In this document: positions 1 through 39,830 of the stretch, one piece after another | Layout: each line of letters opens with the position of its first letter | How positions within the stretch are numbered: position 1 is the stretch's first letter | DNA from: a virus | IMG/VR virus record: IMGVR_UViG_3300030406_002347 | Location: 1-39,830 of that record | Reading direction: 5' to 3' (one strand) | DNA: 39,830 nt | Notes under the pieces: model-generated | The model's input: only the letters and a program-made list of their open reading frames with translations | What the model was told of the DNA's origin: nothing | Database searches by the model: none | Translations under genes and position numbers: made by a program

Positions 1-1
1 G

Positions 2-121
2 ACTGTAGATGTGGATACAACAATAGAAGCAACAGAGAATGCTACAGCCACAGGACCTTTGACAGTATCTTCTGGTGTAACCATCACAGTAAACTCAGGG
101 GGCAACCTAGCAATCATATGA
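2..121 (+). CDS. C-terminal end of a tail fibre-type protein (5' partial)
   Basis: An open frame enters from the left edge and stops at the TGA that overlaps the ATG of the next gene (ATGA). The 39 visible residues are a Thr/Val-rich beta segment. They resemble the C-terminus of the protein encoded at 2889-3350: both have a Gly-Pro-Leu/Ile-Thr-Val stretch followed by a Val/Ala-Thr-Ile-Thr-Val-Asn strand. This is probably the end of a paralogous fibre gene whose start lies outside the window. Function rests only on that similarity and on the neighbours. Confidence 0.6.
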   Translation, partial: TVDVDTTIEATENATATGPLTVSSGVTITVNSGGNLAII

Positions 122-642
122 GCAACCTTCTAGTACAGAATATAAAACATACGAATGGCACTACGGCTCAAACTATTGATAGCTCTGGTAGAGTTTTAAC
201 TCCTGCAAGACCTACATTTAGAGCAAGAAGAATTAACAATCTTTCTTTAGGTGGAGGAAGTGATACGCAAACACTTATAATGAATGCCGTAGATTTTGAT
301 GTAGGAAGTGGATACAATACAAGCACAGGATTCTATACTGTGCCATTAGGAGGAATATACTTTTTTTTCTTAAATGCACGATTTGATGATGTTGCTTCTG
401 GATCTTATTCACGAGCTATTATACATAATGACAAAACTGGAGCTACTTCTTACACTGATTTAGTAAATGTTCTACATAGTATTGTTGGGACTGGTATGTC
501 AACAAATTATCACACCATACAGGCGAGTGGTCTTTTACAATGTGCTACAAATGATACTATAAAATTTTTGGGTGGACACCATACCGACAGCTCGATAATT
601 TTGCAACAAGAGTCTCATTGTGGTGGGTTTTTAGTAGGATAA
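118..642 (+). CDS. Short tail fibre protein, C1q-like
   Basis: Predicted adhesin of 174 aa. The N-terminus has the motif LLVQNIKHTNGTTAQTIDSS, also found in modified form at 3862 and 4396. It is followed by a beta-rich C-terminal domain with the C1q-like pattern 'YNTSTGFYTVPLGGIYFFF'. C1q/TNF-type folds are common trimeric receptor-binding heads of phage fibres. The ATG overlaps the upstream stop, so expression is probably translationally coupled. The protein ends in 'GGFLVG', comparable to the 'LIG/LLG' ends of its two paralogues. The fibre role is inferred from the fold and the array context; the receptor is unknown. Confidence 0.65.
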   Translation: MSNLLVQNIKHTNGTTAQTIDSSGRVLTPARPTFRARRINNLSLGGGSDTQTLIMNAVDFDVGSGYNTSTGFYTVPLGGIYFFFLNARFDDVASGSYSRAIIHNDKTGATSYTDLVNVLHSIVGTGMSTNYHTIQASGLLQCATNDTIKFLGGHHTDSSIILQQESHCGGFLVG

Positions 643-645
643 ACA

Positions 646-1122
646 ATGAGTACATTAAGAGTAGACAACATACGAGGACAGACAGCAGGTACAAATAGGT
701 ATGTGGTGCAGGTTGTAAATGCTGAAAATGATACAAACACTGCTTCATCATCCACATCCTTTGTTTCAACCAGTGTAACAGCAACGATTACACCCCAATC
801 TACCACAAGTAAAATTCTTGTTATTTGCCAAACTCAGTTGAGACAAAGCACTGGAACAGCAAATGGTAATCATGTTGTAGCACAAATACACAGAGGAAGC
901 ACAGCTATTGGTCAGTTTATAGATCATGGAACAAGAGAACTAGCAGGAACTGGAAACACAGATAATGTAGCAACTGGAGCAATATTGAAAGTTTTAGACA
1001 GTCCAAACACTACAAGTGCGACAACATACACTGTTCATATAAAATCACTAAATTCAAATTGCTCTGTCAACATCAATAACAATGGAGGTTCTTCAATAAC
1101 TCTAATGGAGATTTCCCAATGA
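646..1122 (+). CDS. Short fibre-array protein (LxVDxIxG family)
   Basis: 158 aa. It begins MSTLRVDNIRGQTAGT, sharing the LxVDxIxGxT head with 1119-1625 and 3347-3862, and ends 'ITLMEISQ', like 'ITAMEIKQ' and 'IKVQEIAG' in those two. The middle is Thr/Ser/Asn-rich and strongly predicted beta by eye. A conserved head and tail around a variable middle suggest a fibre or decoration protein with a docking N-terminus. The start is 3 nt after the previous stop and the end overlaps the next ATG (ATGA). No catalytic motif is visible. Confidence 0.6.
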   Translation: MSTLRVDNIRGQTAGTNRYVVQVVNAENDTNTASSSTSFVSTSVTATITPQSTTSKILVICQTQLRQSTGTANGNHVVAQIHRGSTAIGQFIDHGTRELAGTGNTDNVATGAILKVLDSPNTTSATTYTVHIKSLNSNCSVNINNNGGSSITLMEISQ

Positions 1123-1625
1123 GTACACTATCAGTAGACACCATTCAGGGTAAGACAACAGCAGGAACTGTGGCTATGCCAGCAGGTATGATTATACAAA
1201 TGCAAACTGCAACTACAGATGGTGATACAAGCTATACTTCAAGTGCAACGTCTTTTACAGACCAAGGCTTGTCAGTTAACATAACTCCTAAATTTGCTAC
1301 AAGTAAAATCCAAGTAATAGTAAACTGTTGTATTGGTATAGGACAACAGACAAACGCAAGAATAGATTATAGATGTATTGAAAATGGTTCTTCAACAGAA
1401 GTATTCCGTTTTGATTATCTTGGTTACTCTGGATTATCTGCTCTAAGCAATGCAGGAATTACTGTTGCAGGGCATGGATTTTTTCAATGTTCAAATACAA
1501 ATCAACTTACGTTTAAAACGCAGTTCGTAAAAGCCAATGGTGAGTCTGCTCAAGCAGGTACAATTCATCAATTATGGTATACAAGCACTAAACATATAAT
1601 AACAGCTATGGAGATAAAACAATGA
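1119..1625 (+). CDS. Short fibre-array protein (LxVDxIxG family)
   Basis: 168 aa, starting MSTLSVDTIQGKTTAGT and ending 'ITAMEIKQ'. It is the closest relative in the window of the products at 646 and 3347. The rest is beta-type sequence without recognised motifs. ATGA overlaps join it to both the upstream and the downstream gene. The role as a virion adhesin is inferred from family likeness and position. Confidence 0.6.
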   Translation: MSTLSVDTIQGKTTAGTVAMPAGMIIQMQTATTDGDTSYTSSATSFTDQGLSVNITPKFATSKIQVIVNCCIGIGQQTNARIDYRCIENGSSTEVFRFDYLGYSGLSALSNAGITVAGHGFFQCSNTNQLTFKTQFVKANGESAQAGTIHQLWYTSTKHIITAMEIKQ

Positions 1626-2035
1626 CAACAATAGCACAAGCATTAACAAGTTTAGGAATAGATGAATGGGTTCTTAGAGGAGAGCCTACAAATGAAGAAG
1701 AGTTTAACCAGATGTTTCGTAAGGTTATAGGAGCAGATAAAAATGGTTCAGCAATCGAAAGTGCAGACCCAAAGGACTGGGGTGTAACATATGCACAGGT
1801 AGCAGGTGAAAAGACGTTACTGCAAAGCCGTGAGCCAATGCGATTGCTTCGTGAGGAACGAAACAGATTATTGGCAGAAACAGATTGGATGGGTAATAGC
1901 GATGTAACCATGTCGAGTGCCATGAAAACCTATAGACAAGCCTTGAGAGACTTACCTGCAAACTCTGATCCAAAGTTAGCGAGTGATGGTACATTAGACA
2001 TGAGTAGTGTAAAGTTTCCAACTAAACCAAGCTAG
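1622..2035 (+). CDS. Tail assembly chaperone-like protein
   Basis: 137 aa. The centre carries 'LLREERNRLLAETDWMGNSD' followed by 'YRQALRDLP'. This combination is characteristic of the Phage_tail_APC family (PF16778), small proteins encoded beside tail fibre genes and thought to help tail or fibre assembly. The N-terminal half (IDEWVLRGEPTNEEEFNQ) looks like the usual helical lead-in. The ATG overlaps the previous stop. Family recognition is confident; the exact molecular role is not established by the sequence. Confidence 0.75.
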   Translation: MTTIAQALTSLGIDEWVLRGEPTNEEEFNQMFRKVIGADKNGSAIESADPKDWGVTYAQVAGEKTLLQSREPMRLLREERNRLLAETDWMGNSDVTMSSAMKTYRQALRDLPANSDPKLASDGTLDMSSVKFPTKPS

Positions 2036-2044
2036 GAGTAAGAA

Positions 2045-2626
2045 GTGGCATTAACTAAAGTTAGAGGAGCAGGAGCAGAGGGACTAACATTATCTAGTAC
2101 GTCCCTTACCATAGCAAATGGTCTGACGCTTACAGATGGAAATGTGACGTTAGCTAGTGGTCATGGTATTGACTTTTCTCCTACAAGTGACCTAAGTGGC
2201 ATGACTTCTGAATTACTTGATGACTATGAGGAAGGAACATGGACGCCAGGTCTTACTCTTGGTGGTACTGCGTGTACTGTTCTTTCAGATGGAAATTATA
2301 CTAAAGTTGGAAGAATGGTTGCTGTGAATATCTATATTGGAGTTACAAATACAAATAGTGGCTCTGGAGCTGCTACCATAACTAACTTTCCTTTTGCTGT
2401 TGCAGATTTAATGGCAGCCACTTCTGTTGAAGCAAGTGGGTCTATTTCATATTGGAATAGTTTTGCGACAGGCATGAGTTATGTAAGTATTTTTGCTCAG
2501 ACAAGTCAGCAAGGCGCACTTTATGGTTTGTCAAGTGGAACTGCAAATGGAACAAGTGCCGTAACGAACTCTCATATAGATAGTTCATGTGACTTTAGAG
2601 CATCCGTAACATATTTTACTACATAG
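2045..2626 (+). CDS. Tail fibre-type protein with GTWTP motif
   Basis: 193 aa with a GTG start, preceded by a TAGGAGTAAGAA Shine-Dalgarno. After a repetitive beta lead (LTLSSTSLTIANGLTLTDGN) comes 'DDYEEGTWTPGLTLGG ... YTKVGRMVAV'. This EGTWTP...YTKvGr signature is seen in many phage fibre and structural proteins just before the receptor-binding beta domain. No enzyme motif is visible. The neighbouring chaperone-like gene supports a fibre role. Confidence 0.6.
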   Translation: MALTKVRGAGAEGLTLSSTSLTIANGLTLTDGNVTLASGHGIDFSPTSDLSGMTSELLDDYEEGTWTPGLTLGGTACTVLSDGNYTKVGRMVAVNIYIGVTNTNSGSGAATITNFPFAVADLMAATSVEASGSISYWNSFATGMSYVSIFAQTSQQGALYGLSSGTANGTSAVTNSHIDSSCDFRASVTYFTT

Positions 2627-2637
2627 GCAGGAGATAA

Positions 2638-2889
2638 ATGGCAATAACAAAAGAAATAGTACAAGATAAAATAGAAGTTGTAGGCGATTTTAAGTACATA
2701 CAAGTGCGAACAGCAACAATAATTAAAGAAGATGGAGTTGAAATATCACGCTCTTACCATAGGCATTTTATAACACCAGATAGCGATAGCTCAAACGAAA
2801 GTGCAGATGTTAAAGCAATGGTGGCACACTTTCACACAGATGAAGTTAAAAAAGCATATGCTGACCATCTGGCAAAGGTTAAAAACTAA
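2638..2889 (+). CDS. Conserved small phage protein, unknown function
   Basis: 83 aa, starting MAITKEIVQDKIEVVGDFKY with a later 'TIIKEDGVEISRSYHRHFITPDS' block. I recognise this as a recurrent small protein of tail-gene clusters in marine and alphaproteobacterial phages, with no experimentally defined function known to me. The SD is GGAGATAA before the ATG at 2638. Its last A (2889) overlaps the next ATG. Confidence 0.65.
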   Translation: MAITKEIVQDKIEVVGDFKYIQVRTATIIKEDGVEISRSYHRHFITPDSDSSNESADVKAMVAHFHTDEVKKAYADHLAKVKN

Positions 2890-3350
2890 TGCCCTATATA
2901 GGAAAAGCACCAAATCAAGGGGTTAGAACACGCTTCATCTACCAAGCCACAGCAAGTCAAACCTCTTTTAGTGGTTCAGATGCCAACGCAAACGTATTAA
3001 GCTACAGCGATGGTGAGTATGTAGATGTCTATCAGAATGGTGTTTTGCTTAAACCTGCAACAGATTATACCTCTACTTCTGGCACAACCGTTGTGCTAGT
3101 AACAGGAGCATCATTAAACGATGTGGTAGAGATTATAGTGTATGATGCGTTTACAATAGCCAACAGCTACACCAAAGCAGAATCAGATACACGCTATCCT
3201 TTTCTTGGAAACGACAGTATAATACGAACCAACGGCAACAGTATCACGGCAGATATAACAATACCCAGTGGTACAAACGGATTGTCAGCAGGACCTATAA
3301 CAGTTACTAATGCTACAATCACAGTCAACGGAGTGTATACAATAGTATGA
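2889..3350 (+). CDS. Tail fibre-type protein
   Basis: 153 aa beginning MPYIGKAPNQGVRTRFIYQA. The N-terminal half has the pattern 'YSDGEYVDVYQNGVLLKPATDY', frequent in phage fibres (a small beta domain with the 'v.qNGv.l' turn). The C-terminal 30 residues resemble the partial gene at 2-121. It overlaps its upstream neighbour by 1 nt and its downstream neighbour by ATGA. A virion role is inferred from composition and context. Confidence 0.6.
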   Translation: MPYIGKAPNQGVRTRFIYQATASQTSFSGSDANANVLSYSDGEYVDVYQNGVLLKPATDYTSTSGTTVVLVTGASLNDVVEIIVYDAFTIANSYTKAESDTRYPFLGNDSIIRTNGNSITADITIPSGTNGLSAGPITVTNATITVNGVYTIV

Positions 3351-3862
3351 CCAGTAGATTATTAGTAGATAAGATTGAGGGTAAGACTACATCTGGAACT
3401 ATTCAGATGCCTAGTGGTTTTGTTGTTCAATCAAAACTTCATCAATGGAATACAGAAACTACAGTAACTTCAGAAACATTCACTGATATAGGGGGTTCTT
3501 CTTTTACCTTTACTCCAAGATTTTCGACAAGTAAGTTGCACTTGAGATTTGATGTATCTTTCAATGCTCAAAGGGCTACTTCAACAGGAACTGGAGGGTC
3601 ATTGAAACTGTTGATGGATGGCTCAAATGTTACTGGTGTTCCAACACAAGGTTATAATTTTTATGTAAGAGTAAATTCTGGTGATTTTACAGATTTGTAT
3701 GCCCCTTATTCTTTTGAAACAGAGATGTCTGCAACGAACACAAACGCAAAAACAATTAAATTACAAGCAAGAGTTTACGCAAGTGGAAACACTCCAATTG
3801 CAAGGGTAAATCAAGGAAGTTATTATTACAGCACTATTAAAGTGCAGGAGATAGCAGGATAA
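3347..3862 (+). CDS. Short fibre-array protein (LxVDxIxG family)
   Basis: 171 aa. The head LLVDKIEGKTTSGTIQMPSG matches the 1119 gene almost residue for residue, and the tail is 'STIKVQEIAG'. The middle (FTDIGGSSFTFTPRFSTSKL) also follows the 1119 product (FTDQGLSVNITPKFATSKI), so the two are clear paralogues separated by four other genes. The start is coupled to the previous stop (ATGA) and the stop overlaps the next start (TAATG). Confidence 0.65.
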   Translation: MTSRLLVDKIEGKTTSGTIQMPSGFVVQSKLHQWNTETTVTSETFTDIGGSSFTFTPRFSTSKLHLRFDVSFNAQRATSTGTGGSLKLLMDGSNVTGVPTQGYNFYVRVNSGDFTDLYAPYSFETEMSATNTNAKTIKLQARVYASGNTPIARVNQGSYYYSTIKVQEIAG

Positions 3863-4392
3863 TGGCAAGTGAACTTCATGTAGATACAATAAAACATTCT
3901 GGTGGAACAACTGCCTTGACGATAGATAGTAGTGGAAATACAACTGTTTCACAAAAAATTCTTACCCCTGCAATACCTGTTTTTTGGGCGTATTCTAATA
4001 CTACCAGTGTATCAGGAAACAACACAGCTATTGTTTTTAATTTAACAGATTTAAATAATGGAAATCATTACAACACTTCAACAGGAAGATTCACAGCACC
4101 AGTTGCAGGAATTTATGAGTTTAATGTCCAATGTCTTTTTCGAAAATTGAATACAAACTCAGGTTATGGAGAGATAACACTTTTTAAGAACGGAAGCAAT
4201 GTTAGCGTTAGGGGTCTTGCGTATGGTGGAGAAGGAGATGGTGATAATGCTCATTATAATACTAGTTTTGTTTATAGAATGAGTCTTGCAGTTAATGATT
4301 ACGTTCAGCCTCATACTTATTATGTTTCTAGTGGTTCAGACTTTTACCTTAACCAAAGGCTAGCACATTTTTCTGGACGTTTAATAGGATAA
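3862..4392 (+). CDS. Short tail fibre protein, C1q-like
   Basis: 176 aa. The head LHVDTIKHSGGTTALTIDSS is close to the 118 product. The C-terminal domain has 'YNTSTGRFTAPVAGIYEFNV', the diagnostic core of C1q-like domains, then a strand-rich remainder ending 'GRLIG'. It is most likely a trimeric receptor-binding fibre. It begins inside the TAATG overlap with its upstream neighbour. Confidence 0.75.
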   Translation: MASELHVDTIKHSGGTTALTIDSSGNTTVSQKILTPAIPVFWAYSNTTSVSGNNTAIVFNLTDLNNGNHYNTSTGRFTAPVAGIYEFNVQCLFRKLNTNSGYGEITLFKNGSNVSVRGLAYGGEGDGDNAHYNTSFVYRMSLAVNDYVQPHTYYVSSGSDFYLNQRLAHFSGRLIG

Positions 4393-4395
4393 CCA

Positions 4396-4944
4396 ATGGC
4401 ATCAATACTTAAAGTAAATACCATACAAGACGCAACGAATAGCAATACGGCTCAAACTATCGACAGTAGTGGACGTATTCTTTACCCCTCAAGACCTCAC
4501 ATTTCTTTTCAAGGAAATCCCTCACAAGGTAACTATACAATAGGTAATAGTGAAACTTTAGGAGCAACAAATGATGGAAATCCTGCTTGGGTAACTGATG
4601 AAGCATCATACTCAACTTTTGGAGTATCTATCAATGACATAACTTATAACTCAGCAACAGGAAAACTTACACTCCCAATAACTGGACTTTATGTAGCATA
4701 TTTTCAAGTATATAGTAATGCTGTTAATAGTTATAGATTAAATATGCACCTTACTCTTTCTGGTGGGTCAGCACAAATAATATCAGCAGGACATGTTCCA
4801 ACTGGGGTTGGAACAATTAGCACATCACATATGTTCAAAGCAACAGCAAACAGCACTATACACTTTACACAATCCTCTGGTGCAGATAGAACAAACTATG
4901 GTGGTGGATATCACGAATATGGATACATTTATTTATTAGGATAA
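4396..4944 (+). CDS. Short tail fibre protein, C1q-like
   Basis: 182 aa. The head is LKVNTIQDATNSNTAQTIDS, followed by 'YNSATGKLTLPITGLYVAYF', a C1q-like core, and it ends 'YIYLLG'. It is the third member of the C1q-like subfamily (with 118 and 3862). The gene starts 3 nt after the previous stop. Inferred virion adhesin; no further motif. Confidence 0.7.
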   Translation: MASILKVNTIQDATNSNTAQTIDSSGRILYPSRPHISFQGNPSQGNYTIGNSETLGATNDGNPAWVTDEASYSTFGVSINDITYNSATGKLTLPITGLYVAYFQVYSNAVNSYRLNMHLTLSGGSAQIISAGHVPTGVGTISTSHMFKATANSTIHFTQSSGADRTNYGGGYHEYGYIYLLG

Positions 4945-4948
4945 CACC

Positions 4949-6049
4949 ATGAGCAAAGCAGCAGACTTAGCAAATCTTATAGGCAACATCAACGCAGGGG
5001 GTGGTGGCGTAAACAAAAATTTGTTAATCAATGGCTCAATGGCAATTTCTCAAAGGGGAACAAGTCATACGACAGCAACTTCATATACTTTGGATAGATG
5101 GAATATAAGCGAAACTACAGACGGAGCAGTAACAATAACACAAGATAGCTCTGTTCCAACTGGCTCTGGTTTAGCTAATAGCTACAAGTTAGATGTTACC
5201 ACAGCAGATACATCTCTAAGTTCTGCTCAAAGAGTCTTTCCCCATCAAATAATTGAAGCACAAAACTGTCAAATTTTGCAATATGGAACATCTGAAGCGA
5301 AACCCATAACTCTTTCGTTTTATGTTAAAAGCAATGTAACAGGAACATATACAGTATTGTTCTACAATAGTGATGCTAGTAAACACCAATCTGCTACTTA
5401 CACAATAGACTCAGCTAACACATGGGAACAAAAAAAGATAACTATACAAGGTGACACAGCATCTGGTTTTAATGATGACACTGGAGCAGGACTAGAAATA
5501 TCATGGTGGTTAGCAGCAGGTTCTGCTTACACGAGTGGTACTCTTGGAACAGGTTCTTGGCAAAGTGAAACAGCAGCAAACAAAGTAAGTTCAAGTAATG
5601 TCAATATTATGAGTAGTACTGATAATGAATGGTTTTTGACTGGCTGTCAGTTAGAAGTAGGGCAAAACGCAACGAGTTTTGAGCATGAGCCTTTTGAGAG
5701 GACGTTGGCTAAGTGTCAGAGGTATTTTTATCAATGGGTTGATGGTGCAGGGCAAAATATGGGGACTGGTGCTTATTATAATACTACTCTTTTTATAGCA
5801 CATCTTGATTTTCCAGTCACAATGAGAGCAAATCCAACTGGTTCTTTTGTAACTGGCACTGATTATTATAGAATATGGAGAAACGGAACTTATGACGATG
5901 TGAGCTTGGTAAGTAGTGTTGTAGCTAATGCTAGTACAAAAGGAACTTCAATTGACGTTTTAGGTGGCGTAAGTGGCACTGCTGGTCATGGGGGAAGAAT
6001 ATTATCTCTTGTTGATGCTGCAAGGTTTGCATTTGATGCGGAGCTATAA
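4949..6049 (+). CDS. Tail fibre/appendage protein with carbohydrate-binding-like domain
   Basis: 366 aa. After a short Gly-rich linker (IGNINAGGGGVNKN) comes 'LLINGSMAISQRGTS'. This N-G-x-M-x-I-x-Q-R-G hallmark opens many phage appendage proteins that carry a jelly-roll carbohydrate-binding-like domain. A jelly-roll-like segment ends near residue 250 ('WFLTGCQLEVGQNATSFEHE'). The last 110 residues form a separate variable domain beginning 'RTLAKCQRYFYQW'. Glycan binding is inferred from the family. Confidence 0.7.
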   Translation: MSKAADLANLIGNINAGGGGVNKNLLINGSMAISQRGTSHTTATSYTLDRWNISETTDGAVTITQDSSVPTGSGLANSYKLDVTTADTSLSSAQRVFPHQIIEAQNCQILQYGTSEAKPITLSFYVKSNVTGTYTVLFYNSDASKHQSATYTIDSANTWEQKKITIQGDTASGFNDDTGAGLEISWWLAAGSAYTSGTLGTGSWQSETAANKVSSSNVNIMSSTDNEWFLTGCQLEVGQNATSFEHEPFERTLAKCQRYFYQWVDGAGQNMGTGAYYNTTLFIAHLDFPVTMRANPTGSFVTGTDYYRIWRNGTYDDVSLVSSVVANASTKGTSIDVLGGVSGTAGHGGRILSLVDAARFAFDAEL

Positions 6050-6051
6050 TT

Positions 6052-6234
6052 ATGAATAATATGAATATTACATCTGCCAAATATTATGCTGATATGACTG
6101 GAACTAATGTGTCTATAAGTGCAACTATTGACGGACAAACAATGTCTGTTCCACTAGACCCTGATAACAGACATTATGCAGAAATACTAAAACAAGTAAA
6201 GGAAGGCACACTGACCATCAAGGACGCTGACTAA
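6052..6234 (+). CDS. Conserved small phage protein, unknown function
   Basis: 60 aa. The segment 'SISATIDGQTMSVPLDPDNR ... ILKQVKEGTLTIKDAD' is a recurrent short product next to phage tail genes. A second ATG at 6061 is an equally possible start. The stop overlaps the next gene's first base. No function is known to me. Confidence 0.6.
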   Translation: MNNMNITSAKYYADMTGTNVSISATIDGQTMSVPLDPDNRHYAEILKQVKEGTLTIKDAD

Positions 6235-6596
6235 TGCTTGGCTTTAATGCTATATCAGAAGTCTCTATTGCCGAACTGCCAGGTGCTTTTGTACCAGTAT
6301 CAGGACAGGTAGGAACATCAGCTTTAGGTAGTGTTGGTATTACAGCAGTAGGTGCAGCCAATCCCCTAGGCGTATCAGCCACAATGGTTCTAGGATCATT
6401 GTCTAGTGTTACAGGAACAGCCAACGTATCAATCACAGGATTATCAGCTATAGGTGAGCTAGGAAACGAAACAGTGTGGGGATTAATTATTCCAGACGTA
6501 GGAAACACCTATACAAACATAACAACAGGTGCTTCACAGACATGGACAGAGATAAATACAGGAGCATCTCAAACATGGACAGATGTTATACAATAG
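6234..6596 (+). CDS. Small repetitive tail-region protein
   Basis: 120 aa, rich in Gly, Ala, Val, Ser and Thr. Alternating strands around 'LGSVGITAVGAANPLGVS' repeat imperfectly. The C-terminus has two direct copies of TGASQTWT (NITTGASQTWTEINTGASQTWTDVIQ region). The start 'MLGFNAISEVSIAELPG' resembles a recurrent small phage protein class that opens with a '(G)FxAISExxIAxxP' motif. Probably a beta-structured virion component; function unknown. Confidence 0.5.
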   Translation: MLGFNAISEVSIAELPGAFVPVSGQVGTSALGSVGITAVGAANPLGVSATMVLGSLSSVTGTANVSITGLSAIGELGNETVWGLIIPDVGNTYTNITTGASQTWTEINTGASQTWTDVIQ

Positions 6597-6630
6597 ATTA
6601 TAAAGGTTAAATAAGATTTAAGGAGAAGCA

Positions 6631-7878
6631 ATGCCAAGTACATATACAGATAACGGTGGTATAGAAAAGATCGGTCTTGGTGAAAAGGCAGGAGCTTGGG
6701 GAACCACCACAAATAACAACTTTGATATTATAGATAGGCTAACCAACGGAGTTGGAGCCATAACACTTTCTGGAACAACACACACATTGACAACATCAGA
6801 CGGAAGTTTATCCGATGGTATGTTTAAGGTTTTGGTTTTAGGAGGATCACCTTCTGGAACAAACACAATAACAATAAGTCCTAACGATGCAGACAAGTTA
6901 TACTTTGTACAAAATGGAACAAGTCAGACGGCTACATTTACGCAAGGCTCTGGTGCTAACGTAAGCATAGCAGCAGGTGAGGCAGCTATAATATTTGCAG
7001 ATGGTGCAGGATCAGGGGCAGCAGTAACAGACTTGTCAGCTTTGTTTCCTTTGAAGTCTGGAGTGGCAGCATCATTCACAACAATAACGGCAGGCACATC
7101 TATATTGCCTGATACATCTGGTGGAGCAGATATAGGCTCTGCATCGGCTGAGTTTGGAGATATATACATAGCTGACGATAAAAAGATTAAGTTCGGTTCT
7201 GACCAAGACATAAGTGTTGAATACGATGAAGACGGTACAGACAGTCTTTTAATATCAGGTGGTGATGTAACCATAGCTGATGACAAAAAGTTATTCTTTG
7301 GAACCGACAAAGACGTAAGCATAGAGTATGATGAGGATGGCAATAACACTATGCTAGTCACAGGTGATGTTGTGTTTGCCGATGGATCAACCTCTGTTGA
7401 TATTAAGTCACATGATTTAAGTTCTAACGGACTAAAGCTAGATGGCACTTTGGTTACAGCTAGTGCTGCTGAGATAAATAAATTAGATGGTGTAACACGA
7501 ACAACGTCACAAATAAACTCAGCTAGAGATGGCACTGTGACATCAGTAGCAACAGGTAGTGGCTTAACTGGTGGCACAATAACAGGCTCTGGCACAGTGT
7601 CTCTAAAAAACAGTTTTTTAAACAATACGTCTTCAGCAATATCCTCAAGCACAACAACGAGTTTTACGGCAAGCACATATCCCACGTTTATTTCTGGTAG
7701 AACAGTAAGCACTGGTGGTGGCGATTTTACAGTTACTGTCGGTGGGCAAGCACATACTTTAAGTATGAGAGATGGTGATGGAGGCACTTATGATGTCTTT
7801 GCTACTTTACTGCCAGCAGGTGCAACTATTTCTGGAAACTCATTTACTTATGTAGCTGTGCAACTAAGACCAGGTTAA
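6631..7878 (+). CDS. Tail fibre protein with beta repeats
   Basis: 415 aa with SD AAGGAGAAG before the ATG. The N-terminal part (GLGEKAGAWGTTTNNNFDII) is a familiar fibre opening. Residues about 180-250 contain two repeats of 'IADDKKx.FGsDxDxSxEYDEDG'. This is followed by 'LVTASAAEINKLDGV', a hallmark of phage fibre shafts, and a beta-rich tip. It is preceded by the largest gap in the left cluster (34 nt), so a transcript could start here, although I see no convincing promoter. Confidence 0.75.
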   Translation: MPSTYTDNGGIEKIGLGEKAGAWGTTTNNNFDIIDRLTNGVGAITLSGTTHTLTTSDGSLSDGMFKVLVLGGSPSGTNTITISPNDADKLYFVQNGTSQTATFTQGSGANVSIAAGEAAIIFADGAGSGAAVTDLSALFPLKSGVAASFTTITAGTSILPDTSGGADIGSASAEFGDIYIADDKKIKFGSDQDISVEYDEDGTDSLLISGGDVTIADDKKLFFGTDKDVSIEYDEDGNNTMLVTGDVVFADGSTSVDIKSHDLSSNGLKLDGTLVTASAAEINKLDGVTRTTSQINSARDGTVTSVATGSGLTGGTITGSGTVSLKNSFLNNTSSAISSSTTTSFTASTYPTFISGRTVSTGGGDFTVTVGGQAHTLSMRDGDGGTYDVFATLLPAGATISGNSFTYVAVQLRPG

Positions 7879-7879
7879 T

Positions 7880-9997
7880 ATGCCATTACAAAAATTACAA
7901 TTCAGAGCAGGTATAAATAGAGACTCTACATCATACACTAACGAAGGTGGATGGTTTGATGGAGACAAAGTACGTTTTAGAAATGGACTGCCTGAGAAGA
8001 TAGGTGGTTGGACAAAGTATTCTGATAGTCAGTTTGTAGGAACCTGTCGTGCTTTGCACACATGGACAGCATTAGATAACACAAACTTTATAGGCATAGG
8101 CACAAGTCAAAAGTACTATCTTAACGCAGGTGGTACTTACTACGACATAACACCTCTTAGACTTACTACAGGTGGTGGTGATGTCACTTTCTCTGCAACA
8201 AATGGAAGTGGAACTATACAAGTGACAGACACAGATCATGGGGCAAACCTTAATGACTTTGTTACTTTTACGAATGCAGCAGGATTAGGTGGTAACATAA
8301 CAGCAGATGTTTTAAATCAAGAATATCAAATATCATCTGTTACAGCGTCAAACACCTACACAATAAATGCAAAAGATACTAGTGGCAATGGCGTGGTGGC
8401 AAATGGCTCAGACACAGGCAATGGTGGCAGTTCGACAGTAGGAGCGTATCAGATCAATGTAGGACTAGACGACAACTCATACGGCACAGGTTGGGGTGCA
8501 GGTATATGGGGTGGTATATCTGGATCAGCAGCAACTACAGCAATAAACGATGGAAGTGGTCTTACAGCTTTAGCTACTAGTGTAACAGTGGATTCGTCAG
8601 CTAACTTTGAAACAACAGGATACTTGCTAATAGGTAGTGAGATAATCCAGTACACAGGAAAAACATCTACGACATTTACAGGTCTACTTAGAGGATTGTT
8701 TGGAACAACGTCAGCCTCTCATGCTGATAATGCTACAGTCACAGAGGCACTAGGTGGTTGGGGTATGCCTGCTACAACAAACGTAGCAGGAGCTTTGTTG
8801 CGTCATTGGTCACACGATAACTTTGGTGAAGACCTAGTTATGAACGTTAGAGATGGTGCGATATATTACTGGGATAAATCAGGTGGTACATCATCAAGAG
8901 CCGTAGAGATTTCAACATTAGCAGGGTCTACCAATGCACCAACAATAGCCAAAAAGGTAATAGTTTCTGAAAGAGACAGACACGTTCTAGCCTTTGGTTG
9001 TGATAGTGAGACAGCAAGTGGTACACAAGACCCACTATTGATTCGTTTTGCATCACAGGAAAGTCTTACAGAATGGAATGCCCTTCCTACAAACACAGCA
9101 GGAGAGTTGCGTATTGGTACAGGGTCAGAGATTGTTACAGCCGTACAGACAAAGCAACAGACACTTGTTATTACGGATGTATCAGTACACGCATTACAGT
9201 TTATCGGACCTCCGTTTACATTCGGTATTACAGAGGTTGGTAGAAACACCACAATAATATCTGAGAACGCTGCCGTGGCTGTAGAGGAATCTGTATACTG
9301 GATGGGATACAGAGAGTTCTATGTTTATAATGGTCGAACACAAAAGCTTGTATGTCCTGTGCAAGACTTTGTGTTTAGTGATTTAAACAGAGATCAAGAT
9401 ACTAAGATTGTGGCAGGTCAGAACAGTGCATACTCTGAGGTATGGTGGTTCTATCCATCATCAAGTGCAACAGCTAACGACAGGTATGTAGTATACAACT
9501 ACGAACAAAACATCTGGTATTATGGCACTCTGGCAAGAACAGCGTGGGTAGACAGAGGTGTGTTGTTGTATCCCATAGCAGCCTCAACAGATAACTATCT
9601 ATACTATCAAGAGTTTGGTTTAGATGATGGATCGCAGTCACCTGCATCAGGCATTACATCGTTTATAGAATCAAGTCAGGTTACTATAGGAGATGGAGAT
9701 AAGTTTTTCTTTGCAAGTAGGGTTATACCAGACATAACCTTTAGAGAGAGTACAAATGAAACACCACAAGTAAACTTGACGTTAAAGGCAAGAAGATTCC
9801 CTGGCACTACATACAATCAGACAGATACAAGCTCTGTTATACAGTCGGCAAGCACTCCTATAGAGTTATTCACTGAGAAGGCTGATATACGCCTCAGAGG
9901 GCGTTCTTTTGCTCTTAGGCTAGAAAGTACAGCAACAGGCGTTTCATGGCGTTTAGGAACCACTAGAGTTGATCTGAGGCAGGATGGTAGGCGATAA
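7880..9997 (+). CDS. Large tail/neck structural protein
   Basis: 705 aa, beta-rich throughout, starting MPLQKLQFRAGINRDSTSYT with 'GGWFDGDKVRFRNGLPEKIGGW', which I recognise as the start of a widespread podovirus structural protein. Position and size suit a tail hub, tail-tube or head-tail stabilisation protein (P22 gp10-like role), but the exact homologue cannot be fixed by eye. It contains 'IISENAAVAVEESVYWMGYREFYVYNGRTQ', a strand pattern typical of beta-propeller-like tail proteins. It overlaps the next gene by 1 nt. Confidence 0.6.
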   Translation: MPLQKLQFRAGINRDSTSYTNEGGWFDGDKVRFRNGLPEKIGGWTKYSDSQFVGTCRALHTWTALDNTNFIGIGTSQKYYLNAGGTYYDITPLRLTTGGGDVTFSATNGSGTIQVTDTDHGANLNDFVTFTNAAGLGGNITADVLNQEYQISSVTASNTYTINAKDTSGNGVVANGSDTGNGGSSTVGAYQINVGLDDNSYGTGWGAGIWGGISGSAATTAINDGSGLTALATSVTVDSSANFETTGYLLIGSEIIQYTGKTSTTFTGLLRGLFGTTSASHADNATVTEALGGWGMPATTNVAGALLRHWSHDNFGEDLVMNVRDGAIYYWDKSGGTSSRAVEISTLAGSTNAPTIAKKVIVSERDRHVLAFGCDSETASGTQDPLLIRFASQESLTEWNALPTNTAGELRIGTGSEIVTAVQTKQQTLVITDVSVHALQFIGPPFTFGITEVGRNTTIISENAAVAVEESVYWMGYREFYVYNGRTQKLVCPVQDFVFSDLNRDQDTKIVAGQNSAYSEVWWFYPSSSATANDRYVVYNYEQNIWYYGTLARTAWVDRGVLLYPIAASTDNYLYYQEFGLDDGSQSPASGITSFIESSQVTIGDGDKFFFASRVIPDITFRESTNETPQVNLTLKARRFPGTTYNQTDTSSVIQSASTPIELFTEKADIRLRGRSFALRLESTATGVSWRLGTTRVDLRQDGRR

Positions 9998-10293
9998 TGT
10001 CCACAAAAGTACCCATACCATTCTTTCCATCGGCTCCAAACGAGTATGATGCAAACTATATAACACAAATCGTAAGAGCCTTTGCGATATATACAGAGCA
10101 GCAAAACGCAGGGGGAGAGGGCAGAAACACAGGTCTAGTCTTAACTAATCTACAGGCACATGACGATAACCTAGAAGTGGGGTCATTGTTTGACCATGAT
10201 GGTTTTGTGAAAATAAGTAGAGTAGATAGACCACATCCAAGAGGCAGTTTGGGAACGACAGGACTAGGGTCGGTAACTATAACACTACCATAA
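9997..10293 (+). CDS. Small conserved tail-cluster protein, unknown
   Basis: 98 aa, starting MSTKVPIPFFPSAPNEYDAN with an amphipathic helix 'ITQIVRAFAIYTEQQ' and a Gly-rich C-terminus. It overlaps the preceding structural gene by 1 nt and ends 1 nt before the methyltransferase-like gene. No known domain recognised; probably a minor virion or assembly factor given its position. Confidence 0.55.
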   Translation: MSTKVPIPFFPSAPNEYDANYITQIVRAFAIYTEQQNAGGEGRNTGLVLTNLQAHDDNLEVGSLFDHDGFVKISRVDRPHPRGSLGTTGLGSVTITLP

Positions 10294-10294
10294 A

Positions 10295-10852
10295 ATGGGC
10301 AAAAGAAGTAACTTTGAACGTGTAGAGAAAGACTATTATCCGACTCCACTAGAGGCTGTGCATCCTCTTATTCCTCACATACTTGGCTACGTTAAGACAT
10401 TTGCTGAACCATGTGCAGGCGATGGCTCTCTGATACGTCATATAGAATATCTTACAAATAACCTGTTTGATATTGACTATATTAGGTGCAACTATGCCTG
10501 TGATATAGAGCCAAAGGATGATGGCATACACGAAAAGAATATATTTAATCTTCTCCCCAAAGACATAGAAACATCAGACGTAATCATAACAAATCCACCG
10601 TGGAGCCGTGATATACTGCACAGACTTATTTATCACTGCACATCAATAAAACCTACATGGTTGCTGTTTGATGCCGACTGGATGCACACGAAACAAAGCA
10701 CACATTACCGTGATATGTTGAAAAAGATCGTAAGTGTTGGTAGAGTGGAGTGGATTAAAGGAAGTAAAAACACTGGCAAAGATAATTGTTGTTGGTATTA
10801 TTTTGATAAAGACAACGAGGAACAGACACAGTTTTTTGGTAGACAGACATGA
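10295..10852 (+). CDS. DNA adenine methyltransferase-like protein
   Basis: 185 aa class I SAM-dependent methyltransferase. 'FAEPCAGDGSL' (around residues 37-47) is the SAM-binding motif I and 'DVIITNPPWS' is the catalytic (N/D)PP(W/Y) motif IV of N6-adenine (or N4-cytosine) DNA methyltransferases. 'YYPTP' near the N-terminus is the usual lead-in. No separate target-recognition domain is visible. It is encoded between tail and lysis genes with no nuclease partner, which suits DNA self-modification against host restriction; that role is inference. Confidence 0.75.
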   Translation: MGKRSNFERVEKDYYPTPLEAVHPLIPHILGYVKTFAEPCAGDGSLIRHIEYLTNNLFDIDYIRCNYACDIEPKDDGIHEKNIFNLLPKDIETSDVIITNPPWSRDILHRLIYHCTSIKPTWLLFDADWMHTKQSTHYRDMLKKIVSVGRVEWIKGSKNTGKDNCCWYYFDKDNEEQTQFFGRQT

Positions 10853-11190
10853 AACAAAAGAAACTAGAAAAAGGCTCCGTGTGGGAAAAAGCTGACGCAA
10901 ACGGTGATGGCGTGGTTACAGATCAAGAGATGGCTATGCGTGAGCGTATGGTTCTTTTGGAAAATAGAGACAAGAAAGAGGATCAACAAAGACACCTTGT
11001 TTGGTTTTCAGCATTAACTGTTACGGCTTTTATAGTTGTGTTGATGACACCATTAGTTCCTGTTGATAGAATTTCACACCTCTCAGGTATCGCTGAAATT
11101 TGGGTATTATCTAACATGGGCGTTTTGGCGAGTTTCATAGGGTTTAATCAGCTTGCAAAAAGAGGAGCTAAAGATGACGGAAAGAGCTAA
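10849..11190 (+). CDS. EF-hand-containing two-TM membrane protein
   Basis: 113 aa. Residues 16-27 (DANGDGVVTDQE) form a canonical calcium-binding EF-hand loop with D1, N3, D5, G6 and E12 in place. A charged helix follows, then two hydrophobic segments (about 46-66 and 80-102) and a basic C-terminus. Related EF-hand membrane proteins are found near phage lysis genes. It lies upstream of the 3-TM holin and muramidase, so a holin or lysis-timing role is plausible but unproven. The start overlaps the methyltransferase stop. Confidence 0.65.
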   Translation: MKQKKLEKGSVWEKADANGDGVVTDQEMAMRERMVLLENRDKKEDQQRHLVWFSALTVTAFIVVLMTPLVPVDRISHLSGIAEIWVLSNMGVLASFIGFNQLAKRGAKDDGKS

Positions 11191-11464
11191 GAAAGTAATT
11201 AAAAAAGTAGCAAGTAAGCTAACCAAGGCAAGCAAAGCTCACGCAGGTCAGGCTAAAGCCTTGTCAGCTATAAAGCTGAAGAAAGGTGGTAAAACAAAGT
11301 CTCGTGTTAATGAGGCAGGAAACTACACCAAGCCAGAGATGAGAAAGCGTTTATTTAACAAGATCAAGGCAGGTTCTAAGGGGGGCAAACCAGGTCAATG
11401 GTCAGCACGAAAGGCACAGTTACTAGCATCTGAGTACAAGAAAAAGGGTGGTGGCTATCGCTAA
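11174..11464 (+). CDS. Small basic conserved phage protein
   Basis: 96 aa from the ATG at 11174 (MTERAKKVIKK). That start is preferred over the in-frame codon at 11153 because AGAGGAG precedes it at the right distance. It is lysine-rich, with a conserved 'VNEAGNYTKPEMRKRLFNKI' block and 'GKPGQWSARKAQLLASEYKK'. Proteins of this kind recur in marine phages without known function. It could bind nucleic acid or enter the virion. It overlaps both neighbours. Confidence 0.65.
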   Translation: MTERAKKVIKKVASKLTKASKAHAGQAKALSAIKLKKGGKTKSRVNEAGNYTKPEMRKRLFNKIKAGSKGGKPGQWSARKAQLLASEYKKKGGGYR

Positions 11465-11753
11465 AGACCCTAAAACAGGAACAGGAAAGAAACCGAAAGG
11501 TTCTGGAAGGAGGTTATATACCGATGAAAACCCCAAAGATACAGTCTCTATTAAATTTGCCACTGTGGCAGATGCCCAAGCAACTGCTCGTAAGGTTAAA
11601 AGAATTAATAAGCCGTTTGCTAGGAAAATCCAAATCCTCACCGTCCTCGAACAAAGAGCCAAAGTTGCAGGTAAAAACAAGCAAGCCCAAATCGCAAAAA
11701 AAGCCAAAGAAGACATCAGAGCCAAACACAAAACCAAAACGAGGAAGACCTAA
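11448..11753 (+). CDS. Small basic conserved phage protein
   Basis: 101 aa from GTG 11448, or 100 aa from the adjacent GTG 11451. The sequence 'DPKTGTGKKPKGSGRRLYTD' and 'KVKRINKPFARKIQILTVLE' is a conserved small phage protein type. It is Lys/Arg-rich. It overlaps the previous gene by 17 nt, and from 11524 on it shares its DNA with a second frame that has its own strong ribosome-binding site. Function unknown. Confidence 0.6.
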   Translation: MVAIAKDPKTGTGKKPKGSGRRLYTDENPKDTVSIKFATVADAQATARKVKRINKPFARKIQILTVLEQRAKVAGKNKQAQIAKKAKEDIRAKHKTKTRKT

Positions 11754-11790
11754 AAAAGATGCCACTAAAAAAGTCACAAAAAAGTCTTAA
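11524..11790 (+). CDS. Overlapping-frame basic protein with AT-hook-like end
   Basis: 88 aa, read in the +1 frame relative to the gene at 11448. It is preceded by the strongest Shine-Dalgarno in this area (GGAAGGAGGT at 11505-11514, 10 nt from the ATG). The product is Lys/Ser/Pro-rich and ends with 'KPKRGRPKKDATKK', where R-G-R-P is the core of an AT-hook minor-groove binding motif. The AT-hook straddles the end of the overlapping frame. A DNA-binding or internal virion role is possible. The Lys-rich composition could partly be a side-effect of the overlapping frame. Confidence 0.45.
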   Translation: MKTPKIQSLLNLPLWQMPKQLLVRLKELISRLLGKSKSSPSSNKEPKLQVKTSKPKSQKKPKKTSEPNTKPKRGRPKKDATKKVTKKS

Positions 11791-11998
11791 GAACTGGTCT
11801 AAACAAAAATGGCGTACAAAGAGTGGTAAGCCTAGTTCTAAGACAGGTGAACGCTATTTACCTGAGAAAGCTATAAAGGCACTATCTCCACAGGAATATG
11901 CAGCTACAACACGAGCTAAACGTAAGGGTACAAAGGCAGGTAAACAGTTTGTCAAGCAACCCAAGAGGATAGCTAAGAAAACAAGGAAATATAGATGA
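11759..11998 (+). CDS. Small basic conserved phage protein
   Basis: 79 aa. The segments 'LKNWSKQKWRTKSGKPSSKT', 'GERYLPEKAIKALSPQEYAA' and 'KAGKQFVKQPKRIAKK' are strongly conserved in a widespread family of very basic small phage proteins. Function is not known to me. It starts inside the end of the overlapping-frame gene and ends overlapping the holin start (ATGA). Confidence 0.7.
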   Translation: MPLKKSQKSLKNWSKQKWRTKSGKPSSKTGERYLPEKAIKALSPQEYAATTRAKRKGTKAGKQFVKQPKRIAKKTRKYR

Positions 11999-12396
11999 CA
12001 GTTATACAAAGTCTGATAGCACCTGTCACAGGGTTGCTAGATAAGTTTATTGAAGACAAGGATCAAAAGGCAGCTCTCGCCCATGAGATAGCCACTATGA
12101 GCCAGAAACACGCTCAGGAACTAAGTCTTGCCCAGATAGAGGTTAACAAGGCTGAAGCACAGTCAGGGTCATTGTTTAAGGGTGGTTGGAGACCTGCAGT
12201 TGGGTGGGTCTGTGCGATTGCGTTCCTATACCATTTTCTCCTAAAGGACATAATTATGTTTGTCTGTGCCTTCGCAGGTGTGGATATACCTGATTTACCA
12301 GAGTTTGACATGAGTACATTGCTTACAGTTTTAGGTGGTATGCTTGGGATTGGTGGACTCCGTACATATGAAAAGCAGAAAGGATTAACAAAATGA
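11995..12396 (+). CDS. 3-TM holin
   Basis: 133 aa resembling the GTA_holin_3TM family (PF11351). The family hallmarks are an N-terminal 'LIAPVTGLLDKFIEDKDQKA' helix, an amphipathic 'HAQELSLAQIEVNKAEAQS' stretch, then 'FKGGWRPAVGWVCAIAFLYHFLL' and two further hydrophobic stretches, ending 'GLRTYEKQKGLTK'. Holins form the membrane lesion that lets the endolysin reach or act on peptidoglycan. The GH108 muramidase is encoded three genes downstream in the same run. Confidence 0.8.
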   Translation: MTVIQSLIAPVTGLLDKFIEDKDQKAALAHEIATMSQKHAQELSLAQIEVNKAEAQSGSLFKGGWRPAVGWVCAIAFLYHFLLKDIIMFVCAFAGVDIPDLPEFDMSTLLTVLGGMLGIGGLRTYEKQKGLTK

Positions 12397-12575
12397 AATG
12401 TTGGCATTGTGACACAGACTTAATATGGGGTGGTGATCATGATATCGAAGATAGTGATGACTTCTCAATGGTTACAAACCTTTCTTGCCCAAGCTGTGAC
12501 TGCTATGTGGAAGTGTTTCTTCCCAAAGATAAAGAGTTCTTCAAAGAACTGAATGAATCAGAACTCGTCAACTAG
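12393..12575 (+). CDS. Small zinc-ribbon protein
   Basis: 60 aa. 'MKCWHCDTDLIWGGDHDIED' supplies the first CxxC and 'LSCPSCDCYVEV' the second, giving a rubredoxin-like zinc ribbon. Nearly the same sequence is common in marine phages, usually close to lysis genes. Its function is unknown. It overlaps the holin stop by 4 nt. Confidence 0.7.
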   Translation: MKCWHCDTDLIWGGDHDIEDSDDFSMVTNLSCPSCDCYVEVFLPKDKEFFKELNESELVN

Positions 12576-12720
12576 CTGTGAAATTTGTGGTCATGACATG
12601 GAGAACGTAGATGGAAGTTTACGTTGTAAATACTGTCAATACTTTTATGATATGCACAAGGAATGGATAGATTTTGTTCGCAAGAAATCAAATGTAAAGG
12701 AGGAAGACGATGAAAGATAA
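12553..12720 (+). CDS. Second small zinc-ribbon protein (55 aa)
   Basis: A 56-codon frame starts at ATG 12553 inside the previous gene and ends at TAA 12718-12720, 11 nt inside the muramidase gene. The product has 'CEICGHDMENVDGSLRCKYC', a compact CxxC...CxxC zinc ribbon (Cys 9, 12, 27 and 30), followed by an amphipathic helix. It fills the only gap in an otherwise overlapping run. Codon content reads like a real gene, but the start lacks a strong SD, so it may depend on coupling. Confidence 0.6.
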   Translation: MNQNSSTSCEICGHDMENVDGSLRCKYCQYFYDMHKEWIDFVRKKSNVKEEDDER

Positions 12721-13222
12721 TTTTGATGAATGCCTTAAAATGCTGCTTCATCACGAGGGAGGCTATGTAAATCATCCTAAAGACCCTGGTGGTGAAACTA
12801 ATTTAGGAGTTACCAAAAGAGTATATGAAAAATGGGGTGGTACGAAGGACATGAAAGACCTCACGGTTGAGGATGTTGCTCCTATATACAAGAAAGAATA
12901 CTGGGATCGCTGTAAATGTGATGACCTAGAATCAGGTGTAGACTGGGCAGTCTTTGATTGGGCTGTGAATAGTGGCACTGGCAGAGCAGCCAAAGCTATA
13001 CAAAAGATATGTGGTGCAGCACAAGATGGAGCCATAGGACCGAAGACATTGGCATTGATAGGCACACAGAATACACAGTATGTCATAGAGGAGTTTGGCA
13101 AGATACGACAAGACTTCTATGAATCTTTGAAAACATTTGATACATTTGGTAAAGGTTGGACAAGACGTAACAAGGAAACCACTGCAAAAGCCTTGGAGAT
13201 GATAGAGGACGATGACGACTAA
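12710..13222 (+). CDS. GH108 N-acetylmuramidase endolysin
   Basis: 170 aa. Residues 14-33 contain 'HEGGYVNHPKDPGGETN', the signature of glycoside hydrolase family 108, with Glu16 as the expected catalytic acid. The C-terminal half (GAAQDGAIGPKTLALI) matches the PG_binding_3 domain normally paired with it. The enzyme cleaves the MurNAc-GlcNAc bond of peptidoglycan. No signal peptide is visible, so release depends on the holin. The SD AAGGAGG lies 7 nt before the ATG. Length is normal for the family. Confidence 0.85.
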   Translation: MKDNFDECLKMLLHHEGGYVNHPKDPGGETNLGVTKRVYEKWGGTKDMKDLTVEDVAPIYKKEYWDRCKCDDLESGVDWAVFDWAVNSGTGRAAKAIQKICGAAQDGAIGPKTLALIGTQNTQYVIEEFGKIRQDFYESLKTFDTFGKGWTRRNKETTAKALEMIEDDDD

Positions 13223-13523
13223 GAAGAAAGACCCACGATTAGCCAGAGCAGGTGTAACAGGATATAACAAGCCTAAGAGAACACCTAGTCATCCAAAGAA
13301 GTCACACATTGTTGTGGCTAAAGAGGGAGACAAGATCAAGACTATACGGTTTGGTCAGCAAGGTAAGAAAGTGGGTACAGTCAGTGGTACAGCAGGCAAG
13401 CCAAAAGCAGGCGAATCAAGGCGTATGAAGATGAAACGTAAGAGTTTCAAGGCAAGACACGCTAAAAACATAGCTAAGGGCAAGATGTCAGCAGCCTATT
13501 GGGCTGACAAGGTTAAGTGGTAG
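13212..13523 (+). CDS. DUF6321-like small basic protein
   Basis: 103 aa. 'KKDPRLARAGVTGYNKPKRT', 'HPKKSHIVVAKEGDKIKTIR' and 'KARHAKNIAKGKMSAAYWAD' are the conserved blocks of a phage family I know as DUF6321. The family has no established function and members are often near lysis or packaging genes. The gene overlaps the muramidase by 11 nt. Its 3' end overlaps the convergent minus-strand gene by 11 bp. Confidence 0.75.
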   Translation: MTTKKKDPRLARAGVTGYNKPKRTPSHPKKSHIVVAKEGDKIKTIRFGQQGKKVGTVSGTAGKPKAGESRRMKMKRKSFKARHAKNIAKGKMSAAYWADKVKW

Positions 13524-13791
13524 AATCGTCTATAGCTTCGGCTGTAGCTCCTGCGTAACCTGCAATATCAATCCAAGTATCTTCGTGGTGCATATCTTCC
13601 TTTGATCTAGCTATTTTAGCTAACATAAACAAGACACCAACATCATACACAGATATGTCTTTTTCAAGATGGCATGACCATAGTTTCGCTATACGACTAA
13701 AGTTTTGATAAGGCGTACCATAGCTATCGCCACGCTTGCCTACGATAGACTGTGCTTTGCCAATGATTTCTTCTTTCTTTGTTTGCTTCAT
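13513..13791 (-). CDS. DUF6378-like phage protein
   Basis: 92 aa. 'KRGDSYGTPYQNFSRIAKLW' followed by 'VLFMLAKIARSKEDMHHEDTWIDIAGY' is the pattern of the DUF6378 family, a helical phage protein in which His, Asp and Glu residues are conserved (MazG-like all-alpha folds look similar). The reaction is unknown. It is the only minus-strand gene in the left 26 kb. It converges with the gene to its left and diverges from the virion module to its right, which suggests early rather than late expression. Confidence 0.7.
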   Translation of the reverse strand: MKQTKKEEIIGKAQSIVGKRGDSYGTPYQNFSRIAKLWSCHLEKDISVYDVGVLFMLAKIARSKEDMHHEDTWIDIAGYAGATAEAIDDSTT

Positions 13792-13817
13792 GATGATTTC
13801 CTTTTATAAATTTTTAT

Positions 13818-13847
13818 TTGATGTATATAGGTAAACGATATATTATA
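13818..13847. promoter_or_regulatory. Candidate divergent promoter region
   Basis: On the + strand TTGATG (13818-13823), 17 bp, then TATTAT (13841-13846) would fire toward the virion module at 13884. On the minus strand TATAAT (complement of 13842-13847) sits correctly for the DUF6378-like gene but has only a poor -35 match. The two -10 boxes share five bases, so simultaneous use is unlikely. This is the only real intergenic gap (92 bp) between the lysis and virion modules. Confidence 0.4.
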
Positions 13848-13883
13848 CAGATTTAATTAGGTTATGGAATAAGGAATAACTAT

Positions 13884-15131
13884 ATGGTTCTCCCATTATT
13901 ATTTGGATTAGCAGGTTCAGCTTTAGGTGGAGCAGGATTAGCAGGTGGCTTAGGTGCATTAACAGCAGGTGCTATAGGATCAGGATTAGGGAGATTTGCA
14001 GAGACAGGTGATTTAGGTAAAGGTATAGAGACAGGGTTAACATCTTTCCTTGGAGGTAAGGCTTTAGGTGCTTTAGGTAAAGGATTAGACATTGAGCCTT
14101 TAGCTAAAGCAGGAGAGTTGGGGAAAACAGCACCTGCCGTTCAAACCGTTTCTCCAACCATAACTGGTCTAGGTACATTAACAAATCCTGCTGTATTAGG
14201 TCAGGCTGCTATAGGTCAAGCATCAGCAATGTCACCACCTGAACCACCACCAGTTGCTCCTGTAGACTTTGAGAACAGACAGGCAGGAGTTCCAGACCGT
14301 ATTACACGAAGACCACCAAAGGGATATAGACCAGGATATGACGCAGAGTTTGATTACGGTGTATCACCTAATTTTGGTGTTGGCTTGATGAACCCAAATG
14401 ATCCAAGATATATGGCTATGGGTGGTTTAGTTGGATTACTAAGTAACAAACAATTCACAGACTTTCTTGGTGAAATGGGTAGGTCAGGTAAAGGCTTTGG
14501 TGTTCTTGGTGCTTTAGATACTCCTCAAGCTCAGGCTGAATACAATCAAATGATGACAGGTGAATACAGTCCTCAGCCACAACCAATGTCAGGTGGTGGT
14601 GAATTGAAAGAAATACCAGAAGATAACGCAGGGCTAAAGGCTCTAGCCAAAGAAAAGCCTAGCGTGGTGGAGAACATGGGATTTAAGGCTATGCAAGAAG
14701 GTGGGGCTGTAGAAGGTGATATGGAGGCTAATATGGTCATAGATGAGGCTGTAAAGGCTATACAAGGCGTGTCAGACACCCCTGAAGTAGCTTTGGGTGC
14801 ATTTGTAGCCAAATATGGTGAAGAGGCGTTAGAAGACCTTATAGAGCGTGTTACCAAAGGTGAGATGGATGAGAGAGAAGACAACATGATAGAGGGTGAA
14901 GGCGATGGTATGGATGATAAAGTGCCTGCTACACTCGAAGGAGAGCAAGATGTCATGTTAAGTGATGGTGAGTTTGTTGTTCCTGCTGATGTCGTTAGTG
15001 GCATAGGCAACGGTTCATCTGATGCAGGAGCTAGAGAATTAGAAGAAATGATGACACGAGTTAGAAGACTTCGTACAGGCAAAACGGAGCAGCCAGAGCA
15101 AGTACCACAGGAAATGATGTTACCTGCATGA
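13884..15131 (+). CDS. Virion-associated protein with Gly-rich N-terminus
   Basis: 415 aa. Residues 1-75 are Gly/Ala/Leu-rich with a glycine-zipper look (LFGLAGSALGGAGLAGGLG), suggesting membrane insertion or coat-like packing. The C-terminal part has 'EGEGDGMDDKVPATLEGEQD' then 'LSDGEFVVPADVVSGIGNGS', a motif that recurs in virion proteins of marine podoviruses. It heads the module leading to the giant internal protein. The SD is AAGGA before the ATG. An ejection or internal-virion role is inferred. Confidence 0.6.
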   Translation: MVLPLLFGLAGSALGGAGLAGGLGALTAGAIGSGLGRFAETGDLGKGIETGLTSFLGGKALGALGKGLDIEPLAKAGELGKTAPAVQTVSPTITGLGTLTNPAVLGQAAIGQASAMSPPEPPPVAPVDFENRQAGVPDRITRRPPKGYRPGYDAEFDYGVSPNFGVGLMNPNDPRYMAMGGLVGLLSNKQFTDFLGEMGRSGKGFGVLGALDTPQAQAEYNQMMTGEYSPQPQPMSGGGELKEIPEDNAGLKALAKEKPSVVENMGFKAMQEGGAVEGDMEANMVIDEAVKAIQGVSDTPEVALGAFVAKYGEEALEDLIERVTKGEMDEREDNMIEGEGDGMDDKVPATLEGEQDVMLSDGEFVVPADVVSGIGNGSSDAGARELEEMMTRVRRLRTGKTEQPEQVPQEMMLPA

Positions 15132-15544
15132 TGTTTAGTGCTGTACCTAGACAAGTCATAGACATTGTTTGGGATGACGTAGTAAAGATTTTAGAACCTG
15201 CTGTCAAAACGGCAAAAGGTAAGTTAAGTGTAAAAGACGTTTACGATTATATTAGTGAAGGTTTTTATGAGTTATGGGTTGTTATGGATGGTAAAAAAAT
15301 GATAGCTGTTATAACAACTCGTGTAATTGAGTACCCAGAACGTAGAGCATTGGCTATGGATTTTATTGGTGGAACACGAATGAAAGAATGGTTGCCAGAG
15401 GCTCAACGCACCATAGAAAAGTTTGCAAGAGATAATAATTGTCTACACCTAGAGGGTTATGGCAGAAGAGCATGGAAGAGATGGCTTAACAAATACGGTT
15501 GGAAACCAGATTATATAGCGTATAGGATGGAATTAAATGGGTAA
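15128..15544 (+). CDS. GNAT-like protein (T7 gp13-type position)
   Basis: 138 aa. 'ELWVVMDGKKMIAVITTRVI' then 'FIGGTRMKEWLPEAQRTIEKFARDNNC' and 'GYGRRAWKRWLNKYGWKP' follow the beta4-alpha-beta order of a GNAT fold. The acetyl-CoA pyrophosphate loop (Q/RxxGxG/A) is not evident. Similar GNAT-like proteins sit in the virion region of T7-like phages (gp13 of T7 is GNAT-like), so a structural or assembly role is more likely than catalysis. The start overlaps the previous stop. Confidence 0.6.
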   Translation: MMFSAVPRQVIDIVWDDVVKILEPAVKTAKGKLSVKDVYDYISEGFYELWVVMDGKKMIAVITTRVIEYPERRALAMDFIGGTRMKEWLPEAQRTIEKFARDNNCLHLEGYGRRAWKRWLNKYGWKPDYIAYRMELNG

Positions 15545-16424
15545 AGGATCAGCACCAGTAGAAACAAAGAGAGAGGTTGTACAAACTAACCTCCCTGACT
15601 TCATAAGACCTTATTTTGAAAGGCTTGTGCAGAGAACAGAAGCCGAATCACAAAGAGATTACGAGCCATATAGTGGTCAGAGACTTGCTGATCCATCACA
15701 AGACTTACTAACATCAGAGCAACAGGTAAGAGACATAGTAGGTGCAGGTCTACCTGGTTTAGACAAAGCTATGGGCAGAGTAGAGCAGTCGTTAGACTTT
15801 CAGCCACGCCAGTTTACAGGTGAAGAAGTAGACAAATATATGTCTCCGTATATGGATGCTGTTGTTGCACGACAAAAAGAGGGTGCAACTGAGGATTATC
15901 TGGCATCCTTACCGAAGGGGGCAGCGCAGGCTATATCAGCAGGAGCCTTTGGTGGCTCTAGGCAAGGCGTACAACAAGGTATAGCACAAAGTAAATATCT
16001 GGATAGATTGGCAGATATAGAGGCTACAGGTAGACAGAAAGCATTTGATCAAGCTGCCAGTGCGTTTCAAGCTGATAGAGCTGCCGATGTTGATGCACAA
16101 CGTCTTGGTTTAGGTGCAGCAGGACAACTAGCAGGATTGGCTACACGAGCTAGGGCAGGTGATATTGAGGCAGCGAGACTTATGGAATCAATAGGTAAGG
16201 CACAAATGGCTAGAGATCAGGCATCACTAGACATGGGATATCAGGACTTCCTAAGACAGCAAGGTTATCCTGCCGAAAAACTAGGACTATTCTCTTCTAT
16301 TTTAAGAGGTATACCGATACAGCCATCCAGAACGGCTGTGCAATATCAAGCTACTAACCCACTAAAAGACATAATAGGAACTGGTATATCAGCTCTTGGT
16401 GCGTACAAAGGAATGGGTTACTAA
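15537..16424 (+). CDS. Virion structural protein, unknown role
   Basis: 295 aa with 'YMSPYMDAVVARQKEG' around residue 102 and long helical Ala/Gln/Arg-rich stretches (residues about 130-250) including 'GAFGGSRQGVQQGIAQSKYL'. I recognise the 'YMSPYM' region from proteins of marine podovirus virion modules. It overlaps both neighbours. Probably an internal virion or tail component; no enzyme motif. Confidence 0.6.
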   Translation: MGKGSAPVETKREVVQTNLPDFIRPYFERLVQRTEAESQRDYEPYSGQRLADPSQDLLTSEQQVRDIVGAGLPGLDKAMGRVEQSLDFQPRQFTGEEVDKYMSPYMDAVVARQKEGATEDYLASLPKGAAQAISAGAFGGSRQGVQQGIAQSKYLDRLADIEATGRQKAFDQAASAFQADRAADVDAQRLGLGAAGQLAGLATRARAGDIEAARLMESIGKAQMARDQASLDMGYQDFLRQQGYPAEKLGLFSSILRGIPIQPSRTAVQYQATNPLKDIIGTGISALGAYKGMGY

Positions 16425-18709
16425 TGCTTGATGTTTTAGAGGTACAAGACAAACTCAAGAACTTCTCTCAAGAGCAACTTCTTAGAGAAATGCAGATGCC
16501 AACTGGCAGTGTGCCACAGTTCCTTGTTCTTTCAGAGTTAAACAGAAGACGCACCATGTCTCAGGACATGGAAAAGCAGAAGATGGCTGATCAACCTACA
16601 GTAAAAGAAGAAGTCGTGGCAGCCTCTGGTATGCCCATGCCAGAAACATCTATGTTGGCACAGCAAATGGCTCCACAAACGTCTATGTCAGAGAATACAG
16701 GCATAGCTGCCATGATGCCAAAAGAATTACCAAGTGAAGAAGAGCCTATGAAGATGAGTTTTGGTGGTCTACTTATGGGTTCAAGAATGCTTAATGAAAT
16801 GGCAGCACCGTTAGCAAGCAGGATTACTCCAAGACCAGGATTAGGAACTAGACAAGTCACTGACATGGAATATCGTCCTCTTCCTAATGAGAGATTAAAT
16901 TTACCACAGATCGCTAGACAAGGCTACAGTGGAGGTTTAGGTGGTTTAGGTTCAGATATAATGAGTAGAGTTAGTGACAAAAGCAGGGGTGATGTAGACA
17001 ACTTTTTAGGTGAAGTAGAGGGCATGGCAGAGGAAAGATTTGATATAGACCTAGCCCCACAGCAAAGACAGATAGGAATAGGTGGTAAAGGTCAGCTAAC
17101 ACGAAGAGCTATGCCTGCCATGCCATTTGCCATGAATGAAGGTGGTCCTATTAAGGCTCAAGGTGGTATGTTTGCTGATATAAGTGGTGCTATAGGAAGT
17201 GCTGATGCTCCTAGTTTTTCAATGCCTCCTGCATTTGCCAGTATATACAATTATGCCAAGACTGTACTTGGATTAGATGACGAGTTAGCCAGAGATGTTG
17301 CTAATAAGACAATAGAACAAGGAAACATAGATAAATCACAGCTTGGTATGTTCTCAGCTAAACCATTTGGGAGTGTAGAAGAAAGGCTATCTGGAGATGA
17401 TAGATTGGCACAAAGAAAAGCCTTAGATACGTTTACAGGTGGTGCAGAAATGAATAGGCTTGTTGATCAACTTAGTAAACCACAAGCACAAGATGGCAAG
17501 ACAGAGGTACAAGATGTCGAGGGTGTCGCTGATTTAGATTTAACACAAGTTAATCCTCTTTTTTCAGCAAAGCCTTTTGGCACAGTAGATCAAAGAATGT
17601 CTGGTGTTAATAACGCTCTTGCACAGAGAAAAGCATTGGATAACTTTACAGGTGGCGCAGAGATGAGCGATTTAGTAAATCGGCTAGGTAAATCTCAAAA
17701 AGTATTACCAGAAAATCCATATGCTGATGACATAAAACAAATGACTGATATGGGTGTTGGCAGTAGTGTTGCGTCTATGGATAAGGGTTTTAAGGCTGTT
17801 GGTGATTATCTCATGGAAGATAAATTTGCAGATGTAAGACAAGCTGAGGATGCTGAAAGAACTAGAAAAGCTCTTGAAGTATTTAGTGGTGGCAAAGAGA
17901 TGGATGATCTCGTTAACAGAATGCAAAACGAAGAGAAAATGAAAGAAGCATTCAGATTTGGAAGAGGTTCTCCTTTTAAGGCAGAAGAAGCTGAAAGAAC
18001 TAAGCAAGCATTTGAAAACTTCACTGGTGGTGAAGAGATGGACAAGCTCGTTGATAAAATGCAGACAGACAAGACAAAGAAGACTGATTCTGACAGTGCA
18101 GGAGCATTAGGTGGTTTTGGAGCAACGAGTGGTGCATTATCAGAGTTAGAAGCAGAGATAGACAAGCTAAGAGCCGATAGAAAGAAAGGCAGAGAGTCAG
18201 ACAAGTGGTTTGCTCTTGCTGAAGTTGGTCTAGGTATGTTGGCATCTCAAAGTCCTACGTTAGCAGGTGCATTAGGTGAAGGTGGGCTGAGAGGTCTAAA
18301 GAGCTTCAGAGAAGGCAAGAAAGAGTATGACAAGGATATGCTTAGTTATCTCACAACCAAGGCAAGTATACAGAAGACCAGAGGTGAGTTAGGTCTTAAA
18401 TCACAGCTATACAAGAAACAGATAGAGGCTTTGAAGAATAAAGGTGCATCAGGAACTTATGGCATAAAAGAAGCTAAAGATGATTTAAACAACACAAATC
18501 AGCGTATAGCTAAACTTCTTGAATTATCTACAGACCCTCAAAGACAAATTGGCTCTGACTCTGAGTCTAAAGCAGAGATTGATAGACAGCTTAAAAATTT
18601 ACTCGCAGAAAAAGCAGCAGCAGAAGTTTATCTAAGAAGTATAGGAGCAAATGTGCCTTTTAGTTTTACAGGAAATCAAACCACCGTACCCAACTTGGCT
18701 GATGAGTAA
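16424..18709 (+). CDS. Virion protein with four-fold internal repeat
   Basis: 761 aa. It opens with a short helical domain (LDVLEVQDKLKNFSQEQLLREMQMP). Residues about 110-245 are Met/Gly-rich. A short helical block 'SIYNYAKTVLGLDDELARDV' follows at about 275. From about 310 to 552 come four copies of a unit with core 'RKALD.FTGGAEM..LV..L'. The C-terminus is a long coiled coil (residues about 570-720). Its place directly upstream of the giant protein suggests an internal or ejection protein. Function unknown; the repeat is described separately. Confidence 0.6.
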   Translation: MLDVLEVQDKLKNFSQEQLLREMQMPTGSVPQFLVLSELNRRRTMSQDMEKQKMADQPTVKEEVVAASGMPMPETSMLAQQMAPQTSMSENTGIAAMMPKELPSEEEPMKMSFGGLLMGSRMLNEMAAPLASRITPRPGLGTRQVTDMEYRPLPNERLNLPQIARQGYSGGLGGLGSDIMSRVSDKSRGDVDNFLGEVEGMAEERFDIDLAPQQRQIGIGGKGQLTRRAMPAMPFAMNEGGPIKAQGGMFADISGAIGSADAPSFSMPPAFASIYNYAKTVLGLDDELARDVANKTIEQGNIDKSQLGMFSAKPFGSVEERLSGDDRLAQRKALDTFTGGAEMNRLVDQLSKPQAQDGKTEVQDVEGVADLDLTQVNPLFSAKPFGTVDQRMSGVNNALAQRKALDNFTGGAEMSDLVNRLGKSQKVLPENPYADDIKQMTDMGVGSSVASMDKGFKAVGDYLMEDKFADVRQAEDAERTRKALEVFSGGKEMDDLVNRMQNEEKMKEAFRFGRGSPFKAEEAERTKQAFENFTGGEEMDKLVDKMQTDKTKKTDSDSAGALGGFGATSGALSELEAEIDKLRADRKKGRESDKWFALAEVGLGMLASQSPTLAGALGEGGLRGLKSFREGKKEYDKDMLSYLTTKASIQKTRGELGLKSQLYKKQIEALKNKGASGTYGIKEAKDDLNNTNQRIAKLLELSTDPQRQIGSDSESKAEIDRQLKNLLAEKAAAEVYLRSIGANVPFSFTGNQTTVPNLADE
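17351..18079 (+). repeat. Four tandem protein-coding repeats
   Basis: Four related units encode residues about 310-352, 380-424, 470-505 and 518-552 of the 761-aa protein. Units 1 and 2 both begin FSAKPFG and carry 'LAQRKALDTFTGGAEMN' or its near twin. Units 3 and 4 have lost the FSAKPFG half but keep 'ERTRKALEVFSGGKEMDDLV' and a close relative. DNA between units differs in length and sequence, so this is an old duplication series shaped by selection on the GG.EM..LV core. Confidence 0.7.
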
Positions 18710-18711
18710 AA

Positions 18712-21700
18712 ATGGGCGTTATAGTTGTCCAAGACCCACAAACTGGCACACCATATCAAGTTCAAATATCTGGTGATACACCCACCGATACTGAACGACA
18801 AAGAATACTTGAGTACATAAATCAACAAAGACAGCCAGTACAAGCACCTGTAGAACCAACTGATGATAAGTCAGGTACTGCGTTAGGTCGTGGTGCTAGT
18901 GTTGGTATAGATGTGCTGCAGCAGATGTATGGTAGTGCATTGGAAGGTGTTGGTAAGGTTACTGGCATAGAAGGTCTTCGAGACTATGGTGCGTCTGTTG
19001 TCGAGGCAAATCAAGAACAGATAGAAGAAAAACAAAAGGCTTTTACACAAAGGCAAGATGTAGGTAGCGTTGGTGATGCCTTTAGTTTCTATGGTGAAAC
19101 GCTAGGTCAGAACTTACCACAGCTAGGTACATCCATAGGTGCAGGATTGGCTACACAAGCTCTCCTTCCATTTGCACCAGGGGTTGGGTTTCTTGTTGGT
19201 GCATTGGCATCTAACATACCTTTCTTCTACGGCTCACACAGAGAGAGACAAAAAGAAGCCATAGAGCAAGGCAAGAGAACAGAGTTAGACGAAGGTACAG
19301 CCTTTATGTACTCTCTCCCTGCTGCTGCCTTGGACACAGTTGTTGATAAATTCTTGGTGGGTCTTAAACCATTAGGTCTAGGCATAAACAAGGGAGCATT
19401 GGCTCCATCTGTGGGTGGATTGTTTACTCGTACAGCCAAGGGAGCCACGGCAGGTGCTGCAACGGAGATACCTACAGAGATAGGTCAACAGCTTATAGAA
19501 CGCTATCAAGCAGGGCTACCCATAGATGATGACGATGCTATCAAGGAATACATTGATGTAGCTATAGCAGCAGGTCTTGTTGGTGGTACAGTCAGAGGTA
19601 CAACCAATGCCTTGACAGGTAAAGGTAAGGCAGCTCTAGCAAAAGAAGAGTTAGACAAGGATATAGAAGCTGAGGGTCTTCAAGCCAAAGAGATGGCTGA
19701 GACACAGAAAAAGAACCTTGATAGAGGTTTGGGTGAGCCTGATCCCTTGCAGATAGGCGTTGAGGAAGACAAGTTAACCACTCAGCCTTTGAACCCAACA
19801 CAAGAAAAGATAGCCACTACAAAGGCAGCTACCGAATCACAAACTCCTTTTAGAGAAATCATAATAAAAGATGAGTTAACTGATAGTGAGCAGAATATCC
19901 TCTTACAGCAAAGACAAGCCAAAGGTATAGATTTAAGAAATCCTAACACCACCATAGGTGAGTTAGAAGCTCTTGTAGAACCCTCTGTTCCTAACATTAC
20001 AGAAAAATACAAGAAGCTACTGAAACCAAATCTTTCTACACTGCCCAGTCATTCTCTTAACTTTGTACAGAATCACTCTGAAAGCCAGTATAACGCTGTG
20101 TCTGACTTCCTTAAAAACAAGGAGACAGGCACTTCCATAGAGAAAGACACTATTATCGACAAGATAAAAGATATTCTCGTTAAGGCTAAACAGACAGATG
20201 AAAACAATGTTGTCACTGATGAAACAGCAAGAAGCATATCAGATAAACTTGTTAAAGATGGCAAGATAACAAACATAAGAGATTTTAAGACAGACACATC
20301 ATCTTTTACCATAAACAGAGACACCTTCGAAGATGCACAAGAAAACGCCCTGAAGAGAGCAAGGCAACTTCTTGAGAATACAAGGCAAAACTATGAAAAA
20401 ACAGAGTTAAACATTCGCAGAGTTGAGCAAGATATGCCCATGCTAGGCAAGAAGAACGTGTTTAAAAACACGGCTAAGTTTAAGTCAAAAGATAGAAAGA
20501 TAAATCAGCTAAAGAAAGAAAATGCCAGAAACGTAGACGCTATAGAGAAACTTGGTAAAAGAGTGGACAGTCTCGTTGAGGCTAGAACACGACAGCAAAG
20601 AGGTATATCCCCACCACCAAACACAATAGAACAAGTCAACACTGATCAGATGGATGCCAATCAATCCAGAGTTAATATTGAGAAAGCTGCTGTGGATGAG
20701 TTTAAGCAGAAAGAGTTATACAAAATAAAAAGAAATGGTGTCGTAAACAAACTGAAAGAATATCTTGGCACTCTAGGTTTGTCTGATGTAGCTCTAGTTG
20801 CTGAAAACACTATAGGTGGTCAAGGCAAAGATTTATCTCAGAAAGATTATGTTGTTGAAGGTGAGTTCAGTGAAAAGGATAGCAAGAGAGTTATAGCTAT
20901 AGCTATGGAGTTGTACGATCCTAATCTAACTCCACAGCAATATGAAAGAAAATTAAAAGCCGTTTTAAATCATGAAGTTATACACGCTGTTAAAAGTCTT
21001 GGATTGTTTACTGATTCTGAGTACAAGATTCTTGTAAAGGCAGCTACAGAAAGAAATTATGTATTTAAGGATGGCAAGAAACTTCTCAAGAGAAACTATA
21101 CCTATCTTGATAGAGCCAAGAGGCTATATCCTGATTTAGATCAAAGTGGTGTAGAAGAGGAGGCTATAGCTGAGTTATTTCGTGATGCTATGGATGGCAA
21201 GATTAAACTTGCAGGAAAGCCAAGAACACTACTACAACGATTTAAAGACTTCTTTAAGTCTATATTCAAGGCACACTCTGATAACGGCTTTAGGTCTGTT
21301 GATGATATATTTGATGGCATAAAGAGTGGTAAAGTAGGAAAGAGAGAAAGAAGCACAGAAAGAGAGTATCTCAATACAAAAGAATCACCTGTTGCACAAA
21401 AAAATGTATCAGAAAAAACTGGCAAACAAGCATCATTGAGAGATTTAATAGATGGCAATACATCTATTTTAACAATGAGCGATGCAGAGTGGAAAACTTA
21501 TAATCCTTCTGATCCAAAAGCCACAAATAAACTATCTGATCTAGGCATAGATAACAAAGCATACAATTCATCTGATGAGATAACATACAGGTCACTATCA
21601 GTAATAAGAAACCTATCACCTGAGAAATTAAAGAAACTAGCAGGGTTTGAAAATTTTAAGATGCCAAATGTAGAGGAGAAAACAAAACAATCGAGAATTG

Positions 21701-24700
21701 TTTTTCAAGATACTCCTGATTGGTTTAAAGAAACACCTGTTAATATGGACATCAAGCCTGAAGACGCTCAGAAAACACAGATAACCACAACAACGTCAAC
21801 TTATGAAAAAGCATTTAGCATTTTGCCAGAGGGTAAAACTTTGGATTATGGAGCAGGTAAGGGATTAAGTTCTACGATAGCTGAAGTTGATACCTACGAG
21901 CCTTTCCCAGATGAAACATTCAACCCTGACTTTAGTGACACTTCTGATATACCAAGTAACTCTTATGACAATGTTGTTAATCTTAATGTTCTTAATGTTG
22001 TAACTCCGAATGTTAGAGATGGCATTGTTTCTGAGATAGGGAGGGTTATGAAGGTTGGTGGTAGAGGCATTATAACCACCAGAGGTAGAGATATATTTGG
22101 CTCTAAAGTATCACCTGTAAAAGGTATGCTAGGCAAGGAGCCTATGTCTGTAATAACAAGCAGAGGAACATATCAAAAAGGATTTAAGCAAACTGAATTA
22201 AGAGATTATGTGCAAAATATTTTAGGTGACTCTTTTACAGTAACACCATTAGAGCTTGGCGCAGCAGGTGTAGAGATAGTTAAAAACTCAGATGTAGAAA
22301 CAATAGATGCAGTAACTCCTAAAAAAGAAGCAAGAGCTATAAGAGATGACATAGTTCCAGATACACCAACATTATTTGACATCGCTCCACAAGAAGACAT
22401 GGAGAAGCTATCTAATGTCATGGATAGCATGGAGAAACAGGTTGTAACACCAAGAGTTAAATACTCTCGAAGAGCAGTTAAGCCTGCTGATCCTGAGATT
22501 ATGCGAGAGATACCCATAGATTTTACCAAGGCTCCTGACACCTACAAGAGGCAGCTAAGTGAGAGTATGCTGAGATATGCCTATGGATATGTAAGAGAGA
22601 CAAATGGTAATGTTATACCGATTACCTTCAAGGAAGGTGATAATGTTGTATTAGAAGATGGTCGTGAGGGTGGTTATGGTGCATGGCACATTACAAGTCG
22701 TGGTCATGACATAGAGCTTCGAGAAGCTACAAAGCAAGAGCCAGACAGGGTTATATACACCATGCTTAGAAAGATGGTCGAGCAAGAGTATGGTAATGGT
22801 CAACCTGGTACTATAGTCATAGAGCCATCAACACGAGGTAATGACTTTGATATCACATGGGCAAACAATAGACCCAAGAAGTACCCACCCATAAAGCTAT
22901 CACTTATGTATCAGGCTCCTACAGAGACAAGGAGAGCCATGTACACGGTGCGAACTGCTTTTCCACAGGAAACTGCCAAGAGAAGCATAAAACGCTTCAG
23001 TGCCGTTCCTACAGGCACTCAGCCTACATTTGGTGATATAACAACCGAAGCAGGGAATGACATCACTTACACTGATTCTCTACAGTTTATCGAAAAGATT
23101 ATACGAGGTGGTACGTTAGGATTTGCATCAAAGCAGAAATCAAGAGAGTTAGCCGAATCATTTGTCAGGAAGTTCCAAGACAGCATGATACCTGTAGGGA
23201 TTATGTTAGATGAGCTGAGAGCCAAAGGTCTAACAATAAAAGAAGCCTTCGATCCATACATGAAAGAAGTAAACTCTCATGGTATTGCAGGTAATCTCAT
23301 AAAGAATAACAAAGAGCAAAGGTTTGATCCTCTTAACATAGGTATAGATGGACTAGATGTTACCGATACTGACATAAGTAATGTTATAGCTGTATCAAAG
23401 AGAGATAACCCCACAAGAACAAGTTTTCTTGATGAACAAATAAAGGCAGGCAAGAACAAGAAGATGGCGTTCTTTGAAAGCTATCTCTACGCTAAACACG
23501 CTCAAGAAAGAAATGCGTATGTATTAGAAAAGACAAGCAGCGAGAAAAGTAAAATCGATTCTATAGAGAATGGTTCTGGTATGACTAACCAAGAATCACA
23601 AGCCATACTTAACTGGTTCGAGGGATATAGAAACATTAGAAAGGTTCGACAGCTTGATAGTCAGGTAAGAGGTATTGTCGATAATACTAATAATGTACGA
23701 CAAGAAGGTCAGTTGTCACCGATATTCGATATAGAAATAGACCCTGAGACTGGAAGAAAGAAAGAAACATTTCCTAACTATGTTCCTCTTCGTGGTTCTC
23801 TTGATGATGGTGATGAAACAACAGAGATAGTCAACAGAAAGCCAAGACAAACAAAGGGAAGAGAAGACCCAAGAATTACAGGGCGTAGCAAGTATGCAAC
23901 AGATATTGTTGGCAATCTTATATCCCAGAATATGTCAGCTATACGAAGAGCCGAACATAATAAGATTGGTTTGTCTATGCTAAAACTTATTGAAGAAGGT
24001 GGTGTAGCTGTACAGGAATACGCTGAAGTTATGGAAGTGACACCAGTTGTAAGAGCTGTAGATGGTCGAACAGGGGTTATAAGCAGCAGACCACAGACAC
24101 CACAAGAGATAGCTAACGATCCAAGTGTATTGATTGTAAAGAGATTTGATCCAGAGAAGTCCACAGAAACCAACAAGGTTGTAGAAGAAGTTGCTATACA
24201 GTTTACAGACCCAAGGATAGCAAAGGCTCTACGAGGTGATGGCGTGTTCTCACCAACAAACAGTGCAGGTGTGGTCAGAGGTGCAGCAAGAATAAACAGA
24301 TTCTTAGCATCTGTGAATACAAGCTATAACCCTGCGTTTATCATACCTAACTTCTCTCGTGACCTTATTACAGCATCGATAAACATAGCTCAGTACGATG
24401 TGCCAAATGTACAGCGTGATCTTATAAAGAACGTGCCTTCTGCCATGAGAGGTATCAAGAGAGCCGTGTTTAACAATGATACAACCTCTGAAGATGCCAA
24501 GATGTATCTGGAGTTTGTCGAAGCAGGTGGTCAAAACATTCTTAATCAGGTTACAACTCTTGCTGATCAAGTGTCTGATATACGCAATACTGTAGGTAAT
24601 ATATCTAAAAACCCTGTGATAAATAGTTTTAAGAAACTTGGTAGCTTCTTAGAAAACACAAACGTAGTTGCTGAAAACGCTATGCGTGTGGCTACATATA

Positions 24701-25965
24701 AAACCCTAAGACAAAAGGGATTCTCAAAAGAAAGAGCAGCACAAGCAGCTAGAAACGTAACAGTGAACTTTGCCAAGACTGGTGAGATAGGTCGGTTCAT
24801 AAACTCTTTTTATCTCTTCTACAATGCTTCTATACAAGGCACATTCGCAGCATTACAAGCTGCTACACGATCAAAGAAAGTTAGAGCTATGTGGGCAGGT
24901 CTTATAGCCTATGGTCTAATGCAAGACCAGTTGATGGCTGCTTTCTCTGATGAAGATGAAGATGGTAATCTCGTATACGACAAGATACCAGACTATGTAC
25001 TAGAGCATAACCTTATACTCCCTGATCTTCTTGAGATCACTGATAGATCAGTTATCAGCATACCATTCCCATATGGATTTAACATGGCTATGAACACAGG
25101 TCGTTCTTTAAGCCGATGGAGTAGAGGTGGATATACAGCAGGACAAGCAGCAAACAGTATGGAAGGCACACTATACGAAATCATAAATCCGTTTGGTGGC
25201 ACTGAGAGTTTCCTAAACTTTGTTATGCCAACTGTAGCCGATCCGTTTATCAGCATAGCACAGAACTATGACTATGCAGGTAGACCGATATACAAAGAGC
25301 CATCTCAGTTTGGCATAGGAAAGCCTGATAGCCAGTTGTACTGGAATAGTACCACAAACCTATCAAAGGGCATCACAGAGTTCTTAAATGAGATTACAGG
25401 GGGAAGTAAGGGTGTATCTGGTGTTATCGATGTCAACCCTGCTATCATGGACTTCTGGATTGAATACACTGTTGGTGGTTTGGGAAGGTTTGTAAACAAC
25501 GTGGGAGACTTGGCAGTTGGTGCTGTTGTTGGTGATCCTGATGGATTACTACAAAAAGGATTTACAGAAGATAATGTAAGACGACTTCCTGTAGCTCGTA
25601 AGTTTGTATACTCCGTATCAGAGCGAGAAGATGTTGGTGCGTTTGTTAAGAAGAGGGATAGAGTTCTTACAGCCTTGAATGAACTAAAAAGAACAGCCAA
25701 GCAAGGCGATAGAGAAGGCTATAAGAAAGCACAGAATAAATTTAAAGATGAACTGAAGATTGCAGGTCAGATTAAGAGTCTTGATAATGCTCGAAACAGA
25801 TTAATGCGACAGCGTAATCAGGTGCAGCAGAATGAAAAGATGGATAAAGATAGAAAACAAAAACTAATAGAACGATACAACGAAGGCATACAAGACATAG
25901 TAGCCAGAGCTAATATGGTAATGCGTGATATCGAAGTATCGTTCCTAGAGGATTTGTTAAACTAA
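18712..25965 (+). CDS. Giant polyvalent internal virion protein (2417 aa)
   Basis: Largest gene of the window. A helical N-terminus has hydrophobic Gly-rich stretches (about 135-175 and 280-300). A zincin-like motif HEVIH is at 754-758 with downstream Glu residues at 815-821 (EEEAIAELF). A methyltransferase-like domain has LDYGAGKG at 1044-1051. A possible PBECR-type nuclease segment (AWHITSRGH at 1324-1332) ends near 'TVRTAFP' at about 1415. 'NPAFIIPNFSRDLITASIN' at 1873 and the following helical region resemble LPD38. The C-terminal 100 residues are coiled coil. This architecture matches phage polyvalent proteins, which are packaged and injected to counter host defences; the role here is inferred. 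The first half of the LPD-like region and residues 350-650 have no recognised fold. Confidence 0.7.
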   Translation: MGVIVVQDPQTGTPYQVQISGDTPTDTERQRILEYINQQRQPVQAPVEPTDDKSGTALGRGASVGIDVLQQMYGSALEGVGKVTGIEGLRDYGASVVEANQEQIEEKQKAFTQRQDVGSVGDAFSFYGETLGQNLPQLGTSIGAGLATQALLPFAPGVGFLVGALASNIPFFYGSHRERQKEAIEQGKRTELDEGTAFMYSLPAAALDTVVDKFLVGLKPLGLGINKGALAPSVGGLFTRTAKGATAGAATEIPTEIGQQLIERYQAGLPIDDDDAIKEYIDVAIAAGLVGGTVRGTTNALTGKGKAALAKEELDKDIEAEGLQAKEMAETQKKNLDRGLGEPDPLQIGVEEDKLTTQPLNPTQEKIATTKAATESQTPFREIIIKDELTDSEQNILLQQRQAKGIDLRNPNTTIGELEALVEPSVPNITEKYKKLLKPNLSTLPSHSLNFVQNHSESQYNAVSDFLKNKETGTSIEKDTIIDKIKDILVKAKQTDENNVVTDETARSISDKLVKDGKITNIRDFKTDTSSFTINRDTFEDAQENALKRARQLLENTRQNYEKTELNIRRVEQDMPMLGKKNVFKNTAKFKSKDRKINQLKKENARNVDAIEKLGKRVDSLVEARTRQQRGISPPPNTIEQVNTDQMDANQSRVNIEKAAVDEFKQKELYKIKRNGVVNKLKEYLGTLGLSDVALVAENTIGGQGKDLSQKDYVVEGEFSEKDSKRVIAIAMELYDPNLTPQQYERKLKAVLNHEVIHAVKSLGLFTDSEYKILVKAATERNYVFKDGKKLLKRNYTYLDRAKRLYPDLDQSGVEEEAIAELFRDAMDGKIKLAGKPRTLLQRFKDFFKSIFKAHSDNGFRSVDDIFDGIKSGKVGKRERSTEREYLNTKESPVAQKNVSEKTGKQASLRDLIDGNTSILTMSDAEWKTYNPSDPKATNKLSDLGIDNKAYNSSDEITYRSLSVIRNLSPEKLKKLAGFENFKMPNVEEKTKQSRIVFQDTPDWFKETPVNMDIKPEDAQKTQITTTTSTYEKAFSILPEGKTLDYGAGKGLSSTIAEVDTYEPFPDETFNPDFSDTSDIPSNSYDNVVNLNVLNVVTPNVRDGIVSEIGRVMKVGGRGIITTRGRDIFGSKVSPVKGMLGKEPMSVITSRGTYQKGFKQTELRDYVQNILGDSFTVTPLELGAAGVEIVKNSDVETIDAVTPKKEARAIRDDIVPDTPTLFDIAPQEDMEKLSNVMDSMEKQVVTPRVKYSRRAVKPADPEIMREIPIDFTKAPDTYKRQLSESMLRYAYGYVRETNGNVIPITFKEGDNVVLEDGREGGYGAWHITSRGHDIELREATKQEPDRVIYTMLRKMVEQEYGNGQPGTIVIEPSTRGNDFDITWANNRPKKYPPIKLSLMYQAPTETRRAMYTVRTAFPQETAKRSIKRFSAVPTGTQPTFGDITTEAGNDITYTDSLQFIEKIIRGGTLGFASKQKSRELAESFVRKFQDSMIPVGIMLDELRAKGLTIKEAFDPYMKEVNSHGIAGNLIKNNKEQRFDPLNIGIDGLDVTDTDISNVIAVSKRDNPTRTSFLDEQIKAGKNKKMAFFESYLYAKHAQERNAYVLEKTSSEKSKIDSIENGSGMTNQESQAILNWFEGYRNIRKVRQLDSQVRGIVDNTNNVRQEGQLSPIFDIEIDPETGRKKETFPNYVPLRGSLDDGDETTEIVNRKPRQTKGREDPRITGRSKYATDIVGNLISQNMSAIRRAEHNKIGLSMLKLIEEGGVAVQEYAEVMEVTPVVRAVDGRTGVISSRPQTPQEIANDPSVLIVKRFDPEKSTETNKVVEEVAIQFTDPRIAKALRGDGVFSPTNSAGVVRGAARINRFLASVNTSYNPAFIIPNFSRDLITASINIAQYDVPNVQRDLIKNVPSAMRGIKRAVFNNDTTSEDAKMYLEFVEAGGQNILNQVTTLADQVSDIRNTVGNISKNPVINSFKKLGSFLENTNVVAENAMRVATYKTLRQKGFSKERAAQAARNVTVNFAKTGEIGRFINSFYLFYNASIQGTFAALQAATRSKKVRAMWAGLIAYGLMQDQLMAAFSDEDEDGNLVYDKIPDYVLEHNLILPDLLEITDRSVISIPFPYGFNMAMNTGRSLSRWSRGGYTAGQAANSMEGTLYEIINPFGGTESFLNFVMPTVADPFISIAQNYDYAGRPIYKEPSQFGIGKPDSQLYWNSTTNLSKGITEFLNEITGGSKGVSGVIDVNPAIMDFWIEYTVGGLGRFVNNVGDLAVGAVVGDPDGLLQKGFTEDNVRRLPVARKFVYSVSEREDVGAFVKKRDRVLTALNELKRTAKQGDREGYKKAQNKFKDELKIAGQIKSLDNARNRLMRQRNQVQQNEKMDKDRKQKLIERYNEGIQDIVARANMVMRDIEVSFLEDLLN

Positions 25966-26237
25966 TCCCTTCTATGTGATTTATGAGAACGCTTTTCTGA
26001 TGGAGCCACTTTCACAGCTCTAGCATTTGTCAGTGCGTAATCAATATGGTTTAGCTTCTTGTATCGGTTCTCAGCAAAGTCTCTCTCACGTTGAACAGCA
26101 AACTCCTTTGCTTGATCCACATCAAAAGCCTTCACTTTTCGAGTACGTCTATACTTAACCTCAACAACCACATCATAGGATTTAGCTTTGGTATATCCTT
26201 TTGCAGTTCTTTCAATAATACTAGAAGGGGATATCAT
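25962..26237 (-). CDS. Small basic protein, last gene of recombination operon
   Basis: 91 aa, unrecognised. It is charged, with 'YDVVVEVKYRRTRKVKAFDV' (paired strands) and a basic helical C-terminus ending KRSHKSHRRD. Its ATG lies inside the codons for the DDIPF tail of the SSB-like gene, preceded by AAGGA, so translation is probably coupled. Its stop codon overlaps the stop of the giant virion gene on the opposite strand, leaving no room for a terminator. Confidence 0.6.
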   Translation of the reverse strand: MISPSSIIERTAKGYTKAKSYDVVVEVKYRRTRKVKAFDVDQAKEFAVQRERDFAENRYKKLNHIDYALTNARAVKVAPSEKRSHKSHRRD

Positions 26238-26523
26238 CTTTTTCTTCCTTCTTCTTGGTTAGTATAGGACTTGCCTTGACAGAAAAGAACTGACCTTTCT
26301 TTCCCTCTCTAACCCATGCTGCAAGAGCAATCTTAGGAAACCCAGTGCCTTCTTTCATATCAATAGGATCACCTTTACTGTTTACCTTGCTTTCCATTTG
26401 TTGTCGAATAATGTCAATAACCTCTTCTGACAGGTCTAAGTCACCTGTGTAGTCAGGTTGGTTCTCACTACTCTTGTAGTTGTTGGTGTATAGTCCACCA
26501 CTCACGCCTTTATAATCAGCCAT
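26221..26523 (-). CDS. OB-fold ssDNA-binding-like protein with SSB-type tail
   Basis: 100 aa from the ATG at 26523 (SD AAGGAGA); the longer in-frame start is rejected for lack of an SD. 'LYTNNYKSSENQPDYTGDLD' and 'FPKIALAAWVREGKKGQFFS' follow the layout of compact OB-fold proteins of the DUF736/SSB-like type. The protein ends 'EEKDDIPF', matching the acidic tip of E. coli SSB (DDDIPF) that docks replication and repair enzymes. It lies directly after the annealing protein (8-nt overlap), so it most likely coats ssDNA during replication and recombination. Function inferred. Confidence 0.65.
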   Translation of the reverse strand: MADYKGVSGGLYTNNYKSSENQPDYTGDLDLSEEVIDIIRQQMESKVNSKGDPIDMKEGTGFPKIALAAWVREGKKGQFFSVKASPILTKKKEEKDDIPF

Positions 26524-27367
26524 TTTTATTCTCCTTATTAGCTCTAGCTTCACTTGCGTCATGCACTTTCTCTAACAGATCATTAGCGTTCTGTTTGAGA
26601 TCATCTAAAAACCCTACCATTTGAGGGGTGTGCATATTTTCAGATATCTTTTCCCAACTTTTGGTTTCATCGTTTAAAGTTTCAATCAAAAGATTTGATT
26701 TTTTTTCAAACGTAGCTCTCCTGATCTTTTGCCAAGTTTCATTGTCATTGATTTTTAAATTTTCTAATGTTGCTTTATTTGTTTGAAATGAAGCATCAAT
26801 ATCTTTAAACTTTTTCGCATCATTAATAATCTTTAAAAACACATCTAAAGTGGCGTTAACTTCCTCTTCTTCCTCCACTTGTTCATCTTTTTTAGGCTCT
26901 TTATCTTTTATTTCTGTTGGCTTGATGGTTTTAGCCTCAGTGCCTTTTTCTTCTTCACCAAGATTATCAGGTATTTCTGCTATATCTTCACCAGAATAAA
27001 CGTGAACGCCTAGACCATGCAGAGCTACAGCTTTTGCCAGACATCTCTGTAAAGAAGTATTAACATCCATGCTATCTGGGTTTTTGATAGGCTTGTTATA
27101 ATTATTAAGAACAGGTAACATCTCTGTCACAGACTTGCCTTTTACAGTCACAGTAACCTTGGTAAAACAATAGCCTTGTTCATCCTTAAAGTAAGGAAAC
27201 CCTTGTTCATTGCAATGCTTTTCGAATGTGGAATCTGGATAGATATCGCACAATGCACTCCACGCCATCGCCCATGAAATGTAAGAATACTTACCTTTCT
27301 GTTTGACCATCTTTTCTTTTTCAACGTCTATTTTTTTTAGCTGACTCCATGCAGGATTATCTGTCAT
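26516..27367 (-). CDS. Single-strand annealing protein (Sak3/DUF1071 type)
   Basis: 283 aa from the ATG at 27367 (SD AAGGAG). 'KGKYSYISWAMAWSALCDIYPDSTFEKH' and 'LPVLNNYNKPIKNPDSMDVN' followed by 'SLQRCLAKAVALHGLGVHVY' are the blocks of the DUF1071/Sak3 family (PF06378), phage recombinases that anneal complementary ssDNA. The C-terminal 140 residues are a Glu/Lys-rich linker plus helices, likely regulatory. It is encoded between an exonuclease and an SSB-like protein, the classical recombination trio. Confidence 0.8.
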   Translation of the reverse strand: MTDNPAWSQLKKIDVEKEKMVKQKGKYSYISWAMAWSALCDIYPDSTFEKHCNEQGFPYFKDEQGYCFTKVTVTVKGKSVTEMLPVLNNYNKPIKNPDSMDVNTSLQRCLAKAVALHGLGVHVYSGEDIAEIPDNLGEEEKGTEAKTIKPTEIKDKEPKKDEQVEEEEEVNATLDVFLKIINDAKKFKDIDASFQTNKATLENLKINDNETWQKIRRATFEKKSNLLIETLNDETKSWEKISENMHTPQMVGFLDDLKQNANDLLEKVHDASEARANKENKNG

Positions 27368-27563
27368 GTTTTTTCTCCTTGTTTTGCTTTTGTTTTTTAT
27401 TGTTAAATTGATCTGGGGATATAATACCATTCTTCATATCCCTTTTGATTGCTTTAAGTTTTCGTGCAACCTCTGGCTTGAGATACCTAATTTGCTTTAT
27501 GCGTGTATCAGGCTTAACCTTCAAAGCAAATCGTTCCTCAAAGTCTTTATCGTCATCACCCAT
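27357..27563 (-). CDS. Small basic protein in recombination operon
   Basis: 68 aa from ATG 27563, chosen because GGGAGG precedes it. It overlaps the exonuclease stop and the annealing-protein start. The N-terminus is acidic (MGDDDKDFEERF), the rest strongly basic: 'LKPEVARKLKAIKRDMKNGI' and a Lys/Gln-rich end. No family recognised. A partner of the flanking recombination proteins is possible from the coupling alone. Confidence 0.6.
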   Translation of the reverse strand: MGDDDKDFEERFALKVKPDTRIKQIRYLKPEVARKLKAIKRDMKNGIISPDQFNNKKQKQNKEKKHDR

Positions 27564-28503
27564 TTGCTGCCTCCCTTTCTTCTTTCCATTGATGACATAT
27601 ATCGGCAACTGAACAATAGTTGCCAGTACACCTCTTAGGTTCCCCTTTCCTATGTTCAAGATAAGGTTTACCTTTGAAGTCTTCTGTAGCCATAATATGC
27701 TCTGCTTGTTCTTTTGTTTCGCATAGCTTGGCTGCTTTCTTTCTACCCTTCAGCATGATTGCCCACTTCTCAGGTTGTGTCCATCGCTCTTCATCGGAAC
27801 ACTGTGGGAAGTACGCATCAACTGGTAGCTCCACATCGTAAGGTGTGAACTTCTTATCCAAAGGCTCTATGGTTTGTCGTGTTAAGTTTGCCATATCGCT
27901 TGCTGCTTTATGTAAAGCCATGCGAGATCGAACATAGACATCTCTCTCAGCGAAAGACCATAAAGGTATATCGACTAACACGATAGGAGCTTGTGGATAG
28001 TTATCTTTATTTCTGGCATCACGTTGTTGCCAATCTCTAAGTATGGCGCATATCTTCAGGCTCTTCACAGGTTTATCTTTGTTCATCTCTATTAGGTGAG
28101 CATAACAATTCAACTGCTCATGCCATGATGATTTGTCGTATATCACTGACCATACCGAAGTAACTTTGTAGTCAATAATGTTAATGCCATCATCATCAAC
28201 TTCTTGCTGATCGATAGCACCTGATAATGTCCAACCATCGATATCGACAAATAGACGTTCCTCTTTTATCAGGGTTTCTGATTTGGCACTTTCTAATATG
28301 TGATGCACTGCTGTACCAAACAATGCCCATATATTATCGATAACATCAAACGATATCTCGTTCTTGTAATGATCTTTCATCATGCGAACTCGTGGCGAAT
28401 CAATAAGACTTGTAACCGATATATCAGCAGCACCTTTGGAATAGGTGTCTTTTTGGGCGAAATTGACAAACGCCTCTGGTAGGTTATGCTTGTTTGTAAT
28501 CAT
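27556..28503 (-). CDS. PD-(D/E)XK exonuclease (RecB/lambda-exo-like)
   Basis: 315 aa from the ATG at 28503 (SD AGAAGGAAAATC). 'GTAVHHILE' supplies the conserved His, 'LSGAIDQQE' the metal-binding Asp, and 'INIIDYKVTS' the (D/E)xK, in the order of RecB-type PD-(D/E)XK nucleases. Three C-terminal cysteines (CTGNYCSVADIC) recall Cas4/AddB-like iron-sulphur nucleases, but the N-terminal fourth Cys position is Ser (LIDSPRV), so a cluster is doubtful. Paired with the annealing protein it probably resects dsDNA ends for recombination. Confidence 0.75.
   Translation of the reverse strand: MITNKHNLPEAFVNFAQKDTYSKGAADISVTSLIDSPRVRMMKDHYKNEISFDVIDNIWALFGTAVHHILESAKSETLIKEERLFVDIDGWTLSGAIDQQEVDDDGINIIDYKVTSVWSVIYDKSSWHEQLNCYAHLIEMNKDKPVKSLKICAILRDWQQRDARNKDNYPQAPIVLVDIPLWSFAERDVYVRSRMALHKAASDMANLTRQTIEPLDKKFTPYDVELPVDAYFPQCSDEERWTQPEKWAIMLKGRKKAAKLCETKEQAEHIMATEDFKGKPYLEHRKGEPKRCTGNYCSVADICHQWKEEREAANG
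28463..28490 (+). promoter_or_regulatory. Candidate sigma70 promoter for the RusA-like gene
   Basis: TTGACA (28463-28468), 16 bp, TATGCT (28485-28490). It lies within the start of the opposing exonuclease gene and would initiate near 28497, about 33 nt before the RusA ATG. The -35 is a perfect match and the -10 matches 4/6. Because the hexamers also encode protein on the other strand, a chance match is possible. Confidence 0.4.
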
Positions 28504-28524
28504 TTTGATTTTCCTTCTGAGGTT

Positions 28525-28553
28525 AATATATGAATTTATTGAACAAAGGTCAA
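28525..28553 (-). promoter_or_regulatory. Candidate sigma70 promoter for the recombination operon
   Basis: Reading the minus strand: TTGACC, 17 bp, TATATT (5/6 matches each, ideal spacing). Initiation would be near 28518, giving a leader of only about 15 nt that still contains the SD AGAAGGAAAATC. The promoter lies inside the 5' end of the RusA-like gene. A near-perfect dyad (CAAGATTTTG ... CAAAATTTTG, 28551-28575) abuts the -35 and could be a regulator site. Confidence 0.55.
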
Positions 28554-28952
28554 GATTTTGTTGAACAAAATTTTGATATAAAATTTGAGATACTTGGAGA
28601 GCCTGCATCTAAAGCCAATCAGAGAAAACTTGTGAAGATACATAACAGGATAGTGCCGATAAAATCTAAAAAGGCATTATCGTATGTCAATGGATTTAAG
28701 AAACAATGTCCACAACTTGATCCAATAATAGAGTGTGATGTAGCTATAGATATCATGATCTACTATGCTTCGAGAAGACCAGACTTAGACGAGAGTTTAA
28801 TCTTGGATTGCCTTCAAGGTCTTGTGTATAAAAATGATAGGCAAGTCAAAAAGAAAACAATCTATTGGGGATTAGACAAGGAGAACCCAAGAGCTATCAT
28901 ACGGCTGACACCATTTGATAGTCATGGTATACCAAGTAGTATATCATTATAA
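28530..28952 (+). CDS. rusA: RusA-type Holliday junction resolvase
   Basis: 140 aa. 'FEILGEPASKANQRKLVKIH' is the N-terminal block and 'RRPDLDESLILDCLQGLVYKNDRQV' carries the conserved Asp residues of the RusA family (PF05866), which bind the catalytic metal. RusA resolves four-way DNA junctions made during recombination or replication. It is divergent from the exonuclease, with only 26 bp between start codons. SD GAGG. The C-terminus ends with palindromic operator-like DNA. Length is normal for the family. Confidence 0.8.
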   Translation: MNLLNKGQDFVEQNFDIKFEILGEPASKANQRKLVKIHNRIVPIKSKKALSYVNGFKKQCPQLDPIIECDVAIDIMIYYASRRPDLDESLILDCLQGLVYKNDRQVKKKTIYWGLDKENPRAIIRLTPFDSHGIPSSISL

Positions 28953-28983
28953 TAGGTATATCATGTAACATGGTATACCATGT
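28923..28983. promoter_or_regulatory. TGGTATACCA palindromes (operator-like)
   Basis: Two copies of CATGGTATACCA (28923-28934 and 28969-28980) are spaced 46 bp apart. The second is embedded in the perfect 16-bp palindrome ACATGGTATACCATGT (28968-28983). A further GGTATATCAT half-copy (28955-28964) forms an imperfect dyad with it. They lie at the end of the RusA-like gene and just upstream of the primase promoter at 29005, where a repressor would be expected to bind. Protein partner unknown. Confidence 0.45.
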
Positions 28984-29004
28984 ATTGTACTGTGTTTTTC
29001 TAAG

Positions 29005-29037
29005 TTGACCAGAAAAAAATTATTTACTATTCTGGTC
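29005..29037 (+). promoter_or_regulatory. Promoter with overlapping inverted repeat for the primase-helicase
   Basis: TTGACC (29005-29010), 17 bp, TATTCT (29028-29033), with initiation near 29040. An inverted repeat GACCAGAA (29007-29014) and TTCTGGTC (29030-29037) covers both hexamers, so one arm overlaps the -35 and the other the -10. This is the geometry of a directly repressible promoter. The leader to the GTG at 29062 is about 22 nt. Confidence 0.55.
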
Positions 29038-29061
29038 TGAGCAAAACAAATGAGGTGAATC

Positions 29062-30840
29062 GTGAACGTAGAAAGTATTCTCGACACGATACATGGGTAT
29101 AGTATAGGACAGTATAAACTGCATTGCCCAAGTATAGAGTGTCAAAATAGAAAAAAGAAAAATTTAAAGACATTATCTGTTAATATTACAGCAGATAAAT
29201 TCGTATATATGTGTCATCACTGTGGCACTTCAGGTGCAAAAAGATTCGATAATAAAGGAGAGGTATTCGGTATGGAGTTGGTTAGGTTGAATGATGTGCA
29301 GCCATTGTCTGATAAAGGTTTAGAGTGGTTAAAATCAAGAGGAATAACAGAGCAAACAGCAGAAAAGTTAGGCATAAAAACAACACACAATTACATACAA
29401 AGTGTAGGATCAAGAACCGAATGTATTACGTTTCCTTATCAATCGAATGGTCACAAGTATGCGTCTAAAATCAGGTCTATCAGCGAGAAAGGTTTTGCTT
29501 GTGATGGATCACCTAAAACCTTCTTTAACATCGATAACATAAATCCTGAAGAGCCTTTAATAATATGTGAAGGTGAGATGGATTGCTGCGCTTTTATAGA
29601 GGCATCTGTAGACAATGTATGCTCAGTTCCTCATGGTGCTATCATGAAGGTAACAGATGGTCGTATCGATCCATCAGACGATAACAAGTTTCGTTTTATC
29701 TGGAACGCCAAGGACATCATAGAGAACGCAGAGAAGGTCATCATAGCCACTGATAATGATTCGGCAGGCATAGCTATGGCTGAAGAAATGGCTAGGCGTA
29801 TTGGCAAAGATAAATGTTGGAAGTTAGAATATCCTGAAGGCTGCAAAGACGCTAATGATGTTATTGTGCAGCATGGCAAAGACCTTCTTAAAAATATTGT
29901 CGATAATGCTCAACCTTATCCAGTCGCAGGCTTGTATAGTCCATCAGACTTCTATGAAGAAGTGAATGAGATATACGCCAAGGGATTTGGTAAAGGCAAA
30001 AGCACAGGCTATCCCAGTGTTGATGAATACTACAGCATCGTTGAAGGACAGCTCACTATTGTTACAGGACACCCTTCATCAGGTAAGTCTGAGTTTATTG
30101 ATTCCGTCATGATGAACATGGCAAGAGAGTTTGATTGGAAGTTCTCCATCTGTAGCTTCGAGAACGAACCGAAGGTGCATATAGCCAAACTTATATCGAA
30201 GTATATCGGCAAGCCTTTCTATGAAGGTGAGAAGCCAAGAATGAGCCAAGAGGAATTACAGAAAGGTAAAGACTTTGTATCTGAACACTTTTCTTTCTTG
30301 TATCAACGTGATGGCAGCCTGACTAGCCTTGATAGCATCATCGAAAGACTTCGAGTATCCGTCATGCGCTATGGTATTCGTGGTGTGGTTATCGATCCAT
30401 ACAACTATATAACCAAGGCTAACAATATGTCAGAAACAGATTACATCTCCGATATGTTAACAAGACTAAGAGTGTTTGCTCAGTCTTATGGTGTTCACGT
30501 TTGGTTTGTAGCTCACCCAACTAAAATGATGCGTGATAGCACTGGTAAAGTACCACCACCCAAAGGTTACGATATATCAGGATCATCAGCATGGTTTAGT
30601 AAGTCGGACTGTGGAATGACAGTGCATAGACCAAGACCAGACTTAGATGATGTAACCCAGATAATCATATGGAAGATGCGTTTTAACTGGATAGGTAAAC
30701 AAGGCTCAACAGAACTATCTTTTGATACTGATACAAGTCATTACAACGAATATGTCGAACCAAAGATTATCAAGCCTACAATAGTGGAACCTAAAAAGAT
30801 CAAGATGCCATATAAAGATGACGATGACTTGCCTTTTTAA
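29062..30840 (+). CDS. Primase-helicase (T7 gp4-like)
   Basis: 592 aa with a GTG start (SD TGAGGTGA). Zinc-finger cysteines lie at 22, 27, 51 and 54. The Toprim domain has EGE at 170-172 and DND at 231-233. A DnaB/gp4-type helicase follows, with Walker A GHPSSGKS (336-343) and Walker B Asp445 in 'GVVIDPYN'. The C-terminus ends DDDDLPF, resembling the SSB tip rather than the usual gp4 tail. T7 gp4 is 566 aa, so this is full length. It unwinds DNA at the fork and lays primers for the (unseen) DNA polymerase. A terminator pair follows. Confidence 0.85.
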   Translation: MNVESILDTIHGYSIGQYKLHCPSIECQNRKKKNLKTLSVNITADKFVYMCHHCGTSGAKRFDNKGEVFGMELVRLNDVQPLSDKGLEWLKSRGITEQTAEKLGIKTTHNYIQSVGSRTECITFPYQSNGHKYASKIRSISEKGFACDGSPKTFFNIDNINPEEPLIICEGEMDCCAFIEASVDNVCSVPHGAIMKVTDGRIDPSDDNKFRFIWNAKDIIENAEKVIIATDNDSAGIAMAEEMARRIGKDKCWKLEYPEGCKDANDVIVQHGKDLLKNIVDNAQPYPVAGLYSPSDFYEEVNEIYAKGFGKGKSTGYPSVDEYYSIVEGQLTIVTGHPSSGKSEFIDSVMMNMAREFDWKFSICSFENEPKVHIAKLISKYIGKPFYEGEKPRMSQEELQKGKDFVSEHFSFLYQRDGSLTSLDSIIERLRVSVMRYGIRGVVIDPYNYITKANNMSETDYISDMLTRLRVFAQSYGVHVWFVAHPTKMMRDSTGKVPPPKGYDISGSSAWFSKSDCGMTVHRPRPDLDDVTQIIIWKMRFNWIGKQGSTELSFDTDTSHYNEYVEPKIIKPTIVEPKKIKMPYKDDDDLPF

Positions 30841-30864
30841 ACTACTACTGCTACATATAGTGTA

Positions 30865-30935
30865 TACCAAAGGCGTTACCTCGCCCTTTGTTTTGCTTTA
30901 TTAACTAAAGGGGGGACTCATTCCCCCCTTTTTTT
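30865..30935 (+). terminator. Tandem rho-independent terminators
   Basis: The strong element is AAAGGGGGGA, a 5-nt loop (CTCAT), TCCCCCCTTT and a run of seven T (30907-30935). A weaker hairpin AAAGGCG-TTACCT-CGCCCTTT with one bulged C precedes it (from about 30869) and is followed by a T-rich stretch. Both follow the primase-helicase stop at 30840 and end its transcript before the opposing minus-strand genes. Confidence 0.85.
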
Positions 30936-30945
30936 ATAAGTAGAA

Positions 30946-31203
30946 CTAGTGTTCTGTTTTTGGTAGTTCCTCGCCACCAGTAAGAACGAAAAAGGCTGCC
31001 TCTTCACTAGGCGCAAAAAGGTATCTTTTCTCTTCGTAGTTCTTTTTGTCTCCTTGCATATCGTTCAAGAAGTCACAAACATCAAAGTTATTCTTAAATT
31101 CTCTGATTGTTTTGGTTTTGTAATCTATTACGAAAAGGTCTATTTTATCACCTCCTTTCAGTGTTTTTAGTTTGTTCTCTCTTCTTAAAATTATTGGTAT
31201 CAC
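30946..31203 (-). CDS. Small protein, unknown
   Basis: 85 aa from GTG 31203; no in-frame ATG or TTG offers a better start. 'DKIDLFVIDYKTKTIREFKN' suggests a small beta hairpin, followed by 'DVCDFLNDMQGD' and a hydrophobic 'EEAAFFVLTGGEELP' end. No family recognised. A 16-bp palindrome starts 5 bp upstream of the start, so the gene is probably regulated. The true start is uncertain: a strong GGAGG lies inside the frame at 31151-31155 but is followed only by an ATA. Confidence 0.45.
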   Translation of the reverse strand: MIPIILRRENKLKTLKGGDKIDLFVIDYKTKTIREFKNNFDVCDFLNDMQGDKKNYEEKRYLFAPSEEAAFFVLTGGEELPKTEH

Positions 31204-31207
31204 ATGG

Positions 31208-31254
31208 GATACACTAGTGTATCTCTCATGATACCATGCGTATTCTATATGGTA
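31208..31254 (-). promoter_or_regulatory. Extended -10 promoter with palindromic operator
   Basis: Reading the minus strand: TGGTATCAT (31236-31228), an extended -10 box, would initiate near 31221. There the perfect 16-bp palindrome GATACACTAGTGTATC (31208-31223) covers the start of the transcript. A second dyad TACCAT-N11-ATGGTA (31232-31254) overlaps the promoter and shares the TACCAT/ATGGTA half-site with the 28.97-kb palindromes. The -35 is poor. Confidence 0.4.
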
Positions 31255-31265
31255 CTGTAAGAGTG

Positions 31266-31287
31266 CCTCTCTACTGTAATAGAGAGG
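31266..31287. other. Hairpin CCTCTCTA-N6-TAGAGAGG
   Basis: Perfect 8-bp stem with a 6-nt loop (CTGTAA) and no T-run on either side, so not a standard terminator. It lies in the 232-bp gap between the 85-aa gene and the Cys-rich gene, in what would be the upstream or 3' region of their transcripts. The rest of this gap (31288-31435) holds only the possible gene remnant listed next and an inverted CCACTGT/ACAGTGG pair. Confidence 0.4.
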
Positions 31288-31310
31288 ACTAGAGATTTAC
31301 ATTCCTTCAA

Positions 31311-31410
31311 ATGACGAGATCACAAAAGAAAGGATTAGATTGCTCTCGCTGTAGTGGATTAATCGTGTTATGAAACGAAACCCTCTCACTACTTAGGTAA
31401 ACCACTGTGA
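31311..31410 (+). pseudogene. Possible remnant of a small zinc-ribbon gene
   Basis: From ATG 31311 the frame reads MTRSQKKGLDCSRCSGLIV and then stops at 31371. Skipping one base near 31368 lets it continue as 'YETKPSHYLGKPL' to a stop at 31408-31410. The opening, with its CxxC, resembles small phage zinc-ribbon proteins starting MTRSQ...LDCSRC, whose second CxxC is missing here. It has no Shine-Dalgarno. Equally, it could be chance. Confidence 0.25.
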
Positions 31411-31435
31411 AAACTAATATCGAAAAAAACAGTGG

Positions 31436-31681
31436 CTATTCCATTAACAAATTAATTCTATCAGAGTTTAGTGGACTGCAACAGCCTGAACCAAAGGCAG
31501 GACTGATCTCAGCTCCATTCTCAGGCGATTCTAGGACTATCTGGTCGTATTTGGTACAGAAGTGGCTACCAGGCTTAGACCCACCTAGAAATCGACATGA
31601 AGGGTTCTCAGGACTTGTTACCTCACCAAAGGCGCATGGTGCTACCTTGCAGCAATAGCCTGATCGTATACATGGTTTCAT
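31436..31681 (-). CDS. Small cysteine-rich phage protein
   Basis: 81 aa. Eight cysteines (4, 10, 11, 16, 29, 42, 67, 68) lie in the pattern 'CIRSGYCCKVAPCAFGE ... PAFGSGCCSPLNSDR'. I recognise this arrangement from small proteins in many phages; it is likely metal-binding, function unknown. SD TAGGA. A terminator hairpin ends directly in front of the SD. A plus-strand open frame over the same DNA (31407-31658) is rejected. Confidence 0.65.
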   Translation of the reverse strand: MKPCIRSGYCCKVAPCAFGEVTSPENPSCRFLGGSKPGSHFCTKYDQIVLESPENGAEISPAFGSGCCSPLNSDRINLLME

Positions 31682-31691
31682 GATTGTTCCT

Positions 31692-31719
31692 AAAAAAAAG
31701 AGGTGAGTTTCCCCACCTC
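31692..31719 (-). terminator. Rho-independent terminator/attenuator
   Basis: On the minus strand: GAGGTG, an 8-nt loop, CACCTC, then eight T (31699-31692). It follows the leftward gene ending at 31782 by about 60 nt. The T-run runs straight into the Shine-Dalgarno of the Cys-rich gene, so read-through, not an internal promoter, would have to express that gene: an attenuator-like layout. Confidence 0.7.
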
Positions 31720-31781
31720 AAGTTGAAGGAAAATCAAACTATGAAGTAATCATGATTTGATTGTTCCCAGAGTTAACATCT

Positions 31782-32102
31782 TTAAGCTTCGCCATCAATG
31801 TCTTTCTCTGTTCCTTCCTCAATGCGTATCATATCCAACTTGGCTTTGATCATATCGAGTAGGGTATAGAGAGCAACATTCTTTTTAGGCGCATACATAA
31901 ACATCATCTCAATAGAGTACAATGTAAGAGCTATAACAAAGTCCTGTGGTTCGATATCCTTGCTCTTAACTATTGGTTTAAGACCAAGAACTATCTTTTC
32001 AAAAGCTTTAACATAATCTCTTGGATCATTCATGTATGTTTCGTGTAAATCCATGTTATCCAGTAGGAACTTTATATGTTCCATGCTGCTATCTACTTTC
32101 AT
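31782..32102 (-). CDS. Helical protein, unknown
   Basis: 106 aa, mostly helical: 'MEHIKFLLDNMDLHETYMND', 'YVKAFEKIVLGLKPIVKS', 'FVIALTLYSIEMMFMYAPKK' (hydrophobic core helix) and 'LYTLLDMIKAKLDMIRIEEG'. No family recognised. SD GGAGAG. The ATG overlaps the stop of the upstream gene by 4 nt. Last gene before the terminator at 31692. Confidence 0.65.
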   Translation of the reverse strand: MKVDSSMEHIKFLLDNMDLHETYMNDPRDYVKAFEKIVLGLKPIVKSKDIEPQDFVIALTLYSIEMMFMYAPKKNVALYTLLDMIKAKLDMIRIEEGTEKDIDGEA

Positions 32103-32413
32103 ATTCTCTCCAGTTCAATGTAGGGTAAAGACTCAGGAACAATGCGTGTTCCCTTGTCGAAAAGATTATCCTGAGCTTTCTCATACTCTTTACCAATAAA
32201 CTCTTTAATTTTACGCATCTCAGTTTCGTTATATTTACCCATGAGATTTTTGCCTAAGACTTCAAGTTCAACACGCCCACCATAATAATCAATGTTGGTT
32301 TGCATTTCCTTGTAAGCCAACTCCATTGCTCTCATTTTAATAAATCTAACAATGTCGGTAGGCGATAACTTCAGACTATCATAGTCCTCTTTTGGTTTTA
32401 GTTCAGGTCGCAT
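32099..32413 (-). CDS. Charged helical protein, unknown
   Basis: 104 aa with 'LSPTDIVRFIKMRAMELAYKE' and 'LGKNLMGKYNETEMRKIKEF'. No recognised domain. The start is preceded by GAAGGAAAATAAATT, a variant of the repeated ribosome-binding block of this cluster. Coupled to the downstream 106-aa gene by a 4-nt overlap. Confidence 0.65.
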   Translation of the reverse strand: MRPELKPKEDYDSLKLSPTDIVRFIKMRAMELAYKEMQTNIDYYGGRVELEVLGKNLMGKYNETEMRKIKEFIGKEYEKAQDNLFDKGTRIVPESLPYIELERI

Positions 32414-32416
32414 AAT

Positions 32417-32794
32417 TTATTTTCCTTCTAATAAATGTTTATATTCTTGGTTTTTAGTCACGTTAACAACCAACACCATGTCACCATTATCCTTGTGTTT
32501 AAAGGTTATAGCTATGGTGTCATCAACGGCTGCTTGTGATTTGATTCCCTTGATAGAGAAACGTCTATCACCTCTATCGTTTCTTGTTCGATAGAAACTT
32601 AGAAGTGTCTTAGTGCCATCAAGAAACTCAGCACATATCTGTGCCTTATCGCCTGACTTCATATCGTTAAAATCTACGCCAACAAGTTTAGAAAACTCTC
32701 TGATACTTGTGTTTGCATCAATGATAGCCTTGTCTAACATTGTCTTTGTAAGTTTTACAATCGCAGGCTTGTGGTTTTTAAAATCTATAATCAT
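32417..32794 (-). CDS. Unknown protein with B3/EcoRII-N-like pattern
   Basis: 125 aa. 'IREFSKLVGVDFNDM' precedes 'TKTLLSFYRTRNDRGDRRFSIKG' and 'DDTIAITFKHKDNGDMVLVVN'. The strand order and the 'SFYRTRNDRGDRRFSI' block vaguely resemble the EcoRII-N/B3 DNA-binding domain; I hold this only as a suggestion. SD GAAGGAAAGTAAATT. Spacing to both neighbours is 3 nt. Confidence 0.6.
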   Translation of the reverse strand: MIIDFKNHKPAIVKLTKTMLDKAIIDANTSIREFSKLVGVDFNDMKSGDKAQICAEFLDGTKTLLSFYRTRNDRGDRRFSIKGIKSQAAVDDTIAITFKHKDNGDMVLVVNVTKNQEYKHLLEGK

Positions 32795-32797
32795 AAT

Positions 32798-33076
32798 TTA
32801 CTTTCCTTCTTTTTTTATGTTTGGGTTAAAGATATATTTTATATTCTTACCTGATGATAAGTGATGCTCTTCCATAGCTATGTCTAAGGTCTTCATATCA
32901 ACCTTATACTTTACGACTAGCTCTAATACATCTAGCTTGATCATTGATATAAGACCTTGAATGATAGTGGCTGCTTCATCAACATCACTCCATCGATGAA
33001 GATAATCTCTCTCCTTGTTATTGATTTGTTTTATCAAGACATTGAGATCATCAATTCTTTCTTGTAGTTCGTTCAT
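32798..33076 (-). CDS. Coiled-coil protein, unknown
   Basis: 92 aa from the ATG at 33076, chosen because AAAGGAAAATC sits right before it; an in-frame ATG 15 nt upstream would destroy that spacing. The N-terminus is a heptad-like helix (LQERIDDLNVLIKQINNKER). The middle is 'DEAATIIQGLISMIKLDVLEL'. The C-terminus is basic. Function unknown. Confidence 0.65.
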   Translation of the reverse strand: MNELQERIDDLNVLIKQINNKERDYLHRWSDVDEAATIIQGLISMIKLDVLELVVKYKVDMKTLDIAMEEHHLSSGKNIKYIFNPNIKKEGK

Positions 33077-33200
33077 GATTTTCCTTTCCAATTATTGTTT
33101 TATAGAATAGCCATAGCCATTCCAGTACCATAGGCATAACCACCAGAAACATTATTACTATCCATAAGGTAATGCCAAAATCTGCCCATTCTTGATTCAT
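33051..33200 (-). CDS. 49-aa membrane protein downstream of SleB-type hydrolase
   Basis: A 50-codon frame starts at ATG 33200, one base after the hydrolase stop (TAACATG), with SD GGGAG. The product is MNQEWADFGITLWIVIMFLVV followed by a short hydrophobic continuation (VLEWLWLFY) and a basic tail (KTIIGKENHERTTRKN). That is a single transmembrane segment, N-out/C-in by charge. Size, topology and coupling to a cell-wall hydrolase suggest a pinholin- or spanin-like accessory, but no family is recognised. It overlaps the next gene by 26 nt. Confidence 0.6.
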   Translation of the reverse strand: MNQEWADFGITLWIVIMFLVVMPMVLEWLWLFYKTIIGKENHERTTRKN

Positions 33201-33201
33201 G

Positions 33202-33618
33202 TTACTGCTCCCATCTGTAGAATATATGGCTGTCTATCCTAGCCACTTTTGTTTTTGTTTTGCGCCACGAGGGATAGACATAGTGTGCATGGTAGTGGGT
33301 TGATCCCTCAGTGAAATCAACCATGCTGCCATCTAAAACTATTGACGCTACTTGTTGTGCCTTCAACCATGCCTGTTTATTCTTAGGTCTATCAGGCTTG
33401 CCATCACAGTACCAACTGAACTGGCATTTCCCCAAAACAACTTTGTCGTTCTTATATCTAAGTCCTTGCTTGACGACTCCACAAACTGTATTGGGAAACC
33501 TATGGTCTTCGACTCTATTCATCACAACTAACGATACTGCCATTTGTGATGCCATGTTCTCGCTCCTAGCTTCGAAATATACGTTAAGAGCAAGACACAT
33601 CAGAGCTTCAGCCATCAT
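33202..33618 (-). CDS. SleB/CwlJ-type cell wall hydrolase
   Basis: 138 aa from ATG 33618 (SD AAGGTGG); a GTG at 33633 would add five residues. 'MCLALNVYFEARSENMASQM', 'VVMNRVEDHRFPNTVCGVVKQG' and 'CQFSWYCDGK' are the conserved blocks of Hydrolase_2 (PF07486), with the catalytic Glu in YFEARSE and a late 'HYHAHYVYPSW'. The N-terminus (MMAEALMCLALNVYF) is hydrophobic but part of the domain, so export is unclear. The family cleaves peptidoglycan. It is encoded with early-type genes, far from the late lysis cassette. Confidence 0.8.
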   Translation of the reverse strand: MMAEALMCLALNVYFEARSENMASQMAVSLVVMNRVEDHRFPNTVCGVVKQGLRYKNDKVVLGKCQFSWYCDGKPDRPKNKQAWLKAQQVASIVLDGSMVDFTEGSTHYHAHYVYPSWRKTKTKVARIDSHIFYRWEQ

Positions 33619-33841
33619 CAGAAAAATGCCCACCTTTCATGATAGCTTGTAGTTTGTCATCGACTTGTTTCTTTATGTCTTTAACGTAATCCTTGGTATT
33701 AGGAATAACGTATTCAACTTTGACAACTCTTTTGCCATCATCGTTTACATCTTCTGTTTTAACTGACCACTCATTCAGTGGACACTTATTATGCCACAAC
33801 CAAAACAATGTTTCGGCTGTGAAATCCTTTTTCTTGTTCAT
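33608..33841 (-). CDS. Small protein, unknown
   Basis: 77 aa with a Trp-rich N-terminus (ETLFWLWHNKCPLNEWSV) and a Lys/Asp-rich helix 'TKDYVKDIKKQVDDKLQA'. Not recognised. SD GGAG, spaced 9 nt. The last codons overlap the SleB-type start, indicating coupled translation. Confidence 0.6.
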   Translation of the reverse strand: MNKKKDFTAETLFWLWHNKCPLNEWSVKTEDVNDDGKRVVKVEYVIPNTKDYVKDIKKQVDDKLQAIMKGGHFSDDG

Positions 33842-33843
33842 GA

Positions 33844-34050
33844 TTATTGCTCCATCAAATCAGCTTGCACAGTAAAATAATCTCTGTGAACTGTGTCAGT
33901 AATTGTGCCATTATCAAAAGAAACGGCAGCATAATCTCCAGTCATCTTAACAGCTTTTTCCTCAGCTTCTTCTTTTGAGTCAGCTCCGATCTCTATAACA
34001 AAACCCTCTTCATAGGCTATTGCTACTCTAAACTTTTTGTCTTTACTCAT
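33844..34050 (-). CDS. Small protein, unknown
   Basis: 68 aa. 'FRVAIAYEEGFVIEIGADSK' then 'EEAEEKAVKMTGDYAAVSFD' gives a beta-beta-alpha-beta pattern, as in small ferredoxin-like or DUF-type phage proteins whose helix follows 's.eeAe..A'. Function unknown. Overlaps the upstream gene by 4 nt (ATGA). Confidence 0.6.
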   Translation of the reverse strand: MSKDKKFRVAIAYEEGFVIEIGADSKEEAEEKAVKMTGDYAAVSFDNGTITDTVHRDYFTVQADLMEQ

Positions 34051-34283
34051 TCCAATCCCTCCAAGAAATTAATTACGTTATCGATAGATTCACCCACGCT
34101 TGTGTATCCTCTTTTGTAGGTGATCTGAAACTCTTCATCTACAGAATTAGGCAAGTGTTTAAGTTTTACGTTTACCATGTCACCTGATATCTGCACTTTA
34201 ACAAAATCAGCTATCCTTCTTAAATCCTTCATAGTAGACACTGCGTGATCTAAATCACTTCTATTAACATCAAGTTTTACCAT
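34047..34283 (-). CDS. Small protein, unknown
   Basis: 78 aa. An N-terminal helix (DLDHAVSTMKDLRRIADFVK) is followed by strands 'VQISGDMVNVKLKHLP' and 'FQITYKRGYTSVGESIDNVINF'. Not recognised. The start uses the repeated block AAAGGAAAATCAAAATG, which itself lies in the 3' end of the 50-aa gene upstream. Confidence 0.6.
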   Translation of the reverse strand: MVKLDVNRSDLDHAVSTMKDLRRIADFVKVQISGDMVNVKLKHLPNSVDEEFQITYKRGYTSVGESIDNVINFLEGLE

Positions 34284-34422
34284 TTTGATTTTCCTTTTCT
34301 TTTAGTTCTTTATTGATTTGTTTTGTTAGCCACTCTCTGTGTAGCCTTTGGTTAGAAACCACCTTCAACCTGTTATCAGGTTTTTGGTTGATCACTTTGG
34401 TTGTCAGTGGTTTCTTCTTCAT
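34270..34422 (-). CDS. 50-aa basic protein, unknown
   Basis: A 51-codon frame from ATG 34422 to TGA 34270 encodes MKKKPLTTKVINQKPDNRLK followed by 'HREWLTKQINKELKEKENQN'. No clear SD, but it starts inside the preceding 46-aa gene and ends across the next start, so it may be translated by coupling. It fills an otherwise empty 230-bp gap. Highly basic; possibly nucleic-acid binding. Modest certainty that it is real. Confidence 0.45.
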   Translation of the reverse strand: MKKKPLTTKVINQKPDNRLKVVSNQRLHREWLTKQINKELKEKENQNGKT

Positions 34423-34516
34423 CTAAAAGCAGCCATAAATATAACAGATAGTTTTCTTGATCTAACCCAAGAGTATCAAACTCTTCAGGAAATATGAACT
34501 CCATCTGTTTACTCAC
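34376..34516 (-). CDS. 46-aa acidic protein, unknown
   Basis: A 47-codon frame from GTG 34516 (SD GAGGT) to TGA 34376 encodes MSKQMEFIFPEEFDTLGLDQ, then 'ENYLLYLWLLLDEEETTDN'. Its start overlaps the stop of the DUF7694-like gene by 1 nt, and it overlaps the basic 50-aa gene by 47 nt in another frame. A hydrophobic helix is flanked by acidic residues. No family recognised. Confidence 0.5.
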   Translation of the reverse strand: MSKQMEFIFPEEFDTLGLDQENYLLYLWLLLDEEETTDNQSDQPKT

Positions 34517-35061
34517 TAGTTACCTCTATACTTCTGACCTAACTTTCCAAAGCCACCTTTACTGTCAATGTCGTTGATCTCTCTGTGCTTCCAACCAAAA
34601 GGGAAGCCATCAACATAATCAGGTGGTATACAAATGATATGATATTGGTTAGCTGTATCAACAGTGAATTTGTAAGGTGGATAGATTTCTATCCCCAACC
34701 AATCTCTGCCAAGAAGTAACTGAACCATCTTCATCTTTTCATGCCAAAAGATTCTGTCGCTCTTGTCGTTTCTTTTGATAGATAACCATGCACACTTACC
34801 TTGGATATCAGGGTGGTGTACCATTTCATCTGCATACTTACCCTTGTAAAGCAGCACAGTGAACAAACTGTTTTTCCATATCTCAGCTTGTTCTTCAATA
34901 TGTGCTGCTCTCAAAGATTCCTCGTAAAGTATTTCTCGTCTTTCATCAGATATAGTTTCGCCTTGGTCTTGAAACATCTTGACTAAGGTTTCGACTCTGT
35001 TGGCTGCCCAGTCATCAGGTAGCTTAACATTGCCTAAGCATTCGAAGTCACCACCTTTCAT
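34516..35061 (-). CDS. DUF7694-like phage protein
   Basis: 181 aa. The C-terminal half has 'AWLSIKRNDKSDRIFWHEKM', 'LLGRDWLGIEIYPPYKFTVD' and 'TANQYHIICIPPD', the layout of the DUF7694 family (LSIKR...W...G.E..EIyP....vDtaNQyH). The N-terminal 90 residues are helical. Function of the family is unknown to me. SD AAAGGT. Coupled to the 90-aa gene upstream by 4 nt. Confidence 0.65.
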   Translation of the reverse strand: MKGGDFECLGNVKLPDDWAANRVETLVKMFQDQGETISDERREILYEESLRAAHIEEQAEIWKNSLFTVLLYKGKYADEMVHHPDIQGKCAWLSIKRNDKSDRIFWHEKMKMVQLLLGRDWLGIEIYPPYKFTVDTANQYHIICIPPDYVDGFPFGWKHREINDIDSKGGFGKLGQKYRGN

Positions 35062-35330
35062 GACAAAATCCTTATATCTTTGTTACCCTTCGATGAAACA
35101 AGTTTATCCCATGCTTGTCGAGATAGAGTAGCCTTAGCATTGCCACCAGACTTGCATAGCTGCTTAGTGGAACAGTATACCCACTTATGCCCTACGATTG
35201 CCCATATGCTTCTATGATCCCCTCCAAGAGTATCTGGACAGTATCTCATAAGAAATAACTTAGCCTTATCCCATTTCTTTCCTATGGGTCTGCCTTGTTT
35301 TCTTGGTGTTTTTATTTTGTGTTTTCTCAT
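35058..35330 (-). CDS. Basic protein, first gene after the 35.5-kb promoter
   Basis: 90 aa from the ATG at 35330, preferred over one 15 nt upstream because GAAGGAAAATCGA is then a correctly spaced ribosome-binding block. 'KIKTPRKQGRPIGKKWDKAK' has an AT-hook-like QGRP core. 'STKQLCKSGGNAKATLSRQAWDKL' may form a small helical domain. Very basic, likely nucleic-acid binding. It is the first gene downstream of the strong promoter and structured leader at 35.35-35.52 kb. Confidence 0.6.
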   Translation of the reverse strand: MRKHKIKTPRKQGRPIGKKWDKAKLFLMRYCPDTLGGDHRSIWAIVGHKWVYCSTKQLCKSGGNAKATLSRQAWDKLVSSKGNKDIRILS

Positions 35331-35353
35331 TCGATTTTCCTTCAATGTTATAT

Positions 35354-35381
35354 GAAGGCAACAATAACCATTGCTGCCTTC
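35354..35381 (-). repeat. Intergenic GGCAGC hairpin, copy 1
   Basis: 12-bp stem GAAGGCAACAAT / ATTGCTGCCTTC with one wobble pair and a 4-nt loop. It lies in the leader between the 35.5-kb promoter and the SD of the 90-aa gene. It shares the AAGGCAGC/GCTGCCTT core with copies at 37390 and 38797. No T-run follows on the minus strand. Confidence 0.7.
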
Positions 35382-35467
35382 TTGTTAATTGTAAATGTCG
35401 ATCATCGCCTTGAATGACTACGACTAATTTATAGCGATTTCAAAAAGCAAACGAACACGAGTCGTTA

Positions 35468-35519
35468 AACTATGTTCAACATTTATTATAGTGATAAATG
35501 AACAAATGTCAACATAGTT
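35468..35519 (-). promoter_or_regulatory. Perfect-consensus promoter flanked by dyad arms
   Basis: On the minus strand: TTGACA (35512-35507), 16 bp, TATAAT (35490-35485), initiating near 35478. Arms AACTATGTT (minus 35519-35511, running into the -35) and AACATAGTT (minus 35476-35468, at the transcription start) are exact inverted copies, so one regulator could bind both sides. It would drive the leftward cluster from 35330. The leader is about 148 nt and contains the hairpin at 35354. Confidence 0.75.
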
Positions 35520-35718
35520 AATTACACTCCATTTCCAAACCCTCAGATTTTAAGTGTTCTTCTATAGAGTTCCACGATATTTCAGTACAGTAATCAAGAT
35601 TAGGCTTAACTATACCCATCTCTTCATCATGCTCATACATATCCATAGACCAGATAGAAACGATATGTTCTATAGACTTTTCATGGTTCATTGGCAGCTC
35701 ATTTTTAAATGTAATCAT
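35518..35718 (-). CDS. Small acidic protein, unknown
   Basis: 66 aa with 'NHEKSIEHIVSIWSMDMYEH' and 'EISWNSIEEHLKSEGLEMEC'. Not recognised. The start has the exact repeated block AAAGGAAAATCAAATG. Its stop lies inside the upstream arm of the 35.5-kb promoter, so this gene is not served by that promoter. Confidence 0.6.
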   Translation of the reverse strand: MITFKNELPMNHEKSIEHIVSIWSMDMYEHDEEMGIVKPNLDYCTEISWNSIEEHLKSEGLEMECN

Positions 35719-35738
35719 TTGATTTTCCTTTGTTGTTA

Positions 35739-36002
35739 TTATTTATTTTCTTTTAGAAGTGTATCCTCAGCCATCGATATAGCTGATGCTGTATCTGGAA
35801 AATATTCACTGACCAGATCATAGAGAGAAGAAAGTTTTTCTTTTGCTTCCTTCAATTTAAAATGTTTTTTGATCTCATGTGTGTCAGGATATTCTCCACA
35901 AACTTCACAGACATATCCAGAATGGACATACATATCGTTGTCACCATTCGGAACCTCTTCTTCAAACCATTCAAGATGATCTAGACAGTTATGTTTTTCC
36001 AT
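35739..36002 (-). CDS. Small Cys-containing protein, unknown
   Basis: 87 aa. 'NCLDHLEWFEEEV' and 'GYVCEVCGEYPDTHEIKKHF' give Cys/His residues suited to one zinc site, followed by helices 'LKEAKEKLSSLYDLVSEYFP'. Family not recognised. Ribosome-binding block GAAAGGAAAATCAAATG. Overlaps the upstream gene by 22 nt. Confidence 0.6.
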   Translation of the reverse strand: MEKHNCLDHLEWFEEEVPNGDNDMYVHSGYVCEVCGEYPDTHEIKKHFKLKEAKEKLSSLYDLVSEYFPDTASAISMAEDTLLKENK

Positions 36003-36190
36003 TTGATTTTCCTTTCTTTTGTTGGGTTAGTTTTTGGATACAAGCTCTCCTTGGTTGGTATCCTTATATACTCTCTTGTTAGCTTATGTTTAAAGTGTAG
36101 ATAGCCATTGTCTTTACTCATAAGCATATAGCCTTGAAGTATCTCTTCACTTGCGTATTCAAACGCTTCTTTTATTTCTTGTTGGTTCAT
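35981..36190 (-). CDS. Small protein, unknown
   Basis: 69 aa from ATG 36190 (SD GGAGAATAATCAAATG); the longer open frame upstream is the antisense of the zinc-protein gene's surroundings and lacks an SD. 'IKEAFEYASEEILQGYMLMS' helix, then 'YLHFKHKLTREYIRIPTKES' strands. Not recognised. The SD overlaps the stop of the gene upstream. Confidence 0.55.
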   Translation of the reverse strand: MNQQEIKEAFEYASEEILQGYMLMSKDNGYLHFKHKLTREYIRIPTKESLYPKTNPTKERKIKWKNITV

Positions 36191-36194
36191 TTGA

Positions 36195-36437
36195 TTATTC
36201 TCCATATCCTTCAGGACAACAGTCCTGACAATACAATTCATCTTTATACAAGAAACCATTCTCAGCGTATGCAAGCTCTCCACATTCAAAGCACTCTCTA
36301 TCGTAAACATAGCTCATGCACTCAACTTTTGAGTTGGTTACATATTCAATACTTGTATAAGTAACCTCGCCACACTCTTTACAATCTTCGTATCTCTCAC
36401 CTATTTTAAAAAATGTTTTTGATATGTTTTTAGACAT
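36195..36437 (-). CDS. Multi-CxxC zinc-binding protein
   Basis: 80 aa with Cys pairs 19/22 (CKEC), 49/52 (CFEC) and 70/73 (CQDC), plus Cys40 and Cys74. This looks like two zinc sites in a treble-clef or LIM-like spacing. No DNA-binding or enzyme motif. Ribosome-binding block AAGGAAAATCAAATG. Function unknown; adapter or protein-interaction role possible. Confidence 0.6.
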   Translation of the reverse strand: MSKNISKTFFKIGERYEDCKECGEVTYTSIEYVTNSKVECMSYVYDRECFECGELAYAENGFLYKDELYCQDCCPEGYGE

Positions 36438-36460
36438 TTGATTTTCCTTAGTTTAGTTGA

Positions 36461-36664
36461 TTAAAGTTTTGCTTGTTCTTCTCTAAATGTTTTACGCAAT
36501 AGCTTTGTTAGTTCGTAAAGCTGCTCGTCAGATATGCCACGAAACCCATAATATTTGCCATGTAGATGAAGTTCTTTTCTTATACTTGCTACAGTGGCTT
36601 CTCTTAAAGTTTCGAAATCTCTTTCTATTGCTTGATTTAGTTTAACAAATCTTGATTTTTCCAT
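36461..36664 (-). CDS. Small helical protein, unknown
   Basis: 67 aa, almost entirely helical and charged: 'LNQAIERDFETLREATVASIRKEL' and 'GISDEQLYELTKLLRKTFRE'. Not recognised. SD GAAAGGAAAAAG. Flanked by short gaps of about 20 nt on both sides. Confidence 0.6.
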   Translation of the reverse strand: MEKSRFVKLNQAIERDFETLREATVASIRKELHLHGKYYGFRGISDEQLYELTKLLRKTFREEQAKL

Positions 36665-36683
36665 TGTTCTTTTTCCTTTCTAT

Positions 36684-36899
36684 TTAATGCTGAAAAACTA
36701 ATTCGTTATCTTCAATAATTATATCCCTGACTCTTTCTCTATCTAAGGAGTCACCATCACCCCAAGTGTAATTTTCTTTTTGTGATGTAAGATATTTGTT
36801 TGTAGCTTTTACAATCATATCCTTGGTTAAACCATCGATAGGATAGATGCCATCTACTTCGTTATAAAACGAAAACACATAGTTATAAAATTCATTCAT
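36684..36899 (-). CDS. Conserved small phage protein, unknown
   Basis: 71 aa. 'YNEVDGIYPIDGLTKDMIVK' and 'TWGDGDSLDRERVRDIIIED' are blocks I have seen in small early proteins of other phages; the 'GDGDSLDRERVRDI' end is characteristic. Function unknown. Ribosome-binding block AAAGGAAAATCAAATG. Confidence 0.65.
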   Translation of the reverse strand: MNEFYNYVFSFYNEVDGIYPIDGLTKDMIVKATNKYLTSQKENYTWGDGDSLDRERVRDIIIEDNELVFQH

Positions 36900-36913
36900 T
36901 TGATTTTCCTTTG

Positions 36914-37132
36914 TTAATTAGTTTTTGGAATGGCTAGTAAAAAGAAGAAGCCTGAGTTAATAAAAAATATTATTCCCATTACTGCACACACTGAGTCCTT
37001 TAATCTATCAACTGTAAACAGTCCTTCCATTGCTGTACTATCCATTGAGTCTGCCATAACAAACACAATCATTAAGCTAACAACACCCATAAGTATCATT
37101 AGCAACCTTGCTGCAAATTCTAGTTTAGACAT
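36914..37132 (-). CDS. Two-TM small membrane protein
   Basis: 72 aa with hydrophobic segments at about 8-27 (ARLLMILMGVVSLMIVFVMA) and 48-69 (VCAVMGIIFFINSGFFFLLA), joined by an acidic loop, so both ends probably face the cytoplasm. SD GAGGAGGTGAAAC. Not recognised. Located in the early cluster; membrane remodelling or superinfection exclusion are possibilities only. Confidence 0.6.
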   Translation of the reverse strand: MSKLEFAARLLMILMGVVSLMIVFVMADSMDSTAMEGLFTVDRLKDSVCAVMGIIFFINSGFFFLLAIPKTN

Positions 37133-37367
37133 TTTGTTTCACCTCCTCTATCGTTGCTTTACTAAATTTTCCTTTATGGTATTTTCTTTTTATTCTCCAT
37201 TTTGAATTGTCAATCATCAATTGAGTTAAGTTTCCTCTTATAATATCTGCTTTGATAACCTCCTCTTTGAAAGCTTTTGACAGTGTTCCAAAAGATTTAG
37301 AATTAACAAAGTTAAACCAATCAACCAAAAATTCGGCATCCTCTTGAGTAAATTTAATATTTGTCAT
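37125..37367 (-). CDS. Small basic protein, unknown
   Basis: 80 aa. 'TQEDAEFLVDWFNFVNSKSF' then 'FKEEVIKADIIRGNLTQLMI' and a basic C-terminus 'KWRIKRKYHKGKFSKATIEE'. Not recognised. Ribosome-binding block GAAAGGAAAATAAAATG. Overlaps the membrane-protein gene by 8 nt. Confidence 0.6.
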   Translation of the reverse strand: MTNIKFTQEDAEFLVDWFNFVNSKSFGTLSKAFKEEVIKADIIRGNLTQLMIDNSKWRIKRKYHKGKFSKATIEEVKQNV

Positions 37368-37389
37368 TTTATTTTCCTTTCTTGGTTGT

Positions 37390-37411
37390 AAGGCAGCCGT
37401 TAAGCTGCCTT
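37390..37411 (-). repeat. Intergenic GGCAGC hairpin, copy 2
   Basis: Perfect 8-bp stem AAGGCAGC / GCTGCCTT with a 6-nt loop. It spans the last codons and stop codon of the ArdC-like gene, so part of the hairpin is translated (Lys-Ala-Ala-stop). On the minus strand it is followed by TTACAACC, not a T-run. Confidence 0.7.
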
Positions 37412-38347
37412 GTTATTATTTGCTTTTTCGTTTAGATCGTGCATGAAGTCCACACCTTGGCTTGCTAAAGTGCAAGCCTTAAATATGGCTTTCTTGTTTT
37501 CCTTCAGGCACTTAGACCAACTATCAAGATACGCTATAGTGTCTTCACTTGGCTCTTGTAGTAGTCCAAAATCGGACATCAGGAAGGCTGCTCCAAGTTC
37601 AGCTACTAATTCCTCAAAAGCATACGAAGGTCTATCATATGCGCTTAAACCACGCTTGAGCCTATGATCTGAGCCAGTCCAGTGCATAAACTCATGTGAC
37701 CTAACTGAATACGCAGCCGAACTACTAGAAAATCTCTCAAACTTAGGCATATGTATTGAGTCATCGGAAGGTCTATAGAATGCGCCACCATTACTTTCAA
37801 ATTCCTTCGCACCTTGGTTGCTAAAGAACTCTTCAACATAATCAATCTTGCTATCTTGATTTTGATCTAGTTCTTTTTCATCTTGCTTACTTGGAAAAAA
37901 CTTTTCTGGTAAGCCTTCAACTTGGCAAGCATTAAACACTGTAAAAGTTCTAAGCATAGGAATGCCAACTTCTTGTACAGTTTCAACACCATTAGAGTCG
38001 GTTGTCTTTTCTTCTCTTGTGAGCTGCTTATAGAAGACAACCATAGTTCCTTTAGAACCTGTTATAACTGGTTTTTTTAGTCCAGTTATTTCTTGCGCTT
38101 GTTTATATGTCATGAAGTAAGGGGAGTCGAAGCCGTTAATACTTGCTGACATAAGAAGCAGCAAGGCATTAATGCCTTTGTAAGGCGTACCAAATGGAAC
38201 AGATCGTAAAGGTCTAGATATTGCTTTGCCTGACTTCCAAGATTTAGTCCAGTTTAACTTGATATTGTTAGCCTTGGCATAATCTAAGGCTTCTAATACT
38301 TGATTTGTTATTACTTGATACACATCTTTTTTCTGTCTTTTAACCAT
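37400..38347 (-). CDS. ArdC-like antirestriction protein with zincin domain
   Basis: 315 aa. The N-terminal domain (DVYQVITNQVLEALDYAKAN, 'PYKGINALLLLM', 'GSKGTMVVFY') is ArdC_N-type (PF08401), a ssDNA-binding fold. The C-terminal domain carries HEFMH at 218-222 and a downstream 'FEELVAELGAAFL', the metallopeptidase pattern of MPTase-PolyVal. In conjugative elements ArdC protects incoming DNA from restriction. Encoded among early genes here, it probably does the same for the phage genome. SD AGAAGGAAAAC. Full length for the family. Confidence 0.8.
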   Translation of the reverse strand: MVKRQKKDVYQVITNQVLEALDYAKANNIKLNWTKSWKSGKAISRPLRSVPFGTPYKGINALLLLMSASINGFDSPYFMTYKQAQEITGLKKPVITGSKGTMVVFYKQLTREEKTTDSNGVETVQEVGIPMLRTFTVFNACQVEGLPEKFFPSKQDEKELDQNQDSKIDYVEEFFSNQGAKEFESNGGAFYRPSDDSIHMPKFERFSSSSAAYSVRSHEFMHWTGSDHRLKRGLSAYDRPSYAFEELVAELGAAFLMSDFGLLQEPSEDTIAYLDSWSKCLKENKKAIFKACTLASQGVDFMHDLNEKANNNKAA

Positions 38348-38375
38348 TGTTTGTTTTCCTTCTATTAGTTTTTTA

Positions 38376-38576
38376 TTATTGATCTTGTTTATTCATTTCT
38401 TCGATTGAAGCATTAATTTGATCTCCTATAACTTCATCTTCAATTTGCTGCTCGCTTAAGCCTGATAATTCAACAAACTTTTTAATTTTGTTTTCGAGAA
38501 AATTAATTTCTGATTTAGCTTTTCCAAGAGAGGAACAAGTATCCATTAATTTTTCAATTAATTCATCGTATTTCAT
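38376..38576 (-). CDS. Small coiled-coil protein, paralogue A
   Basis: 66 aa: 'SLGKAKSEINFLENKIKKFVELSGLSEQQI' is a heptad-type helix followed by a helical turn, ending 'MNKQDQ'. Clearly paralogous to the neighbouring gene at 38589 (same order, same GLSE/GLTE turn, same MNKQ ending). The start region AGAAAGGTGAACTAATG is identical to the neighbour's. Function unknown. Confidence 0.65.
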   Translation of the reverse strand: MKYDELIEKLMDTCSSLGKAKSEINFLENKIKKFVELSGLSEQQIEDEVIGDQINASIEEMNKQDQ

Positions 38577-38588
38577 TAGTTCACCTTT

Positions 38589-38771
38589 CTATTGATTTTG
38601 TTTGTTCATTTTTTGATTAATATAATCCATTGTAAGGTCTTCTTCTGTTAAGCCTGACAATTCAAAAAGTCTTTTAAGCTTGTCTTCAAGAAGCTCAATT
38701 TTTGCTTGTGACTTTCCTATTTCAAATTGAGCCTTCACAAGCTGATCAAAATATCTTTCTTCATTATTCAT
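38589..38771 (-). CDS. Small coiled-coil protein, paralogue B
   Basis: 60 aa: 'EIGKSQAKIELLEDKLKRLFELSGLTEEDL' and end 'MNKQNQ'. Tandem duplicate of the 38376 gene, with amino-acid identity around half by eye. The same 17-nt ribosome-binding/start region shows that the duplication included it. A pair of small coiled-coil proteins could form heteromers; no function known. Confidence 0.65.
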   Translation of the reverse strand: MNNEERYFDQLVKAQFEIGKSQAKIELLEDKLKRLFELSGLTEEDLTMDYINQKMNKQNQ

Positions 38772-38796
38772 TAGTTCACCTTTCTATTAAGTTTGA

Positions 38797-38818
38797 AAGG
38801 CAGCTTAATTGCTGCCTT
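38797..38818 (-). repeat. Intergenic GGCAGC hairpin, copy 3
   Basis: Perfect 8-bp stem AAGGCAGC / GCTGCCTT with a 6-nt AT loop, between the genes at 38835 and 38589. On the minus strand TTTCAAAC follows, a poor terminator tail. Same core as the copies at 35354 and 37390. Confidence 0.7.
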
Positions 38819-38834
38819 CCTTATTTGATTTCAT

Positions 38835-39092
38835 TTACCAAGTTTCGCCATGATCAACAAAGCTAATCACAGCATCTAAACAATGTCTTTTTGTTGGATA
38901 GGTTTCCACCCAGTGATAAAATTCATAATCACATTGCCAAGTATCTTCTAAATCTTGCACTAATAAATCCCACTCAGTGGAAGGCAATTCCCTTTTTTGT
39001 ATCTTAAATTTTTTGCCTTTATATTCTGTTAAATACATAGGCTGCACATATGGTGCATGAAATTCGTGTTTTACTGTTTTTAATTTAGTCAT
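38835..39092 (-). CDS. Small protein, unknown
   Basis: 85 aa. 'YLTEYKGKKFKIQKRELPST' (two strands) then 'TEWDLLVQDLEDTWQCDYEFYHW' and 'TKRHCLDAVISFVDHG'. The pattern recalls small alpha/beta early proteins, but no family is recognised. SD AAGAAAGGTAAC. Confidence 0.6.
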   Translation of the reverse strand: MTKLKTVKHEFHAPYVQPMYLTEYKGKKFKIQKRELPSTEWDLLVQDLEDTWQCDYEFYHWVETYPTKRHCLDAVISFVDHGETW

Positions 39093-39104
39093 TTGTTACC
39101 TTTC

Positions 39105-39425
39105 TTAATCTGTTGAAACTTCATTTACGACTTGCTCACCTATGATATAGGCGTACATATTCACCACCTTTTCAGGTGAAGAAAAATCAGTATAGACTTC
39201 ACCGAAGTTTTGCATTTCATAGTCTTTTATTATGTTGATTACGTTAAAGACTTCTTCACCTAACCATTGAGTCGCCTTGTATGAGCCAATAATATAGTAG
39301 TCTACATTGAAGGCGTGGTGGTGTAGATCGTCTTTATTTTCTTGAATCCAGTCTTCATCTTGCTCACTTAAAAAGTCTACATAGTGGCTCTTAATTTCAT
39401 CATATTTGTATATTGTGTTTTCCAT
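39105..39425 (-). CDS. Small phage protein, first gene of the right cluster
   Basis: 106 aa. 'HAFNVDYYIIGSYKATQWLG' and 'EVFNVINIIKDYEMQNFGEV' followed by 'SPEKVVNMYAYIIGEQVV' form a consistent alpha/beta chain that I associate with small phage early proteins of unknown function. SD TAAGGAAAC. Its upstream region holds the structured element at 39453-39720, so its expression may depend on that leader. Confidence 0.6.
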   Translation of the reverse strand: MENTIYKYDEIKSHYVDFLSEQDEDWIQENKDDLHHHAFNVDYYIIGSYKATQWLGEEVFNVINIIKDYEMQNFGEVYTDFSSPEKVVNMYAYIIGEQVVNEVSTD

Positions 39426-39452
39426 TGTTTCGTTTCCTTATTTGATTGATTG

Positions 39453-39720
39453 GTTACGCTCTAAAGATACCTAAGCTGCTTAGATATCATCACAGCGTAA
39501 ACTGTGTTAAACCCAAACCTAGGACTTATCGCCACTGCTTCTGCCACACCTTGAACTGACTAGGTGCTTTCGGTTTGGTATGGTCGCCACGTTAAGGTCT
39601 GGCTATCGTCTGTACGCTTGGCTCTAGGTAGGTTGGGTTTAATCTTGTTAGGTGTGATTAGAATGCTTCGTTTGAAGCAGAGCGAATTCGACCCTTGTAC
39701 GTTCCCCATTGAGCGTCCCC
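39453..39720 (-). ncRNA. Candidate structured RNA or replication element
   Basis: No convincing gene lies in 39426-39830. By my count GC is about 48% over 39481-39720, against roughly one third in flanking genes. Structure seen: a large hairpin at 39453-39502 (outer 8-bp stem with one bulge, inner 11-bp stem GATATCTAAGC/GCTTAGGTATC with one wobble); a long-range helix pairing 39507-39522 with 39624-39642 (10 bp + 5 bp); local hairpins CACCT/AGGTG and TGCTTC/GAAGCA (39664-39679). It could be an independent RNA, a leader of the 106-aa gene, or an origin. The remaining 110 bp to the window end contain TTGACA (minus, 39815-39810) but no good -10. Confidence 0.5.
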
Positions 39721-39830
39721 TGTTTTGATATGAAACTTGCGATGTCTGGTTTGTGTGTTTTTCCTTCGTTGTTGCTGTTGAAACCATTTATTGATTCTTT
39801 TTCCAAACGTGTCAACAACAATCGTCAACA

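Follow-up and report, generated by a model that had tools for sequence, protein, structure and literature searches.

A structured leader RNA with a conserved 3′ hairpin and an exchangeable 5′ domain at the head of a putative early operon in an uncultured phage

What does a phage genome encode in a GC-rich, strongly folding stretch that holds no convincing gene? The question is raised by the right end of a virus record from an uncultured, probably marine phage; the record has 39,830 bases and is classed as linear, and we analyzed it over its whole length (the window). With a GC content of 0.474, positions 39453 to 39720 ranked at the top of 297 windows of 268 nt (mean, 0.391; standard deviation, 0.041), and both flanks were poorer in GC (0.318 on the left and 0.355 in the right tail), as expected from the original prediction that this block stands well above its neighbors. 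That prediction, made from the sequence alone, proposed a phage-encoded structured noncoding RNA that runs beyond the edge of the window, and it pointed to long-range complementary segments and local stems. The segments are indeed present (TTAAACCCAA at 39507-39516 with TTGGGTTTAA at 39633-39642), as are several local stems. The minus-strand fold of the block was more stable than its shuffles (z = −3.1; plus strand, z = −2.0), and it ranked 13th of 594 across the window after composition was corrected for by regression of folding on composition, a rank that is good, not extreme.

The absence of a believable gene, part of the same prediction, held up on comparison with relatives. The longest open reading frame in the block encodes 75 aa on the minus strand (39560-39787). 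Its 75 open codons speak for a small protein gene, but our search for a family match returned none, and in L062, a relative with 93% identity, the ATG has become GTT, a premature stop interrupts the frame, and 7 of the 8 changed codons are nonsynonymous. The comparison with L062 refutes this reading frame as a gene, and a small protein gene at the locus is extremely improbable.

The block stands at the head of a leftward operon. A sigma70-like promoter is predicted on the minus strand at 39787-39815 (TTGACA at 39815-39810, a 17-nt spacer, and AATAAA at 39792-39787), from which RNA would start near 39780. Its −10 box is weak (4 of 6 positions), and the site is absent from the list of an automatic consensus scan; TTGACA and the 17-nt spacing recur in relatives (TTGACA-17-CATAAG in A2 and TTGACA-17-CATATA or TTGACA-19-TATAAT in type C; the types are described below). 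On the same strand, an RBS-like sequence (AAGGAAAC, 39432-39439) precedes the first gene of the operon (39105-39425), which encodes 106 aa and belongs to phrog_10208, with no function assigned. The block is thus a leader of ∼330 nt between the promoter-like site and the first gene, and the element reaches past 39720 up to the promoter-like site near 39815. The location of this site inside the window, together with the terminase small subunit (TerS) gene that lies beyond it in relatives, argues against the RNA continuing past the window edge.

The operon spans 39425-31782 and includes an ArdC-like antirestriction gene. Because of its gene content and its direction, opposite to that of the structural genes, we infer that it is the early operon, and the leader would then probably be expressed before any other part of the genome. 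In L059, the block sits between leftward small genes and a rightward TerS gene, with an HNH-like gene next; TerL follows the HNH-like gene in related contigs. The identity of TerL was confirmed, and the other gene names come from sequence resemblance. The last 42 nt of the window (39789-39830) recur unchanged at the start of contig IMGVR_UViG_3300030406_000416 (L069/L070). This contig runs on into TerS, HNH, and TerL, genes that the window appears to lack, and the window therefore probably represents a circularly permuted genome that was broken. A cluster of TGTTGA repeats (TTGTTGAACATTGTTGAAACATTATGTTGACGATTGTTGTTGACA), possibly an operator or an iteron array, overlaps the promoter, lying upstream of it in L062 and L070 and at 39800-39830 in the window. 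Hairpins of the form GGCAGC...GCTGCC occur between early genes of the window (38797-38818 and 37388-37413), and similar intergenic hairpins occur in L004 and L005; they may be mRNA processing or stability elements. A strong intrinsic terminator (GAGGTGGGGAAACTCACCTC TTTTTTTT, 31719-31700, minus strand) appears to close the early operon, and the terminator scan found no strong sense-strand intrinsic terminator within 39425-31782 before it.

Just upstream of the RBS of the first gene, the minus strand at 39452-39502 forms an imperfect hairpin of ∼24 positions (UUACGCU-G-UGA-U-GAUAUCUAAG with CUUAGGUAUC-U-UUA-G-AGCGUAA), in which a conserved UGAUGA lies opposite UCUUUA and a U·U mismatch occupies a fixed place. 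In an alignment of seven sequences, six of them distinct, 9 of the 21 hairpin pairs showed double compensatory changes, and none of 500 shuffles was as good. Paired cells made up 91% of the alignment, compared with 79% in shuffles and at most 50% in slid versions; the structure was chosen from the same sequences, which puts the slid versions at some disadvantage, but a double-change count of this size is hard to obtain in that way. All six distinct sequences have G-U at one of the pairs, which fits RNA from the minus strand only, and they pair 19 to 22 of 23 to 24 positions on the minus strand (1 to 3 mismatches) versus 18 to 19 on the plus strand. The sole match in the window to a covariance model of the hairpin was 39452-39502 itself (69.3 bits on the minus strand and 34.4 on the plus strand). 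In relatives the model found only the equivalent site, just upstream of the first early gene; these sequences were used to build the model, so their matches arise by construction, and it is the lack of other matches that is informative.

We ruled out intrinsic termination at the hairpin: the U residues are part of the stem, there is no unpaired T run, and the terminator scan listed no terminator at 39452-39502 on the minus strand. Hairpins cut by RNase III are known from the early leaders of phages, including the lambda N leader and T7 early mRNA. The arrangement here is similar in that a long imperfect hairpin lies between the leader and the first gene, and it differs in the fixed U·U mismatch, in the conserved UGAUGA/UCUUUA, and in that cleavage is only predicted. 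RNase III targets have a minimum double-stranded length of 22 nt (PMC5371410), and the hairpin reaches this ∼22-nt size, which makes it a candidate RNase III-type processing site.

The structured 5′ domain that precedes the hairpin (39503-39786, minus strand) varies among close relatives. We found the window's version of the block, type A, in two other contigs only (L059 and L060; 93 to 95% identity), and searches of viral and genome collections with three patterns likewise returned type-A homologues in L059/L060 alone. At the same place and between the same conserved flanks, other phages carry unrelated sequence: L004 has type B, and L005 and L064 have type C. Between the A-type L062 and the C-type L064, the spacer is 84% identical, the first gene 96%, and TerS 92%, yet the block is only 59% identical, compared with 56.5% for shuffled sequences; at the protein level, TerS is 99 to 100% identical between A-type and C-type phages. 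Two C-type phages share a block that is 90% identical, and their identity drops to 79% in the next gene. The block is therefore conserved among phages of one type and wholly replaced from one type to another, and because near-identical flanks carry unrelated 5′ domains at the same position, this exchange is cassette-like. Three other types at the locus are covarying RNAs as well. The first gene downstream of the leader differs between carriers, which makes gene-specific control unlikely. In L004 and L005, which are otherwise close, TerS is present as two very different alleles, another swapped module near the leader.

Type A is known from two distinct sequences that differ by 11 substitutions in 333 nt, too few for covariation to probe the larger part of the 5′ domain in the window. 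Five of these substitutions fall within a possible 7-bp helix whose 5′ arm (39572-39578, minus strand) reads CCAAACC in the window and ACAACCU in L062 and whose 3′ arm (39513-39519, minus strand) reads GGUUUGG and GGGUUGU, respectively; they make up two compensatory double changes and one change from C-G to U-G. When the same changes were placed at random, a stem of at least 6 bp with two double changes arose at a frequency of 0.0001. The minimum-energy fold of the 5′ domain does not contain this helix, as the energy model favors other pairings, and the helix would make a pseudoknot with one predicted stem (GCCAGACCUU/AAGGUGUGGC). We used tests at the level of single helices because the consensus fold of the whole A and A2 region was not decisive: on the minus strand it was more stable than column shuffles (z = −2.45), with no covarying pair in that fold.

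The main long-range helix of the original prediction fared less well. Both of its 10-nt arms are present on the minus strand (5′ arm UUAAACCCAA, 39633-39642; 3′ arm UUGGGUUUAA, 39507-39516), but L062 has one broken pair (C·U) and one G·U pair, and part of the 3′ arm is shared with the covarying helix, whose partner is 39572-39578. The outer 6 bp (UUAAAC/GUUUAA) are able to stack on the covarying helix. Because compensatory changes occur both in the 3′ hairpin and in a 5′-domain helix, the conclusion that the block encodes a structured minus-strand RNA is well supported. The structured nature of the predicted RNA thus stands; its main long-range helix is not supported, nor is the strand on which it had been read. 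Two direct repeats in the 5′ domain (39560-39576 and 39624-39640) are each partly complementary to 39507-39521, and 15 nt at 39523-39537 (minus strand, CAGTGGCGATAAGTC) match the ColE1 replication-origin region exactly and are one base off in L062.

Searches of known RNA families and genomes placed the leader in no described group. The covariance models of Rfam 15 gave no match at curated thresholds in the window or in 20 related loci, with chance hits only when an E-value threshold was used; c4 and 6S were among the families covered, and the models exclude GOLLD and ROOL, which the original prediction had named as large phage RNAs to search for. GOLLD and ROOL are large, with many GOLLD examples exceeding 800 nt, and are often found near tRNA islands (PMC12286853). 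The leader resembles them as a phage-encoded structured noncoding RNA of unclear function, but it has no Rfam match and the window contains no tRNA or tmRNA. No DNA relatives beyond chance were detected among cultured phages or plasmids, and the literature, within our incomplete coverage of it, yielded no description of such an RNA. Phage leader RNAs are already known as a kind; what is new is a design that combines a constant hairpin with a swappable domain.

We assign a probability of roughly 0.5 to the reading that the locus encodes a structured early leader RNA that bears a hypervariable domain, effector or regulatory, and is probably released from the mRNA by cleavage at the RNase III-type hairpin. 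Minus-strand transcription from the promoter at ∼39790-39815 would produce, in order, a folded domain of ∼280 nt, the imperfect hairpin of ∼24 positions, and the RBS of the first early gene. An RNase III-type cut at the hairpin would then leave two products, the early mRNA and a discrete early RNA. As an effector or a regulator, the exchangeable 5′ domain would act in trans on a partner that differs from host to host or from one competing phage to another, a kind of partner suggested by the exchange pattern. The constant tail hairpin and the block exchange together suggest an RNA part under pressure to change, and exchange of an RNA domain amid near-identical flanks is the expected outcome of selection for diversity. 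If the reading is right, an unrecognized modular phage RNA is present in dozens of environmental viral contigs and is missing from Rfam and, in the DNA collections searched, from sequenced cultured phages. It would also make testable the question of whether noncoding RNA, beside proteins, takes part in early host takeover or immunity in phages. A bolder and distinctly tentative proposal is that these leaders form a class of phage RNA in which the 3′ processing hairpin stays constant and the 5′ effector domain is hypervariable and exchangeable. Such RNAs would be expressed first in infection and diversified against host defense or competing phages, as the RNA counterpart of swappable antidefense genes.

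Among other explanations, we considered a cis-acting antitermination leader, in which the nascent RNA binds host RNA polymerase and allows read-through of the early operon. In HK022, putL lies just downstream of the early promoter, and the putRNA is ∼70 nt with two stem-loops (PMC9378689). The leader position of the block is clear and, given the predicted early promoter, would match that of putL, also a structured nascent RNA; the RNA is independent of any one downstream gene. However, the leader is a multipart RNA of ∼330 nt in which a variable domain is followed by a distinct conserved hairpin of 24 positions, and wholesale swapping between close relatives would be unexpected if the partner were host RNA polymerase. 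The operon also offers little to read through, since no strong sense terminator precedes its end, and this weakens the case for a put-like antiterminator; overall, we regard antitermination as unlikely. The P4 CI RNA and P1-type c4 RNA are likewise structured RNAs in early phage operon leaders, with specificity types at one locus. An antisense-type specificity element of this sort, or a ColE1 RNAII-like primer, could serve RNA-based immunity or copy control, with the swaps representing immunity or incompatibility types. The leader position directly after the predicted early promoter and the switching of types amid conserved flanks agree with such a role, as do the partly complementary direct repeats and the 15-nt identity to the ColE1 origin region. 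Unlike the leader, which has no Rfam match, c4 (RF01695) and ColE1 RNAI are presumably both families in Rfam. No repressor, integrase, or other lysogeny gene occurs in the subset of early proteins scanned, and the window holds no antisense target for the leader beyond chance length. The ColE1 match was noticed post hoc, is equaled by 2 of 500 shuffles, and is missing from types B and C, and we consider RNA-based immunity or copy control unlikely as well.

A DNA site, either a cos or pac site beside the terminase genes or a replication origin, would agree with the position of the block, which in relatives has the early operon on one side and TerS on the other, and with the HNH-like gene that follows TerS, as in many cos phages. 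Yet the nearly identical TerS proteins of A-type and C-type phages go with unrelated blocks, which argues that the block is not the recognition target of TerS, and compensatory changes and G-U pairs that fit one strand only are signatures of RNA. A DNA site is accordingly improbable.

The structured leader RNA also has counterparts farther afield, as TerL relatives carry different leader RNA types at this locus. The g2 type was recovered from 31 contigs by pattern search, and an alignment of 15 g2 sequences showed double changes in 15 of 42 pairs. Between L099 and L107, an 8-bp stem differs in sequence (GAAAGGTC/GACCTTTC in L099 and GATAAGCC/GGCTTATC in L107) and is paired in both. The core of type C, which is shared with L071, L196, and L201, has two compensated pairs; CCAAC/GUUGG changes to CCACC/GGUGG in this core. 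The window-type 3′ hairpin is also found in L196 and L201, which carry a 5′ motif (CAGCCYCNNTTYGGCA) that, within 1.37 Mb of fetched loci, occurs only in the 5′ part of such RNAs (g2, L071/L196/L201, and L095). From these shared parts, the types resemble mosaics assembled within a single broad superfamily of leader RNAs, and the 3′ hairpin ties the window to it. We rejected the window as a member of the g2 family itself, given that its best hit to the g2 covariance model (R1) scored 6 bits, which is at chance level; the link between the window and g2 is only indirect, via parts shared with intermediate types. A search of 85,000 prokaryote genomes for the g2 family returned one match, as expected by chance. 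The leader RNA does not appear to be universal, since in the TerL relatives L074, L077, and L086 the early operon seems to begin without a structured block upstream of TerS. A different 3′ element is shared just upstream of the first early gene by L098, L102, L105, L099, and L107; in this second constant element, an AACUGU/ACAGUU-type stem forms the outer part, and a GUGY-loop hairpin and CUGAUGA...UGAAACAG make up the rest.
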